NCBI GenBank assembly: GCA_950295325.1
Contig: OX485806.1
Coordinates: 11,534,001 to 11,598,000, forward strand
DNA from: Polytrichum commune
Taxonomy: Eukaryota > Streptophyta > Polytrichopsida > Polytrichales > Polytrichaceae
Length of the DNA: 64,000 bases
Direction of reading: 5' to 3'
The position numbers were made by a program, and so were the translations under genes. The notes beneath the pieces are model-generated. The model made no database searches. It was not told where the DNA came from and saw nothing but the letters and a program-made list of their open reading frames with translations. This document shows, one piece after another, positions 1 to 64,000 of the stretch. Within the stretch, counting starts at the first letter, position 1; the number at the start of each line of letters is the position of its first letter.

Positions 1-59
1 ATGCTAGGCAGGAGGCCACTCTAACCCTAACCATGTCCATTCTACACTTGTAACCCTAA

Positions 60-330
60 TTATCATTAAGTTCCCAATGATAAGTGTTGTTCCCAAGTGA
101 AAATGGATGTATTTTCGATGTACATAACATAGATGAAAGGAATTTTAGCATTAACTACCTCTTGATTATGACAAAACAGAGATTCAAAATGCCGCATTAT
201 CGAGTGTCGTGGTCCTATAAAAGAGGGAGTTTTGAACTAAAGAGTTTGGTCTCGCAAAAATGTGTCGTAATATTGAGGGTGTTGTATGAATGAGTGTCGT
301 ATTGACGAGGTTGGATTGCACTACCGATTA
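60..330 (+). repeat. Dispersed repeat R2, copy with empty Tc1 site
   Basis: Matches, in inverted orientation, the sequence on both sides of the Tc1 element at 8,431-9,448 (8,215-8,430 and 9,449-9,480). Shared landmarks are the 'aaatggatgt' stretch near 101-110, the 'gacaaaacagagattc' block near 169-184 and the 'gtcgtattgacgaggttgga' block near 296-315. At 110-111 it has a single TA where the other copy has a transposon flanked by two TAs. The open frame at 84-293 is inside this repeat and is not a gene. Confidence 0.75.
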
Positions 331-770
331 AATATTTACACAACGAAACTTGTGTTGCATCAGCAAATCTATGATAGAAACATATGCAACAACCGGATAG
401 AAAATCGTACTTCCCTTTATTTGGTTATGGTTGTTGGAAGTGCATGTGTGTTGATTTCTTAACTAGATACATAGGTCCCTCCTAATTGTGTCCACTATTG
501 AGTGTAGAGTAGTTATTAATATTTAAAGACATAGTTCAATTGCGTGTAAGCATGTGTCTTTATGATGTTTGCTCTTTGATCCTCATTGAACCATATGCCC
601 ATCAAATCTAAGGGTCCGATTAAGAAAACGAGCCACTTAAGACCCATCTACCTCATATTTCATCTTTTTGCACATAATGAGGTGATCTAATAAGGCAAAT
701 GTGCCCAATTATGTTAGTGACCCCCATTCTAATATCTAACTTTTATTTATTTTTCTAAAGTGGGCAACTT

Positions 771-1133
771 CACTAAATAGTCCTATTAGTGTGGGTGGAG
801 ACTTAGTGCAAAAATAGTTAGTATGGGTCACACTAATTTTCTAGTTAAGGTGGAATAAACGTGGGTTCAAAAGCCTAGGTCTTCTCCTAAGTCTTCATGA
901 AGGCTTCTCACCAACACATTGAATATTAGTTGTAGAACACAAGTAGCACCAAAATAAAATTAAAAAATCACTCACATCAATTTTCTAGAAAACAAGTAAT
1001 GTGGTCCATGTTAGTCTTCTGTTAGAAATTAGCATAGGTTGAAAATTAATGTTGCCCACATTAGTCCCCTTGTGAGAATTAGCATGGGCTTAGAAAATCA
1101 ATGCCGCTCACAATAAGGGGAATATTTAGTGTA
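771..1133. mobile_element. MITE, 'CACTAAATAGTCC' family
   Basis: About 363 bp with imperfect terminal inverted repeats: the left end reads CACTAAATAGTCCTATTAGT, and the right end read in reverse complement starts TACACTAAATATTCCCCTTA. The same family occurs at 44,821-46,115 (nested) and 52,090-52,357 (TIG intron), with a fragment near 18,530. It is non-coding and needs a transposase from elsewhere. Confidence 0.6.
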
Positions 1134-2214
1134 TGTATTTCAACATGAACACTACATGTTTTAATCTAAGAATTAAAAATGCAACTCATTGGCTGGAGGA
1201 GAAAAAATGTCAATAATTAACATTGTCCACTTTGGGGGAGGGGGGCAGGTTATGTGGGTAGGATGGACAATTGTACAATTTATGTCAATATAGTTCATTT
1301 TTTGAAGTGAATAGTTTTGTATGATATGAAATTTAGCGTAGCACATTGGAGTGCAAACTTGCAATGATAGTTTTACGTTTTAATATGCAAGAGGAAGATA
1401 TTATTGAGCATACGAATGCCAAGTGCCATGTCGCCATTAATGATTAACCCGTTGACCGTTGTGTAACCTAGGTATAGGTCTCACAATCTTATTGAGCACA
1501 ATATGCAAATGCTAAATGTCATGTGGTTACACCAATGGTCAAGAACATGTTGATCATTTTGCGTGACCTCGGCATAGGCCTCATAACATGCTAAATGACA
1601 CTATTAGGTTTAGTAATATTGAATTCCATAAATTATATTACGTAATAGTATATTTGTTTGTCCCCACATTCATTGCCTCAACCTTTTGGCCACTTTTGAG
1701 TTGCTATATGTGGTGTCCATATCCTTCTATTGCATTGACCAAAGCTTTGGCATGGAATTCTTGTTGCTATGGTACATGTCATGAAAACTGCTCTAATTAA
1801 CATGTCACATCAATTTGAATGTAAAATTAAATCCAACACATAATGCTATATCATGAGATGTATTTTTGTCTCTTTGACATTCACCCCTCCCCTCCCCCGC
1901 CTTCCTTGCATTGCTCTATGTGACACCCATGACTCTCCATGACAGTGGCCACATCTTTCATGTTGTCAATGATCTTGTAATCATTGGGTAGCAACCAAAA
2001 TAAATGGAATGGGACACTCACTGCTACAAGAACATAGAAAATGAAGGGCATTATAATCAACATACCACATCAATTTTAATGCCATGCCATTATATATACA
2101 CACACACACATTTCAATATTATTGCATGTATCTATGTCCCCACATTTGCCACCTCGTACTTTCTGTTGTTGCCAAGTTGCACTAAGGTAGATGTGCCTTA
2201 GATAAATAGTTTTC

Positions 2215-2550
2215 TTGTGCACCCGCTTCTCGTAGGATATGAAACATGCAATTAGTCCAAGATGATTATCAAATCCAAATCATGCCCTTAGTCATTTTCC
2301 TCACAATACTGGGAACTCGTAAGAATATCTCAATCATTACCAAAGTGAAGATCCTTGTGCTCCTTAAGTGGTCATATAGGTCCCCTCGGTCACGTTGACT
2401 ATTGAGCCTGGACTAATCATCGTATTTTGAACACGTAGTCCAATCTCTTTCAAGCACGTGTCTTTTTTTATGCCAATTCTTGGATCCACACCTAAGCACA
2501 TCCCACTCAAATATAGATCCAACATCCACATAACCTCTTCTCCCATTCTA
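2215..2550 (+). repeat. Dispersed repeat R1 (plus orientation)
   Basis: Member of the commonest repeat of the window, a MITE-like unit of about 350-400 bp. Its landmarks are 'taggatatgaaacatgc', 'atgaatatct', 'tatgttgacca', 'gtccaatctctttt' and 'accactcaaatatag'. Better-preserved copies show terminal inverted repeats beginning TAAGGTAGGTGGG and next to TAA. This copy lacks a clear left end. Confidence 0.6.
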
Positions 2551-2857
2551 GATTATGGGTTCTCGAACAATGTTTGGGAGACCTTTGACATGATTGGTCG
2601 AGATCCTAATGTTACCAAAATTGACTAATTACATGTTGACATCTTTCGTAATGTGTTTCTTTATGAAATCGAGGATATACTTTAGATTCCTCAGAATGGA
2701 TTGGTAATTTTCCTCAAGTCACGAACTTCAACCGGTTATTTCTCAACCGGTTCATCTAAAACGAGCGGTCGATTCTCCCCATTCGTTGTTTCTTGAATAT
2801 GGGTTTGAACTTTGGATAGCATAATTTGGATTATGCCATCTCAAATACATGTTTAGC

Positions 2858-3050
2858 ATTAGAGTTGTCTGTAAAGTTCTTAAAGAGGGACGAAACTGTG
2901 GGTCTGATCCTTCTTTGAGAAACCTTTTTATTAAGAGCTCATTAGCTTGTCGTACATTGGAGCCTACTTTGAAAGTTGGGTGAAATTTTTGGGACTTCCT
3001 AATCTTTCAAATTTTGAGAGAATTATAGGATCAAAAATAGGATATGTGCA
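2858..3050 (+). repeat. Dispersed repeat R3, inverted partner of 63,295-63,482
   Basis: The stretch from 'ttagagttgtctgtaaag' through 'ttgaaagttgggtgaaa' to 'aaataggat' matches the reverse complement of 63,295-63,482 at roughly 75-80% by eye. No coding potential or termini were recognised. It may be part of a larger degraded retroelement. Confidence 0.5.
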
Positions 3051-4190
3051 TGGGGCAATGCCATCCTAAATCTCATATCAGCCTATACAAAGCTAGCTGG
3101 ACCCACCCATCTTAGTAAGAGAAATTAGAAAGCTGATTTTTAATGGCCTTGTGTATGATAATTTAAGCATTAAGAAAACTTGGATGATTGTGTTGATTCT
3201 CATAAGCTCAAAATTTGGGACTAAGCCCATGGTTTCATCTCCTTTACTTCACAAATAACTCTCATGATAGTGAATCTTGACTATGCAAGTAATCTCACAA
3301 TGAATAGTTATGAACGTTGCTATAACCTTTCCCAACTTTATAGCACTCGCCGTCATTGACTTGAAGAAGGTACAAGAAGAGTAAGTTCCGGTGAAGATCG
3401 TTCTTAAGATCGAGTGTCCACATGTTAAAAGCCTAGCCGGTTAATTTATTTAAGGTAGATGCAAGATGGAAGCGTCCGAGTCATGGGGTTGAAATTCTAC
3501 ATTGGGAAAAGGCCTCCCATCCCCTCATGGTGTTCTTTCTTTCTTTCTAGGGTTTGTCCTCCGGCTTCCTCCCTCATACTTATGCACTCTCAATAAAAGG
3601 TTACTATGACATATAACATGAAATGAATACCCACATCAATAGGTTAAGTTAAGGTAGGGTAGACATCATAGACCACTAGGATGGAGCATATTGTAATGTA
3701 ATGAAAATAAAATAAAATAAATTTTGTAATAAATATCTAATGAAGAATTACATGGTAAAATATGTTAAGTTGCGATGTTGGCGGGTGTTTACATTTGCTT
3801 TTTGTAAATAGGATTTGACGGATTTGAATAGGTAGTGGATGAGTTTTGGCAAGACAATACTTTGATAGAAACATATGTACTAGTTGAAACCATTAACACT
3901 TAAGAGGGACATGGGTGAAACCCATGACACTTTGCAATTAATAGAATATATACAATAGATAACATACTTCACTGGATAAGAATTTACACTTTTAGTAACA
4001 AAATTTAGCATGGCATACATCTTAATATAGTAAGTGACACTAAACATCATAAACAATGTAAGAATAGTTAGTGGAATGGTTGGGTGAATAATCACAACAT
4101 TTACCAAGGGGGAGGGCAAACCGGGGGAGTGGAATGTAAAAAATGATGATTACTATTGTAAAGCCCATACATTTTTAGTTTAACTTGATC
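3051..4190. other. Intergenic, no gene seen
   Basis: AT-rich sequence with no recognisable domain on either strand. The segment near 3,880-4,060 contains a degraded relative of the 'GTGACACTAAATA' MITE family ('agtaagtgacactaaacatc'). Confidence 0.4.
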
Positions 4191-4194
4191 AAAG

Positions 4195-4958
4195 CAATGT
4201 TTTCATTTGGTTCAAGCTGTGAAATTGTTGGGGATTATGTTAAGAAATAGGTGTTGGCCCACCATTTTTCACACTATTACAACCGTAGATGCCAACATGA
4301 CAATGCTCGAAGTGGCTGGTGCGAACAACCCCTCAACCCTGATCAAACCAATGTTTCCGTTTGGTTCTAGCTGTGAAACTACTAGGGATTACGTTGAGAA
4401 ATAGGTGTTGGCCCACCATTTCCCACACTATCACAGCCGGAGACCCCGACGGAGGGTGCTAGAAGAGCGGGTGTGATCAGCCCCATCCGGCCCTAATCAA
4501 ACCAACATTTTCATTCAATTCCAGCTTTGAAATTGTTGGGGAGTGTGTTGAGAAATAGGTGTTGGCCCACCATTTCCCACACTATCACAACCCAAGACGC
4601 CGATGGAGGGTGCTAGAAGTGGCGGGTGTGATCAACCCCTTCCGGCCCCGATCAAACCAACGTTTCCATTCAGTCCCAACTATGAAATTGTTGGGGAGTG
4701 TGTTGAGAAATAGGTGTTGGCCCACCATTTTGCACACTGTTACAACCAAAGATGTCGACGGAGGGTGCTAGAAGTGGCGGGTGTGATCAGCCCCTTCCGG
4801 CCCCGATCAAACCAACGTTTCCATTCAATTCCAGCTTTGAAATTGTTGGGGAGTGTGTTGAGAAATAGGTGTTGGCCCAGCATTTCGCACACTGTGACAA
4901 CCAAAGATGCCGATGGAGGGTGCTAGAAGTGGCGGGTGTGATGAGCCCCTCAACCGGT
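4195..4958 (+). repeat. 155-bp tandem satellite, about 4.9 copies
   Basis: The marker 'gttggccca' recurs at 4253, 4407, 4561, 4716 and 4871, giving spacings of 154, 154, 155 and 155 bp. Units share 'gaaattgttggggagtgtgt', 'gaaataggtgttggcc' and 'gtgctagaagtggcgggtg'. The period is not a multiple of three, so the open frames inside cannot be a repeated protein. The array is a short minisatellite with units diverged by several percent. Confidence 0.9.
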
Positions 4959-6349
4959 TCGTCTCTAACTAACTTACCGGTTGATTCTCCGCGTTCATTG
5001 GTGTAGACAAGTGGATTTGATTCCAAGTGAGATGTCAGAAGTGTTGGGACAATAATAGAGAATGACAAGGAAATTGTGTAATTAAAGTTGTGTGGAGTAA
5101 GAAGTTGGAAGGGGGCGTTGACCACCGTTGCTTAATAGGGAAGGTGGGTCCCAGACACTCCGGGCAGTTGGGGATAAGGTTCAGAGTGGGCCCAGGATCG
5201 GGACCAGATGCAGGCCCCAGTTGCCCCCCCATCGTGGCAACTGGGCGGGCAGGAAAAACATTTCCCATGTCTGCCCGCTTATGACTTCTATTCACTTCTA
5301 ACTTCTTCTCCCCCTGCCCGTACGAGGCTTTTGCTAGATTCGTTCGGAAGTCAACACCATTTGTTCCTCCTACTTCACAACAAGATCCCCCTCGTGTAAA
5401 CAACGCGCAGAAAATCACACACTAATAAGGTAGGTGGGTCTTAAAATGGTTACTTTTTTTCTTTGTTACTATGGTAGCCCACTTGTCCTAGGATATGAAA
5501 CACGCAATTAGAGTAGACAAACCCATTTCCAATAAACCCCCCCCCCCAATCTTAATACAAAAGAGTCCCTTAAAGTTGGCAATTCCACATGTGCGGTCGC
5601 TGTTTTCTAAAGTGGTGGAAAGAGTTGTGGAGTTTCACACATGTCATCGTCACATCGTATCTAGCATGATGGAAAAAGTGCGTTAGAATAAGTAAATGTG
5701 GACATAGTTTCAAATTTTGGTTGCTCCAATTCTATTGGCAGATTCGTCGATACACTTCTGATATACATAAATTTTATGGGAGATATGTGAATCCTTAGTG
5801 ATTACTTGAATGTTATGCGAATAAAATATGATGGAAAAAAATCAAATATTTATTCGATATTCGATATTTGAAATCAAATATTTATTTATTGATGTCAAAT
5901 ACATATTAATCAATGGTGGATAGCAAAATACAATCAAAACGGTTGCTATAATGCTATCCTAATCAACTCTGCGTATTCTATCGGAGGATCCTACCATATA
6001 TTCCTATTGTAGGATCCTTTGATTATGGATTTGGACGTAGTCTATTTTTACTTACATATCAGCTCACGGCACGGATGTGGGTTCCTTGAAAAATGCCCTA
6101 ATTGTACTCATATTTTTGTCTCCCAGTTAATGGAAATAGGTCGATTTAAGGTGTGAATATGAGTTGGGAGAGAATCTTGCCTTTAAAAACTTATGGTAGT
6201 TTCAAAACTTGGAAAGAAATTGTGATGTTTTTTTGTTAAACACTATGATATCAATCTCTAGACCTATGAAAAATCACTTTGGTATCACACATGTACTACA
6301 CTTATGCAAAATTGCTTAAATTAATGGAAATGGGCATGCCTACTCTGGT
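4959..6349. other. Intergenic, repeat fragments only
   Basis: Contains a GC-richer block (5,100-5,285) and the left end of an R1 copy at about 5,428 ('taggtgggtcttaaaatgg'). A poly-C tract lies at 5,539-5,548 and AT-rich sequence follows. No gene is supported. Confidence 0.4.
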
Positions 6350-6620
6350 ACGAGATGATTAGCGAATACAAATTGAGGCCATTGCCATTCTCGTCATGAT
6401 ATTTTGAGCTCATATGAATATCTTAATCATTGTCAAAGTGAACTTGATTCTTGTGCTCATTAAATGGTCATATATGTCCCCCCTCCCGAATTTTGTCGAC
6501 CATTGAGTGTAGGATGGTTATCATAGTTTGAGCATGCTATCCAATCTCTTTTGAACACATGGCTTTTTGGGATCTACTCTTGGAGCCACACCAAATTCTA
6601 ACATTTGAGTATATTTGGAC
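6350..6620 (+). repeat. Dispersed repeat R1 (plus orientation)
   Basis: Shares the R1 landmarks 'atgaatatcttaatcattgt', 'tgtgctcattaaatggtcat', 'ttgtcgaccattgag' and 'ccaatctctttt'. Both ends are eroded. The 70-aa and 103-aa frames over it are incidental. Confidence 0.55.
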
Positions 6621-7507
6621 AAACCACTTGTCCAAAAATAATAGGGGTTGTGCACTAGTGGGGACAAAGACATCAAATTCAAGAACAAAAGCAACAACAC
6701 AACTACCACAACTTCGAATGTTTGTATTCCATGTTTGCCAACCACCATATTTTTGTAGTTTTGCAATCTAGTAAACACCATATTGGCAATTGAACATGTC
6801 CAAAATTCATGCATTTTTCCAAATGTACTCAAATCCTAGTTCAAACCACAAACGGTTCAAATATAGGTATTCGCTTAAGACAAAAAAAGCGAATTGGGTA
6901 CATCATCATATTACTAACTTGACATATGGTATAGTAACTAGATTTATTTGGACAATTAGGTTGCCCCATGCTAATTTATGGACATTCCTTACTATTTTGA
7001 ATATTTATCATAATAATAACAAAACTTGTGATTTTAAATTATGGTTGACGTATGGATAAATAAACAAAGTTGTAATCTTTTCGTGATTTGGTTTTGACCC
7101 AAGATAATTTACATAGTAAAGAGGCAACCTAATCACAATGGCATTGTGATTGCACATATTAGTATACACCTTTCACACCTACTACTATTGGTTGAAAAAT
7201 ACCGTGGTCCACCACTTTTTATGTGTGGTTGGAAAATTAGGATGGCTTATAAATTGATAAAATAGGGACCTACAAGATAGGTACATGGTGAGCCTTGCTA
7301 CAACTTGTAGTTGGGCATCACATGTATGGTAATAAACATAGCACTCACCATGTCATGAGGGTTGCTTGCTACTATCTACATTCATTGTGCTCATGTTCAA
7401 TAAAGTCACACTATGTCAACAAAATTTAAGATAGGGAGCATTACTATCCTTAAAAGGATCATTTTATTTATATTTTCCATATTGATGTGTATGAGTCACT
7501 ATTAGAC

Positions 7508-7670
7508 TACATTATTTATGGTATTTAGTGTCACACACACGATTTGTAAAGGGCCTAAATTAGATACTTAGAGGTCTTAAAGAGTCAAATCCACTAATTG
7601 CCAATATGATATTTGTCAATATAAGTAACTTTACTAGTGATAAATCATTTACATCATGACATTCAGTGTA
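7508..7670. mobile_element. MITE, 'GTGACACTAAATA' family
   Basis: About 163 bp beginning TACATTATTTATGGTATTTA and ending in '...attcagtgta'. The ends are imperfect inverted repeats. Related copies are at 26,118-26,340 and 46,725-46,858. Confidence 0.5.
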
Positions 7671-7810
7671 GCACAATGGAAGACATAATGTCATAATACA
7701 TAAGACATGCAAAGAAATCCTTAACAACATTCATATGTGCTACGTGCAATTTCAACACAAAGAGCTCATTTAATTTGAACTATGTCCAACTTAACGTTAC
7801 TCAACACTTA

Positions 7811-7930
7811 GGGCCGCTTTACACTATAGTGGAGAAGTGCACCGGTCGGTCAAGAATTTTACCCCAAGACATGGTTATTTGAGGCGAGGGATGGTATGCC
7901 TTAAGAAATCTTGACCGGCTATAGTGTAAC
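7811..7930. mobile_element. Short foldback MITE
   Basis: Starts after TTA with GGGCCGCTTTACACTATAGT and has an opposed arm ending near 7,930 ('tcttgaccggctatagtgta'). Most of the element can fold on itself. It resembles the larger GGGCC(G/A)CTTTA elements at 44,876 and 58,817. Confidence 0.45.
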
Positions 7931-8214
7931 CACCTATAGGAGAAGTGTATTGAACAACTTCACCAAGAGGAGAAGTCCACCGGACAACTTCACAAAATGG
8001 TCATAGCCGGCCATAGTAGAAACCTTACCCCCTAAATGACCATTGTATTGATATTTAAAAAAATTATATTGATAAAAAAAAGTATATGGCAATGTTTTAG
8101 AACTTCTTTCATGACAAAAATTTATTTGAAAATGTTCCACCTCTATAATAAATCCAAATTAAGGTAAATAAGTAGGTAAAATTATCTTCTTATTGATTTT
8201 TAAAGAAATTACAT

Positions 8215-8430
8215 GTTGGTATAGTCCAACCTTGTTAATACGACACTCAGTTTTACAACACCCTCAATATTACGACACATTTTTGAGAGAACAAAATTTT
8301 TAGTTCAAAACTCTCTCTTTTATATGCCTACAACACTCAATAATGGAACATTTAGAATCTCTGTTTTGTCATATTAAAGAGGTAGTTAGTGCTAGAATTC
8401 CTTTCACCTATATTATGTACATCTAAAATA
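8215..8430 (-). repeat. Dispersed repeat R2, interrupted copy (main part)
   Basis: Reverse-complement match to 112-325. The rest of the same copy resumes at 9,449-9,480 beyond the Tc1 element. A diverged relative with 'aataatatgacaac' and 'cgataatacgacatttt' lies at about 9,880-9,985. Confidence 0.65.
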
Positions 8431-9448
8431 CAGTGACTCCAAAAATTGAGTCTATGCATCAAACAAGGACTTTTATGGGCATTTCACAAAAAGATAATGA
8501 TATATTTAGGAAATGTAAAATATAATTGTAAAAGAACTAGCTGACTTTTAGATGATGTCATGGTGATGTCATCAACTTCAGTATGGTTTCAGTGAGAGGA
8601 AGAGTGATGTTGACGTCACATAGACTAAGTTTTGAGGCGCCGCTTGCTACCTTTGAGAGCTCTCATTTTCTTGTTTCTTTATCATTTCGTGTGTATCGTG
8701 TTGAATACTTCTTATGGCTTTGTGGAGGTTGTATAGAAAGATGAGACCTATTTCACGAGAGAAATAGCAAAATATTGTAGCCTTGATAGAGAAGGGGAGG
8801 AGCAACTGAGAGATTGCAAAGAGTGTGGGTTTGGCACAATCTATAGCTAATAGAGTGAGAAAGAGGCTTTGTATGAGTGTAGCATTTGGGTTCAATCTTG
8901 AAGAAACCATTTTTCAACAAGACAATGATGCCATGCATACAACCAAGATTGTTTGAGAATGATTTGGGAAGCAATCATTTTGTGTTTTAGAGTGGCCTGC
9001 ACAATCCTCTGATTTAAATCCTACTGAGCACATATGGGCTTTACTGAAACGGCGATTGAACTCAACTTGTAGTCCTCCCAGTGGTATTCTTCAATTATGG
9101 GTTCAAGTGCAAGAAGTTTGCGACTTTATTAGTCTAGAGGAGTGTAGACAATTGTATGCTAGCATGCCAGGTCGAATTGCAGATGTTTTAGTTGCAAAAG
9201 GGCGATGGACAAATTTTTAAGTGTCTTCTACACTGTATTGCTAAAACCGAGTCTCTGTACATACTTTTCTTCAACATCTTTATCTACTTTGTTGTAATCA
9301 AAATCATGATTTTATCATTACAGTGGTGTGTAGAACTTTATACTCTAAAATTTTGTTTTTATAGCTTTTGATTTCGATCACTCTTGTTTTTGGCATCGTT
9401 ATTTGAAGTTTCAAGTTCCTTGCATAGACTCGGTTTTTGGAGTCACTG
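8431..9448 (+). mobile_element. Tc1-type DNA transposon, internally deleted
   Basis: 1,018 bp bounded by terminal inverted repeats starting CAGTGACTCCAAAAA (left) and its reverse complement at the right end, near-identical for about 25 bases. TA flanks both sides (8429-8430, 9449-9450), the classical Tc1/mariner target duplication. It is inserted in a copy of repeat R2 whose empty version lies at 60-330. It carries a broken transposase. Confidence 0.9.
8714..9220 (+). pseudogene. Tc1-like transposase remnant (DD34E type)
   Basis: The N-terminal helix-turn-helix is readable in frame from ATG 8714 (MALWRLYRKMRPISREK, then IVALIEKG, EIAKSVGLAQSIANRVRKR) with two in-frame stops. Next comes the second catalytic Asp region FQQDNDAMHT (about 8,912-8,941). 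After a frameshift follows LEWPAQSSDLNPTEHIW with the catalytic Glu, ending in GRWTNF-stop at 9,220. About 35 residues separate Asp and Glu, as in Tc1 (DD34E). The middle of the protein, including the first catalytic Asp, is deleted, so the copy cannot make active enzyme. Confidence 0.85.
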
Positions 9449-10035
9449 TACATCCATTTTCACTTGGAAACTACTTGGGTACTTAATGGTAATTAGGATT
9501 ACTACTGTAGAATGGATATGGTTAGGGTGAGAGTGGCCTCCCACCTAGTATGTTGCCTTGTACACGGGTGATATAGTATCACTAGTATCTTGATGCTAAA
9601 CGTCATGCATCATTGTTGTCTAGTTTCTTATTAGAGAACTCTTTATATTTTGGTGTTTATGAAATTATTAGTTTCCAGAAGTTAGATGGGAATTAAGATA
9701 AGATGACATTTGCTAACTTGGGTAGGCAACACCAAAGATCTTTGGACTCTTATTTTAAGAGTTCTTGAAAATATTTGTATTTGTTTGGAATTATAAGTTT
9801 TTGTTTCATACCATCTATATTGCTTAAACTCGTTGTATGTATGTTTTAAGCTCATATTACTTATGTTTTCGTATTCCCTCAATAATATGACAACTTTACA
9901 TCATTTGTCATCTTAATGAGGAGACGACACCTCGATAATACGACATTTTTTGTATTTTCTCAAAATGTCATACTAAAGAGGGAGAACAATAGTGCAAAAA
10001 TTTCTCTAAGGAAGAAATATTTTGTTCAAGTTTGA

Positions 10036-10103
10036 GTTCTCCGGAGGCCAAGTTTCTTGTCCGAGGCTTTGAGGTTGCCCAAGAAACTTGACCTCCGGAG
10101 AAC
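10036..10103. repeat. 24-bp-arm hairpin with CTCCGGAG core
   Basis: Left arm 10,036-10,059 and right arm 10,080-10,103 are reverse complements with one mismatch, separated by a 20-base loop. The arms contain the palindrome CTCCGGAG. It may be the centre of a foldback element spanning about 9,970-10,350, but outer ends were not resolved. Confidence 0.7.
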
Positions 10104-10514
10104 TTCCCTTCCAAAAAAGTGTCGCCATGTTGGCAACCATGCCATTTTTTCATCCATGTACAAAGTTCTCCACCAAAGGACTCTTGGCCGTAGTGTAAAC
10201 CACCACCAAATGAGAGTGTCACCCTCAGGCAATCAAATTCATGACCAGTGGACTCAGAAATTTGGAGGGAGTGTGGGAGGATCTTTCCATTTTTAAGCAA
10301 GATTTGGTGCACTCCCTCTAAATTTTGAAAATGTGGTGTTTTCAATGAGGGATTTCACCTACGTCAAATTTTTACAATTCTTTTTTCTTGAGAAATATCT
10401 CACGTTTATTTAGGTGTGCTTCTAATGATGGTAATTTCAGTTTCTAATTTTAGGTCAGTCAAAAGATAGGTTTTGGTTTGCAGTAAGCTTTACCTAGATC
10501 CACTGGCGATGCCC

Positions 10515-10925
10515 TAAGGTATACATGTGTTATTTGGTTACTTGTCTTAAATGGACTTCTATATTTATTTGGTACGTGGTTAGGTGAAGATGGAAAAACA
10601 AAGACCATAAAGGTACATCCTTAAAAGAGATTGGACTACATCTTCACATTTTATTAACTACTCCACACTCAACAACGAACTCAATTAAGAGAACCTATGT
10701 ATTTAGTGAAGGAATCAACAAATATGCACTTCCCAATAACCAAAACTAAATCAAGAAAGGTCCAATTTTGAATATGGTTTTTATGTTTCATTATTGATTT
10801 TCTCATGCAACACAATTTTGAGCACGTAAATTTGATCAAAAGATGGAGAACAAGAAGAACGAATTGAATATGGTAACACACACACACCTTAGTTGCATGT
10901 TTCATATCCTAGGAAATGTGGACTA
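10515..10925 (-). repeat. Dispersed repeat R1 (minus orientation)
   Basis: Starts with the R1 end 'ggttacttgtcttaaatgg', continues through 'agagattggact' and ends with 'catatcctagg'. The internal part differs from other copies ('attaactactccacactc'). A sister of this variant is at 60,180-60,310. Confidence 0.5.
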
Positions 10926-12129
10926 GTTGAAAAAAGTCATGACATTAGTTAAGCATAAGAGTTCACTTCCAAGCTTTGGCTGAGATGACATCGACACTAT
11001 TCACATTTCTAAGTTGATCAATGTTATATTCTTGGGATCTCAGATACAACGCCCATGGCCCACCCAACTCACCAAGGGGGTTAGGTAATATTATGGTTAC
11101 CATTCAAGACCCATCTACCTTAAATAGCTCCACTGGTCAAATTTCTTTTATAAATCTTCCTTTGTTGTTTCTACAGACATTCCGCATTTTCTCCTCAAGG
11201 CTAATGTACCCAACATTTTAGAGATACCCAATGTGTTGCAAATTATATGGGTTCATAATTTACTACATAAGAGTCCATAACCCATCACAGTCCCAGGAGG
11301 GCAATTACTTATGTTTGCATGTGGGATTGAAAAAGAAAATTTGGTTCTCAAATGCAAGAGAATGCGATTGATGAGACATAATTCATCTCTTTGACTAGTT
11401 CACAGACAAATCAAAAGGTGAAATATATCTCCAAGTGGTTGAAGGAACCTTCTGTAACAAGCTCAAGAATGCTATTAAGGGTCCGGTTTAGCCTTCCTAT
11501 TCACCATATGTGATAATTTTGCCCTTGGAATTGGAGTAGCAAGAGATGACAGCACTGCAGGTGTGAATGAGGGACACTTCACCTTGGTCATAACTCATAT
11601 CTAAATCCAAAACAGGTTTATGGAGCTTGTCTATGGAACAAGTGCAACATTAAAGTATACCCTACCAAAAAGGCACCATGTTCTTAAATAACCAAGGTCC
11701 ACATGACTTCATTCCTAGCAAACCATTTACATGGAGACTACATGTTACACTCTTAATGCTAATACAGAAAGCACACCTTGACTGATGTGGACATCAAGTG
11801 TCGCACTATGTGGCATTGTGCAAAACCTTTCACTTTTCAATGAAATTACATTGATCTTACAAGTTGTTTGTAGGTAATATTGATTGAACTGTGATCAAGT
11901 TATTAGGTTGTTTGAAGGTTACATCTACTAAATATGGCTATTTGAGCAAGATACAGCTCCCTGACCATCACCATTGCAAAATTCGTATCGATTCAAGGCA
12001 GGCTCCAAATTTTTCTGTGATTGATCCTGACCTCTCCATCCACATTTGCAGATCACCCAAAATTTAGAGTTCACCAACAGTAGCCGAGGAACGGGCTCCC
12101 ATTCACGTCGGGGTAAAAGAAATCCAGAC
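10926..12129. other. Intergenic, no gene seen
   Basis: AT-rich sequence downstream of P5CS. A short R1-like end occurs near 11,090-11,115 ('ggttaccattcaagacccat'). No domain, RNA gene or intact repeat recognised. Confidence 0.35.
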
Positions 12130-12503
12130 ATTGCTTTTTTATTTTTCATTTTTATTTCACGAACAGTAGCCATTCAACACCTGTCTTCCTTAGAGGACTA
12201 AGATTTAAGAAGGAAAGACGGTAAACAAACTGCACAGAAAAAACACCAACAGCACGGGGGCTCGACAGCTCGTGTGCCTGTCTGGACAAAATCTCTTTGC
12301 TCATGTGTTGTATCTTTTGTTCTGGCAGCAGAAGGTTGCAACAGAAAAACGTTTTGTCCAGCCGGGCATTTCTTTTTCCCAAATCACAACCAGACATAAA
12401 GAAACATAGGGAAGAAATTCCAATCACAATGGAACATACTCATTGTCCCAACCCGATACAATTTTAGCATAAATCCTAATAATAAGTATAATTGATTGAT
12501 TAG
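12130..12503 (-). other. Probable P5CS 3' UTR and poly(A) signals
   Basis: Downstream of the P5CS stop the minus strand has no continuing gene. At about 12,133-12,160 it carries two AATAAA-like stretches (GAAATAAAAATG and GAAAAATAAAAAAG). These are plausible polyadenylation signals, which would give a 3' UTR of about 370 bases. Open frames on the minus strand here (12,152-12,427) show no recognisable domain and are taken as UTR. Confidence 0.45.
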
Positions 12504-23848
<11,345 letters not shown>

Positions 23849-24060
23849 GGCTCTGCCCAACACCAATTTGCTAAGCAATCTGTTTTATGACAATAAGGAG
23901 AGTGGAAGATGAGATGCTTGGTTGGAGTTTCGGTGGAGGCGCGTGATAGCCCTTTATGAGGGAATGCTTGAAGGTCTCAAGGGTTTTAGGGGGCTTGGAA
24001 AGAAATCTTTCCATCCATTCCTTTCTTTCCAATATCCTCTTTTCCTTTAAGGATGGCTAA
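23849..24060 (-). promoter_or_regulatory. P5CS 5' flank / 5' UTR
   Basis: Sequence immediately upstream of the P5CS start on the minus strand. It is rich in short pyrimidine runs (CCTCCACC, CATCTCATCTTCCACTCTCC), as is common in plant leaders. No convincing TATA box or stress element was identified, so the assignment rests on position only. Confidence 0.3.
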
Positions 24061-24303
24061 TGTCAAGTTCCATGGACCGAACCCGACACCATGGCCCATA
24101 ATACTTCTTTGTTTTGCTTCATGGGTCGGGCACACTCATCACAAAGCTCATTGAAGGCTCAACCCTTTAAAATAAGAATCTTAGTGTTTTGGTGGAGGCG
24201 GAGGTGAGTGATAGCGTTTGAGGTAAATGTGTCTCCAATGGTTAGTTGTTGTTGTTTGCCATGGTTTTGAACTTGGATTTCAGAGCTAGGGATTTTCTTG
24301 GAT

Positions 24304-24658
24304 ATACTTAGTGTCACCAATTCTAATTGTCTCGCTCAATACTAATTGTAAACCGTGGTGTAGTGTCACCAACACTAAATGCTTACCCAACATTATTTGT
24401 CATTCCTTGTAAAACATTTTGGGGATTATAGATTTACAGTGTTGCAATTACTGTCACTTACCAAGTGATGTTTCATCAAAATTTCAATCATCCATGACAA
24501 CATTTCATCACAAGTTGCTGACAAGAGAAGGTAGGGTTTTGGTCAATGGATAAACTCATCCGTCATCCATGACAACACTTATTCATAAGAAGTGTCATCC
24601 AAACAGTTACCATAGTGACATAAAATACCATATGAAACTAAATATCATATTTAGTGTA
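24304..24658 (+). mobile_element. TIR repeat family B, uninterrupted copy
   Basis: Runs from 'acttagtgtcaccaattc' to 'aatatcatatttagtgta'. Blocks include 'ctcaatactaattgtaaacc', 'gggattatagatttacagtg', 'gtcacttaccaagtgatg' and 'tagggttttggtcaatgg'. The same blocks in the same order are found at 29,678-40,902, split by insertions. This copy therefore serves as the pre-insertion reference. Confidence 0.7.
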
Positions 24659-25294
24659 GGTCTCATATTCAACGTTGAATCTAAGGTTAGCCATGCACGT
24701 TCTCGGGAATTGTTGTATGATATATTTGGGACCCTACATAGACTACTTGGGCGGCTTACTAATGTTACGACTTACAACATGTGAATGGATGATTAAAAAA
24801 AAATCACGGTAAGCAAGTGGGATGAAAGCCCTCGATGCCAACTCATCATTGGTCCTTCCTCAATGAAATGAAATCGATTTTAGGGCTCGGGAAGCCCCAA
24901 AGGCACTCAATGAAACTCCCGACTCATGCGAGGAAAAAGAGTTACATAATAAGAAATTAAGTGACAGAGATGACAGGGACCCGAATATCTTTCTACTAAT
25001 CATAGCATTTCCGATGACTTGAGACGCACTCCAAGTACCTGGTGACAGCCCTGTCACTAATGTTGACTAGGCAGAGAATTTCAGCCTTTCCCAAATGAGG
25101 GTAGGACACTTTCATGACAATTGCCACATTCTAGTCATTGGGGATGCCTTGTAGGATTATGGTAAGATTGAATGGAAAAGGATGCTTAGCGACTTGGAAA
25201 AAGTCCCAGACGTGGCCTTCCAAGACATTCTTTGACAAATTTGGTTTGACTTGGGGGGTGAGTCAAATGCCTTATTGTGACCTAGAGCAAGTTA

Positions 25295-25680
25295 GAGCAT
25301 CTCCACCCGTTGGCTGCAACGTGCACGCCAACGGTGGCTGGGCCGGTGCCAAATTAGGTGGCCGATCGCGGGGCCCGGCAACCCCCCCACCGTCGACACT
25401 CCGGCTCACGGCGAACTAAACCCTGCAAACCTAAATCGGGCTCCAGGCTCCCGAAAACCCTAATTCCGGCACTGAGAGAACCAGCTGCCGAGAGAACACC
25501 TGCCGAGATAATCAGTTTGCCGTGAAGAAATGGTCTCGGCAAGGTAGCGGCAGCGGGAGAGTTTTTGACGTGAACGGGGCTCCTTTCACCGTTGCCGCGT
25601 CGCCGGTGGGCCCTAAACCCGGCCAACGGACGCGGTTTCCACCGTTGGCGTCAGCCTCCCAGCCAACGGTGGAGATGCTC
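25295..25680. mobile_element. Tourist-like (PIF/Harbinger) MITE
   Basis: 386 bp with inverted ends GAGCATCTCCACC(C)GTTGGCTG, flanked by TTA on both sides (25,292-25,294 and 25,681-25,683). GAGCATCTCCA termini with a TTA duplication are typical of Tourist-like MITEs of plants. The interior is GC-rich and unlike its surroundings. The open frames in it are not genes. Confidence 0.85.
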
Positions 25681-26117
25681 TTAGTCGTTGCTTGGAAGGA
25701 TAGGCCTCAGATGAGCATTATTTCTTGATTTCCACTCGGGCTGTGCTGGTTCGGCCAGGTTGGTTGTATTCTTTTTGCAACTAAATTTTCAAATTGTGCC
25801 CAAAAAAAGAAAAGAAAAAAAGGACGATTGCCACCTTCTTGAAGAACCAAGGGTTAGCCTAGTCATATTGTTTCTAGTTATCGGCAAAGGGTGAAGTACA
25901 TGGTTTTGTCAAATTAGTGTGGGTTACCATTTGGACGTACGTGTTGCTATAACTTTTTTTTTATTGAGAGTATCATTTTTGTTTTAACCCAAACAACATA
26001 AGTAGTTAGTATGCACACTAAAGAATATGGTATAACTTAGTTGGTAGAAAATGATGATGTCGGTTATAGCAACGCGTAACTTCAAACGGTAATCCACGCT
26101 GATTAGACAAAACAATG

Positions 26118-26340
26118 TACACTAAGCCTGGTATTTAGTGTCACTTACTATTTGGAATTACGTATTTCTATATTTATTTATTGTATATTTCGTATTTTAC
26201 CAACAAATGTGAAATTGGTTGTTTGGACATTATACAATATTAATAACTTTACTTAGTAGAAAAAATACATCAATAATAAAAAGATGTAGCATTGTGTAAA
26301 CTCCAAATAGTAAGTGACATTGAATATCATATTTAGTGTA
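26118..26340. mobile_element. MITE, 'GTGACACTAAATA' family
   Basis: 223 bp. The left end TACACTAAGCCTGGTATTTA and the reverse complement of the right end TACACTAAATATGATATTCA are followed on both sides by GTCACTTACTATTTGG, giving imperfect inverted repeats of about 40 bases. The interior is AT-rich and non-coding. Confidence 0.75.
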
Positions 26341-26514
26341 GTTTTACACCTAACGCCATTGTCTACTAGGATGTGACCGTAGATGTTCTACGTCCCTCTG
26401 GAGACTGGCGTTTTTATTCTTTCGTTTCCAATAAAAGGTTGTCAACACAATAAAGGTCGGGATGATAGAGGGTGAAACATAAGTAAACATCCCCATTTTC
26501 AAGAACTTGTATTT

Positions 26515-26840
26515 AGCCTTAAATGGTTGTTTTTTCTCCCGACTAGCCTACTTCTCTAGATATGAACATGTGATTAGTACGAGATGGTTAGCAAATACAT
26601 ATCGAGGACCATAGCCTCTTTCCTCATATACTTTGGAGATCTTATGAATATCTTATTTGTTATCAAAGTGACGAATATCATGCTCATAAAAATCACCATG
26701 TAGGCCCCCAGATATGTTGACTATTGGCCCTAGAAGGGTTATTATATTTTAAGCACATAGTCCAATCTCTTTCATACACATGTCTTTGCGTTATTATTCG
26801 TGAAGGCACACCTAATCACATACCACTCATGTATAGATGT
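26515..26840 (+). repeat. Dispersed repeat R1 (plus orientation)
   Basis: Landmarks 'ttaaatggttgttttttctc', 'atgtgattagtacgagatgg', 'atatgttgactattggc', 'gtccaatctctttc' and 'accactcatgtatag'. A partial relative follows at about 27,090-27,200. Confidence 0.55.
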
Positions 26841-27409
26841 ATAAGATAAGTAGTAAGTCTACCTCATTCTTGTGTAGCTCGTTGTTTGCCTCTCCCGTAT
26901 CAAGACCAATTTGAATATACCTAAATACCCAACATACAAAAATTGAGAATTTGGATCAAATTGGGATTTTTGCACGTGGCTAACAATCACAAACACATCA
27001 AAATAGTAGTTATTAGTTACAAACGATTTCTTTTTCTTTCCCATTTTTTTCATTGGATCCTCACAAAAGTGTCTATTTTGTTAAGGAAAAAAAATGCTCA
27101 ATGTGTTTTGTGCATAGAGTCCAATCTCAACTAAACACATGTCTTTTGGGTGTGCATCCTTAACTAAAAGGCCTAGCCGTATACCACTCAATTATAGGTG
27201 TGTTGATTGCGGGTTGTGCGTATTGCTTCCATCAATGTGGACCAACACCATGACATGAACCCATAAGTTTTCTCTAACTAAACCCATTTTTAATTTCAAT
27301 GTGAATATAGAAGATTTGTGGAAATATCATACGAAAGATTGATAAAGTGCGTGAAAAGACCCCAACTTAATTTTTATGTAAGAAATAACCCATAAAACAT
27401 TACATTATT

Positions 27410-27511
27410 CAAATACATAACAATGTTTTATGGGATTGACAATATTCTATGAAATATTCTCGGATATTTCATGGAATATTGTCAATCCCACAAAACATTG
27501 TTATGAATTTG
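27410..27511. repeat. 48-bp-stem hairpin with 6-base loop
   Basis: Arms 27,410-27,457 and 27,464-27,511 are reverse complements with about three mismatches around the loop TCTCGG. A second stem can form inside the left part: 'cccataaaacatt' at 27,390 pairs with 'aatgttttatggg' at about 27,422. It may be a small foldback element or a hairpin-RNA locus. Confidence 0.8.
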
Positions 27512-27929
27512 AATCATGTTATGAACCTACTCTCTTTCTTCCATCCATTTCTTATTCAAGTAGAACTTGAATTCAAGATGATGCGTTTGCATTTTCATTC
27601 TAGAATCAAGGAGTAGCCAATTAGGTTAATATTCCCGAAAGAAGAGATCCAAGTCATGCTCTCCCCACTTATTGGTGTTATGTTATTGAGACTTTGATAT
27701 TTTGAGCAACTTGGGACACACTATGGGATTCTCATTTAAAGTTGTACCACCTCTTCCAATTATGTTGACTGTTGAAACTAGGATAGTTAACAAATTCTGA
27801 GCACATACTCCAATCTTTTTAACCCACATTTTTGTTATTGATGTGCGTTAATATATCCATAGTTAAGCACACATCATTTGTATAAGATAGTCTTGTTTAA
27901 TTATGTTCATGACCTTAATTAACGCATGT

Positions 27930-28260
27930 ATTTGAGTGGTATGTGGTTAGGTGCGACTCCAAGAACGGATACCAAAAAAACATGTTTTTAAACAAGATTG
28001 GACTACGTGTTCAGAATATGTTGACCATTCCAAACTTAATAGTCAATTTCATAATGGGGGGAACCAATACGGCCATTTGATGCGCACAAGAATCTTCACT
28101 TTGATATTGAATTAGATATTCATATGAGCTCCAAAAATTATGAGGAAAGTTATTGTGGCCTTGATTTGGATTAGCTAGCCATCTTGTACTAATCATGTTT
28201 ATCATATCCTAGAAAAGTGGGCTAGTTGAAAAATATAACCATTTAAGGCCCCATCTAGCT
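27930..28260 (-). repeat. Dispersed repeat R1 (minus orientation)
   Basis: Landmarks 'gagtggtatgtggttaggtg', 'aacaagattggactac', 'agatattcatatgagctcc' and 'catatcctagaaaagtgg', ending at 'aaccatttaaggccccatct'. The right end is the inverse of the R1 start. Confidence 0.55.
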
Positions 28261-28540
28261 AATAGGTGCATGATCAAGATATGTAACCGGATTTCACCCT
28301 AATGTTTTATAATTGGATCTAGAACCATAGTGGACATGAGAGCAACGTGGGGAGAGGGACATTGCACAAGATCCCCCACTTAGTTTGCAGCTTGAACTTA
28401 ACAGTTGAGAGGGAGGCTTGCATGCATTTTGTACATACTAATAAGTTACATGCATGCATGCATGCCATGGCACGGACACCAAATAGACATGTGTTTTGAA
28501 GAGATTGGAATACACGTTAAAAATTTGTTAATTGTTCTAA

Positions 28541-29099
28541 GGGCTGGTTTACACCATGGACCATGAAGTTGGACCATGGAGGATGGCCTTTTTCCATGGT
28601 CCGACTTCATGGTCCAAGTTCCATGGTTCGATATTCAAAAAAATCAATTTACAAAGCCTTTGGGTTCCTCACTAGTTGTGAACCAAATATGGACCAAGAG
28701 GAACGACCATGCATCCAAAAGTGGATGTGTTGGTTATTTTAATACACGCCCCAAAAAGGTGGTTTTGAAAAAGAAAAAGAAAAAGTAAATCAAATTTGAT
28801 TGTTCTCCCGTCGTCTCTTGTCTTCATGTTCTCTTCCCCTAAAACATTTCATTCAAAATTTATTATGACAACATTTCTTTGCCATGGGCCCTTGCCTTTT
28901 TCTACTAGAGCACCTCTTTTGCCTCTCCCACTGCAAAACCCAGTGGACCATGTTAGTCTTTTGGGGACCTCAAAGTTTATGGTCACTTTAACATTTTTTC
29001 TTGGTGTAAACCAAAGTGGACCTAGGACGAATTCAATAGCCAATCACATATTTTACAAGGCCTTGGGACGACTTCATGGTCCACGGTGTAAACAACCCC
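28541..29099. mobile_element. MITE with TAA duplication, 'CATGGACCATGAAGT' family
   Basis: 559 bp starting GGGCTGGTTTACACCATGGA and ending in the inverse (TCCACGGTGTAAACAACCCC), with TAA on both sides (28,538-28,540 and 29,100-29,102). The three-base TWA target fits PIF/Harbinger. The interior has an A-rich (AAAAAG)n stretch and no coding sequence. Confidence 0.8.
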
Positions 29100-30399
29100 T
29101 AAGGTAGACAGGTCCTAAATGGTCACATACCCCCCCCCCCTTTGCCCACTTCTCCTAGAGTAGACATACCGATTTCCGTAGACTTAAGCAATTTCGCATA
29201 AGTGTGGTGCATGTGTGATATTGAGATGGTTTTTCACATCTTTGGAAATTGACATCACAACATAGATTTGCAAAGTAAAGGTAGATGTACAAATGGGGCC
29301 CTAAGGTTTAGAGGTTTTTTTTTGGACAATAAATGTGTTAGTTTCATCCAATTCATATATTAATAGTCCTCAATGGCTCCCTTGTTCATTCTTGTTAGGG
29401 TTTGCATTTGGGTTATTGGACAAACTAGAGGCTTTTGGAGTGCTCATGGGTTCCCCTTGAGTTTTGCTTTCCCGATTGTGACTAAGTTATTATGCTCTTG
29501 TCTTTGTTTTTTATGCAATCATTGACCATTGATGCAATCATAAGAAAGAGTCTAATCTTCACTTTGACGACGATATTCATATGGGATATCCCAATCACTA
29601 ATTGGGTTTTTGATATGTGGAGGTTTGTCGATTACAAATTGATAATCATGAATTTCTAAATTTGAAATTGAACAAACTACACTGAATATGATATTTAGTG
29701 TCACCAATTCTAATTGCCTTGCTCAATACTAATTGTAAACTGCGGTGTTGTGTCACCAACACTAAATGTTAACCCAACATTAGTTGTCATTCTTTGAATT
29801 TTTTTGGGGGGGGATTATAGATTGATAGTGTTGCAAATACTACAGACCTTGGACGACTGCCAAAATAATTATAGTTAATTGTTTTTTTTCAATACATTTT
29901 AGAGAACAACTATACTTAATTAGGAAATTTTAATATTGGATTCAAGAACAACTGTAGTTAACTAATTTTTTTTCAAACAACTGATCGTTCCACACCAAAG
30001 AATATTGCTTGATTGAAGATGTTGAATGAATGTGTGTGTGTGTGTGTTGTTGTGAAGTTTCAAGTAGCTAGGATGGTAGATGGCAGGAACAAGTTTGATC
30101 GATATGTGTAAATGCAAAAGAACAACTAGATTGCAGGTGAAGTAGTTGATTACGAGCAGGGGTTGATAGAAAAAGAATAACTCCGGTGTCCGGAGGAGGC
30201 CGGAGTGAATAAAGTGTATGTTCGTAGAACATCCTAGGCCATGCCTTACGGCAGTGGCGTTAGATGTAAAACTACTTCGCCCTTTGCAAGACGTAGACAC
30301 TGTATTTAGTAACCAATAGTAAATTTCGGTAATCGGTTATTATTTATGGGCCTTGTTTGGGGTAGTTAGTGGGGGAGGGATCTGTATTAGGTTAGGGGT

Positions 30400-31100
30400 T
30401 TTATTTAATTATGAGAGGTCTTGGAGGTCATTTATAGTTTGTCTATTTTCTAGCCTTCGTTTGTGGACTAATATGGAGTGCTCATATTGTGTGGCAATTA
30501 TGTTAATTTGTTTAAACGTGTTTTTGATTTTCGTGGTGGGGAGTGTGAACGTTGTCTCCAGTTTTTTCATTGATGGGATATGTGTTGTGCCTCTTGCTCC
30601 CGCAGCTAGTACCATGAGTGGGGCTACGTTCCAACCTTTTGTTATGATGTTGTTTATGAGTGGTTGGTATTTTTTGATTTTTCTATCTAGTGTTTTAGTG
30701 GCGAATCTGTCATTGTAGTATGTAAATTCGATGAACTGTATGGTAATATCCGGTGTAGGGGTTTATGGGGGGGGGGGTGGTTATGTACATGGCCTATTAT
30801 GCATAATATGTCCGGTTTGAGCCTGGCATTGCAATGACATCTTTGGGTGTTACATGTACATGGGAGTAGCCATGGGGGGACTGTATTTTCTTGGGGTAAA
30901 TCATTATCTGTTCGTGTATTCATTAATGTATAGTGTCTTGATATTTGGGTTGATAAAATTAGTTTGTGTATTTCCCATACTGCTTTGTTGTGCCTTTTTG
31001 TTATTAGTGCATGGATGTGTTGTTGTTTGCATTTAAGTAGTACATGTAGCCATGTGTCCGCATCTGTTGAGTTACATACAAAGCATGTTCTCGATAGGAA
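30400..31100 (-). pseudogene. CCHC zinc finger plus restriction-like endonuclease (RLE)
   Basis: C-x2-C-x9-H-x4-C (CFVC...WLHVLLKC) is followed by KRHNKAVWEI, as in R2-type C termini. KPDILCI and, past a poly-C tract (30,768-30,778) where the frame slips, QFIEFTYYNDR and DRKIKKYQPL match the PD...(D/E)...K pattern of RLE. The frame runs on to a stop near 30,409. Confidence 0.7.
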
Positions 31101-31439
31101 GGCTACTCTGCCAAAGAAGAGTTGTTTTCGGGCGTGGCCCATATATTGTCCAGTTCTAAATTTTATTAAGCATGTTTTTTGTTTATCTATGATGGCGGGA
31201 TTCGTCCAAAATTCATTTGATAGTATTTTATGATCTATGTCATCATTTTCTAGTCATTTGTGTAATTGGTGTGTTTGATTTGCTATAATTGTTAAGTTTT
31301 GTTCATTGTCATGCTTGAGAATGTGTTTACTAAGGTGCCTTATGGGGCCCTTGTCGGGTGTTTCTTCCATGGAATGCCACCAATCTTTTTGTAGGTAGTA
31401 TGGTGTAGGGTTTGCATGTTTGTATGACATTGCGGCATC

Positions 31440-31880
31440 CCTATGGTCTAGTTCACGCCCTTGTTTGGCTAGTGCATCTGCTTGGTCATTTCCTCCTATG
31501 TTTGTGTGGGCTTTTATTTTATGAAGTGTGGTGGTTTGTATATGGGATATTAACATTTTAGTCATACTTTCTAGGATTAATTTGTCCGGGTGATTGTTAT
31601 GACTAGTGGGGTGTTTGATTTGAGTTTTTAGGAGATATAGGATGTTTAGACAGTCTGTGAATATGTGGGTTGGCTCATTTCGATAGGTTGTGGTGAGGAG
31701 TTGTAGGGTGTGGTGTATGGCCATCATTTATGCTCGTAGGATATTTTGTAGGCCCGGTAGCCTTTTTGCGATTTTTAGGTTTTTGAAAGGGTTGTAAATA
31801 CCATATCCGGCTTTTTCACGTCTCCATTGTCCATTGTTTGTTTGGGTGGTTTGAATGACCCGTCAGTGTAGTAACAAAAT
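31440..31880 (-). pseudogene. RNase H domain of the LINE
   Basis: YYTDGSFKPP carries the first catalytic Asp. The expected A-E-x-x-A-I motif reads A-stop-MMAI (TAA where Glu is expected). IFTDCLNILYLL has the third acidic residue, and KAHTNIGGNDQADALAKQG gives the His and last Asp. The complete residue order identifies a type I RNase H. Confidence 0.8.
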
Positions 31881-34094
31881 TGGGGTGGGAATTTAAGCGG
31901 AAGGCATTGTTATGGGTTGATATTCCATGGGTTGGTTGGTATTTGGATGTTCAGCGGTGGGGGTGGGTATGTGAGTTTGGTCCATTTTGTATTGCGGTTC
32001 ACTAAGGTGTCTAGTGGCGTTTGTGGTGCAATTTGGCAGACACATGTCGGGGATTCGTAGTGTGTTGGCAGTATTTTTCATTTGCAGGGTATATGTCTCT
32101 GTACCTATGGGTGTATTCTTATGGTGTATGCATAATATTTGTATAGCACGGTTTTCTGTTCTAGGTTCTTTTCTTAGTTCTGGAGGAATTGTTGGTTCTT
32201 CGTAGATGATGGTATCAGCGAATCTGGGAAGGGTCCATTGTGTGGGTTAGGATTTTAATACCAATTTTCGTCTGGCATTACTAGTATTGGGATAGAGTTT
32301 GAATCATTCTTGGCTGCAAGGCGGGCCCAAGAAGGGCTTGTTGAGTTTCGGTGTTTGTGTGTGGGTGTGCATAACCATTGCCCTGCCATTTATGATGGAA
32401 TGTTTTTCCAACTGATCCAAATACTACATCCCTAGGGAATGGGGAGTGGAATTGTCTGAGTGTGGTGGGGCATGTTACTGGTGATGAAAAATATGAGTGT
32501 GGTATTGGATTGTGTTTATGAAGTTTTCAAGGATGGCATTTGGGAGTGTGTATTGGAAGAGTTTAAGGGGGTTATTTTTGGGGGTTTTGTATTTATATCT
32601 TTGGTATAGCCATGCCACTTCTGTTTCGAATGGTTGGGTGGGGAGCTCTAGGTTGTGTGGTTTATTTAGTGCTAGGTGGTATTGATCCCATAACCATTTT
32701 AGTCTTGTTTCAGGAATGGTAATCAAATGTCGACCAATGTTATCGTAGATGTGTGCAGTGTCATATTGGGTTTGGATAGTATATTGTGTACAAGCTATAT
32801 CATCCTGTAGGTTACACTCATCAATGGATATGTGGCATAGGGGTATGGTTTTGTGGAGGGGGGATATATCTTATATCTCTTATTTGTTCTTGGTTGAAGT
32901 TTATGTTTAGTATGTTAGTATAATGTTGGTGTTGCTTTCTAGTGTAGTATTGTGTTAGTAGTAAAATATTATGGTTTATGACGTTCTAGTTGTTCCACGG
33001 AAACAATTCTTTTTGGGATAGCCATTTGTTGTAAGTTGTTTCATTTGGGAGTGTCCATTGGCATAGGTAGGATGTATATTTTTTCGTGATTTTGTAGTTG
33101 TCTGTGTAGGTACTTGGGCGGTCATTTCTTATGTTGTGTATAGGGAAGTGTGATGGGTCTTTGAGTATGTATGGGGGTGGTTTTGGGTGTTCTAATGATA
33201 GTGGGGGTGACAGTTGAGTGTGGCGTTCTTGTGATCTTGTGTGTGTGTCATTATTTAGTATTTTATATTCGTATTTCAGGGTGTTTGGTATCGTATGCGT
33301 TGGGCATGGATGTGTGCATTGGGCAAGGCATGTTGGTTCACAAAATAATTTTCTGGCATATTCTAGTGCCATTTTCTCTGTTTTTGTGGGTTTATTGTAA
33401 TGATTTTTAAATTCATCGTTATTCATTAGGTGTGTTCCGTTGGGGCATGTTATATGTTTTAGTTCAAATATGTTGTGTAATATTAGTTTGTGGAGGTATT
33501 TTAGTGATATTTATGGGGTGAGTGTTGGGATGTTTCTTGCTTGTAGCATCCATTGTGTTTCTAATGGTGTAGGGGTGAGGGGAAGATTTCCGAGTGTGCT
33601 TTTAAGGTGAATTCCGCTTGTTTTTTCAGTTTGAAGAGGGATCTTGTGATTGGTGATCTCGTACAATCATGGAGTGAGATACGTGTTAAATTTTGGGTTC
33701 CTCCGTGTTTGGCAAGTATGTGTTGTATTAATCCTTTGTATATTCTCCCTAGCCTACCTTTATCATTTAGGGCATTTATGAGTTGTTCTCCTATACATGT
33801 TATGTATGCGTTTTTAATGAAAAACTTATGTCCCAAATATATCGTGTGGTAGTTGTGTGACGACATTTGACATGCATTTTGGTAGGCCGCATATGAATTT
33901 ATGCAATGCAATTATTTTATTGTCTAGTTTCTTAATGACCGGGAGAGAGTATGTGACGGCATAGAAGTTGTAGGCAATGCCAACTCGTATGTGTCAACCA
34001 TTTTTATTTTTTGTTTCATGGTAGTTGGGCATGTTATTAGGAGTTTACTTTGTTTGGTTAGTTTGGCCGTGGTGATGTGAGTTTGCGTTTTCCA

Positions 34095-34545
34095 TTATAA
34101 TGAGGAAACTAGGTTAATTCCAAGGTATACATATGGTTCGTGTTGGCTAAGTGTGGGTATTGGTTGGTGTCTAAAGTTTATATTTGCTTCTTGTAAGTGT
34201 GCTTTGAAGGCTTGTGGGTTTAGTTTCGACTTATTGGGGCATCCGGTGATCGCGCATTTGGGGATGCCTAGATCCATTCTTGCCCATTCATAAAACTTGT
34301 CTATTTTGTTAAGTTGGTTTTGGAGGGATGTTATTTTGTTGGCCAAGGGGCTAAGTCATCGGCGTATGCTGCGGAATTTATCTTAGTGTTGGAGGTTTTA
34401 AAGGTATATCCATTGTTCCCCTTTTGTAGCCATCGTAGGAGTGGTTCTAGAAATATAATAAATAAGTATGGGCTCAATGTGTCGCCTTGTATGGTTCCTT
34501 TTTGTATGGAGATTGGTTGTGTTTTACCAAAGTGTTCTCCAATGT
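34095..34545 (-). pseudogene. Reverse transcriptase palm/thumb fragment
   Basis: YIGEHFGKTQPISIQ leads to QGDTLSPYLF, then AYADDLA with the catalytic Asp pair. After a frame change come GIPKCAITGCPNKSKL and EPYVYLGINLV (RT motifs D and E). The fingers and the first catalytic Asp motif are deleted. Continuing frames down to 33,560 (IYKGLIQHILAKHGG) fit the thumb region. Confidence 0.8.
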
Positions 34546-34549
34546 ATGT

Positions 34550-34840
34550 GGGTATTTTAGACAAGTTACCGGGAAATGTATGTTTGTTATGAATGAGAGT
34601 GAGTAGTCCTCCTTTATAGCCCTTATGGATCATTCTTTAGCGCATAGTACGTGTGATGTTGTGCGTATTGTTGAAGAAAAGTTTGTACGGGGGGAAGATA
34701 TTTTGTATGTATTTAGTGGATTTAGTGGCGGTAAGTTTGGTTTCTTGTATTGTTATAGTTGTTGGGGAATTTTGGGGTGTGTTGTTAGTTCGTGAAGACA
34801 TGACATTGCTGTGTTAAACAACGCGGCATTCCAAGTTATG
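34550..34840 (-). pseudogene. APE-type endonuclease N-terminal fragment
   Basis: ITWNAALFN resembles the first APE motif (WN-A/I-N/R). After a one-base shift come TITIQETKL (the catalytic-Glu QET motif) and, past an in-frame TAA in MR-stop-RM, GGLLTLIHNKH. The rest of APE (the SDH motif region) is absent. The reading passes within about 15 residues into reverse-transcriptase sequence. Confidence 0.7.
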
Positions 34841-35496
34841 ATATATGTTTCTTGACTTGTAAGTGTTGTTGGCCTCGGTGTCGGTATTTTGTTATTTAAT
34901 ATCGGGGTATTGGGGTATTGGGGTGTGTATATTCTATGATAGGTTGTGTGCATCTTAATGTTTCTGTAAGTAATTGTTGGGGTAGATATGAGAATGTGTT
35001 GTACGGGCATGTCTTGGATATTGGATGGTTCGGGGTATCGATGTATATGGCCATATAGTTTATGGTGGATTGTATTTGGAGGGGATATTTTGTCTTGGTA
35101 TGTATTCTGAAATTTTGTATATGGGTGTGGGGTTTCAACGTGTCTCTCCAGTGGGTTAGGTAGTTTGGTCATTTTTTCTAGTATTTGTGAGGTCCAGTCA
35201 GGGATTGGTTGTTGTTGTAGATGTATGTCACAATTTTTGATGGAGGGGCTTATTGTTACGATGAGGGCATATATCGGTCTAGGGGCCGGGTGGTTAGCAT
35301 GTTGTTGTATGTAGTTATGTAAGTGTGAAACTGAGGATGTTGTTTGTGTGTGTAGGGGGTGCATATTTTGGAATAATGGTTTAAAGTTTGTGGCTAGGTG
35401 TTGGCATTCCGGTTGGAGTTTTATTGTGCTAGGTATAAAATAGGTTGTTTGTCTTCTTTTATGGGCGGTTGGGTGGGTTTGAAGTAAATTTGGCAT

Positions 35497-35541
35497 TGGG
35501 CCTAGATTGGTTTGAATGTCGCCACATTGTGATAGCAAGAG
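35497..35541 (-). other. 2A-like peptide motif in LINE ORF2
   Basis: Reads LLLSQCGDIQTNLGP. The active 2A consensus ends in D-x-E-x-N-P-G-P, and LINE versions often have CGDI-x-x-NPGP. Here the critical Pro of NPG is Leu (CTA), a single C-to-T change from CCA, so ribosome skipping is probably lost. The spacing after a hydrophobic LLL stretch is as expected. Confidence 0.6.
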
Positions 35542-36101
35542 GTAGTTAGGGACGCATATTATTATTTTTGGTCTTTGTTGGGGATTTCTAGGGTGTGGTT
35601 TTATATTGGCTTGTATTTGTGATATATTATATGTTGAGGGATTTGGTATTGGTATTGGTTTTGAGTTTGATATTGGGTATGGTATTGTTATTGGTAATGA
35701 TTTTGGGAATGGTATTGGTATTGAGTTTGGTATATGTTTTGGTATTGATATTTAATGTCGGTATATTTTGTGTATGTTTGTAATTTATGTGTATTGTGTG
35801 TATATTTCTTAATTATGTTTTTGTTTGTTTGTGTTTTGGTTTTTGTATTGATATTTTGTTGGGTGTTGTTGATAGTTTCTATTAGCGTGGAGGTATCTAG
35901 AAATACATTTTTATTTTGTTTATGTATTTTTGAGGTGGGTGTAGGTGTAGTATGGATAGGTATTGTGGTATTGGATGAATTTAGTTTAACGCCATTAGAT
36001 TGTCTTTGTCGCTGGATGAGTCTTCTTTATCAAGCATGTATGTTGACTCGAGGGTGGCCATGGTTTTGCTAAGGGTCTGCTTTAGCGTGTCCATTTTTTT
36101 T

Positions 36102-37595
36102 TTAGAGAGCTTTGGCCGCTTTATCCGTTGCGTATGTAGCAAAGTTTTTCGCTTGCGTTGTTAGTCGTGTTTCCATTGTGTTCATTTCGTTGCGGACTAT
36201 CGCAGTACCTTTTGCGACGGCCTCCTCTACTATTTTATTTATATCTATTTTCCCGAGTGCATTGGAAGGGGCATTTTCCATTGCCTCTACTGTGTCGGCT
36301 AGTGTTGTACTAACATCGTTGAAACCTATCCTTGTAAGTTCCTCAGCTGAGGGTTTGAATATTTCATCTAGACTCTTAGGGTGGGGAGAGAACTCTACAT
36401 ATTTGTTGCATATTTTATGACTTTTCTTTACAAAAATTTTGTACACCGCGACACTCAAATATTGAATATTGCACACTCTCGTGAGTTTGCCTTAGGCGTC
36501 GTTTTTTAAGTAGATATTTAAAATGTTTTTGTCACCCATGCATGCTCTAATTTCTGCCTCAAGAATCTCTTTGGATTTTAATCTATTTAGGTTCTTTTCA
36601 ATGAGAATAAGTGTATTCTTTTTTTCCAAATCATCACCGGTAGGCTTTTCCATTGAGACATCTATGCATTCATGGCCAAATGTAATTTTATTTTTACGAA
36701 TGTTTGTGACTTGCTCCGGACTAGTGACAACTATCCATGCATAGTTATGACCCTCTATTTTTTTTACATGCGTAATTTCAAAGTTGTGTCCCCTTTTGAA
36801 TCATTTTAATATTACTTCTTCATATACCGTAAACCAAGGTTCCTTCTTTATAGTGTCATTAGTGATTTTGATGCACAACATTTCGCTAGAGGTAATAGTG
36901 TCATATGACTTGCAAACTTTTCCTTTGTGCATTTTGTTATCCGATAGTCGGATGATAAATGGGCGGAGGCTTTGAAGTAGTTTGACTCTATCCTCTTGCA
37001 CATTTTTAAGATGTATTTTTGCATGTCCCTACCATTGCTTGCCTCCATGTGTACACATTATAGCTATGGGGTCACTTATTTCATCGACAAGCCAGATTTT
37101 CATATCATCTAGTCTTTTGGTGATTTTGTTCAATGTTTCATCTTTTGGTATGATCATTTCTTCTAGATTAAAAAACAAAGCAATTTGATAGTCCATGACA
37201 AATCCATCACTCATATCTATGTCCACGGGGATTTGGGTATGATGATAATTTTGTTCCCCAATATCATTCATACTTGGCCACATTTCTTATGGGACATATG
37301 GGTAAGATGACACACAATCTTGACATTCTAAAGCTTCTTTGTCATTCATTCTCATTCTCATAAGTTCACTTACGCTTTTGTGGACTACTGCATCAAGTCC
37401 TTTGCTTGCATTCAAAGCATTCATAGCTTTGAATCCAAGCCATAGGTGTGAGTTTTTCTTTGGTGTGTTATTTTTATTTTTTATTTTTTCTACTTTATCT
37501 AGGCATGCATTGCTAGATTTGCGTTTTTTAGTTTGAGAGGTTTCCAAGTCCTTAACCCCATCAAAGGTTTTGTCCAAGCTTTGTGAATATGCCAT
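36102..37595 (-). pseudogene. LINE ORF1 with four in-frame stops
   Basis: One continuous frame of 498 codons from ATG 37,595 (MAYSQSLDKTF) to a TAA at 36,102, interrupted only by TAA 37,287-37,289, TAG 37,029-37,031, TGA 36,801-36,803 and TAA 36,492-36,494. Readable segments include SLRPFIIRLSDNKMHKGKV and EAMENAPSNALGKIDINKI. No known domain was recognised, though position and basic character fit an RNA-binding ORF1 protein. An A-rich spacer follows, and an ORF2-type ATG lies at 36,094, eight bases below the last stop. Confidence 0.65.
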
Positions 37596-38354
37596 TTTGC
37601 AAAGAAGAAATATTTGATAGTTATTTTGTGTGTTTGTTGGAGTTTTTGTTGTCCTAGACAAATCACCATTCCACTTATGAGCAAGTGGGGCTTGGAGGGG
37701 AGATGTTGCTAGGGAGAGGGTGAGTCTAATTTTTTCGTTTGTAAAACAATATTACGGATGCCAATCATGTGATATGTGTGAGTTTACACGGTGAGATTTT
37801 TTCCAATAAGATAGGGCTATGAGCCAAAACACAACAATAAGGATTGCATAAGCAATTTTCATTTCTATCTAATCTAACTAATGCGTTTTACTAATTTATT
37901 ATTTTAGGAATTTGGAAATGCTATGTGTCTACTTGTTTATTTGTGTGTATGTAATCTATGTGGCTATTTGCAAGAGAGATAGAGTTAATGTGTTACCTCA
38001 GTATCTTGTATGTTGGGCGGCAGTACAACACTAGTGGGTAAGGTGCAACAGTCCCACAGTTTGCAGCACCAGCGGCTCTGTGTCTGCACCTTCCACCGTT
38101 ACTTCTGCTCAGGCCTTTAGTGCTGATGGATGAGCAGCAACTCTGCAGGCTCACCAGCATCTTCTGTCTTTAGGTTGGTGTAGCAGTCCCGCTTCTAACA
38201 GCAGTAGGGGTCTCGACAACGTCCCCTCCTCCTTTTTACTTTTCAGCCTGGTTTGTTGATGCCGGATTTCGCAATAGTTCTCCAACGTATTCTGCTGAAT
38301 TTCAGAACAGTTTCGGGTGTCTGCTTCGGTATTTTTTTCCAGCTGTGACCCTTT

Positions 38355-38985
38355 GCAGTTCCCTTTCCGCAGTATCTAGCAGCAGGGTATTCACAACAGA
38401 TCACAGTAGTATTTTCCCCGCAAATTTATTCTCCTTCGATCATCTCTTTTGGTTCACTCCTATGGTCGCTACCACCACTTGTCTCTTGCGTTCGCCTTCT
38501 CCAGGTGCCTCCCTTAGTGCGCTCGATCGCCCTCCTCTATTACTCTTTGATCACTTATATTCGCCTCCTTCGGTGTGACATTCAGCAGTTTCCCTTTCGG
38601 TAGTATCCTAGCAGCAATACAAAATTTACAGTAGATCACAACAATGTTTTCTCAACAAATCTATTCTCCTTCGATCAACTCTTTTTGGTCCGCTCCTACG
38701 GTCGCTACCGCCACTTATCTCTTTCAGTCGCTTTCTCCAGGTGCCTCCTTTAGTGCGTTTTCCTCAATCGCCCTCTTCAGCCACCTCTTCAATCCCTTTT
38801 ATTCGCCTCCTTCGGTGATGTAAATCTCGCCTTCTTCGGATCTCCTTCGATGCCCCCTTCGGGCCTCCTTCGGTGCTGCTGACTGCAGTGCCTTCTTTGG
38901 TGTTTATAGATCTCGCTTCCTTCTGTGTTGTAGATCTCACCTCCTTCTGGCCTCCTTCGATGCCTCCTTCGGTGTTGTGATCCGC
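38355..38985 (-). repeat. LINE 5' region: two 230-bp tandem units and TTCGGTG microrepeats
   Basis: Unit 1 (38,355-38,584) and unit 2 (38,585-38,815) share 'agtatctagcagcag', 'attctccttcgatcaactct', 'tctccaggtgcctcc' and 'attcgcctccttcggtg'. From 38,805 to 38,985 the motif 'cctccttcggtg' recurs with variations. The block is GC-richer than its surroundings and lies upstream of ORF1, where LINE promoters often consist of tandem units. Confidence 0.65.
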
Positions 38986-39373
38986 ACTTGCGCTTGTAGT
39001 TGTGCAATGTGCTAAGGTGAGGTACATGGGTGAGTATGGGGGTTTTTATTGTGTGGGCGTTCGTCGCTGGGTGCTACAGGTGACCCTTCGGGTCTTGAGG
39101 AGGTGGGTGGCTAGGAGAGGGAGGGTTGGGGAGCAACACCTTGCGCTACTTCGACCTTTCTCCCCCTCTCCCTACCTCCAGTAGCCTCCTCTTCCCTGCA
39201 GCGCTTCCGCACACGAACAGTCAGGCTAGTGTCTTCCCATGCTTACGCCGGAGCTTGTCGATGGCCGCCTCAAATATCATTAGCACAAACTTCTAGAGAT
39301 TTTTGGGGTTGATAGACTAATACTATGGATTGATCAAGTGTTGGTGCAAGAGGAGGATCACTTAGTCGAGTTA

Positions 39374-39489
39374 GGGTTAGTTTTCATGTAGACCATCCAC
39401 TAGATTTCAGTGAAAATGTACAGTCAACCTCATGGAATATACATTTCCATAGAATCTAGCGGGCGAGTAGTCTACATGGAAACTGACCC
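39374..39489. mobile_element. 116-bp foldback MITE
   Basis: Starts GGGTTAGTTTTCATGTAGAC and ends with its near inverse (GTCTACATGGAAACTGACCC), flanked by TTA at 39,371-39,373 and 39,490-39,492. The two halves pair over most of their length (CACTAGATTTCA against GCTAGATTCTAT). It is inserted near the 5' end of the LINE. Confidence 0.75.
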
Positions 39490-39756
39490 TTAATGTGCAA
39501 TGGGATTAAGTTATGTAGTAATCAGCTAGGTTGCGCTCAACTTTAGTTAACTAGATATATAACTATATTATTTGATAGAACAAATTTAGAACAACTATAA
39601 TTAACTACATTTTTTAGCAAGTCAAATCGCAAACAACTATAGTTACAAAAGGCAACTACTTAACTAATAGTTGAATTAGTTGGTTAGTTGTCCACGGTCT
39701 AAAATATTGTCACTTACTAAGTGATTTTTCATCCAAATATCAATCATCCATCACAA

Positions 39757-40755
39757 TTTTTTAAAGATAAAACTTTGGAAAGTTTGTGTAGAATACAAGT
39801 TTCTCAAACTTGGAATAGCACAAAATTCTAGTGAAAATGAGATATTTGGCCATGTTAGGTTGCTACTCATAATTCACTTGTTAGAATTCTTCTACCTTTG
39901 ATGCATACTTGTCTATTTCTCATAATTTGAAGAAGATTGAATCTGTTGGGAGCTTGGACGATGTGACTCAAGTGAATCAATCAATCAAAGAAGCTTGAAT
40001 GACTTAGATCCGTCTCTTTTGCTTCTATGTACCACTTGCAATTTGCATCTCCAATCACACCAACACTATGTCACGCCAACACAAACACCTACAAATCGAT
40101 CCGAGCTTTATTGGTGTTGCTTTGCTCTAGATCAACTTAAGTGAAACGGTTGCACACAAAGTTTTTGGGGCGAGTGAGTGAGGTAGGAAGAAAGATTGTT
40201 GCTTGTAAGCAACAACATCACATGAATGTATGTTTCTATCATAATGGATTAGATTTGAAGGACTCGACAAGCAGAGGCATTGAAGATCACCTACAATTGC
40301 ACAACAAATAGGTTAAGATCGATTCAAGAAACACCCAAGATTGAGAAGCATGGTTAAATCCTAACTCCTCTGAAGAGGTACCCAAACATATGAGCTATGG
40401 AAGACGAGACATGCCTAACCATAACCTCCCCCAAAGATCGACAAAAACATGAACCGAGAAGTGTAGCAACAATGTGAATTAAAGGAGGGTGAAAAGGCAA
40501 GATCCAGAGCCCAAAGACTATATCCAAGGCAAGTTTAAGAAGACAACATTGGGATGACATGCATGTAAACAAGAGGTAAGCTCACTCTCATAACCCTCTT
40601 TCTCCTCCTCGCATCTTACAAAGGTGTGTCCACACCAAAATACCACAAAGAGCAACAACCAAAATACTCTAAACTTAGCTGCATCACGTTGCATGAAGCA
40701 AACTCTCAAGCACACAAGGAGTCCTTAGGGTCGAGGTGGAACCAAGAGAAGAGTA
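39757..40755. other. Extra 1-kb segment within TIR repeat family B
   Basis: Present here but missing from the copy at 24,304-24,658, which passes directly from 'caatcatccatgacaac' to 'gagaaggtagggttttgg'. No terminal repeats or coding domain were identified. It may be an insertion here or a deletion in the other copy. Confidence 0.35.
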
Positions 40756-40999
40756 GCCACCAAGAGAAAGTAGGGTTTTGGCCAATGGATGAACTCATTC
40801 AACATCGACAATATTTGTTCACTTATTCATAAGAAGTGTCATATGAAAAATCCCCGTAGTGCCATCAAATACCATATGACACTAAAGATCATATGTAGTA
40901 TAGTAATCATAATAACTACTTTTGATATATGATATGTTTTTTGAGAAATGAGATTGCCACTTGAAGAACTTGCCAAATTGACTTACAGTCGTCCTTACA

Positions 41000-42525
41000 T
41001 ACACTTAAGAATGCTATGGGATCTCTGAAGCTAATTCTAGAATCAATTTTGTTACAAAAAAAACCACCAAAATGTATGAGCTATGAACTAAATGCCACTT
41101 TTGCTCTCACAATGTAGTTGAAAAAGATACATGCTTAGTATTGGAGTGTCCCCTGTGTAACTCCATTCAAAATATGTTGCATGTCCCTATTTCAAAATGA
41201 CATTCTCAAGTCTTTCTTCCATTTGAACCATCAAGTTGATATTACCCTAAATCTTCCAGAGGCCACTACACTATATCAATTTTGAAAATGGCATGTTTGA
41301 CACGTCATAGTGTACTTTTAGTCCCATAAACCTTTTTGGCATCCTGGACTTTTAAAATCGATTTCCTTTTCACATTCATTTTCATACGGAGTTTCAACAC
41401 CCGTTTTCACCGTCACTTTGCATGGTGGCTGCCTTGGCCTAGTTTAATGACTGAGTGGTGAATTTGGGAGGAGGCAGTAAGGTAGAAATACCATAACCCG
41501 TTAACCACCCTCTAGCCGTGCACTACACCACCGCCATAATGGTGAAGTGCCATTTCTAAAACCGATCATGGCTTGGTAACAACTTCAATGCGTGTACACT
41601 TAGTGTAGCCAATGGGAGTTAAGTGTTAATGTACTCATGAGGTAACCGATTTAGGCGATGTTATGTATGGAAATGTGGATTACCATGTTTGGTGTAGGGA
41701 GAATCAGTGAACAAGTAGGGGTTCAAACAACTTTCCACTTTGAAAAATTGTAGCATTTTTTGTATAGGGCAAAAAAATATGAAACAACTTACATTCTTCA
41801 TGAATCCTTCTTGTCTATCTTGGAAAATTATCTCATGATTGTCAGACGAAATCTTCAATGCGAATCACCTTATTTTCACGGGTTATGGTATTTCTACCTT
41901 AAGTTAGTAATTTGGCATCTGTGTGTATGGTATTTCTGTTGTTGTTGGGGGCACTTATTGTTTCTTCATTTAACTTAGGGTACAAGTGTTTAAAGGAGTG
42001 AATGCAGCAACTGACTTTCTCCGCCAACATCTCATGGGTGTCTGTACACTTGAGTCCGTAATGATAAGGTAGAAGAAGCACCTTAAACCAACACTGCCCC
42101 TACAACCAACACCCTCCAAATCTTGCATAATAAGGACATGTTGATTTTGAGGATGTTCACCACGTGAACATCAAGCCTTCTAACAATTTGGAGCGTCAAT
42201 GTAATTTTTCACTTGAAAAAAATTTATTCATTTCATTTTTTTTTGGGGGGGGGGGGGCTTTGCCGTACACACAGTCTCGTTTTTTTAATCTAGGAATTTA
42301 AAAAAAAAATGGTTCATATGGCTGCCACATGTGTGTCATTTACCTTAACTTCTCGTGCTAGATTAAGGTACTCCTATCTTCAAGGCCTTGCGACCACCTC
42401 CACTTTTGGTCGGTGTCATCAAATCCTATTACATTTTGGTTGGGAAATAAGATTGCAAAACCAACATACTTTGATTTAAATTTGCAACCCTAACATGACA
42501 TTACTCACTTGTAGGCCTCACATAA
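41000..42525. other. Intergenic, no gene seen
   Basis: AT-rich, with a poly-G tract at 42,246-42,257. Short frames lack recognisable domains and no paired terminal repeats were found. Confidence 0.35.
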
Positions 42526-42529
42526 AAAT

Positions 42530-43075
42530 TGGGACTCACATAAATATGTTTTTCTTTATCAAAGTGGACATTTTTCTTTCTTCTTAAATGATCATATACT
42601 CAAGTGCCCAAGTATGTCAACTATTGAACCTAGAGCAAATAACAAAAGTTGAGCATGCGGTCCAATCACTTCTCCACACATGTCTTCTTAGTGTCCATTC
42701 TTACATCCGCAACTAACTCGACCATACACCACTCAAATAAGGTATGATTCAATTTCTTTCCTTCTCAGGACACCAATATCTGAGTGCCACGTGCTCAAAA
42801 GAGATTAGACTGCACGCCTAGAACATGATAACCATTCTAGACTCAACAGTCAACATAAGCGAAGGGACCTATGTGACCTGTTAATGAGCACGGAAACCTT
42901 CACTTCGGTAACGAATGAAATACTCATACAAGCTCCGAAACTCATGAGGAAAGTGGCTACGGCCTCGGATTCGACTCTGCTAACCATCTTGTACTAACCG
43001 CGTGTTTCGTATCCTAGGAAGAAGAAGTGGACTAGTCTGAAAAAAAATAACCATTCAAGACCCACCTGCCTTATA
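42530..43075. repeat. Two R1 copies, head-facing (plus then minus)
   Basis: 42,530-42,745 is R1 in plus orientation ('gtccaatcacttctcc', 'accactcaaataagg'). 42,765-43,075 is R1 in minus orientation ('agagattagactgcacg', 'gtatcctaggaag', ending 'ttcaagacccacctgcctta'). The transcript would fold into a long hairpin. Confidence 0.55.
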
Positions 43076-43079
43076 AGGG

Positions 43080-44050
43080 TTGGGACGAACCAACCTCCAC
43101 AATGGTTCCTTGGAGACAAGGGTTTAGGCATCCAACCAAGAACGAGTGTATGGTTGGTTCCCCCAAATCCCTTGTAAGTGTCTACTAAGATCAAGTAACC
43201 GAATCATGCCGCATACCGTAGAGGCTTGTGTCCGTTACCTTGCGTGTTGTCGGATTGCGGTGTCATAAGTAAGTTGTTGGTGAAGTTGGGCCTAACTCAA
43301 TAGGTGAAGCTTAGCCGTTTTGCAGCTTGCAGTTAGTGAGGTACACGGTCCTCTTGTGGGCTTTCGTTTGGGGCTCCACATGAAGGTAACTTGGGCCTAA
43401 GTTGGTTACCGTAGCACCATAGCTCATTCGTGCACCTCAAAACGAATGTTTATACATTTTTTGAATAATAAGGTTTGTCAACTAAAAATATAATTTATGA
43501 AATTTTGTGAGTCCTATGATTAAAAAAAATTTGATTCGTTTTTTTGGTAAGGTCCAACAGTGTTGGAAGTAGGTCGTTGTTTTTTTTCATTCATTCGTGG
43601 CGGCTTCTTGGCCTTAAACGTAAGTATCCACCTTAACCTTACTTAGTGTGGTTTTTGTTTGTCTTTGCACAATGTATGTGTTAGGTTTTTTGTATGTATT
43701 TGCACTTTGACATGTGTGAGAAGAGTGTTAGCAATGGCACCAAAACAACGACGGGCTGATTTTGCTTTCATCCCTATCGGCAAGGAGGAGAGGGAGATGG
43801 ATATAGAAAGAAAGTTCGCCGCTATGAATGAGCATGGTGCCGAGCCATTAATGCGTTAGCATGCAATTTTTTATGGCACGTTGACATGGTTGGAGCTTAG
43901 AAGAGTCCAAAATTTCCATTTATTAGTTTTTTTTCCTAATATAAAATTTCACTTATTCGTTTGATTCAGTTCATAATTTCCGATTTTTTGGGCTTTTTTT
44001 ATTTGGAAATTACTTTTGCACGAACCAACTATGGTGCTACGGTACTTATC
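43080..44050. other. Intergenic, possible gene fragment at 43,733-43,858
   Basis: A short frame from 43,733 reads MAPKQRRADFAFIPIGKEER and continues with EMDIERKFAAMNEHGAEPLM, ending in TAG at 43,857-43,859. It is charged and hydrophilic, with no recognised domain. It could be a transposon-related exon piece. Nothing else is supported here. Confidence 0.25.
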
Positions 44051-44053
44051 TTA

Positions 44054-44553
44054 GGGCCACTTCACACACGAGCCAAGAGCCGTGATGATGAAACTGTGAG
44101 AGCCCACAAGAAAGTGTCCAAAGGCCATCCCAACACACCTCCAGCATCATGTAGTGTGGTCACGGACCCTCAACTGTAGTGCGAAGTCCTATATGACTCG
44201 GTCCTCAATCATATGCTATTTCAATGAATTTCTATTCATGCGGGTCCTCACACATGATAAAATAGAAGAAAGCAACGGTTGTGAGCGTTCGGAGGGCCAT
44301 GGTCTCGCGGTTTTGTGCTAGACCTACCTCCAAGAGGTGGTTTTTGAAAACTGTCCAAGTGACCATGAAACATGATCCATTTGGATGCCATGTAAGAATC
44401 CATGTAGACTTTACATCCACCTTGCATTCACATACTCCATTGGTCCCTCAAGCGTAGTGTGATGCGAACTTGGACCGGCTCCGCCTTTTCCACCAATGAG
44501 AGTGCTTGAAATGTAATGGTCACGGGCTCTCAGTCTCGTGTGTGAAGTGGCCC
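44054..44553. mobile_element. MITE 'GGGCCACTTCACAC' family
   Basis: 500 bp between TTA (44,051-44,053) and TAA (44,554-44,556). Ends: GGGCCACTTCACACACGAGC and its near inverse (CTCGTGTGTGAAGTGGCCC). Interior blocks ('gccgtgatgatgaaac', 'ttcaagcactctcatt'-like) are shared with the two elements in TIG introns at 54,503 and 56,321. Confidence 0.75.
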
Positions 44554-44875
44554 TAATAAGTTACAGCCTACGGGACCGTTCTCTTCCTTCCCAATTATCG
44601 CAACTGACGGTTATCTGCCCAAAAATCTCGTCCACCAACTCCATCCTCAAGCCGTGGGATGAATCTCCAAGTGATTGGGTTCGAGATTGTGAGGACCATT
44701 GAATGTCCTCGATCGGATTCGGAAAGCCTGGGATGCGGACGGAGAGAAAGAGAGAGAGAGACTCCGGTCCATTGAAAGTGAAGGGACCGAACTTTAAAGG
44801 CATTTCCTTCAATAGCAAAGTACACTAAATAGTCCTATTATTGTAGATCACGACAATTCTTTAAAGCCCATGTTA

Positions 44876-45399
44876 GGGCCGCTTTACACCTAGAGGCCGG
44901 GCCAATTCGTTGTGTAAGAGGCTTGAAATCCTCACTTGTGATTGGTCAAAAGGCTGAAATCGGCCCCAACCCCTTTACACCTCGAGGCCGGGCCAATTTG
45001 GTGGTATGGATTTTTTTAATCAAAAAATGCATGGTTTGACACAGCCCGAGCTCATTGAATTCGGTGCATCCAAATGGAAGGCCAATTCTTGGCTTGGGGG
45101 CCATTGTCATATTTCAATAATAATAAAATCATAAATAAAATATGATTTTTTTAGCAAACCATATCCATTGGATTATGTGGAAATATGAACGGCTCTATGC
45201 TAGATTATGCTAGATCCGTTGGATTATGCTAGATTTATTGAATCGGCCTAGCTTCTTCGCCCTAAGGCCTTTACATATGGGATAATTGGCCCCTTATTAT
45301 AATGTGTAGTTGAGGCCGGCCTCCAACCCAAAAGGGGCTGAAATTTCATGCAATCGGCCTCAAGGGGAATTGGCCCGGCCTCTGGGTGTAAAGCGGCCC
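44876..45399. mobile_element. MITE 'GGGCCGCTTTACACC' with TTA duplication, nested
   Basis: 524 bp: GGGCCGCTTTACACCTAGAG at the left and its inverse (TCTGGGTGTAAAGCGGCCC) at the right, with TTA at 44,873-44,875 and 45,400-45,402. Internal second inverted motifs 'gaggccgggccaatt' and 'aattggcccggcctc' extend the pairing. Confidence 0.85.
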
Positions 45400-45402
45400 T
45401 TA

Positions 45403-45808
45403 GTGTGTGATTAACGCCCTAATTGTTGTCTTATTAGTCTAATGCAAACATATTTATGCTAATTGTTGTGTGATTAGAGGAGTGGAGAGGAGAGGAGAGG
45501 AGAGGAAAAGAATTTACCCCCTCAAGATTGACGGACAAGATGACCTCAATCCAACGGATGAGCCCAATCCGGCCCTAGATGAGAGTTTGGGCCGAGGAAG
45601 AGCTCGTCCAAGTTTCTTCATTAGGGCCCGATGGTTTGGTGCCAAATTTGTGCCACCTACGACACCACATGGGATGAGTGAGTGTCTGGGCCGGCCCCTA
45701 GTATAAAGCCCTTGGGCCTGATTTGATGAAATCAAGCGATCCTATTGGCCCAAATTTTGAGAGTTCGGGCCAACCCTCAATCCGGCCCCAAGTATAAAGT
45801 GGCCCTCA
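45403..45808 (+). repeat. Partial copy of the 59,407-60,733 element family
   Basis: From 'gattaacgccctaattgttg' through (GGAGA)n at 45,478-45,505, 'gatggtttggtgccaaattt', 'cacatgggatgagtgagtg' to 'ccccaagtataaagtggccc', it matches 60,355-60,733 closely. It lacks the left end of that family. Confidence 0.65.
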
Positions 45809-46448
45809 TTCTTGTAATGAGCATTGGTGTGGGCCACATTAATTTTCAACCCACGCTAATTTTGAAGCAAAAAATTAGTAATTGTCTTTCTACAAAAATG
45901 AATTTGAACGATTATTTGTTTCGGTGTTATTTTTTATGTCATGTGATTATTTTATTTTATTTTAGATGTTGGTCAGAAGTCTTCATGAAGTCTAAGGGGA
46001 AGACCTGCAATCCTGGACCCACAGTAATTCTACCTAGACTAAAAAAATTAGTGTGGTCCATGTTAATTATTTCCACGTTAATTTTCTACCCATGCTAATA
46101 GGATTACTTAGTGTATTGATAAGTAACATGCCTTTGGATAACGGTTTGGTTTGTTACCATCCAATGAGGGGTAATAGTAAAAACTTAACCCTATAGGTTA
46201 ATTGTTGATTTGTTGCAAATTAAGTCCACTAGAATAATTCGGGATCTCTGACCCTAATTCATAAGATAAATTTGGTGAGACTCAAATTATAGGGATTCAT
46301 TATAGTAATCGATTTTTTTCTCCCTCCCCTCCTTTGGGTCGCCTTCCCCTCAATAGGTGTTGTGAACATTCACCCTTTGAATGAGGCATATTAGGTTACC
46401 ATAATTTGGTTGGGGGCTCATAGTGTCTACGTAAGGTGGATGGGTTTT

Positions 46449-47063
46449 AAATGGTTACTTTCCTCCAACTAGCCCACTATCCTAGGGTATGAACTACGTG
46501 ATTAGTATGAGCTGGTTGATTGAGGTTGTAGGCGCTTTGCTCATGATTTTTGGAGCTCATATGAATATCCTATTCATTGTCAACGAGAAATTCTCTTGCT
46601 TATGAAATGGTCATCTAGGTCATCCCAATTATGGTAACTATCAAGTTTAGAATGGTTATCATGAGCATGTAATCTAATCCCTTTAGAAGATGTGTCTTTT
46701 TGGTATCCTTCTTTGGAGCACTACTACATTATTTATGGTTGTCTGGACACTAAATAACATTAACATCTCTACTTGGTAAAAAATCACATTTAACAATAAA
46801 TTTTACAGAAATGCATAACTACACCTAGTAAGTGACACTAAATACCATAAATGGTGTAGCATACGAGTCCTACGAAATCGTCCCACGTCAATGAAAGAAC
46901 AATGCAAATCTACCACTGTTTCCGATGACAAGTTTCCAATGACATAGGTTAATTGCCTAGGACTCATATGCTTGTAGTGGAGCCTCACCTAATCACATAC
47001 CACCCAAATATAGATGTCCAATTTAGTTAAGTAATCGTATTAGGCACGTCTACCTTAAACTTA
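46449..47063 (+). repeat. R1 copy with TIRs, interrupted by a MITE
   Basis: Left end 'taaggtggatgggttttaaa' at about 46,432-46,451. The right end near 47,020-47,063 ('ttaagtaatcgtattaggca', 'cgtctaccttaaa') is its imperfect inverse, next to TAA. A MITE occupies 46,725-46,858. This copy best shows that R1 is a TIR element. Confidence 0.6.
46725..46858. mobile_element. 134-bp MITE nested in R1
   Basis: TACATTATTTATGGTTGTCT at the left and the inverse of 'actaaataccataaatggtgta' at the right. It is a short derivative of the family at 26,118-26,340. Confidence 0.65.
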
Positions 47064-47180
47064 TCCATTGCAACGATGAAAACATACTAAACTATTATGT
47101 AGTATGGAAACAAGTATTTTTAGAATACTTGACTCCATAAATAACATTAGGGACTTTGAATTAGTGTAGTGAGATTAGAT

Positions 47181-47204
47181 ATAGATAGATAGATAGATAG
47201 ATAC
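47181..47204. repeat. (GATA)n microsatellite
   Basis: About six uninterrupted GATA units ('agatagatagatagatagat'). Confidence 0.9.
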
Positions 47205-49890
47205 TATTGTCCTATCTTGTGACTTGTTATGTAGCACCAAGTGACATGTGACACCCTTTCTAGTTACCACCCAATGATTGCAAGATAATTAGTGTGGGTC
47301 AACCTTATTTTTGACTTTTTAAAAGTAATGGATTTTGCTACATGCTAAGTTTACAAGCAACCAAGGTGGCGAGTTTGGAATTTTTTGTGGAGTTTCAGGT
47401 GGCTACATTTACTTGATTTTAGGGAGTGTTTGGCAAATGCATGAAACCTAAATGTTAATTTGGGTGGCAGCTTTTAATTACAGAAAGTAGAAAGCTAAGG
47501 CTACTTGTATGTTTTGATAAGGTGAACAATGGCCCCTCACATAAAAGAACAAATCAACAAGTGGCCCCAAACTTATATTCATAGTCTACTTGTGGCCACA
47601 CACCAGAAACTAAGGGGAAATTGGCTAAGTATTGAAAATGAAGAAATCCATTCAAATTGGCTACACATAAATCTCACTATACTTATGAACCTCTAGAGGC
47701 TTCCGCATTCAATTCAATTGAAATTTATGAGATGATCAACATGCACATATCACACATTTCAAGTGCTTAACAACATTTTAGGCCAACAAGTGGTGCACTA
47801 GCCTTCTAAAACATCAATGTCCACCCAATTCAAGTAGTCTGCACACATAAAAGAGGATCAATGTTGAAACATCACATGACGTTTTGGCATGTCACGTTTT
47901 GCAGTCATCCTTCCGGCATGTTCATTGAGGATGTCAATTTAACCCATTTGAATCATAATTAATCTCCACCCAAAGATGTTTTGCGGACCACACAAGTGGA
48001 AACTCCCAAGTAGCATCATATTTTTTATTTTTTTAGTCCGGCTCATTATCTCTACCACCATCCTCAAAATTTCCATCCACACCATTATTTGAGAGAAAGA
48101 CCACTGGAGTGTCCACAACCTCAGTCCCTTTGGTGCTCTGAATATCAATAACATCAACAGTTGATGGGGTTTGAAGATGGCTTGTGGAGGACAATGGAGG
48201 TTGAGGCTTGTACATTGTGCACCAAGGTCTCATGAAGTTGAGTTAAGCTTGTTACACCTTCTTAAGCTCAGATTTGACTTTCCTTTCAATCAAGATTTCA
48301 GTCTAGATTTGCTTGATTTGCTAGATTTGGTTTGGTAATTTGTTCTCAGCAATATTATTTGTGTGAAGTTCTCTTGTGAGTGGGAAGGAAGAATATAGCT
48401 AGATCTTTGAAGGCTTCCAAACAACGTTTTGAGCTCACACTTGCAAAGTTGGCTGGAGACGAGTTGTTCCAATCATGGAGTTGGTGCATGAGCAAGAGAT
48501 TGACACTTACATGTTGTTGGGAAACCTTTATGTCTTCTATTATGTTTGAGACAGAGACTTGAAAATCATGGAAGTTAGTAAGTCTTAGGCCATCGTATGG
48601 GTCCACAATGATCTCGGACGGCTTGAGGATTCATCTTCTTCATTGGTTCATTTAGTTCATCGAATTGTGGATTTGATTCACTGCCTTGAAGTAGTTCCAG
48701 CAACTGAACCAAGAAGTACTTTTGTTCTTGTTTTGTTCTGTAGGCCCTTTAATATCTGCTGCACATTAAAAGAGCTACTGGGAAGAACAGGGGGCCGATG
48801 CTGCAGAGAAAAAATTGTTATATTATATCCAAAGAGGATATGTTGAAGGTATGATATCTCCTGGACACGGTAGAAGCATGATCTCCTATGTTGGTAGGCT
48901 CTGATCATGTTGAAAATGGCAAATCATACTGATGTTCTTCGTACTTCAATATTTAACAAATGTTTTTTCCCCTTGCCTTAAATAACCGCAAGACCATTGG
49001 GATTGCAGGCATTAATTTGAAATGACTCTTTACCACACACTCATTGTAATGATTGGTTTCCTTTTTCAGAGTGTTCAATTTCCGATCAGACCCCCTTATG
49101 GTAAGAAAAACAATTATGTAGAAGCTGGTTGTTGCCATGCCACGAATCCCAGTTTATGATGTGAAGAAGCTCTTATTCCTTGATCAGTAGCCTGAGCAAG
49201 GAATTTGCCAGTATTTAATTCACAGGGAAAGTGTGCTTGACAAACCATCCTCAGCAGATTGCCAACTTACCAGCAACTTCGGCAATTCATAGATTCTAAG
49301 CCACGTCTATTTTGATTGAATGCTTAGTGTACTTCAGTTATGTTCTTCATCGAAGTCACTTGAAGATGCTCAGAGTTTAGGTGTCTGCTCTGACTTCTTC
49401 CAATAAAAAATGAGAGCTCTGCTAAGTATGAAGAAAATAGCTACAAGCACGATGTGGATTTGCAAATCATCTCACACTAATTATGTTTCACATCCTACGA
49501 GAATTGGGTGCACAGAGAGTAGTTTCTGATTACTACTCACACCTTACACCATGACTCTTGACGACCGCTCATGCCTTCCCCCCACAACCAATGGACACAG
49601 TGCCAAAGTGAAAAATTGAACCCAAAATCATGATATAGATACAGACTGAAGTTACACCTCATGCTTGAAGACACTTCTAAACTTGTGGCCAGCATTACCA
49701 AGCCTACCACCCCTGCCAAACAGACCCAACAAGCTTAAATATTTGTTACATGGAAACTTGTAATTTCATACTAAAGTGTGCGAGAACTAGAGAATTGGGA
49801 ATTAGTGAACTAGAGGACTTGTGAACATGGTGGCCTATGAGTTGAAAAACGCTGGCCTTTGTGCAAGATAGTGACATGCCTAAAATCATC
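47205..49890. other. Intergenic region below TIG, possible transposase exon fragment
   Basis: No complete gene. On the minus strand, 48,233-47,939 reads VFLSNNGVDGNFEDGGRDNEP, then after a stop KYDATWEFPLVWSAKHLWVE. The W-x-F...W-x-x-K spacing vaguely resembles a BED-type zinc-finger leader of hAT transposases, but the Cys/His residues are not visible. Part of an R1 copy is at about 49,440-49,515. Confidence 0.25.
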
Positions 49891-49900
49891 TCTAGTGGTC

Positions 49901-52900
49901 CTAATTTACCTTCTCGTGGCCGTCAACAAAGTCTCTTGAGCTTTTGAGCTCCTCATCCAAAAGTGCTAAACATTTGTCAAAAGTTGATTTAATTTTAACT
50001 GTTGATGTGCATACTTCTCTTTTTGTCTATGACTGCTTTGGCACGTATGTTATCTCAGCATGTTCAATAAGCCAATCGAGCACTTTTGAGCCTTCTAGGA
50101 GCTCCTGAGCCTGAATCATCAACACAGAGCACCAAATTCAAAACCTATCCACAATGGCTTGGAAATAATTTTATCATCATGCACAATAAAAGATTCCAGA
50201 AGTTTGCTATAAAACATTGCCTACCTGCTCCTTGACACGAGCCTCATCATACTCTTGGTTGTAGTGGGTGAATTCATCAATTGCATTTTTGACCTCCATC
50301 TCCAATTCCTCGTCGGATACCTGTTCATAATCACACATATAAGCTTTCATAAGCATTCAACTCCTAAATCCTGGGGTTTCCAGCAATGAATAAACAATGT
50401 ATTATAGAATGTGAATTAGAGGCCTTAAAGGTATGAAGGTGTTACTTAATAGTTTTTATTGTCCTCCATCTTCCATTAATCATATTCATGTCTTGAAATT
50501 TGTTTTGAATTAGCAATTCTATGATGGTACATCAACAAAAATTGGATTAAAATTTGGACCTCCCCTGAATTAGTTAAGGCTGTTGGAAGTGCATGTGTAA
50601 AAGTGACCCCCCCTCCTTGTGTTTGAGTATTGAGTCCAAAGTAGTTAGTAATATTTGAAGACGAAGTCTAATCTCTTTTCAACATGCGTTTTTACTGCAT
50701 CTGTTCTTAAATCCACATTTAACCGGGCACCATTCAACTATAGATGTCCAACTAAGAAAAGAAACCAGATAGCACCCACATACCTTATTTGGATTGAATT
50801 TTATTTGAAAGCTGCAAAGAGTGGATTTTAGACTACATCCATACGGTTGGGATAAGGATCATTTGTCCTTGATCTCCACCAAATCATTTTTCAATTTCAT
50901 TACGTGATGGAAGTGTACAAACCTTCAGATTCTCCAGCTTGTAAATTTCGGCAACAGCAAGGGTTTGCTTCACAGAGTCTGTGATCCTTTGCTTTTGTGA
51001 CATGAGAAAGTTATTAACCATCTCAGCACTAGACAGACTCACAACCTGCTCCTTACTCAGCTTCATGCTTGCCTGGAAATAATCATGCAATAAATAAAAC
51101 TTATCGCCACTCTTTCACATTGACACAAACTCCATGAAGTATCCATATATCCATGGCGGGTACTAACTGCAACACTACCCAATAACGGCGAAGTTTAGGC
51201 AGACCTGCCTAATATTTCACAAGTTGGCTGTACATGATTTTAGGCATGCTGGCCCAATTTTTCATGCACTCATTAACCACACATAATACCATTTGAGGAA
51301 GTCAAGTTCAATTTGAAAGAACAGCCTTTAAGTATTTGGTGTGTGTAGTCAATTACAGCAAACTCACCTGAAGTTCAATAAGCTTTGCGGCATACATTTG
51401 ACGACCTTGTTCCTCCAACAATGAGTTGGGAATTTCGATTTCTGCAATCTGTCCGCACAAGGAAGAATAGCTGGTACTCAAGTTTGCTTCAAATGGTATA
51501 AAAGATTGCATAACAAACTGAAATATCTCATAAGAATATCGACATAAATATACATATAGAAAGAAGAACGAAGGACAGAACATAAATACCTTGGAAAGCT
51601 CTTGGGTGATGGCAAATTGGGTAGCTTGCTTTTTGGTTCTCTCAACTTGTTCCCTGTGCTTTTTCAGCAAAGCCTCCTTCACCTGTTCCAAAGTCACAAT
51701 TCAACGGCTGAGAAGTTGAAACCAAGAACGCAACAATGGTATAACAAAATGTTTCAGGGTTTAATTACAGATTTCAGAAGGGATTAGCAAAACAAACAAA
51801 TCTTGAACAACCCTGATTCATATTCTAAAAATGGAGGCTAGTTTAACAATTCAAACCGTGACAATTAAGTAAATACCTCAGTAACCGTTGTACAGTTCTC
51901 CACCAGCTGAGGGGCGAGTTCATCATTGAGGTCTGGTAGCACTCTAATGAAAAGTTCCTTGCCTTCAACCTGCAAAAAACATATTACACTCAGTTTGCCA
52001 TTTGCATAGATAATTTCAACTCTTGATTAGTACATCAATACATGTTGCATCATCAACTATTACCAGATTCGACTGAAAAGGAGGACAAGTACACTAGATT
52101 GTCCTATTTGTGTGGGCCACATTAATTGTTCTTCTAGGAAATTAATGTGGGTGATAATTTTGTTTCATGCTATTTATGATGTAAGGTGACTATTTATTTT
52201 GACGTAAGGCGTTGGTGGAAAGTCTCCAGGAAGACTTAGGGGAAGACCCAGGGTCTTGGGGCTCCATTATTTCCACCTTGACTAGACAAATGGAGTGGCC
52301 CACAAAAATTAAGTTCAGCATTGATTCCCACCCACACTAGTGGGACAATTAGGGGTAGATCTCAAGAACAGTATTAGAGGTATGATAATATCATTCAAGA
52401 TCAACAGGATTTTAAACTCTGCCCATCTACTCTGGATAATAAACTGTTATTCACATGACGTAAAAAAAGGGTGTGGTTGGTTTTTATGCTCACAGTAAAG
52501 CGTGCTTGCAATCCGCGTAATGACTCCTGCTCCCAAGTTTCAGGAAAAGTGAGGTCAAAAGTCCGGGATTCGCCATTTTGGATTCCCACCAAGGCCTCTA
52601 CAAAGCCTGGTAGAAAGCTTGCTCCCTCGTCCGTGTCAAGCTGAAAACCTACAATTACCAGCAAATATCATTACTATACATTAAGGTCAGATAGGGCAAG
52701 TCTCTACGTAATTTCAATTTCAGCGTCATTTTTTGAAACATTCCAACCAATCATGATGACATGTTGCCAGCAATAGTTGATTTACGCCTAATCTGACCCA
52801 CACGTAGGGTAGATAGATTGACCTGACAGGGAACAAGGTTACAGAAACTGTGAACTACAAATCACCCACATTTCAGATCTCATTGAGGCGAATACAGAGT

Positions 52901-55900
52901 CATGATTTTGTAACTTACGAGAGCTTTAATGAACACAATGTATATGAGGATAAGAGAAGACCCACAGAAGACATAAGGTAGGAAGAAAGGGAGAGAATGG
53001 AGAGAATGGAGAGAATGGAGAAGAGGATGAGGAGGACACGAAGGGAGGGAGGGAGGGAGGGAGGGAGGGAAGGTACAACTTACTTGGTTTTATTACACTA
53101 TATGTAGTCATCTTTCAAATGATATGACATCCTAGAAAATAACATTTCTCCAAATATTTACAAGGAATTTTTAGGGGGCTTGCACTATAAAAAATAGAGT
53201 AGGTAACAGGAATGTCATTTAGTCGAATGTGCTCCAAGTCAACAAGCTATACCTTTCTGCTTGCATGATAAGATCTCATCGCCAGTAGTGCCATCCTCAT
53301 TCAAGCGCACCGCCGACACGTCAACTATCCCAACATCACCCATCTTCCCAACCAACACTACCATCAGCACATTCGTAATTCAAACCAATCACCAGTCGCC
53401 AAGTATGCATTTCATCAAAGGGCATGTGGACCAATCTTAGCACTCACCTCCAAACCTCGGCCTGTCACTACTCGAAGAGAGCCAAGGTCTTTCAACCTAG
53501 CCTGAAGCTCAGCGTCAGCTGCCTTTTGTGCAGCTACTGCATCATCCACCTCAGCTTCCACATTCACTTTCAGGTTCTTGTATCCATTTTCTGGATTCCA
53601 TTTTACTTCTGGTGCCACGTCCACTGCCACATCATAGCTGTATCCTCACAAGGATCAGTCTATACTTCTATAACAGCCTTGAATACGTGGAGCAACGTCT
53701 CAGTAGTATCTACTTTTACAAGTTATTTAAAGCTGACAATTTCCATGAAGGATTTGCTGACCCAAACTATCTTACACAAAGTTAAGCTAGGCAAACCCAA
53801 AACCAGCACAATGTACCACCATCATACATTTGAGACCTCTTTAAAAGTATGACTTGTGGTACATAACTTAATCACTGGTTTTAGGTTATGTGTTGATTTT
53901 GAGTACACGTAACTTGCTACTACTACCTCAGCTTCCGTATTCACAGCACATCTGTAGCATGGACTGGCAATTACTATGACTCGGGAAGACTACACTAAAC
54001 ATCTGTTTAGTGCGGCCCACACTATTTGTTATCAACCCACATTACTTGTCTAGCAATCATTGGGTGGCAACTAGAGACAGTGTCACATGACACTTGGTGC
54101 TACATGGCAAGTCACAAAGACTGCTCCAATTATTATGACACATCAATTTTTATGCCACATTGATTCAGATGTTTAGAGTAGTTCAGATTCAAACTGGGAT
54201 CACATTAGCAGATCTAATTACCGTGCACTTAGCTCTGACAACTATTGAGAGACCCAGAAAATTCTTTCTCTTGGAATAAGGTTTATGCACACTTATGATG
54301 AAGAGCTGGATGCGTACCTTAGGGGTTTGACTGGAGAGAAGTCAGCTGTTAGCTCCTCAAATTTGGTCAATATATGCTCAGATTCCTTCAAGGCTCGGCC
54401 AGCCACCTACAAATCCAAGTCACAATTAAACAAATTCCCAATGCGAAAAAATGAATTAAAAAAATCCTATGTGGTGTGCTCTGATGGTTAGTTCACACTG
54501 AAGGCCATTTTACACAATGGCCAAGGATCGTAACCATGAAATCATGAGGCCCTTGAAACTCATCCAACGGCTGTACCATGAAAAATTGTAACTGGATTTT
54601 GTTTGGTCACGGGCCTTTTGATTATAGTGTAAAGACATACGCCACCAAGCTCTCAACCATATATTATTTCATTACCAGCCTATTCTTGTGGGCCCTTCCA
54701 CACAATAAGTTATAATAAATCAAGGATTATGAGATTTTGAAGTCTCATGGTCTCCTGTTTTTCTGTTAGACCCTTCTCTTTGAGGTGGGCTTAACCCAAA
54801 ATCTGGTGGACCAAGAAACAATACCCATTGCCTACCATGTAGGACTCCATGTAGGTTTCTCATGCATTCAAACTTCCTTGGTCTCTTGGGCCCTCAAGCT
54901 CTAGTGCAAAGTGACGTGGGACAGCCTCAGCATTTTCCACTAATGACAGATTTTAATGGTCACAGGCCCTCGAGCTCTAATGTAAAGTGCCCATAAGATA
55001 ATTACCACATGTAGAGCTAAAACAGAAAGGTCTAACAGAAAAACAGGAGCATGATTGAAGAGGAAAACGTTTACTTACAGAGGACATTGCTTCAGGAAGG
55101 GTACGCTTGAGAATGGCTTCCACTGCCGAGGCCCGGACCTGTTCTGGACCAATGTAATTGATTAACACAGACTCGGGCACCGCCTTCCCAGGTCGAAATC
55201 CTGGAACCTGTCACACCGTACACGAATTGTACTTCAGAACCTGAAACTTGGGAACACAAAAATCAAATAAAATTTTTCATCAGCCACATCTCGCAATTAG
55301 AGAAAAGACAAGTTTATATTGTAGACTTCTTCTCCAATGCATCAACAACTAAAAAGTCTTGTGGCAAAAGTAGATCACTTTCAATCCATTCTGCCTTGAC
55401 AGGGCACAAAGGGTTAGTTGGTTGACAGAACCTCTAAGCATAATTCAGCTTTAATGATTTCTGACTAACTTTGTCCAAAATTTTGCGATTAAAAAAAGGA
55501 AAGTTTCTAGTCTAGACTTCTTCTATACATCAATAACTCAAAGTTTCGTGGCAAAAGTAGATAAATTTCAATGCACTCTACCGTGACGAGGCACACAGAA
55601 AAGGGTTAGTTAGCTGACAGACCTTGTAGACATAGTAAAGCTTTGATTTCTGACTGACTTTGTCCACCAACACTTTGGACGAACTTGATATGGAAAATAA
55701 AAAGAGATTACGCATTGGAATACTCTTGCCATAATATGTGCTACCCTTTATAATCAAACACCTTTGCAAATGATACCCGTAAATTAAAAACTAGTGCATT
55801 TGTTCCCTTAAAAATGATGGGAGGTCTTCTTACCTTGGCTTGCTTGCTGAACTCCTTCAAAACTTGCTCATAACTATCTTTGCAAACACTGGTTGGCACA

Positions 55901-58508
55901 CGGATTTTCAAGTGCACCTATCCCAATCACACAAACCAGGCATATCAAACCTATTGCAATCTCTCATACTTAAATTATTATTCCAATGGTCCCAAAAATT
56001 ATGTTACCATCAGACTACAAATATTGATCGATGACCATGTGACCTATGCAGACTGATTCGAGTCAAATTCCAGTCAGCAAACAAGAAAACTACCAATACA
56101 AACCTCCCATCACAAAAAATATACATTATTTTTTGCTAATTTCAATCTTTGCTAGAGTCATCCTAACCAAGCCATGCCAACAACACTTTTGATCATTCGT
56201 TTGGTATTTTTTTAAAGTCTGCTTTTAACCTTGTATACTTCAAGGCTCAGAATGTGAAATGATGACCAAATCAATACAAAGCTATCATTGGGATGGTCGT
56301 CAACACTTTTCTGTCCATAAGGGCCAATTTACACTATGGCCAAGGGCCGTGACCAATTAATTATGAGGCCCTTGAAACTCATCCGAAGGCCGTACCATGG
56401 AAAATTGAAACTGAAATTTGCATGGTCACGGACCTTCAAGTGTAGTGTAAACACATCTGTGACCGCACTCTCGTCCAAATGCTAGTTCATTAACATCCTA
56501 TTCAGGTGGGCCCTTCCACAAACAAGTTAAAAATGAAGGATAGTGAGATTTTTAAATGTCACGGTCTCCCAGTTTTGTGTTAGACCCACCTATTTGAGGT
56601 GGGCTTGATGCAAAATTCGCTAGACCATGAAAGAATACCCATTTCATGCCATGTAGGACTCATGTGGGCTTTTAATCTATTCAAACTTCCTCGGTCCCTC
56701 AGGCCCTCAAGCTCTAGGGTAAAGTGAGTGGAACAGTATCAGCATTTTCCACCGATAATAAATTTCAGATTACAATGATCACTGGCCCTCAACTCTAGTG
56801 CAAATTGCCCCGAAGGTAATGTGGTGAAGCAATTACATATCACGATAGCTTTGAGCAAATAAAGTTCATCTTCAGAGTTTGGAGATCCATTTGTAATACA
56901 ACAAAGAAAAGGGAGAGGGATTTGTATTTACTCGAGAGTTCGGCTCAATAGTTTCCACTACTTCCAAGCCAAGGGAGGGACTTCCAGATTCCTCCTTTAC
57001 AGCTACCTCGCTTGCCCTCACAACTACAGCCTTCTCTCTCCTTGCTACTTGTTGCTGTGGATGAGCATACAGGGCTCCCAAATTGAAGCCATTTCCAGTG
57101 CCGAATTGGGATCTTCTCCATCTCTGCACAAATGCATTACAAGTGTAACTAGCCCTTTTGAGGGAATAAATGCATTCTACCATATATCCTATGGCCAAAA
57201 TGTTCACCAAAGCTACAGTAAGACCTAAAAAAAGCATCCAAGTTGCCAAAATTTCACATCCCAGCTTCCGATGACTATTTAGCTAGAATACGACAGAAAT
57301 TCGAAAGCATAAGCAGTCAATCCATGTGTAAACTACTCAATGGTTACTATTCTCCATGAAAAGACATCTAAATGTTGGTATGACTAGATTGCCAATTTTC
57401 ACATAGTATCCAACTACCAAAATTGGGCTCAAATCCATTACATCCATGCTTTTCCTAGAAAAATGTTGCCCTCTCTAAAGGCGGACTGACAATAAACTCA
57501 TAAACCCTCTCCTTCAAAACACACCACCCTCAACCTCCTGCAATGCTCTTCAGAGCTTCACAAACAACTCCAACATAGATAGCATGACACACACTAACTA
57601 ATCATACTCCATTGCCTATTTAGCTAGACATTAGAAATCATAAGAATTCAGTTGATGTCCAAACTGCTCAATGTTCATATTTCTCCATGAAGGGGACACC
57701 CATATGACTTCATGACTTCCTAGAAAGAAATATTCCTCTCTAAAGGGCGGACTGACATTAAACCCCATAAACCCACTCCTTCAAAAAACATTACCCTCAA
57801 CCTCCTGCAATGAGTTTCAGAGATTCACAAACAGCTCCAACATAGATAGCATGACACAAAATACCTAACCATACTCCATTGCCTATTAAGCTAGATTATA
57901 CCAGACATTAGAAGCATAAGCACTGCATCATTAATGTCTACACTACTCAATGTCCAATATCTCCATGAAGGGGACTCCTACTGAAGAAAGAGAGAGAGAT
58001 AGGATAACCTCTTGATAAAATTCAAGTAACCCAAGCTAGAGGGTTTCACTGTTCGAACACAAACTAAGGGAGCATTTGTAATCACTAGATTGCCCATTGT
58101 CGGACATTATCCAACCACCAAATTTGGGTATAAACCCATAAGACTTTATGTCTTCCTAGAAAGATATGTCACTAGACTTTCAGAAGAAAAAAAACACATT
58201 ACCCTCAACATCCTACAATGCACCAATGTTGAGGGAATAAATGCATTAGTACCAACATGACACCATTACATTAACACCCAATTCGACCCAAATTCATCCA
58301 CCCCCATCACCACATTCACAAACATGTCGAGAATTCTGAAACAAACCTTAGTTTGATGGTCACAGGAAACGGAAGAGGAGGATGAGGTGGCCGATGGCAA
58401 CAGGAAGCAGATGTGTTGGGAGCTGCTGATGGGTAGAGGCGACGATGTGTGGGAAGAGAGGGCGAGCTTGGCAGTGAGGCGGGGATGGGACACCGCCATG
58501 GCTGCCAT
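49901..58508 (-). CDS. TIG: Plastid-type trigger factor (TIG), 14 exons
   Basis: Ribosome-associated chaperone and peptidyl-prolyl isomerase that folds nascent chains, here probably in the chloroplast. Exons, high to low: 58508-58347, 57123-56932, 55917-55834, 55207-55079, 54406-54318, 53637-53448, 53343-53253, 52648-52494, 51969-51877, 51682-51590, 51448-51368, 51072-50923, 50320-50225, 50110-49901. They total 1815 bp (604 codons plus stop), in frame with GT-AG borders. Residues 1 to about 115 are Ser/Ala-rich and basic, like a transit peptide. The ribosome-binding domain starts near VHLKIRVP (119) and has the trigger-factor signature GFRPGKAVP (149-157). The FKBP-like PPIase core is about 283-375 (GDVGIVDVSA, FLPGFVEAL). 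The helical C-terminal domain follows (EEQGRQMYAAKLIELQ, SLSSAEMVNNFL). The last exon is read through to a TAG at 49901-49903. The tail beyond HAEITYV is not conserved, and a GTAAAT after 49909 could instead be a splice donor. Confidence 0.93.
50590..50770 (+). repeat. R1-related repeat in a TIG intron
   Basis: 'ttgtgtttgagtattgagtc', 'gtctaatctcttttcaacat' and 'caccattcaactatagatg' match the R1 subfamily also seen at about 440-700. Confidence 0.5.
52090..52357. mobile_element. MITE 'CACTAAATAGTCC' family in a TIG intron
   Basis: Left end TACACTAGATTGTCCTATTT and right end the inverse (ACTAGTGGGACAATTAGGGG). It shares 'aagtctccaggaagactta' with the element at 771-1,133 ('aagtcttcatgaaggctt'). 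Confidence 0.65.
53040..53071. repeat. (GGGA)n microsatellite in a TIG intron
   Basis: About seven GGGA units, preceded by a purine-rich tract with three 'gagaatgga' repeats (52,992-53,020). The minus-strand transcript has a CCCT-rich run 270 bases downstream of exon 8's acceptor side, i.e. in the intron between exons 7 and 8. Confidence 0.85.
54503..54992. mobile_element. MITE in the intron between TIG exons 4 and 5
   Basis: GGCCATTTTACACAATGGCC at the left and the inverse of 'ctctaatgtaaagtgcccat' at the right. Interior 'gaggcccttgaaactcatcc' and 'caaacttccttggtctcttg' are shared with 56,321-56,811, and more distantly with 44,054-44,553. Confidence 0.7.
56321..56811. mobile_element. MITE in the intron between TIG exons 2 and 3
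   Basis: Starts after TAA with GGGCCAATTTACACTATGGC and ends near 'ctctagtgcaaattgcccc'. It is the same family and roughly 80% similar by eye to 54,503-54,992. Confidence 0.75.
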
Positions 58509-58816
58509 AGCTGCTACAACGCAATGGAAAGCTTGAATGCTTGAAGGGTCGAAGGATTGGAGGATTGAATGGTGTGGAATTGTGTCTCTGTGTGTATGTG
58601 TGTGTCTGTTGAGGAGAAAGGAAAGAGATGAGTCCAAGGGTGATGGGGTTTTGCGGTGTCTCTCATCAGGGATGCCTCCTCCTCTGTGAGTGGATAGGCC
58701 ATCCACGTGGCCTGCCATGTGGGCACATTCCGCAAGATCTACTGCCATGTCACCTGGGTGGGTGAGTGGGGGTGTCCCAAGCCCGTTCCCAAGGATGCAT
58801 GAAGACACACTAATAA
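58509..58816 (-). promoter_or_regulatory. TIG 5' flank / leader
   Basis: Upstream of the trigger-factor ATG. The minus strand has a CA-rich stretch (about 58,580-58,612) and a pyrimidine-rich leader. The frame stays open back to 58,808, but that part has no conserved motif, so it is treated as leader. A MITE begins at 58,817, leaving at most about 300 bp of proximal promoter. Confidence 0.3.
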
Positions 58817-59403
58817 GGGCGGCTTTATATTAGGGGCCATTTGGCGGCCGGGCCATTTGGAGTAGAGGCAACTTGGACTTGAAGTGGCCCTTACTTTACT
58901 CTAACTTTAGATCTACTTTACAAAGTGGCATGTTGAGTGGCCCTTGCAATATAAAGTCGATAGGACCACTTGTAGGGTCCAAATTGGAAATTCCGCTTTA
59001 AAGTGGGCCTTCCAAATGGCCCTAGGGACTTTATATTGTAAGGGCCACTCAACGGGCCACTTTGTCTTAAATGAATTATGCCCTTTCTTGAACTAAAGTC
59101 ATAAAGTCATAAAGTCATAAAGTCATAAATGACTATATGACGGAAGTTGGGTGAAGTGGCCCGTAGATGAGAAGTGGCTCTCCATAAACCCTCAACCCAT
59201 ATTTTTGCCGGCGGGCCACTTTTTTCCCTCCAAAATGCCGCCATGTCACCCGCCACGCAAGCTTTAGGAGAAGTGGGCCGACTCTCAATATAAAGCCCTC
59301 GGGGCCATATTAGGGGCCATTTGGGCAATCTAAGCACTCTCATTGGTTGATGCCTAGGGTTTGGAAACGGCCCCTAGAAATGGCCCCTAATATAAAGCGG
59401 CCC
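58817..59403. mobile_element. MITE 'GGGCGGCTTTATATTAGG' with TAA duplication
   Basis: 587 bp. The ends GGGCGGCTTTATATTAGGGG and its inverse are flanked by TAA at 58,814-58,816 and 59,404-59,406. Internal inverted copies of 'aggggccatttgg' at about 58,832 and 59,311 and a (ATAAAGTC)n run at 59,100-59,128 are visible. Confidence 0.85.
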
Positions 59404-59406
59404 TAA

Positions 59407-60733
59407 GGGCCACTTTATACATGGCTTGGGGCCGGCCCGAGCACCAGCTTGATTCATGTCCTTTAGGCCCTCAATTCAGCCCCACGTTATGAATTTTTTT
59501 TGGGTCCAACCTTGTCACATGTAAAGTGATGAGGCGGCGAGGCCTGATGATCTTGAGGGTTAAGTTTCATGGAGCTTACCATGGTCAATGCCCGGTGTTC
59601 TCAACGATTAAGTTTCACGACACTTACCATAGGGAATGACCTCTATAGAGTTGTGGTCAGTCAATCGAAATTGCGTGCCACAAGACAAAATTGGGGCCTT
59701 CAAACCTAATTCCAATGTCAAAATTCTCTTATAAATTTATCTACCATGTTCAACGGATTAATCGATGGGTGCAGTTTAGGAGGCACACCAAATTCTTAAT
59801 TAACGGCTTAAATGTCTCATTTTTATCTTAAGTGTATGATTAGCACCTTAATTGTTGTGTTATTAGCCTAATGCTATCATATTTATGCTAATTGTTGCAT
59901 TATTAGACTAACCCATAGCCTAAACCATACCATATGCTTGATTAAATGCTTAAATGTTTGAGGAGGAGGCTTATAGTCCTTTCTGAAAATGTTGCCCTCT
60001 GAGGCGGCCACGCCACTTGTTAGGGTTAGGGTTTCCAATGCTCTCTGCACTCTCTTCCCTCAACCTTCCTTCGCCCGCCCTCTCTTCATCGCCATCGCTT
60101 CAGTATTGCCTCCGCCATCCCTGCAAGGCAAGCTTAACCAACTTCCTTAACAACTTAAGTAAGGTACCATGGTTATATTTGGTCACACCTATATTTGATT
60201 AGTGTGTGGGTAGGTGAGGGGTCAAAGAACAAACACCATGAAGACACATGTTTTAAAAAGATTAGACTGCCTCTTCAAATTTTCATTACTTGCTCCACAC
60301 TCGATAGTGAACACAATAGATATCATTACCTATCATGTATCATTTTAATCTTAAGTATGTGATTAGCACCTTACTTGTTACCTTATTAGTGTAATGCAAT
60401 CATATTTATGCTAATTGTTGTGTTAATAGAGGAGTGGAGAAGAGAGGAAAGGAGAAGAATTTATCTTTTAAAGTTTGACGGTAGGGATGAGCCCCCTCTA
60501 GCCCATGTTGAGAGTTCGGGCCGAGGAAAAGCTCATCCCAACTTCTTCAAGTTGGCCCGATGGTTTGGCACCAAAATTTTGCCACCTAGGATGCCACATG
60601 GGATGAGTAAATGTTCGGGCCGGGCCCTAGTATAAAGACCTTGTGCCGGATTTGATGAAATTGAGCGATCCTATTGGCCCAAATTATGAGACTTCAGGTT
60701 GGCCCTCAATCGGCCCCAAGTATAAAGTGGTTG
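59407..60733. mobile_element. TIR element of 1.3 kb abutting the previous one
   Basis: Left end GGGCCACTTTATACATGGCT and right end the inverse of 'ccccaagtataaagtggttg', with TAA at 59,404-59,406 (shared with the neighbour) and 60,734-60,736. It holds two copies of 'gattagcacctta...tttatgctaattgttg' (about 59,831 and 60,361) and an R1 head (60,180-60,310). No transposase frame was found. Confidence 0.7.
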
Positions 60734-60736
60734 TAA

Positions 60737-63294
60737 GATAGATATACGGAAAACAGTGTTCAACCATAAAGACTGACTTGAAATTTGTGCAATATCTTTC
60801 AGAGATGGAGAAGAGGAAATAATGAGGAATCCAAGTTGTCTGTAATTTTATTCCCTGTAAATAGTTAGTTACATTTATTCAAAGAGGCAAGTAAGTCAAT
60901 CCCCTTATTTGTACACTAGAATCTCCCTAATCTAAGCATCAAAATATCCTACTATGCATACGGATGCACACAAAACGGTTAACTCAATACCACCCAAAGT
61001 GATCACAAGTGGTGTGAAACAACACGTATCCGGGCATTCGTTACATCCCACCTATCACTGCATCTTTTTCCACGCCGCCACTTTTACAATTGGTTAGTGT
61101 GGGTCCACACAAGAAACATTGTACCCTCAGTCTAGTGCACCAGTAGTGGTCATTCATTGTTTTCAGTTTTTTTACCTTACTTATGGACACTAGGCTCTCA
61201 ATAATAAGAGTTATTTGTAAAGTAAAGCGAATGAAACCACATTGGGTTTAGGTCCAAACCCTAAGTTTATGATAACTAACACAAAGTCGCCCATTCTTTA
61301 TGCTTAAATTATCATACACAGAGAGTCGTCTCATGTTACTAAAAACCAGCTTTCTAGGTTGTCCTATTAGGGTGGTGGACCAAGCCAACCTTGCATAGGT
61401 TGATCCGGGATTAAGAACAACATGTCCTATGTGCATACCTTTTTTTGGATCTTAAATTGTCTTAAAGTTCGAGGAGGTTTGTAGCTACAATTTTGCTATC
61501 ACTTCAAACGAACTCAAGGAAAACAACCCAGGGCACAAGGTCTCAAGGAAGAGTGAATTAATGCCTATATGGATTAATGTCACATTGGATTGAGGTTTTT
61601 AATAACAATCTATGTTTTTTACTCCTTCATTCCTCTTTCATTAGGCTCAACTCACACTCTTATGGCTCGTTAGTGTTTTCTCCATCGTGTGTGATTTCAT
61701 CCTATGTGCATAGACTCTCATTACTCTAATTTCATCCACTATGTCACTCATGAAGCTCTTTAAGCTTTGGCAATGGTCTTTATCTTTGCAGTTGTCTTTA
61801 TAGTGGCCATAGTCTCCAACGGATTTTCATCCTCTTGGGGTAAGTATCTTCTTCATTAATTATAAAGCTCATTTAATATCATCAATCGTAAACCAAATTG
61901 CATTGCTAAAAGATACATTCCACATTCAATCTTTCTTTTAATTCATTTTATCTTCTTCCCATGAACTTATCTCATTCATGAATCATCATATCCAGATAGC
62001 ATCTTGGTCGGCAATCTTTGCAAACTTCCAAGGTAAGAAACAATCATATTGACTATATTCTCAATTAGCATAAAGCTCAACTAGCCTAGTCCTCATTACA
62101 ACATTACTCCAATCAGAATATCCAAACACAACCATAAGATCAACCTTTTGGTTCTTAGGGCTATTGCCTCTTTTAGACTATCGATAACCCTACCCTCTCT
62201 AAACATCTATTTTTTCATTTCCGTACTTTGACGGGTTAGGTTATTCATCATGAATTCAATTTTTCTCTCTAACTTTACAACTTCCTTATCATCCAGCTTG
62301 ATCCTAGGCTAATCGCATTCTCTTCCTCCTCACCTTTCTAGGGCTATCGGCTCTCTATTTGGCTATGGCCTTTTACTTTCATGATGTTGCACGCTACAAC
62401 AATCTTAGAGTTCTCAGTTCTCTGACTTCCATTTGGTTGTCTTCTTGCTTATCTCTACAATTTTGATGTTGTTGTCGGAATTTGATAGGTTCTAGCTCTC
62501 TCCTCTAACTCACTCTATCCTCACCACATTAATCTTAGGTCATCATCTCTTGACATTTAACCCTCTCAACTCTCTTTTCTAGCGTCACGCACAAGCCAAG
62601 CATTTCTAACCTTCTCTAATAGGTTTTATATTGCACTTTGATCTCTTTGCTCTTTTATTGATCCATTCTTGCTTCTTGTTTTAATTATAATTTTGAGTAT
62701 AGCCTACAAGTTCAGTCAATCTCTTTATATATCTACCTCTATCTTTTGGCTTCATCGACTTGCATTCTCTCAAAGTATTTCATCACTTACTCTAATAACT
62801 CCACTCATTCTCTTTCTTAGGATCAAACATTTACTCACAATCAACCATTTTCCTCTATTCCATACACACCCTCACTCCCATCTCTCCATTCAAACACATT
62901 GATCGATCACTTCAACTCTTGACTATAGCCAATGCATCAACATACATTACTCATATATGCAACAATAGTCCATAATAATTCATAACGTGAGAGTCTATTG
63001 CTCCCCTATCACAAGAGGTAGCAAACTCTACACCAATCTCAACAAACCATTGCACTCTACATGACTACGGCCAAAAAAACACTCTTTGTTCATGTCTTCC
63101 TACTTGCTAATCAACTACATGCCAACTTTTTGAAAGTGGAAAATTCTTGCTTCCTCAGGCAATAGTCTCTTATTTTTGTCTCTAGTAGACGGTTATAACC
63201 TCGAACTTGTGCCTATTGCTTGTTATAACCACTCGCAATTGACATTCATCCAACTATAGCCTGCAACTTTCATCTTAAGTACAAAAGAGACAAA
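60737..63294. other. Intergenic, no gene seen
   Basis: AT-rich and pyrimidine-rich on the plus strand from about 61,600 to 63,150 (many 'ctcttt', 'cattc', 'ctcaac' runs). Short hydrophobic frames such as the one at 62,669-62,902 are products of this composition. No domain, RNA gene or clean element ends recognised. Confidence 0.4.
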
Positions 63295-63482
63295 AATCAA
63301 AAATTCCTATTCAGAATATAGCCTAAATTTTGTTCTACAAGGTCCCAAAAGTTTCACCCAACTTTGAAAGTAGTCTCCAATACACAACAAGCTAACAAGT
63401 TTACAATAAAAAGTTTTCTTAAAGAAGGAGCAAACCTACAGTTTCATCCCTCTTTGAAGAACTTTTTGGACAACTCTAATGC
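63295..63482 (-). repeat. Dispersed repeat R3 (minus orientation)
   Basis: Reverse-complement match to 2,858-3,050, e.g. 'tttcacccaactttgaaagt' against 'actttgaaagttgggtgaaa'. Confidence 0.5.
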
Positions 63483-63789
63483 GAGAGGGGTTTTATTTGT
63501 TTGTTTTTTTTTTAATGGGGGCATTAGAAGTGGATAATTTTATTATATTTAAGAGTCATTGGGGAGGAATTAACACGATAGTCTTGCATGTGAGCTTCAA
63601 TTTACATGTGAGTATGTCACCCATTGGAATTGTAGCAAGCAAGGAAAATGACTTTGAAGTAGATTATTAAATGTAACATTTTCGGATTTGTAGGCTTCAT
63701 TGTGAGTGGATAGGCCATCCACATGGCATGTGCAAGATCTTCTATTGCCATGTTGTATGGGTAGGTGGGTATTCTAAGCCCATTCTATA

Positions 63790-64000
63790 AGCGGGTTCAC
63801 ATTAGGGCATGGGTCCAAGGAATTTGGGGTCCGAATTACCTGTTAATAAACCTTACATTTGGACTCAAGTTTGGAACCAAGCCATGAGGATTGAGTTCTT
63901 AAATTAGGAGGAGCGTTCACCTTGAGTTGGGACCGATGAGATTTGGTAAGAAAGTGGTGCCACATTAGTGCAACTTCTTTTTTCTTGCCTTGGACTTAAG
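63790..64000 (+). mobile_element. MITE 'GGGTGGATTTACA' family, cut by the window end
   Basis: 'gggttcacattagggcatgg', 'aatttggggtccgaatt' and 'aaagtggtgccacattagtgc' match the element at 17,106-17,330. The right end lies outside the window. Confidence 0.5.

Follow-up and report, generated by a model that had tools for sequence, protein, structure and literature searches.

A large LINE of the moss Polytrichum commune carries two endonucleases, an APE and a restriction-like endonuclease (RLE), and very likely (probability of roughly 0.92) belongs to the Dualen/RandI kind, as a land-plant member that bears additional modules. The features of Dualen/RandI that are present are an APE, a C-terminal RLE in the same element, an RNase H, and 3' repeats that are not poly(A), while the reported range of these elements, a green-alga host, is not met, the host being a land plant. 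The element does not fit the R2 clade, given that an APE is present, so that the RLE is not the sole endonuclease, and that no common 3' target was apparent by eye; nor does it fit plant L1, given that an RLE is present and that its reverse transcriptases (RTs) form a separate group. The sequence-only reading had proposed a Dualen/RandI element and had left membership in land plants open. The proposal is supported on domain content, and a grouping of the RT with algal Dualen is not part of that support; no land-plant Dualen was found in the open-access literature, which was searched in part (without subscription papers and supplements).

The window, which is the whole stretch of 64,000 nucleotides that was analysed (contig OX485806.1), contains a dead, internally deleted copy of this LINE on the minus strand, to which all the positions below refer. 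The copy begins with an ORF1 remnant in five open pieces (36,102–37,751), which were located by tblastn against the regions upstream of the relatives, and continues with a decayed 2A-like motif, GDIQTNLGP (35,497–35,523). The frameshifted APE remnant (34,552–34,839) was recognised by tblastn with positions 584–722 of the ORF2 of relative L002 and by the motifs ITWNA (34,825–34,839), QETKL (34,733–34,747), and GGLLTLI (34,592–34,612). It ends at the junction of an internal deletion (34,548–34,551, a 4-bp overlap in the alignment to relatives), where 1,919–1,920 bp have been lost, and the break falls at an identical junction in the alignments with L008, L009, L010, and L011. The approximately 1.92 kb that are missing comprise the rest of the APE and the front of the RT, of which the C-terminal motifs QGDTLS, YADDL, and GIPKC remain (34,095–34,547, with one frameshift; RVT_1 1.7e-8).

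Downstream of the RT are a chromodomain-like segment (32,890–33,170, ends approximate), placed by its motifs PIHNI (33,130–33,144), SYLCQW (33,055–33,072), and YNKW (33,022–33,033), and a PCIF1-like domain (32,050–32,700, ends approximate) with SYFSSP (32,479–32,496) and GYAHPH (32,359–32,376). They are followed by a frameshifted RNase H (31,455–31,867), with TDGS at 31,856–31,867 and GNDQAD at 31,476–31,493 as well as a match to the Pfam RNase_H family, and by a CCHC zinc finger, C-x2-C-x9-H-x4-C (31,029–31,085), after which comes KRHN (30,987–30,998). The RLE (30,433–31,028, with one frameshift near 30,765) was identified by tblastn and by the motifs LKPDI (30,807–30,821), IEFTY (30,718–30,732), and KIKKY (30,667–30,681). 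The copy closes with a conserved 3'-terminal RNA segment of 135 nt (30,179–30,313), defined by comparison with relatives, and a decayed tail (30,165–30,178, end approximate) that was probably once (CTT)n. The Pfam matches of the window copy are RVT_1 (1.7e-8; 34,331–34,636) and RNase_H (2.4e-7; 31,254–31,727); the piece bearing ITWNA (34,753–35,751) and both RLE pieces have no Pfam match at E <= 1.

The sequence-only reading had listed the motifs from ITWNA to GIPKC on the minus strand and, downstream of them, TDGS, GNDQAD, CCHC, RHN, KPD, IEFTY, and K-x2-KY; all were recovered in the order it gave, the whole set being spread across three frames. Its claim of an APE also held, by way of the relatives, since profile matches were obtained in L001, L003, and L037, while the APE piece of the window itself matches nothing. 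The span it had proposed, 29,965–39,537, is corrected: the conserved 3' segment stops at 30,179 and the decayed tail at about 30,165, and, upstream, the ORF2 remnant is preceded by ORF1. The 5' end of the copy could not be fixed, because beyond ORF1 only short DNA matches extend upstream, as far as 39,207. The chromodomain-like and PCIF1-like parts, on which that reading was silent, are added here.

The family has expanded in the genome, where it is present in many copies, and 12 long relatives (L001–L011 and L037) were compared. The order APE-RT-RNase H-RLE is kept in all 12, which come from two RT lineages, and in five of them (L001, L002, L003, L004, and L037) the APE and the RLE lie in a single stop-free frame of 2,169–2,924 aa. 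Together with the stretches upstream of them, L002 and L004 form one block of 13,320 bp that is 99.67% identical and has unrelated flanks, and this therefore indicates recent movement. The ORF1 frame has 1,400 codons, with the first Met at 234, and is followed by an ORF2 of 2,924 codons, the first ATG of which sits five bases ahead of the ORF1 stop. ORF2 encodes, in order, one or more 2A-like motifs, the APE, the RT, the chromodomain-like segment, the PCIF1-like domain, the RNase H, the CCHC finger, and the RLE. The ORF1 pieces of the window find their best tblastn match upstream of L010 (1.3e-37, 54%), another upstream of L003, and weaker ones upstream of L037 and L002/L004; in L002 and L037, nothing in Pfam scores above the cut-off against the ORF1 frame. 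Motifs of the 2A-like form GD[IV]..NPGP occur upstream of the APE in nine of the 12 relatives, with one to three in each copy, and the same pattern finds none in L009, L010, and L011. Two scans of viral contigs revealed no relative.

As regards the gene content of the genome, 28 NAC-domain exon matches and four LEAFY SAM matches were obtained, and its LEAFY DNA-binding piece is closest to PDB 4bhk, which we take to be a protein of the moss Physcomitrella. These matches mark the host as a land plant, probably a moss, with slight doubt remaining in that LEAFY and NAC also occur in certain streptophyte algae. A search of the genome for YABBY gave no match, but its controls gave none either.

Profile and fold matches to the two endonucleases were obtained with the relatives. 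The APE reaches the Pfam cut-off as PF14529 in L001 (29.9 bits) and L037 (32.3 bits; cut-off 27.4) and as PF03372 in L003 (25.6 bits; cut-off 24.5). In L002, Pfam lists no APE family at E <= 0.1; its APE is nevertheless alignable with those of L001 (63%) and L003 (69%), and its RT (1.2e-29) and RNase H (3.2e-12) are matched. Across the relatives, RNase_H matches range from 3.2e-12 to 8.3e-15 (L037, 1.3e-14). The RLE motifs and the CCHC finger are invariant in all 12 aligned relatives. A fold comparison was used for the RLE because, by sequence, its profile (A2) gave only one match in the PDB, which was unrelated (E 0.73); when the RLE model was compared by Foldseek with 350,542 PDB chains, the top six rows were R2 proteins (E 1.5e-4 to 4.3e-3; TM-score 0.35–0.40 by query, rmsd 5.3–12.7). 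Confidence in the AlphaFold models is low (mean pLDDT 57.7 and 45.7, the latter for the RT-RNase H model), and the RT-RNase H model gave no Foldseek row at E <= 0.001.

Both nucleases, the APE and the RLE, are under purifying selection. For pairs with dS >= 0.4, dN/dS is 0.106–0.117 for the APE (three pairs, L005 versus L001, L006, and L007), 0.080–0.134 for the RLE, 0.045–0.073 for the RT, 0.034–0.097 for the RNase H, and 0.093–0.241 for the segment between RT and RNase H; certain close pairs, at dS < 0.07, have values of 0.4–2.7. The computation skipped codons containing stops, and the alignments A1 and A2 were built from 14 and 12 loci, respectively, mainly those that are stop-free in the segment concerned.

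The best PDB scores of the RT are to the R2 proteins of a turtle and a bird (103–110 bits), with silkworm R2 (69–73) and L1 (69–71) level with one another. In a FastTree tree with three R2s and six L1-type RTs, the 12 RTs of the family stand apart from both groups; this tree had no Dualen, RTE, I, or CR1 references. Mean RT identity is 0.71 inside the family versus 0.21 to the L1-type RTs of the genome. That the same genome also carries RTs readable as L1-type is a label given by eye.

At its 3' end, the family has about 135 nt of structured sequence and then a tail of (CTT)n or (CTAT)n, which is clear in nine of ten relatives, irregular in L011, and decayed in the window; L037 is excluded from this comparison. 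The RNA fold is supported by two-sided changes in 11 of 37 pairs, a number that none of 500 shuffles reached, while further pair types, one of the five measures in the shuffle test, were not above chance. No common target was seen by eye in the 3' flanks of 11 copies, an inspection without a statistic. L004 is flanked on both sides by GACTCCCACT, its 5' junction containing 6 extra bases, and L002 has no clear target-site repeat. AGTAA opens the 3' flank in L001 and in L002 and is also present in the 5' flank of L004.

Between the RT and the PCIF1-like domain, ahead of the RNase H, lies a segment that resembles solved chromodomains by family profile and by fold. When the family profile A6 was searched against the PDB, 13 of the 16 matches at E <= 10 were chromodomains (best 0.0046). 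This support arose once the second lineage had joined the profile: the score of the two-lineage profile was matched by one of 200 column shuffles, whereas that of the one-lineage profile was reached by eight of 200, and the latter profile found no chromodomain among its three PDB matches at E <= 10. A6 omits L040 and L043, which have stops or a frameshift, and several near-duplicates of the first lineage. Pfam Chromo was found in eight of 18 family members (best E 0.0011), and its cut-off (25.1 bits) was not reached where bits were given (15.4 in L002 and 12.8 in L037). In a fold comparison restricted to the top 1000 chains of Foldseek, 19 of the best 50 rows were chromo or chromoshadow domains (Z 4.4–5.8); the model has a mean pLDDT of 45.7, a Z below 8 may reflect a common arrangement, and Foldseek itself placed no chromodomain among the best 50 of its 745 rows. 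The segment is called chromodomain-like only.

The PCIF1-like domain was found as PF12237 at E <= 0.1 in all 17 relatives scanned, in both lineages (best 1.1e-13), with the full-length score of L037 (27.4 bits) lying below the 31.1 cut-off, and PCIF1 chains rank first in the PDB both by sequence and in the fold list. NPPF is the catalytic motif of PCIF1. In all 17 copies, the position of its Asn is occupied by His, Phe, or Tyr; the alignment A7 omits L042, L043, and L047, which have stops or a frameshift, and several near-duplicates of the first lineage. We infer from this lost Asn that the domain may be a binding rather than a methylating module. Another possibility is that it still methylates adenine in RNA or DNA: the RT-RNase H segment containing it is under purifying selection, and both lineages retain the domain, but the replacement of the Asn in every copy makes this very unlikely.

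An alternative to the Dualen/RandI reading of the whole element is an independent gain in land plants, in which an R2-like RLE element acquired an APE and an RNase H without descending from algal Dualen. In its favour are the best PDB scores of the RT, which are to turtle and bird R2, and the lack of a Dualen reference in the comparison; against it, the combination of APE and RLE, the RNase H, and the 3' repeats other than poly(A) are Dualen/RandI traits (PMC4640811, PMC3747384), and we consider it very unlikely. The joining by chance, or the nesting, of two LINEs, one APE-type (for instance plant L1) and one RLE-type (for instance a relative of R2), finds some support in the deletion junction that lies between the APE start and the RT in the window and in the L1-type RTs of the genome. 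It is nonetheless all but excluded because the APE and the RLE occupy a shared single-frame ORF (in five relatives), and also by the order common to all 12 long relatives, which represent two RT lineages, and by the RT identities (0.21 to L1-type versus 0.71 within the family). The sequence-only reading had named such a joining, if revealed by full-length relatives, as what would refute it, along with a failure of the APE-like segment to match APE profiles; the relatives instead do match such profiles (L001, L003, and L037) and keep both endonucleases in one element and one order.

For the Dualen/RandI-like element, a mechanism may be inferred. Stop-restart translation would yield the ORF2 protein, which ribosome skipping would split where the 2A-like motif lies and which would bind the folded 3' RNA of the transcript that encodes it. 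A nick made in the target by one of the endonucleases would prime reverse transcription; the RNase H would strip the RNA template, and cleavage of the second strand may fall to the other endonuclease. The chromodomain-like part is predicted to guide the complex to chromatin that is marked, and the PCIF1-like part to be a module that binds without methylating, its ligand possibly being the capped 5' end of the transcript.

A bolder reading is that this is a new LINE architecture, in which two endonucleases are combined with a chromodomain that reads chromatin and a pseudo-methyltransferase that binds the cap; this reading is tentative, and we would put its chances just short of even. If it were true, one protein would pick the chromatin and hold the capped 5' end of the RNA near the 3' end, with the two DNA strands cut by two unrelated nucleases. 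Were the chromodomain of this LINE genuine, non-LTR elements would possess a chromatin-targeting module known from chromoviruses; the PCIF1-derived domain, for its part, would represent a cap enzyme captured by a retroelement. Dualen has been used as an argument that APE-type LINEs arose via replacement of the RLE (PMC4640811), and stop-free copies, with purifying selection on both nucleases, make the role of two endonucleases testable in a moss. According to the literature searched, what is new here is the land-plant host and the chromodomain-like and PCIF1-like parts, the two-endonuclease type of LINE having already been described from green algae. The same partial search of open-access literature (without subscription papers and supplements) found no LINE with chromodomain-like and PCIF1-like domains; in one open-access paper, the Celine LINE is without a CRM-type chromodomain, and an open-access review attributes the chromodomain to LTR elements.

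Among known systems, the Dualen/RandI elements of Chlamydomonas and its relatives, for which the founding paper is that of Kojima and Fujiwara in 2005 (via PMC4640811, PMC8226300), share with the moss family the APE and RLE in one element, the RNase H, and short 3' repeats that are not poly(A), which are present in eight of eight algal RandI families (table in PMC3747384). A survey of 2015 lists green algae as the only hosts of Dualen (table in PMC4438587), whereas the moss family is in a land plant; a possible further difference lies in its chromodomain-like and PCIF1-like parts between RT and RNase H. With the R2 clade, the family shares an RLE with CCHC, RHN, PD, E, and K-x2-KY and the best PDB matches for both RT and RLE. 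R2 inserts at one 28S site and is not known to have an APE or an RNase H; the moss family has both, and its 11 3' flanks reveal no common target. Plant L1 resembles the family in having APE, RT, and RNase H in plants but, to our knowledge, has no RLE, and its RNase H is archaeal-like with an Arg (PMC4640811), where the motif of the moss family has a His. The chromoviruses (Ty3/Gypsy) likewise have a chromodomain within a retroelement polyprotein; they are LTR elements with the chromodomain at the integrase end (PMC11288735), whereas the moss element is a LINE in which the segment, chromodomain-like only, lies between RT and RNase H. Finally, the cap adenosine methyltransferase PCIF1 is linked to the moss domain by PF12237 homology and by the SP..C and FGS..G motifs that they have in common, but the moss domain has lost NPPF and sits inside a retroelement.

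A LINE of the Dualen/RandI type with both an APE and a restriction-like endonuclease (RLE) had been claimed by the sequence-only reading, and the joint presence of the two in one element held: the order APE, RT, RNase H, RLE was found in 12 of 12 long loci from the same genome, that is, in eleven (L001-L011) and in a twelfth, L037, which represents a deeper sister lineage with an identical domain order and an RT around 60% identical to that of L002. The genome (408 Mb, 64 contigs) was searched with the RLE and RT pieces of the window; each query gave at least 150 scored matches (lower bounds), from roughly 3,831 and 1,261 candidates, respectively. A single stop-free frame spans all four domains in five of the 12 loci (L001, 2,169 aa; L002, 2,924 aa, 2,724 of them within the piece analysed; L003, 2,919 aa, 2,712 within the piece analysed; L004, 2,663 aa; L037, 2,372 aa), and the other seven have stops or frameshifts; since the choice of loci favoured long frames, this proportion is not a genome-wide rate. 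By eye, the 3' flank of L008 (8685-9899) looks like RT sequence from an L1-type ORF, so this copy is seemingly nested inside another LINE. Other RTs from this genome (L028-L032 and L035) are L1-type by reading, with YADD in two and FADD in four.

In the window's own copy, translation of the minus strand recovered every motif that had been listed, in the order claimed, but spread across three frames. Pfam matches were obtained for its RT (1.7e-8) and RNase H (2.4e-7), and its APE and RLE pieces matched no Pfam family at E <= 1. Alignment to four close relatives, L008-L011 (78-84% DNA identity), revealed a single break at 34,548-34,551, where the window skips 1,919-1,920 bp and has thereby lost the body of the APE together with the first part of the RT, which explains the missing APE; the RLE is retained, with a frameshift near 30,765. 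Imperfect direct repeats with a spacing of ~235-300 bp, which may or may not be related to the 5' region of the element, occupy 38389-38995 of the window.

The identity of the APE was upheld via the relatives, with scores above the Pfam cut-off in L001, L003, and L037; no APE family was found in the Pfam scan of L002. The motifs WNA, QETK, GDFNRD, LIDGFY, and N-SDH are readable in L001, L002, and L037, and a pattern count over the 12 loci found one or more motifs missing in several. The RT matched Pfam at 1.2e-29 in L002; in the PDB, its highest scores are against R2 of turtle and bird (103-110 bits), and silkworm R2 (69-73 bits) and L1 (69-71 bits) are level. In the RLE, C-x2-C-x9-H-x4-C, RHN, PD, E, and K-x2-KY are invariant in all 12 aligned copies. 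Its AlphaFold model has a mean pLDDT of 57.7 (residues 141-320 in blocks of 48-88), and against 350,542 PDB chains, the top six rows were all R2 proteins (E 1.5e-4 to 4.3e-3), with modest TM-scores of 0.35-0.40 by query. An invariant C-x-C-x4-C-x-C also lies ahead of the PD motif in the 12 aligned copies (positions 191-200 of the RLE alignment A2; L002 7726-7755), and may be a second zinc site.

Selection was estimated as dN/dS by the Nei-Gojobori method. For pairs with a dS of 0.4 or more, the values were 0.106-0.117 for the APE (three pairs, all including L005), 0.045-0.073 for the RT, 0.034-0.097 for the RNase H, 0.080-0.134 for the RLE, and 0.093-0.241 for the RT-RNase H segment, which indicates that the APE and RLE were both retained during the spread of the family. 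Closer pairs gave scattered values (up to 2.7 at a dS of 0.006), which carry little weight.

The extent of the element is given by L002 (contig C4) and L004 (contig C1), which share one 13,320-bp block at 99.67% identity between unrelated flanks. Two frames lie in this block, ORF1 with 1,400 codons (its first Met is codon 234) and ORF2 with 2,924 codons; the first ATG of the latter (4,197) begins five bases upstream of the ORF1 stop (4,202-4,204), and such an arrangement occurs in elements with stop-restart translation. Upstream of the APE, 9 of the 12 relatives have 2A-like motifs (GD[IV]..NPGP-like), with one to three per copy, and none was found with this pattern in L009, L010, or L011. The usual 2A signature includes a Glu. 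L001, L003, L005, L006, L007, and L008 each have a single motif with this residue, and the motifs of L002, L004, and L037 lack it. Two or three motifs lie at the ORF2 start in L001, L005, L006, L007, and L037, and there may thus be several ribosome-skipping sites per copy.

At the other end, the window and ten relatives have a terminal segment of 134-136 nt in common. A distinct (CTT)n or (CTAT)n tail comes after it in nine of the ten relatives; the tail is irregular in L011 and decayed in the window. RNAalifold predicted 37 pairs in this segment, 11 with two-sided change; none of 500 shuffles matched the observed percentage paired, number of two-sided-change pairs, or covariation score, and the number of further pair types was not above chance (455 of 500 shuffles). 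L004 is flanked on both sides by GACTCCCACT, the 5' junction having six additional bases; no clear flanking repeat is seen in L002, and no common target was found by eye in the sequences beyond the tails. AGTAA opens the 3' flanks of L001 and L002 and occurs within the 5' flank of L004, a recurrence that could be due to chance or to a weak target preference.

Two parts between the RT and RNase H were unexpected: a PCIF1-like domain and, upstream of it, a chromodomain-like segment. In the part of the literature that was searched (without most subscription papers), there was no record of a LINE with a chromodomain or PCIF1 domain. PF12237 (PCIF1) matched L002 (1.3e-10), L003 (2.7e-12), and L001 (1.6e-9), all 14 members scanned in one lineage, and all 17 scanned across the two lineages, L037 at full length falling below the cut-off (27.4 versus 31.1). 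Across the genome, all 150 scored matches passed the cut-off (698 candidates). Two PCIF1 sequences were the best PDB matches of the profile (0.0049 and 0.23) and also of a longer one (0.075 and 0.66); in a fold comparison, human PCIF1 ranked first (Z 6.2), but at an rmsd of 11.6 and from a poor model. NPPF has a role in methyl transfer by PCIF1; here, A-[HFY]-P-x stands in its place and the Asn is missing in 17 of 17, so the domain would be expected, by inference from sequence alone, to bind rather than to methylate.

The segment upstream of this domain has the pattern I..I/L...YLCQW......W...L. With one lineage only, Pfam Chromo was weak (0.018, in 2 of 14), 8 of 200 shuffles reached the chromodomain profile score, and the PDB matches of the profile included no chromodomain. 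With both lineages, 13 of 16 PDB matches at E <= 10 were chromodomains (best 0.0046), Pfam Chromo was found in 8 of 18 (best 0.0011), and 1 of 200 column shuffles reached the score against four typed chromodomains. In the fold comparison, chromodomain or chromoshadow entries made up 19 of 50 rows (Z 4.4-5.8; for example, rmsd 2.6 over 62 residues). The segment is named chromodomain-like here.

The host is, in all likelihood, a land plant, most likely a moss. Its genome has four matches to the LEAFY SAM domain and 28 NAC exon matches; a YABBY search of it gave no match and is without evidential weight. In the PDB, 4bhk, from the moss Physcomitrella, scores highest with the LEAFY DNA-binding piece (113.6 bits; 2vy1, PROTEIN LEAFY, 87.7); this piece has an Asp, the moss-type residue, at the position of the 2vy1 His.

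Plant L1 elements have an archaeal-like RNase H with an Arg (PMC4640811), whereas the RNase H of this family has a His instead, as part of the D-E-D-H-D motif seen in L002 and L037. In a small RT tree whose only other members were three R2s and six RTs of L1 type, the 12 family RTs stood apart (support 1.000). Dualen elements encode an APE and an RLE together (PMC4640811); they were recorded from green algae only in a 2015 survey (PMC4438587) and were present in every species of a Chlamydomonas comparison (PMC8226300), and the literature search, with the same limits of coverage, found no record of a land-plant Dualen. The family has every structural feature of Dualen that was compared, RT placement lying outside this comparison. 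Our reading is that it works like Dualen and that membership in Dualen is likely, though not proven.
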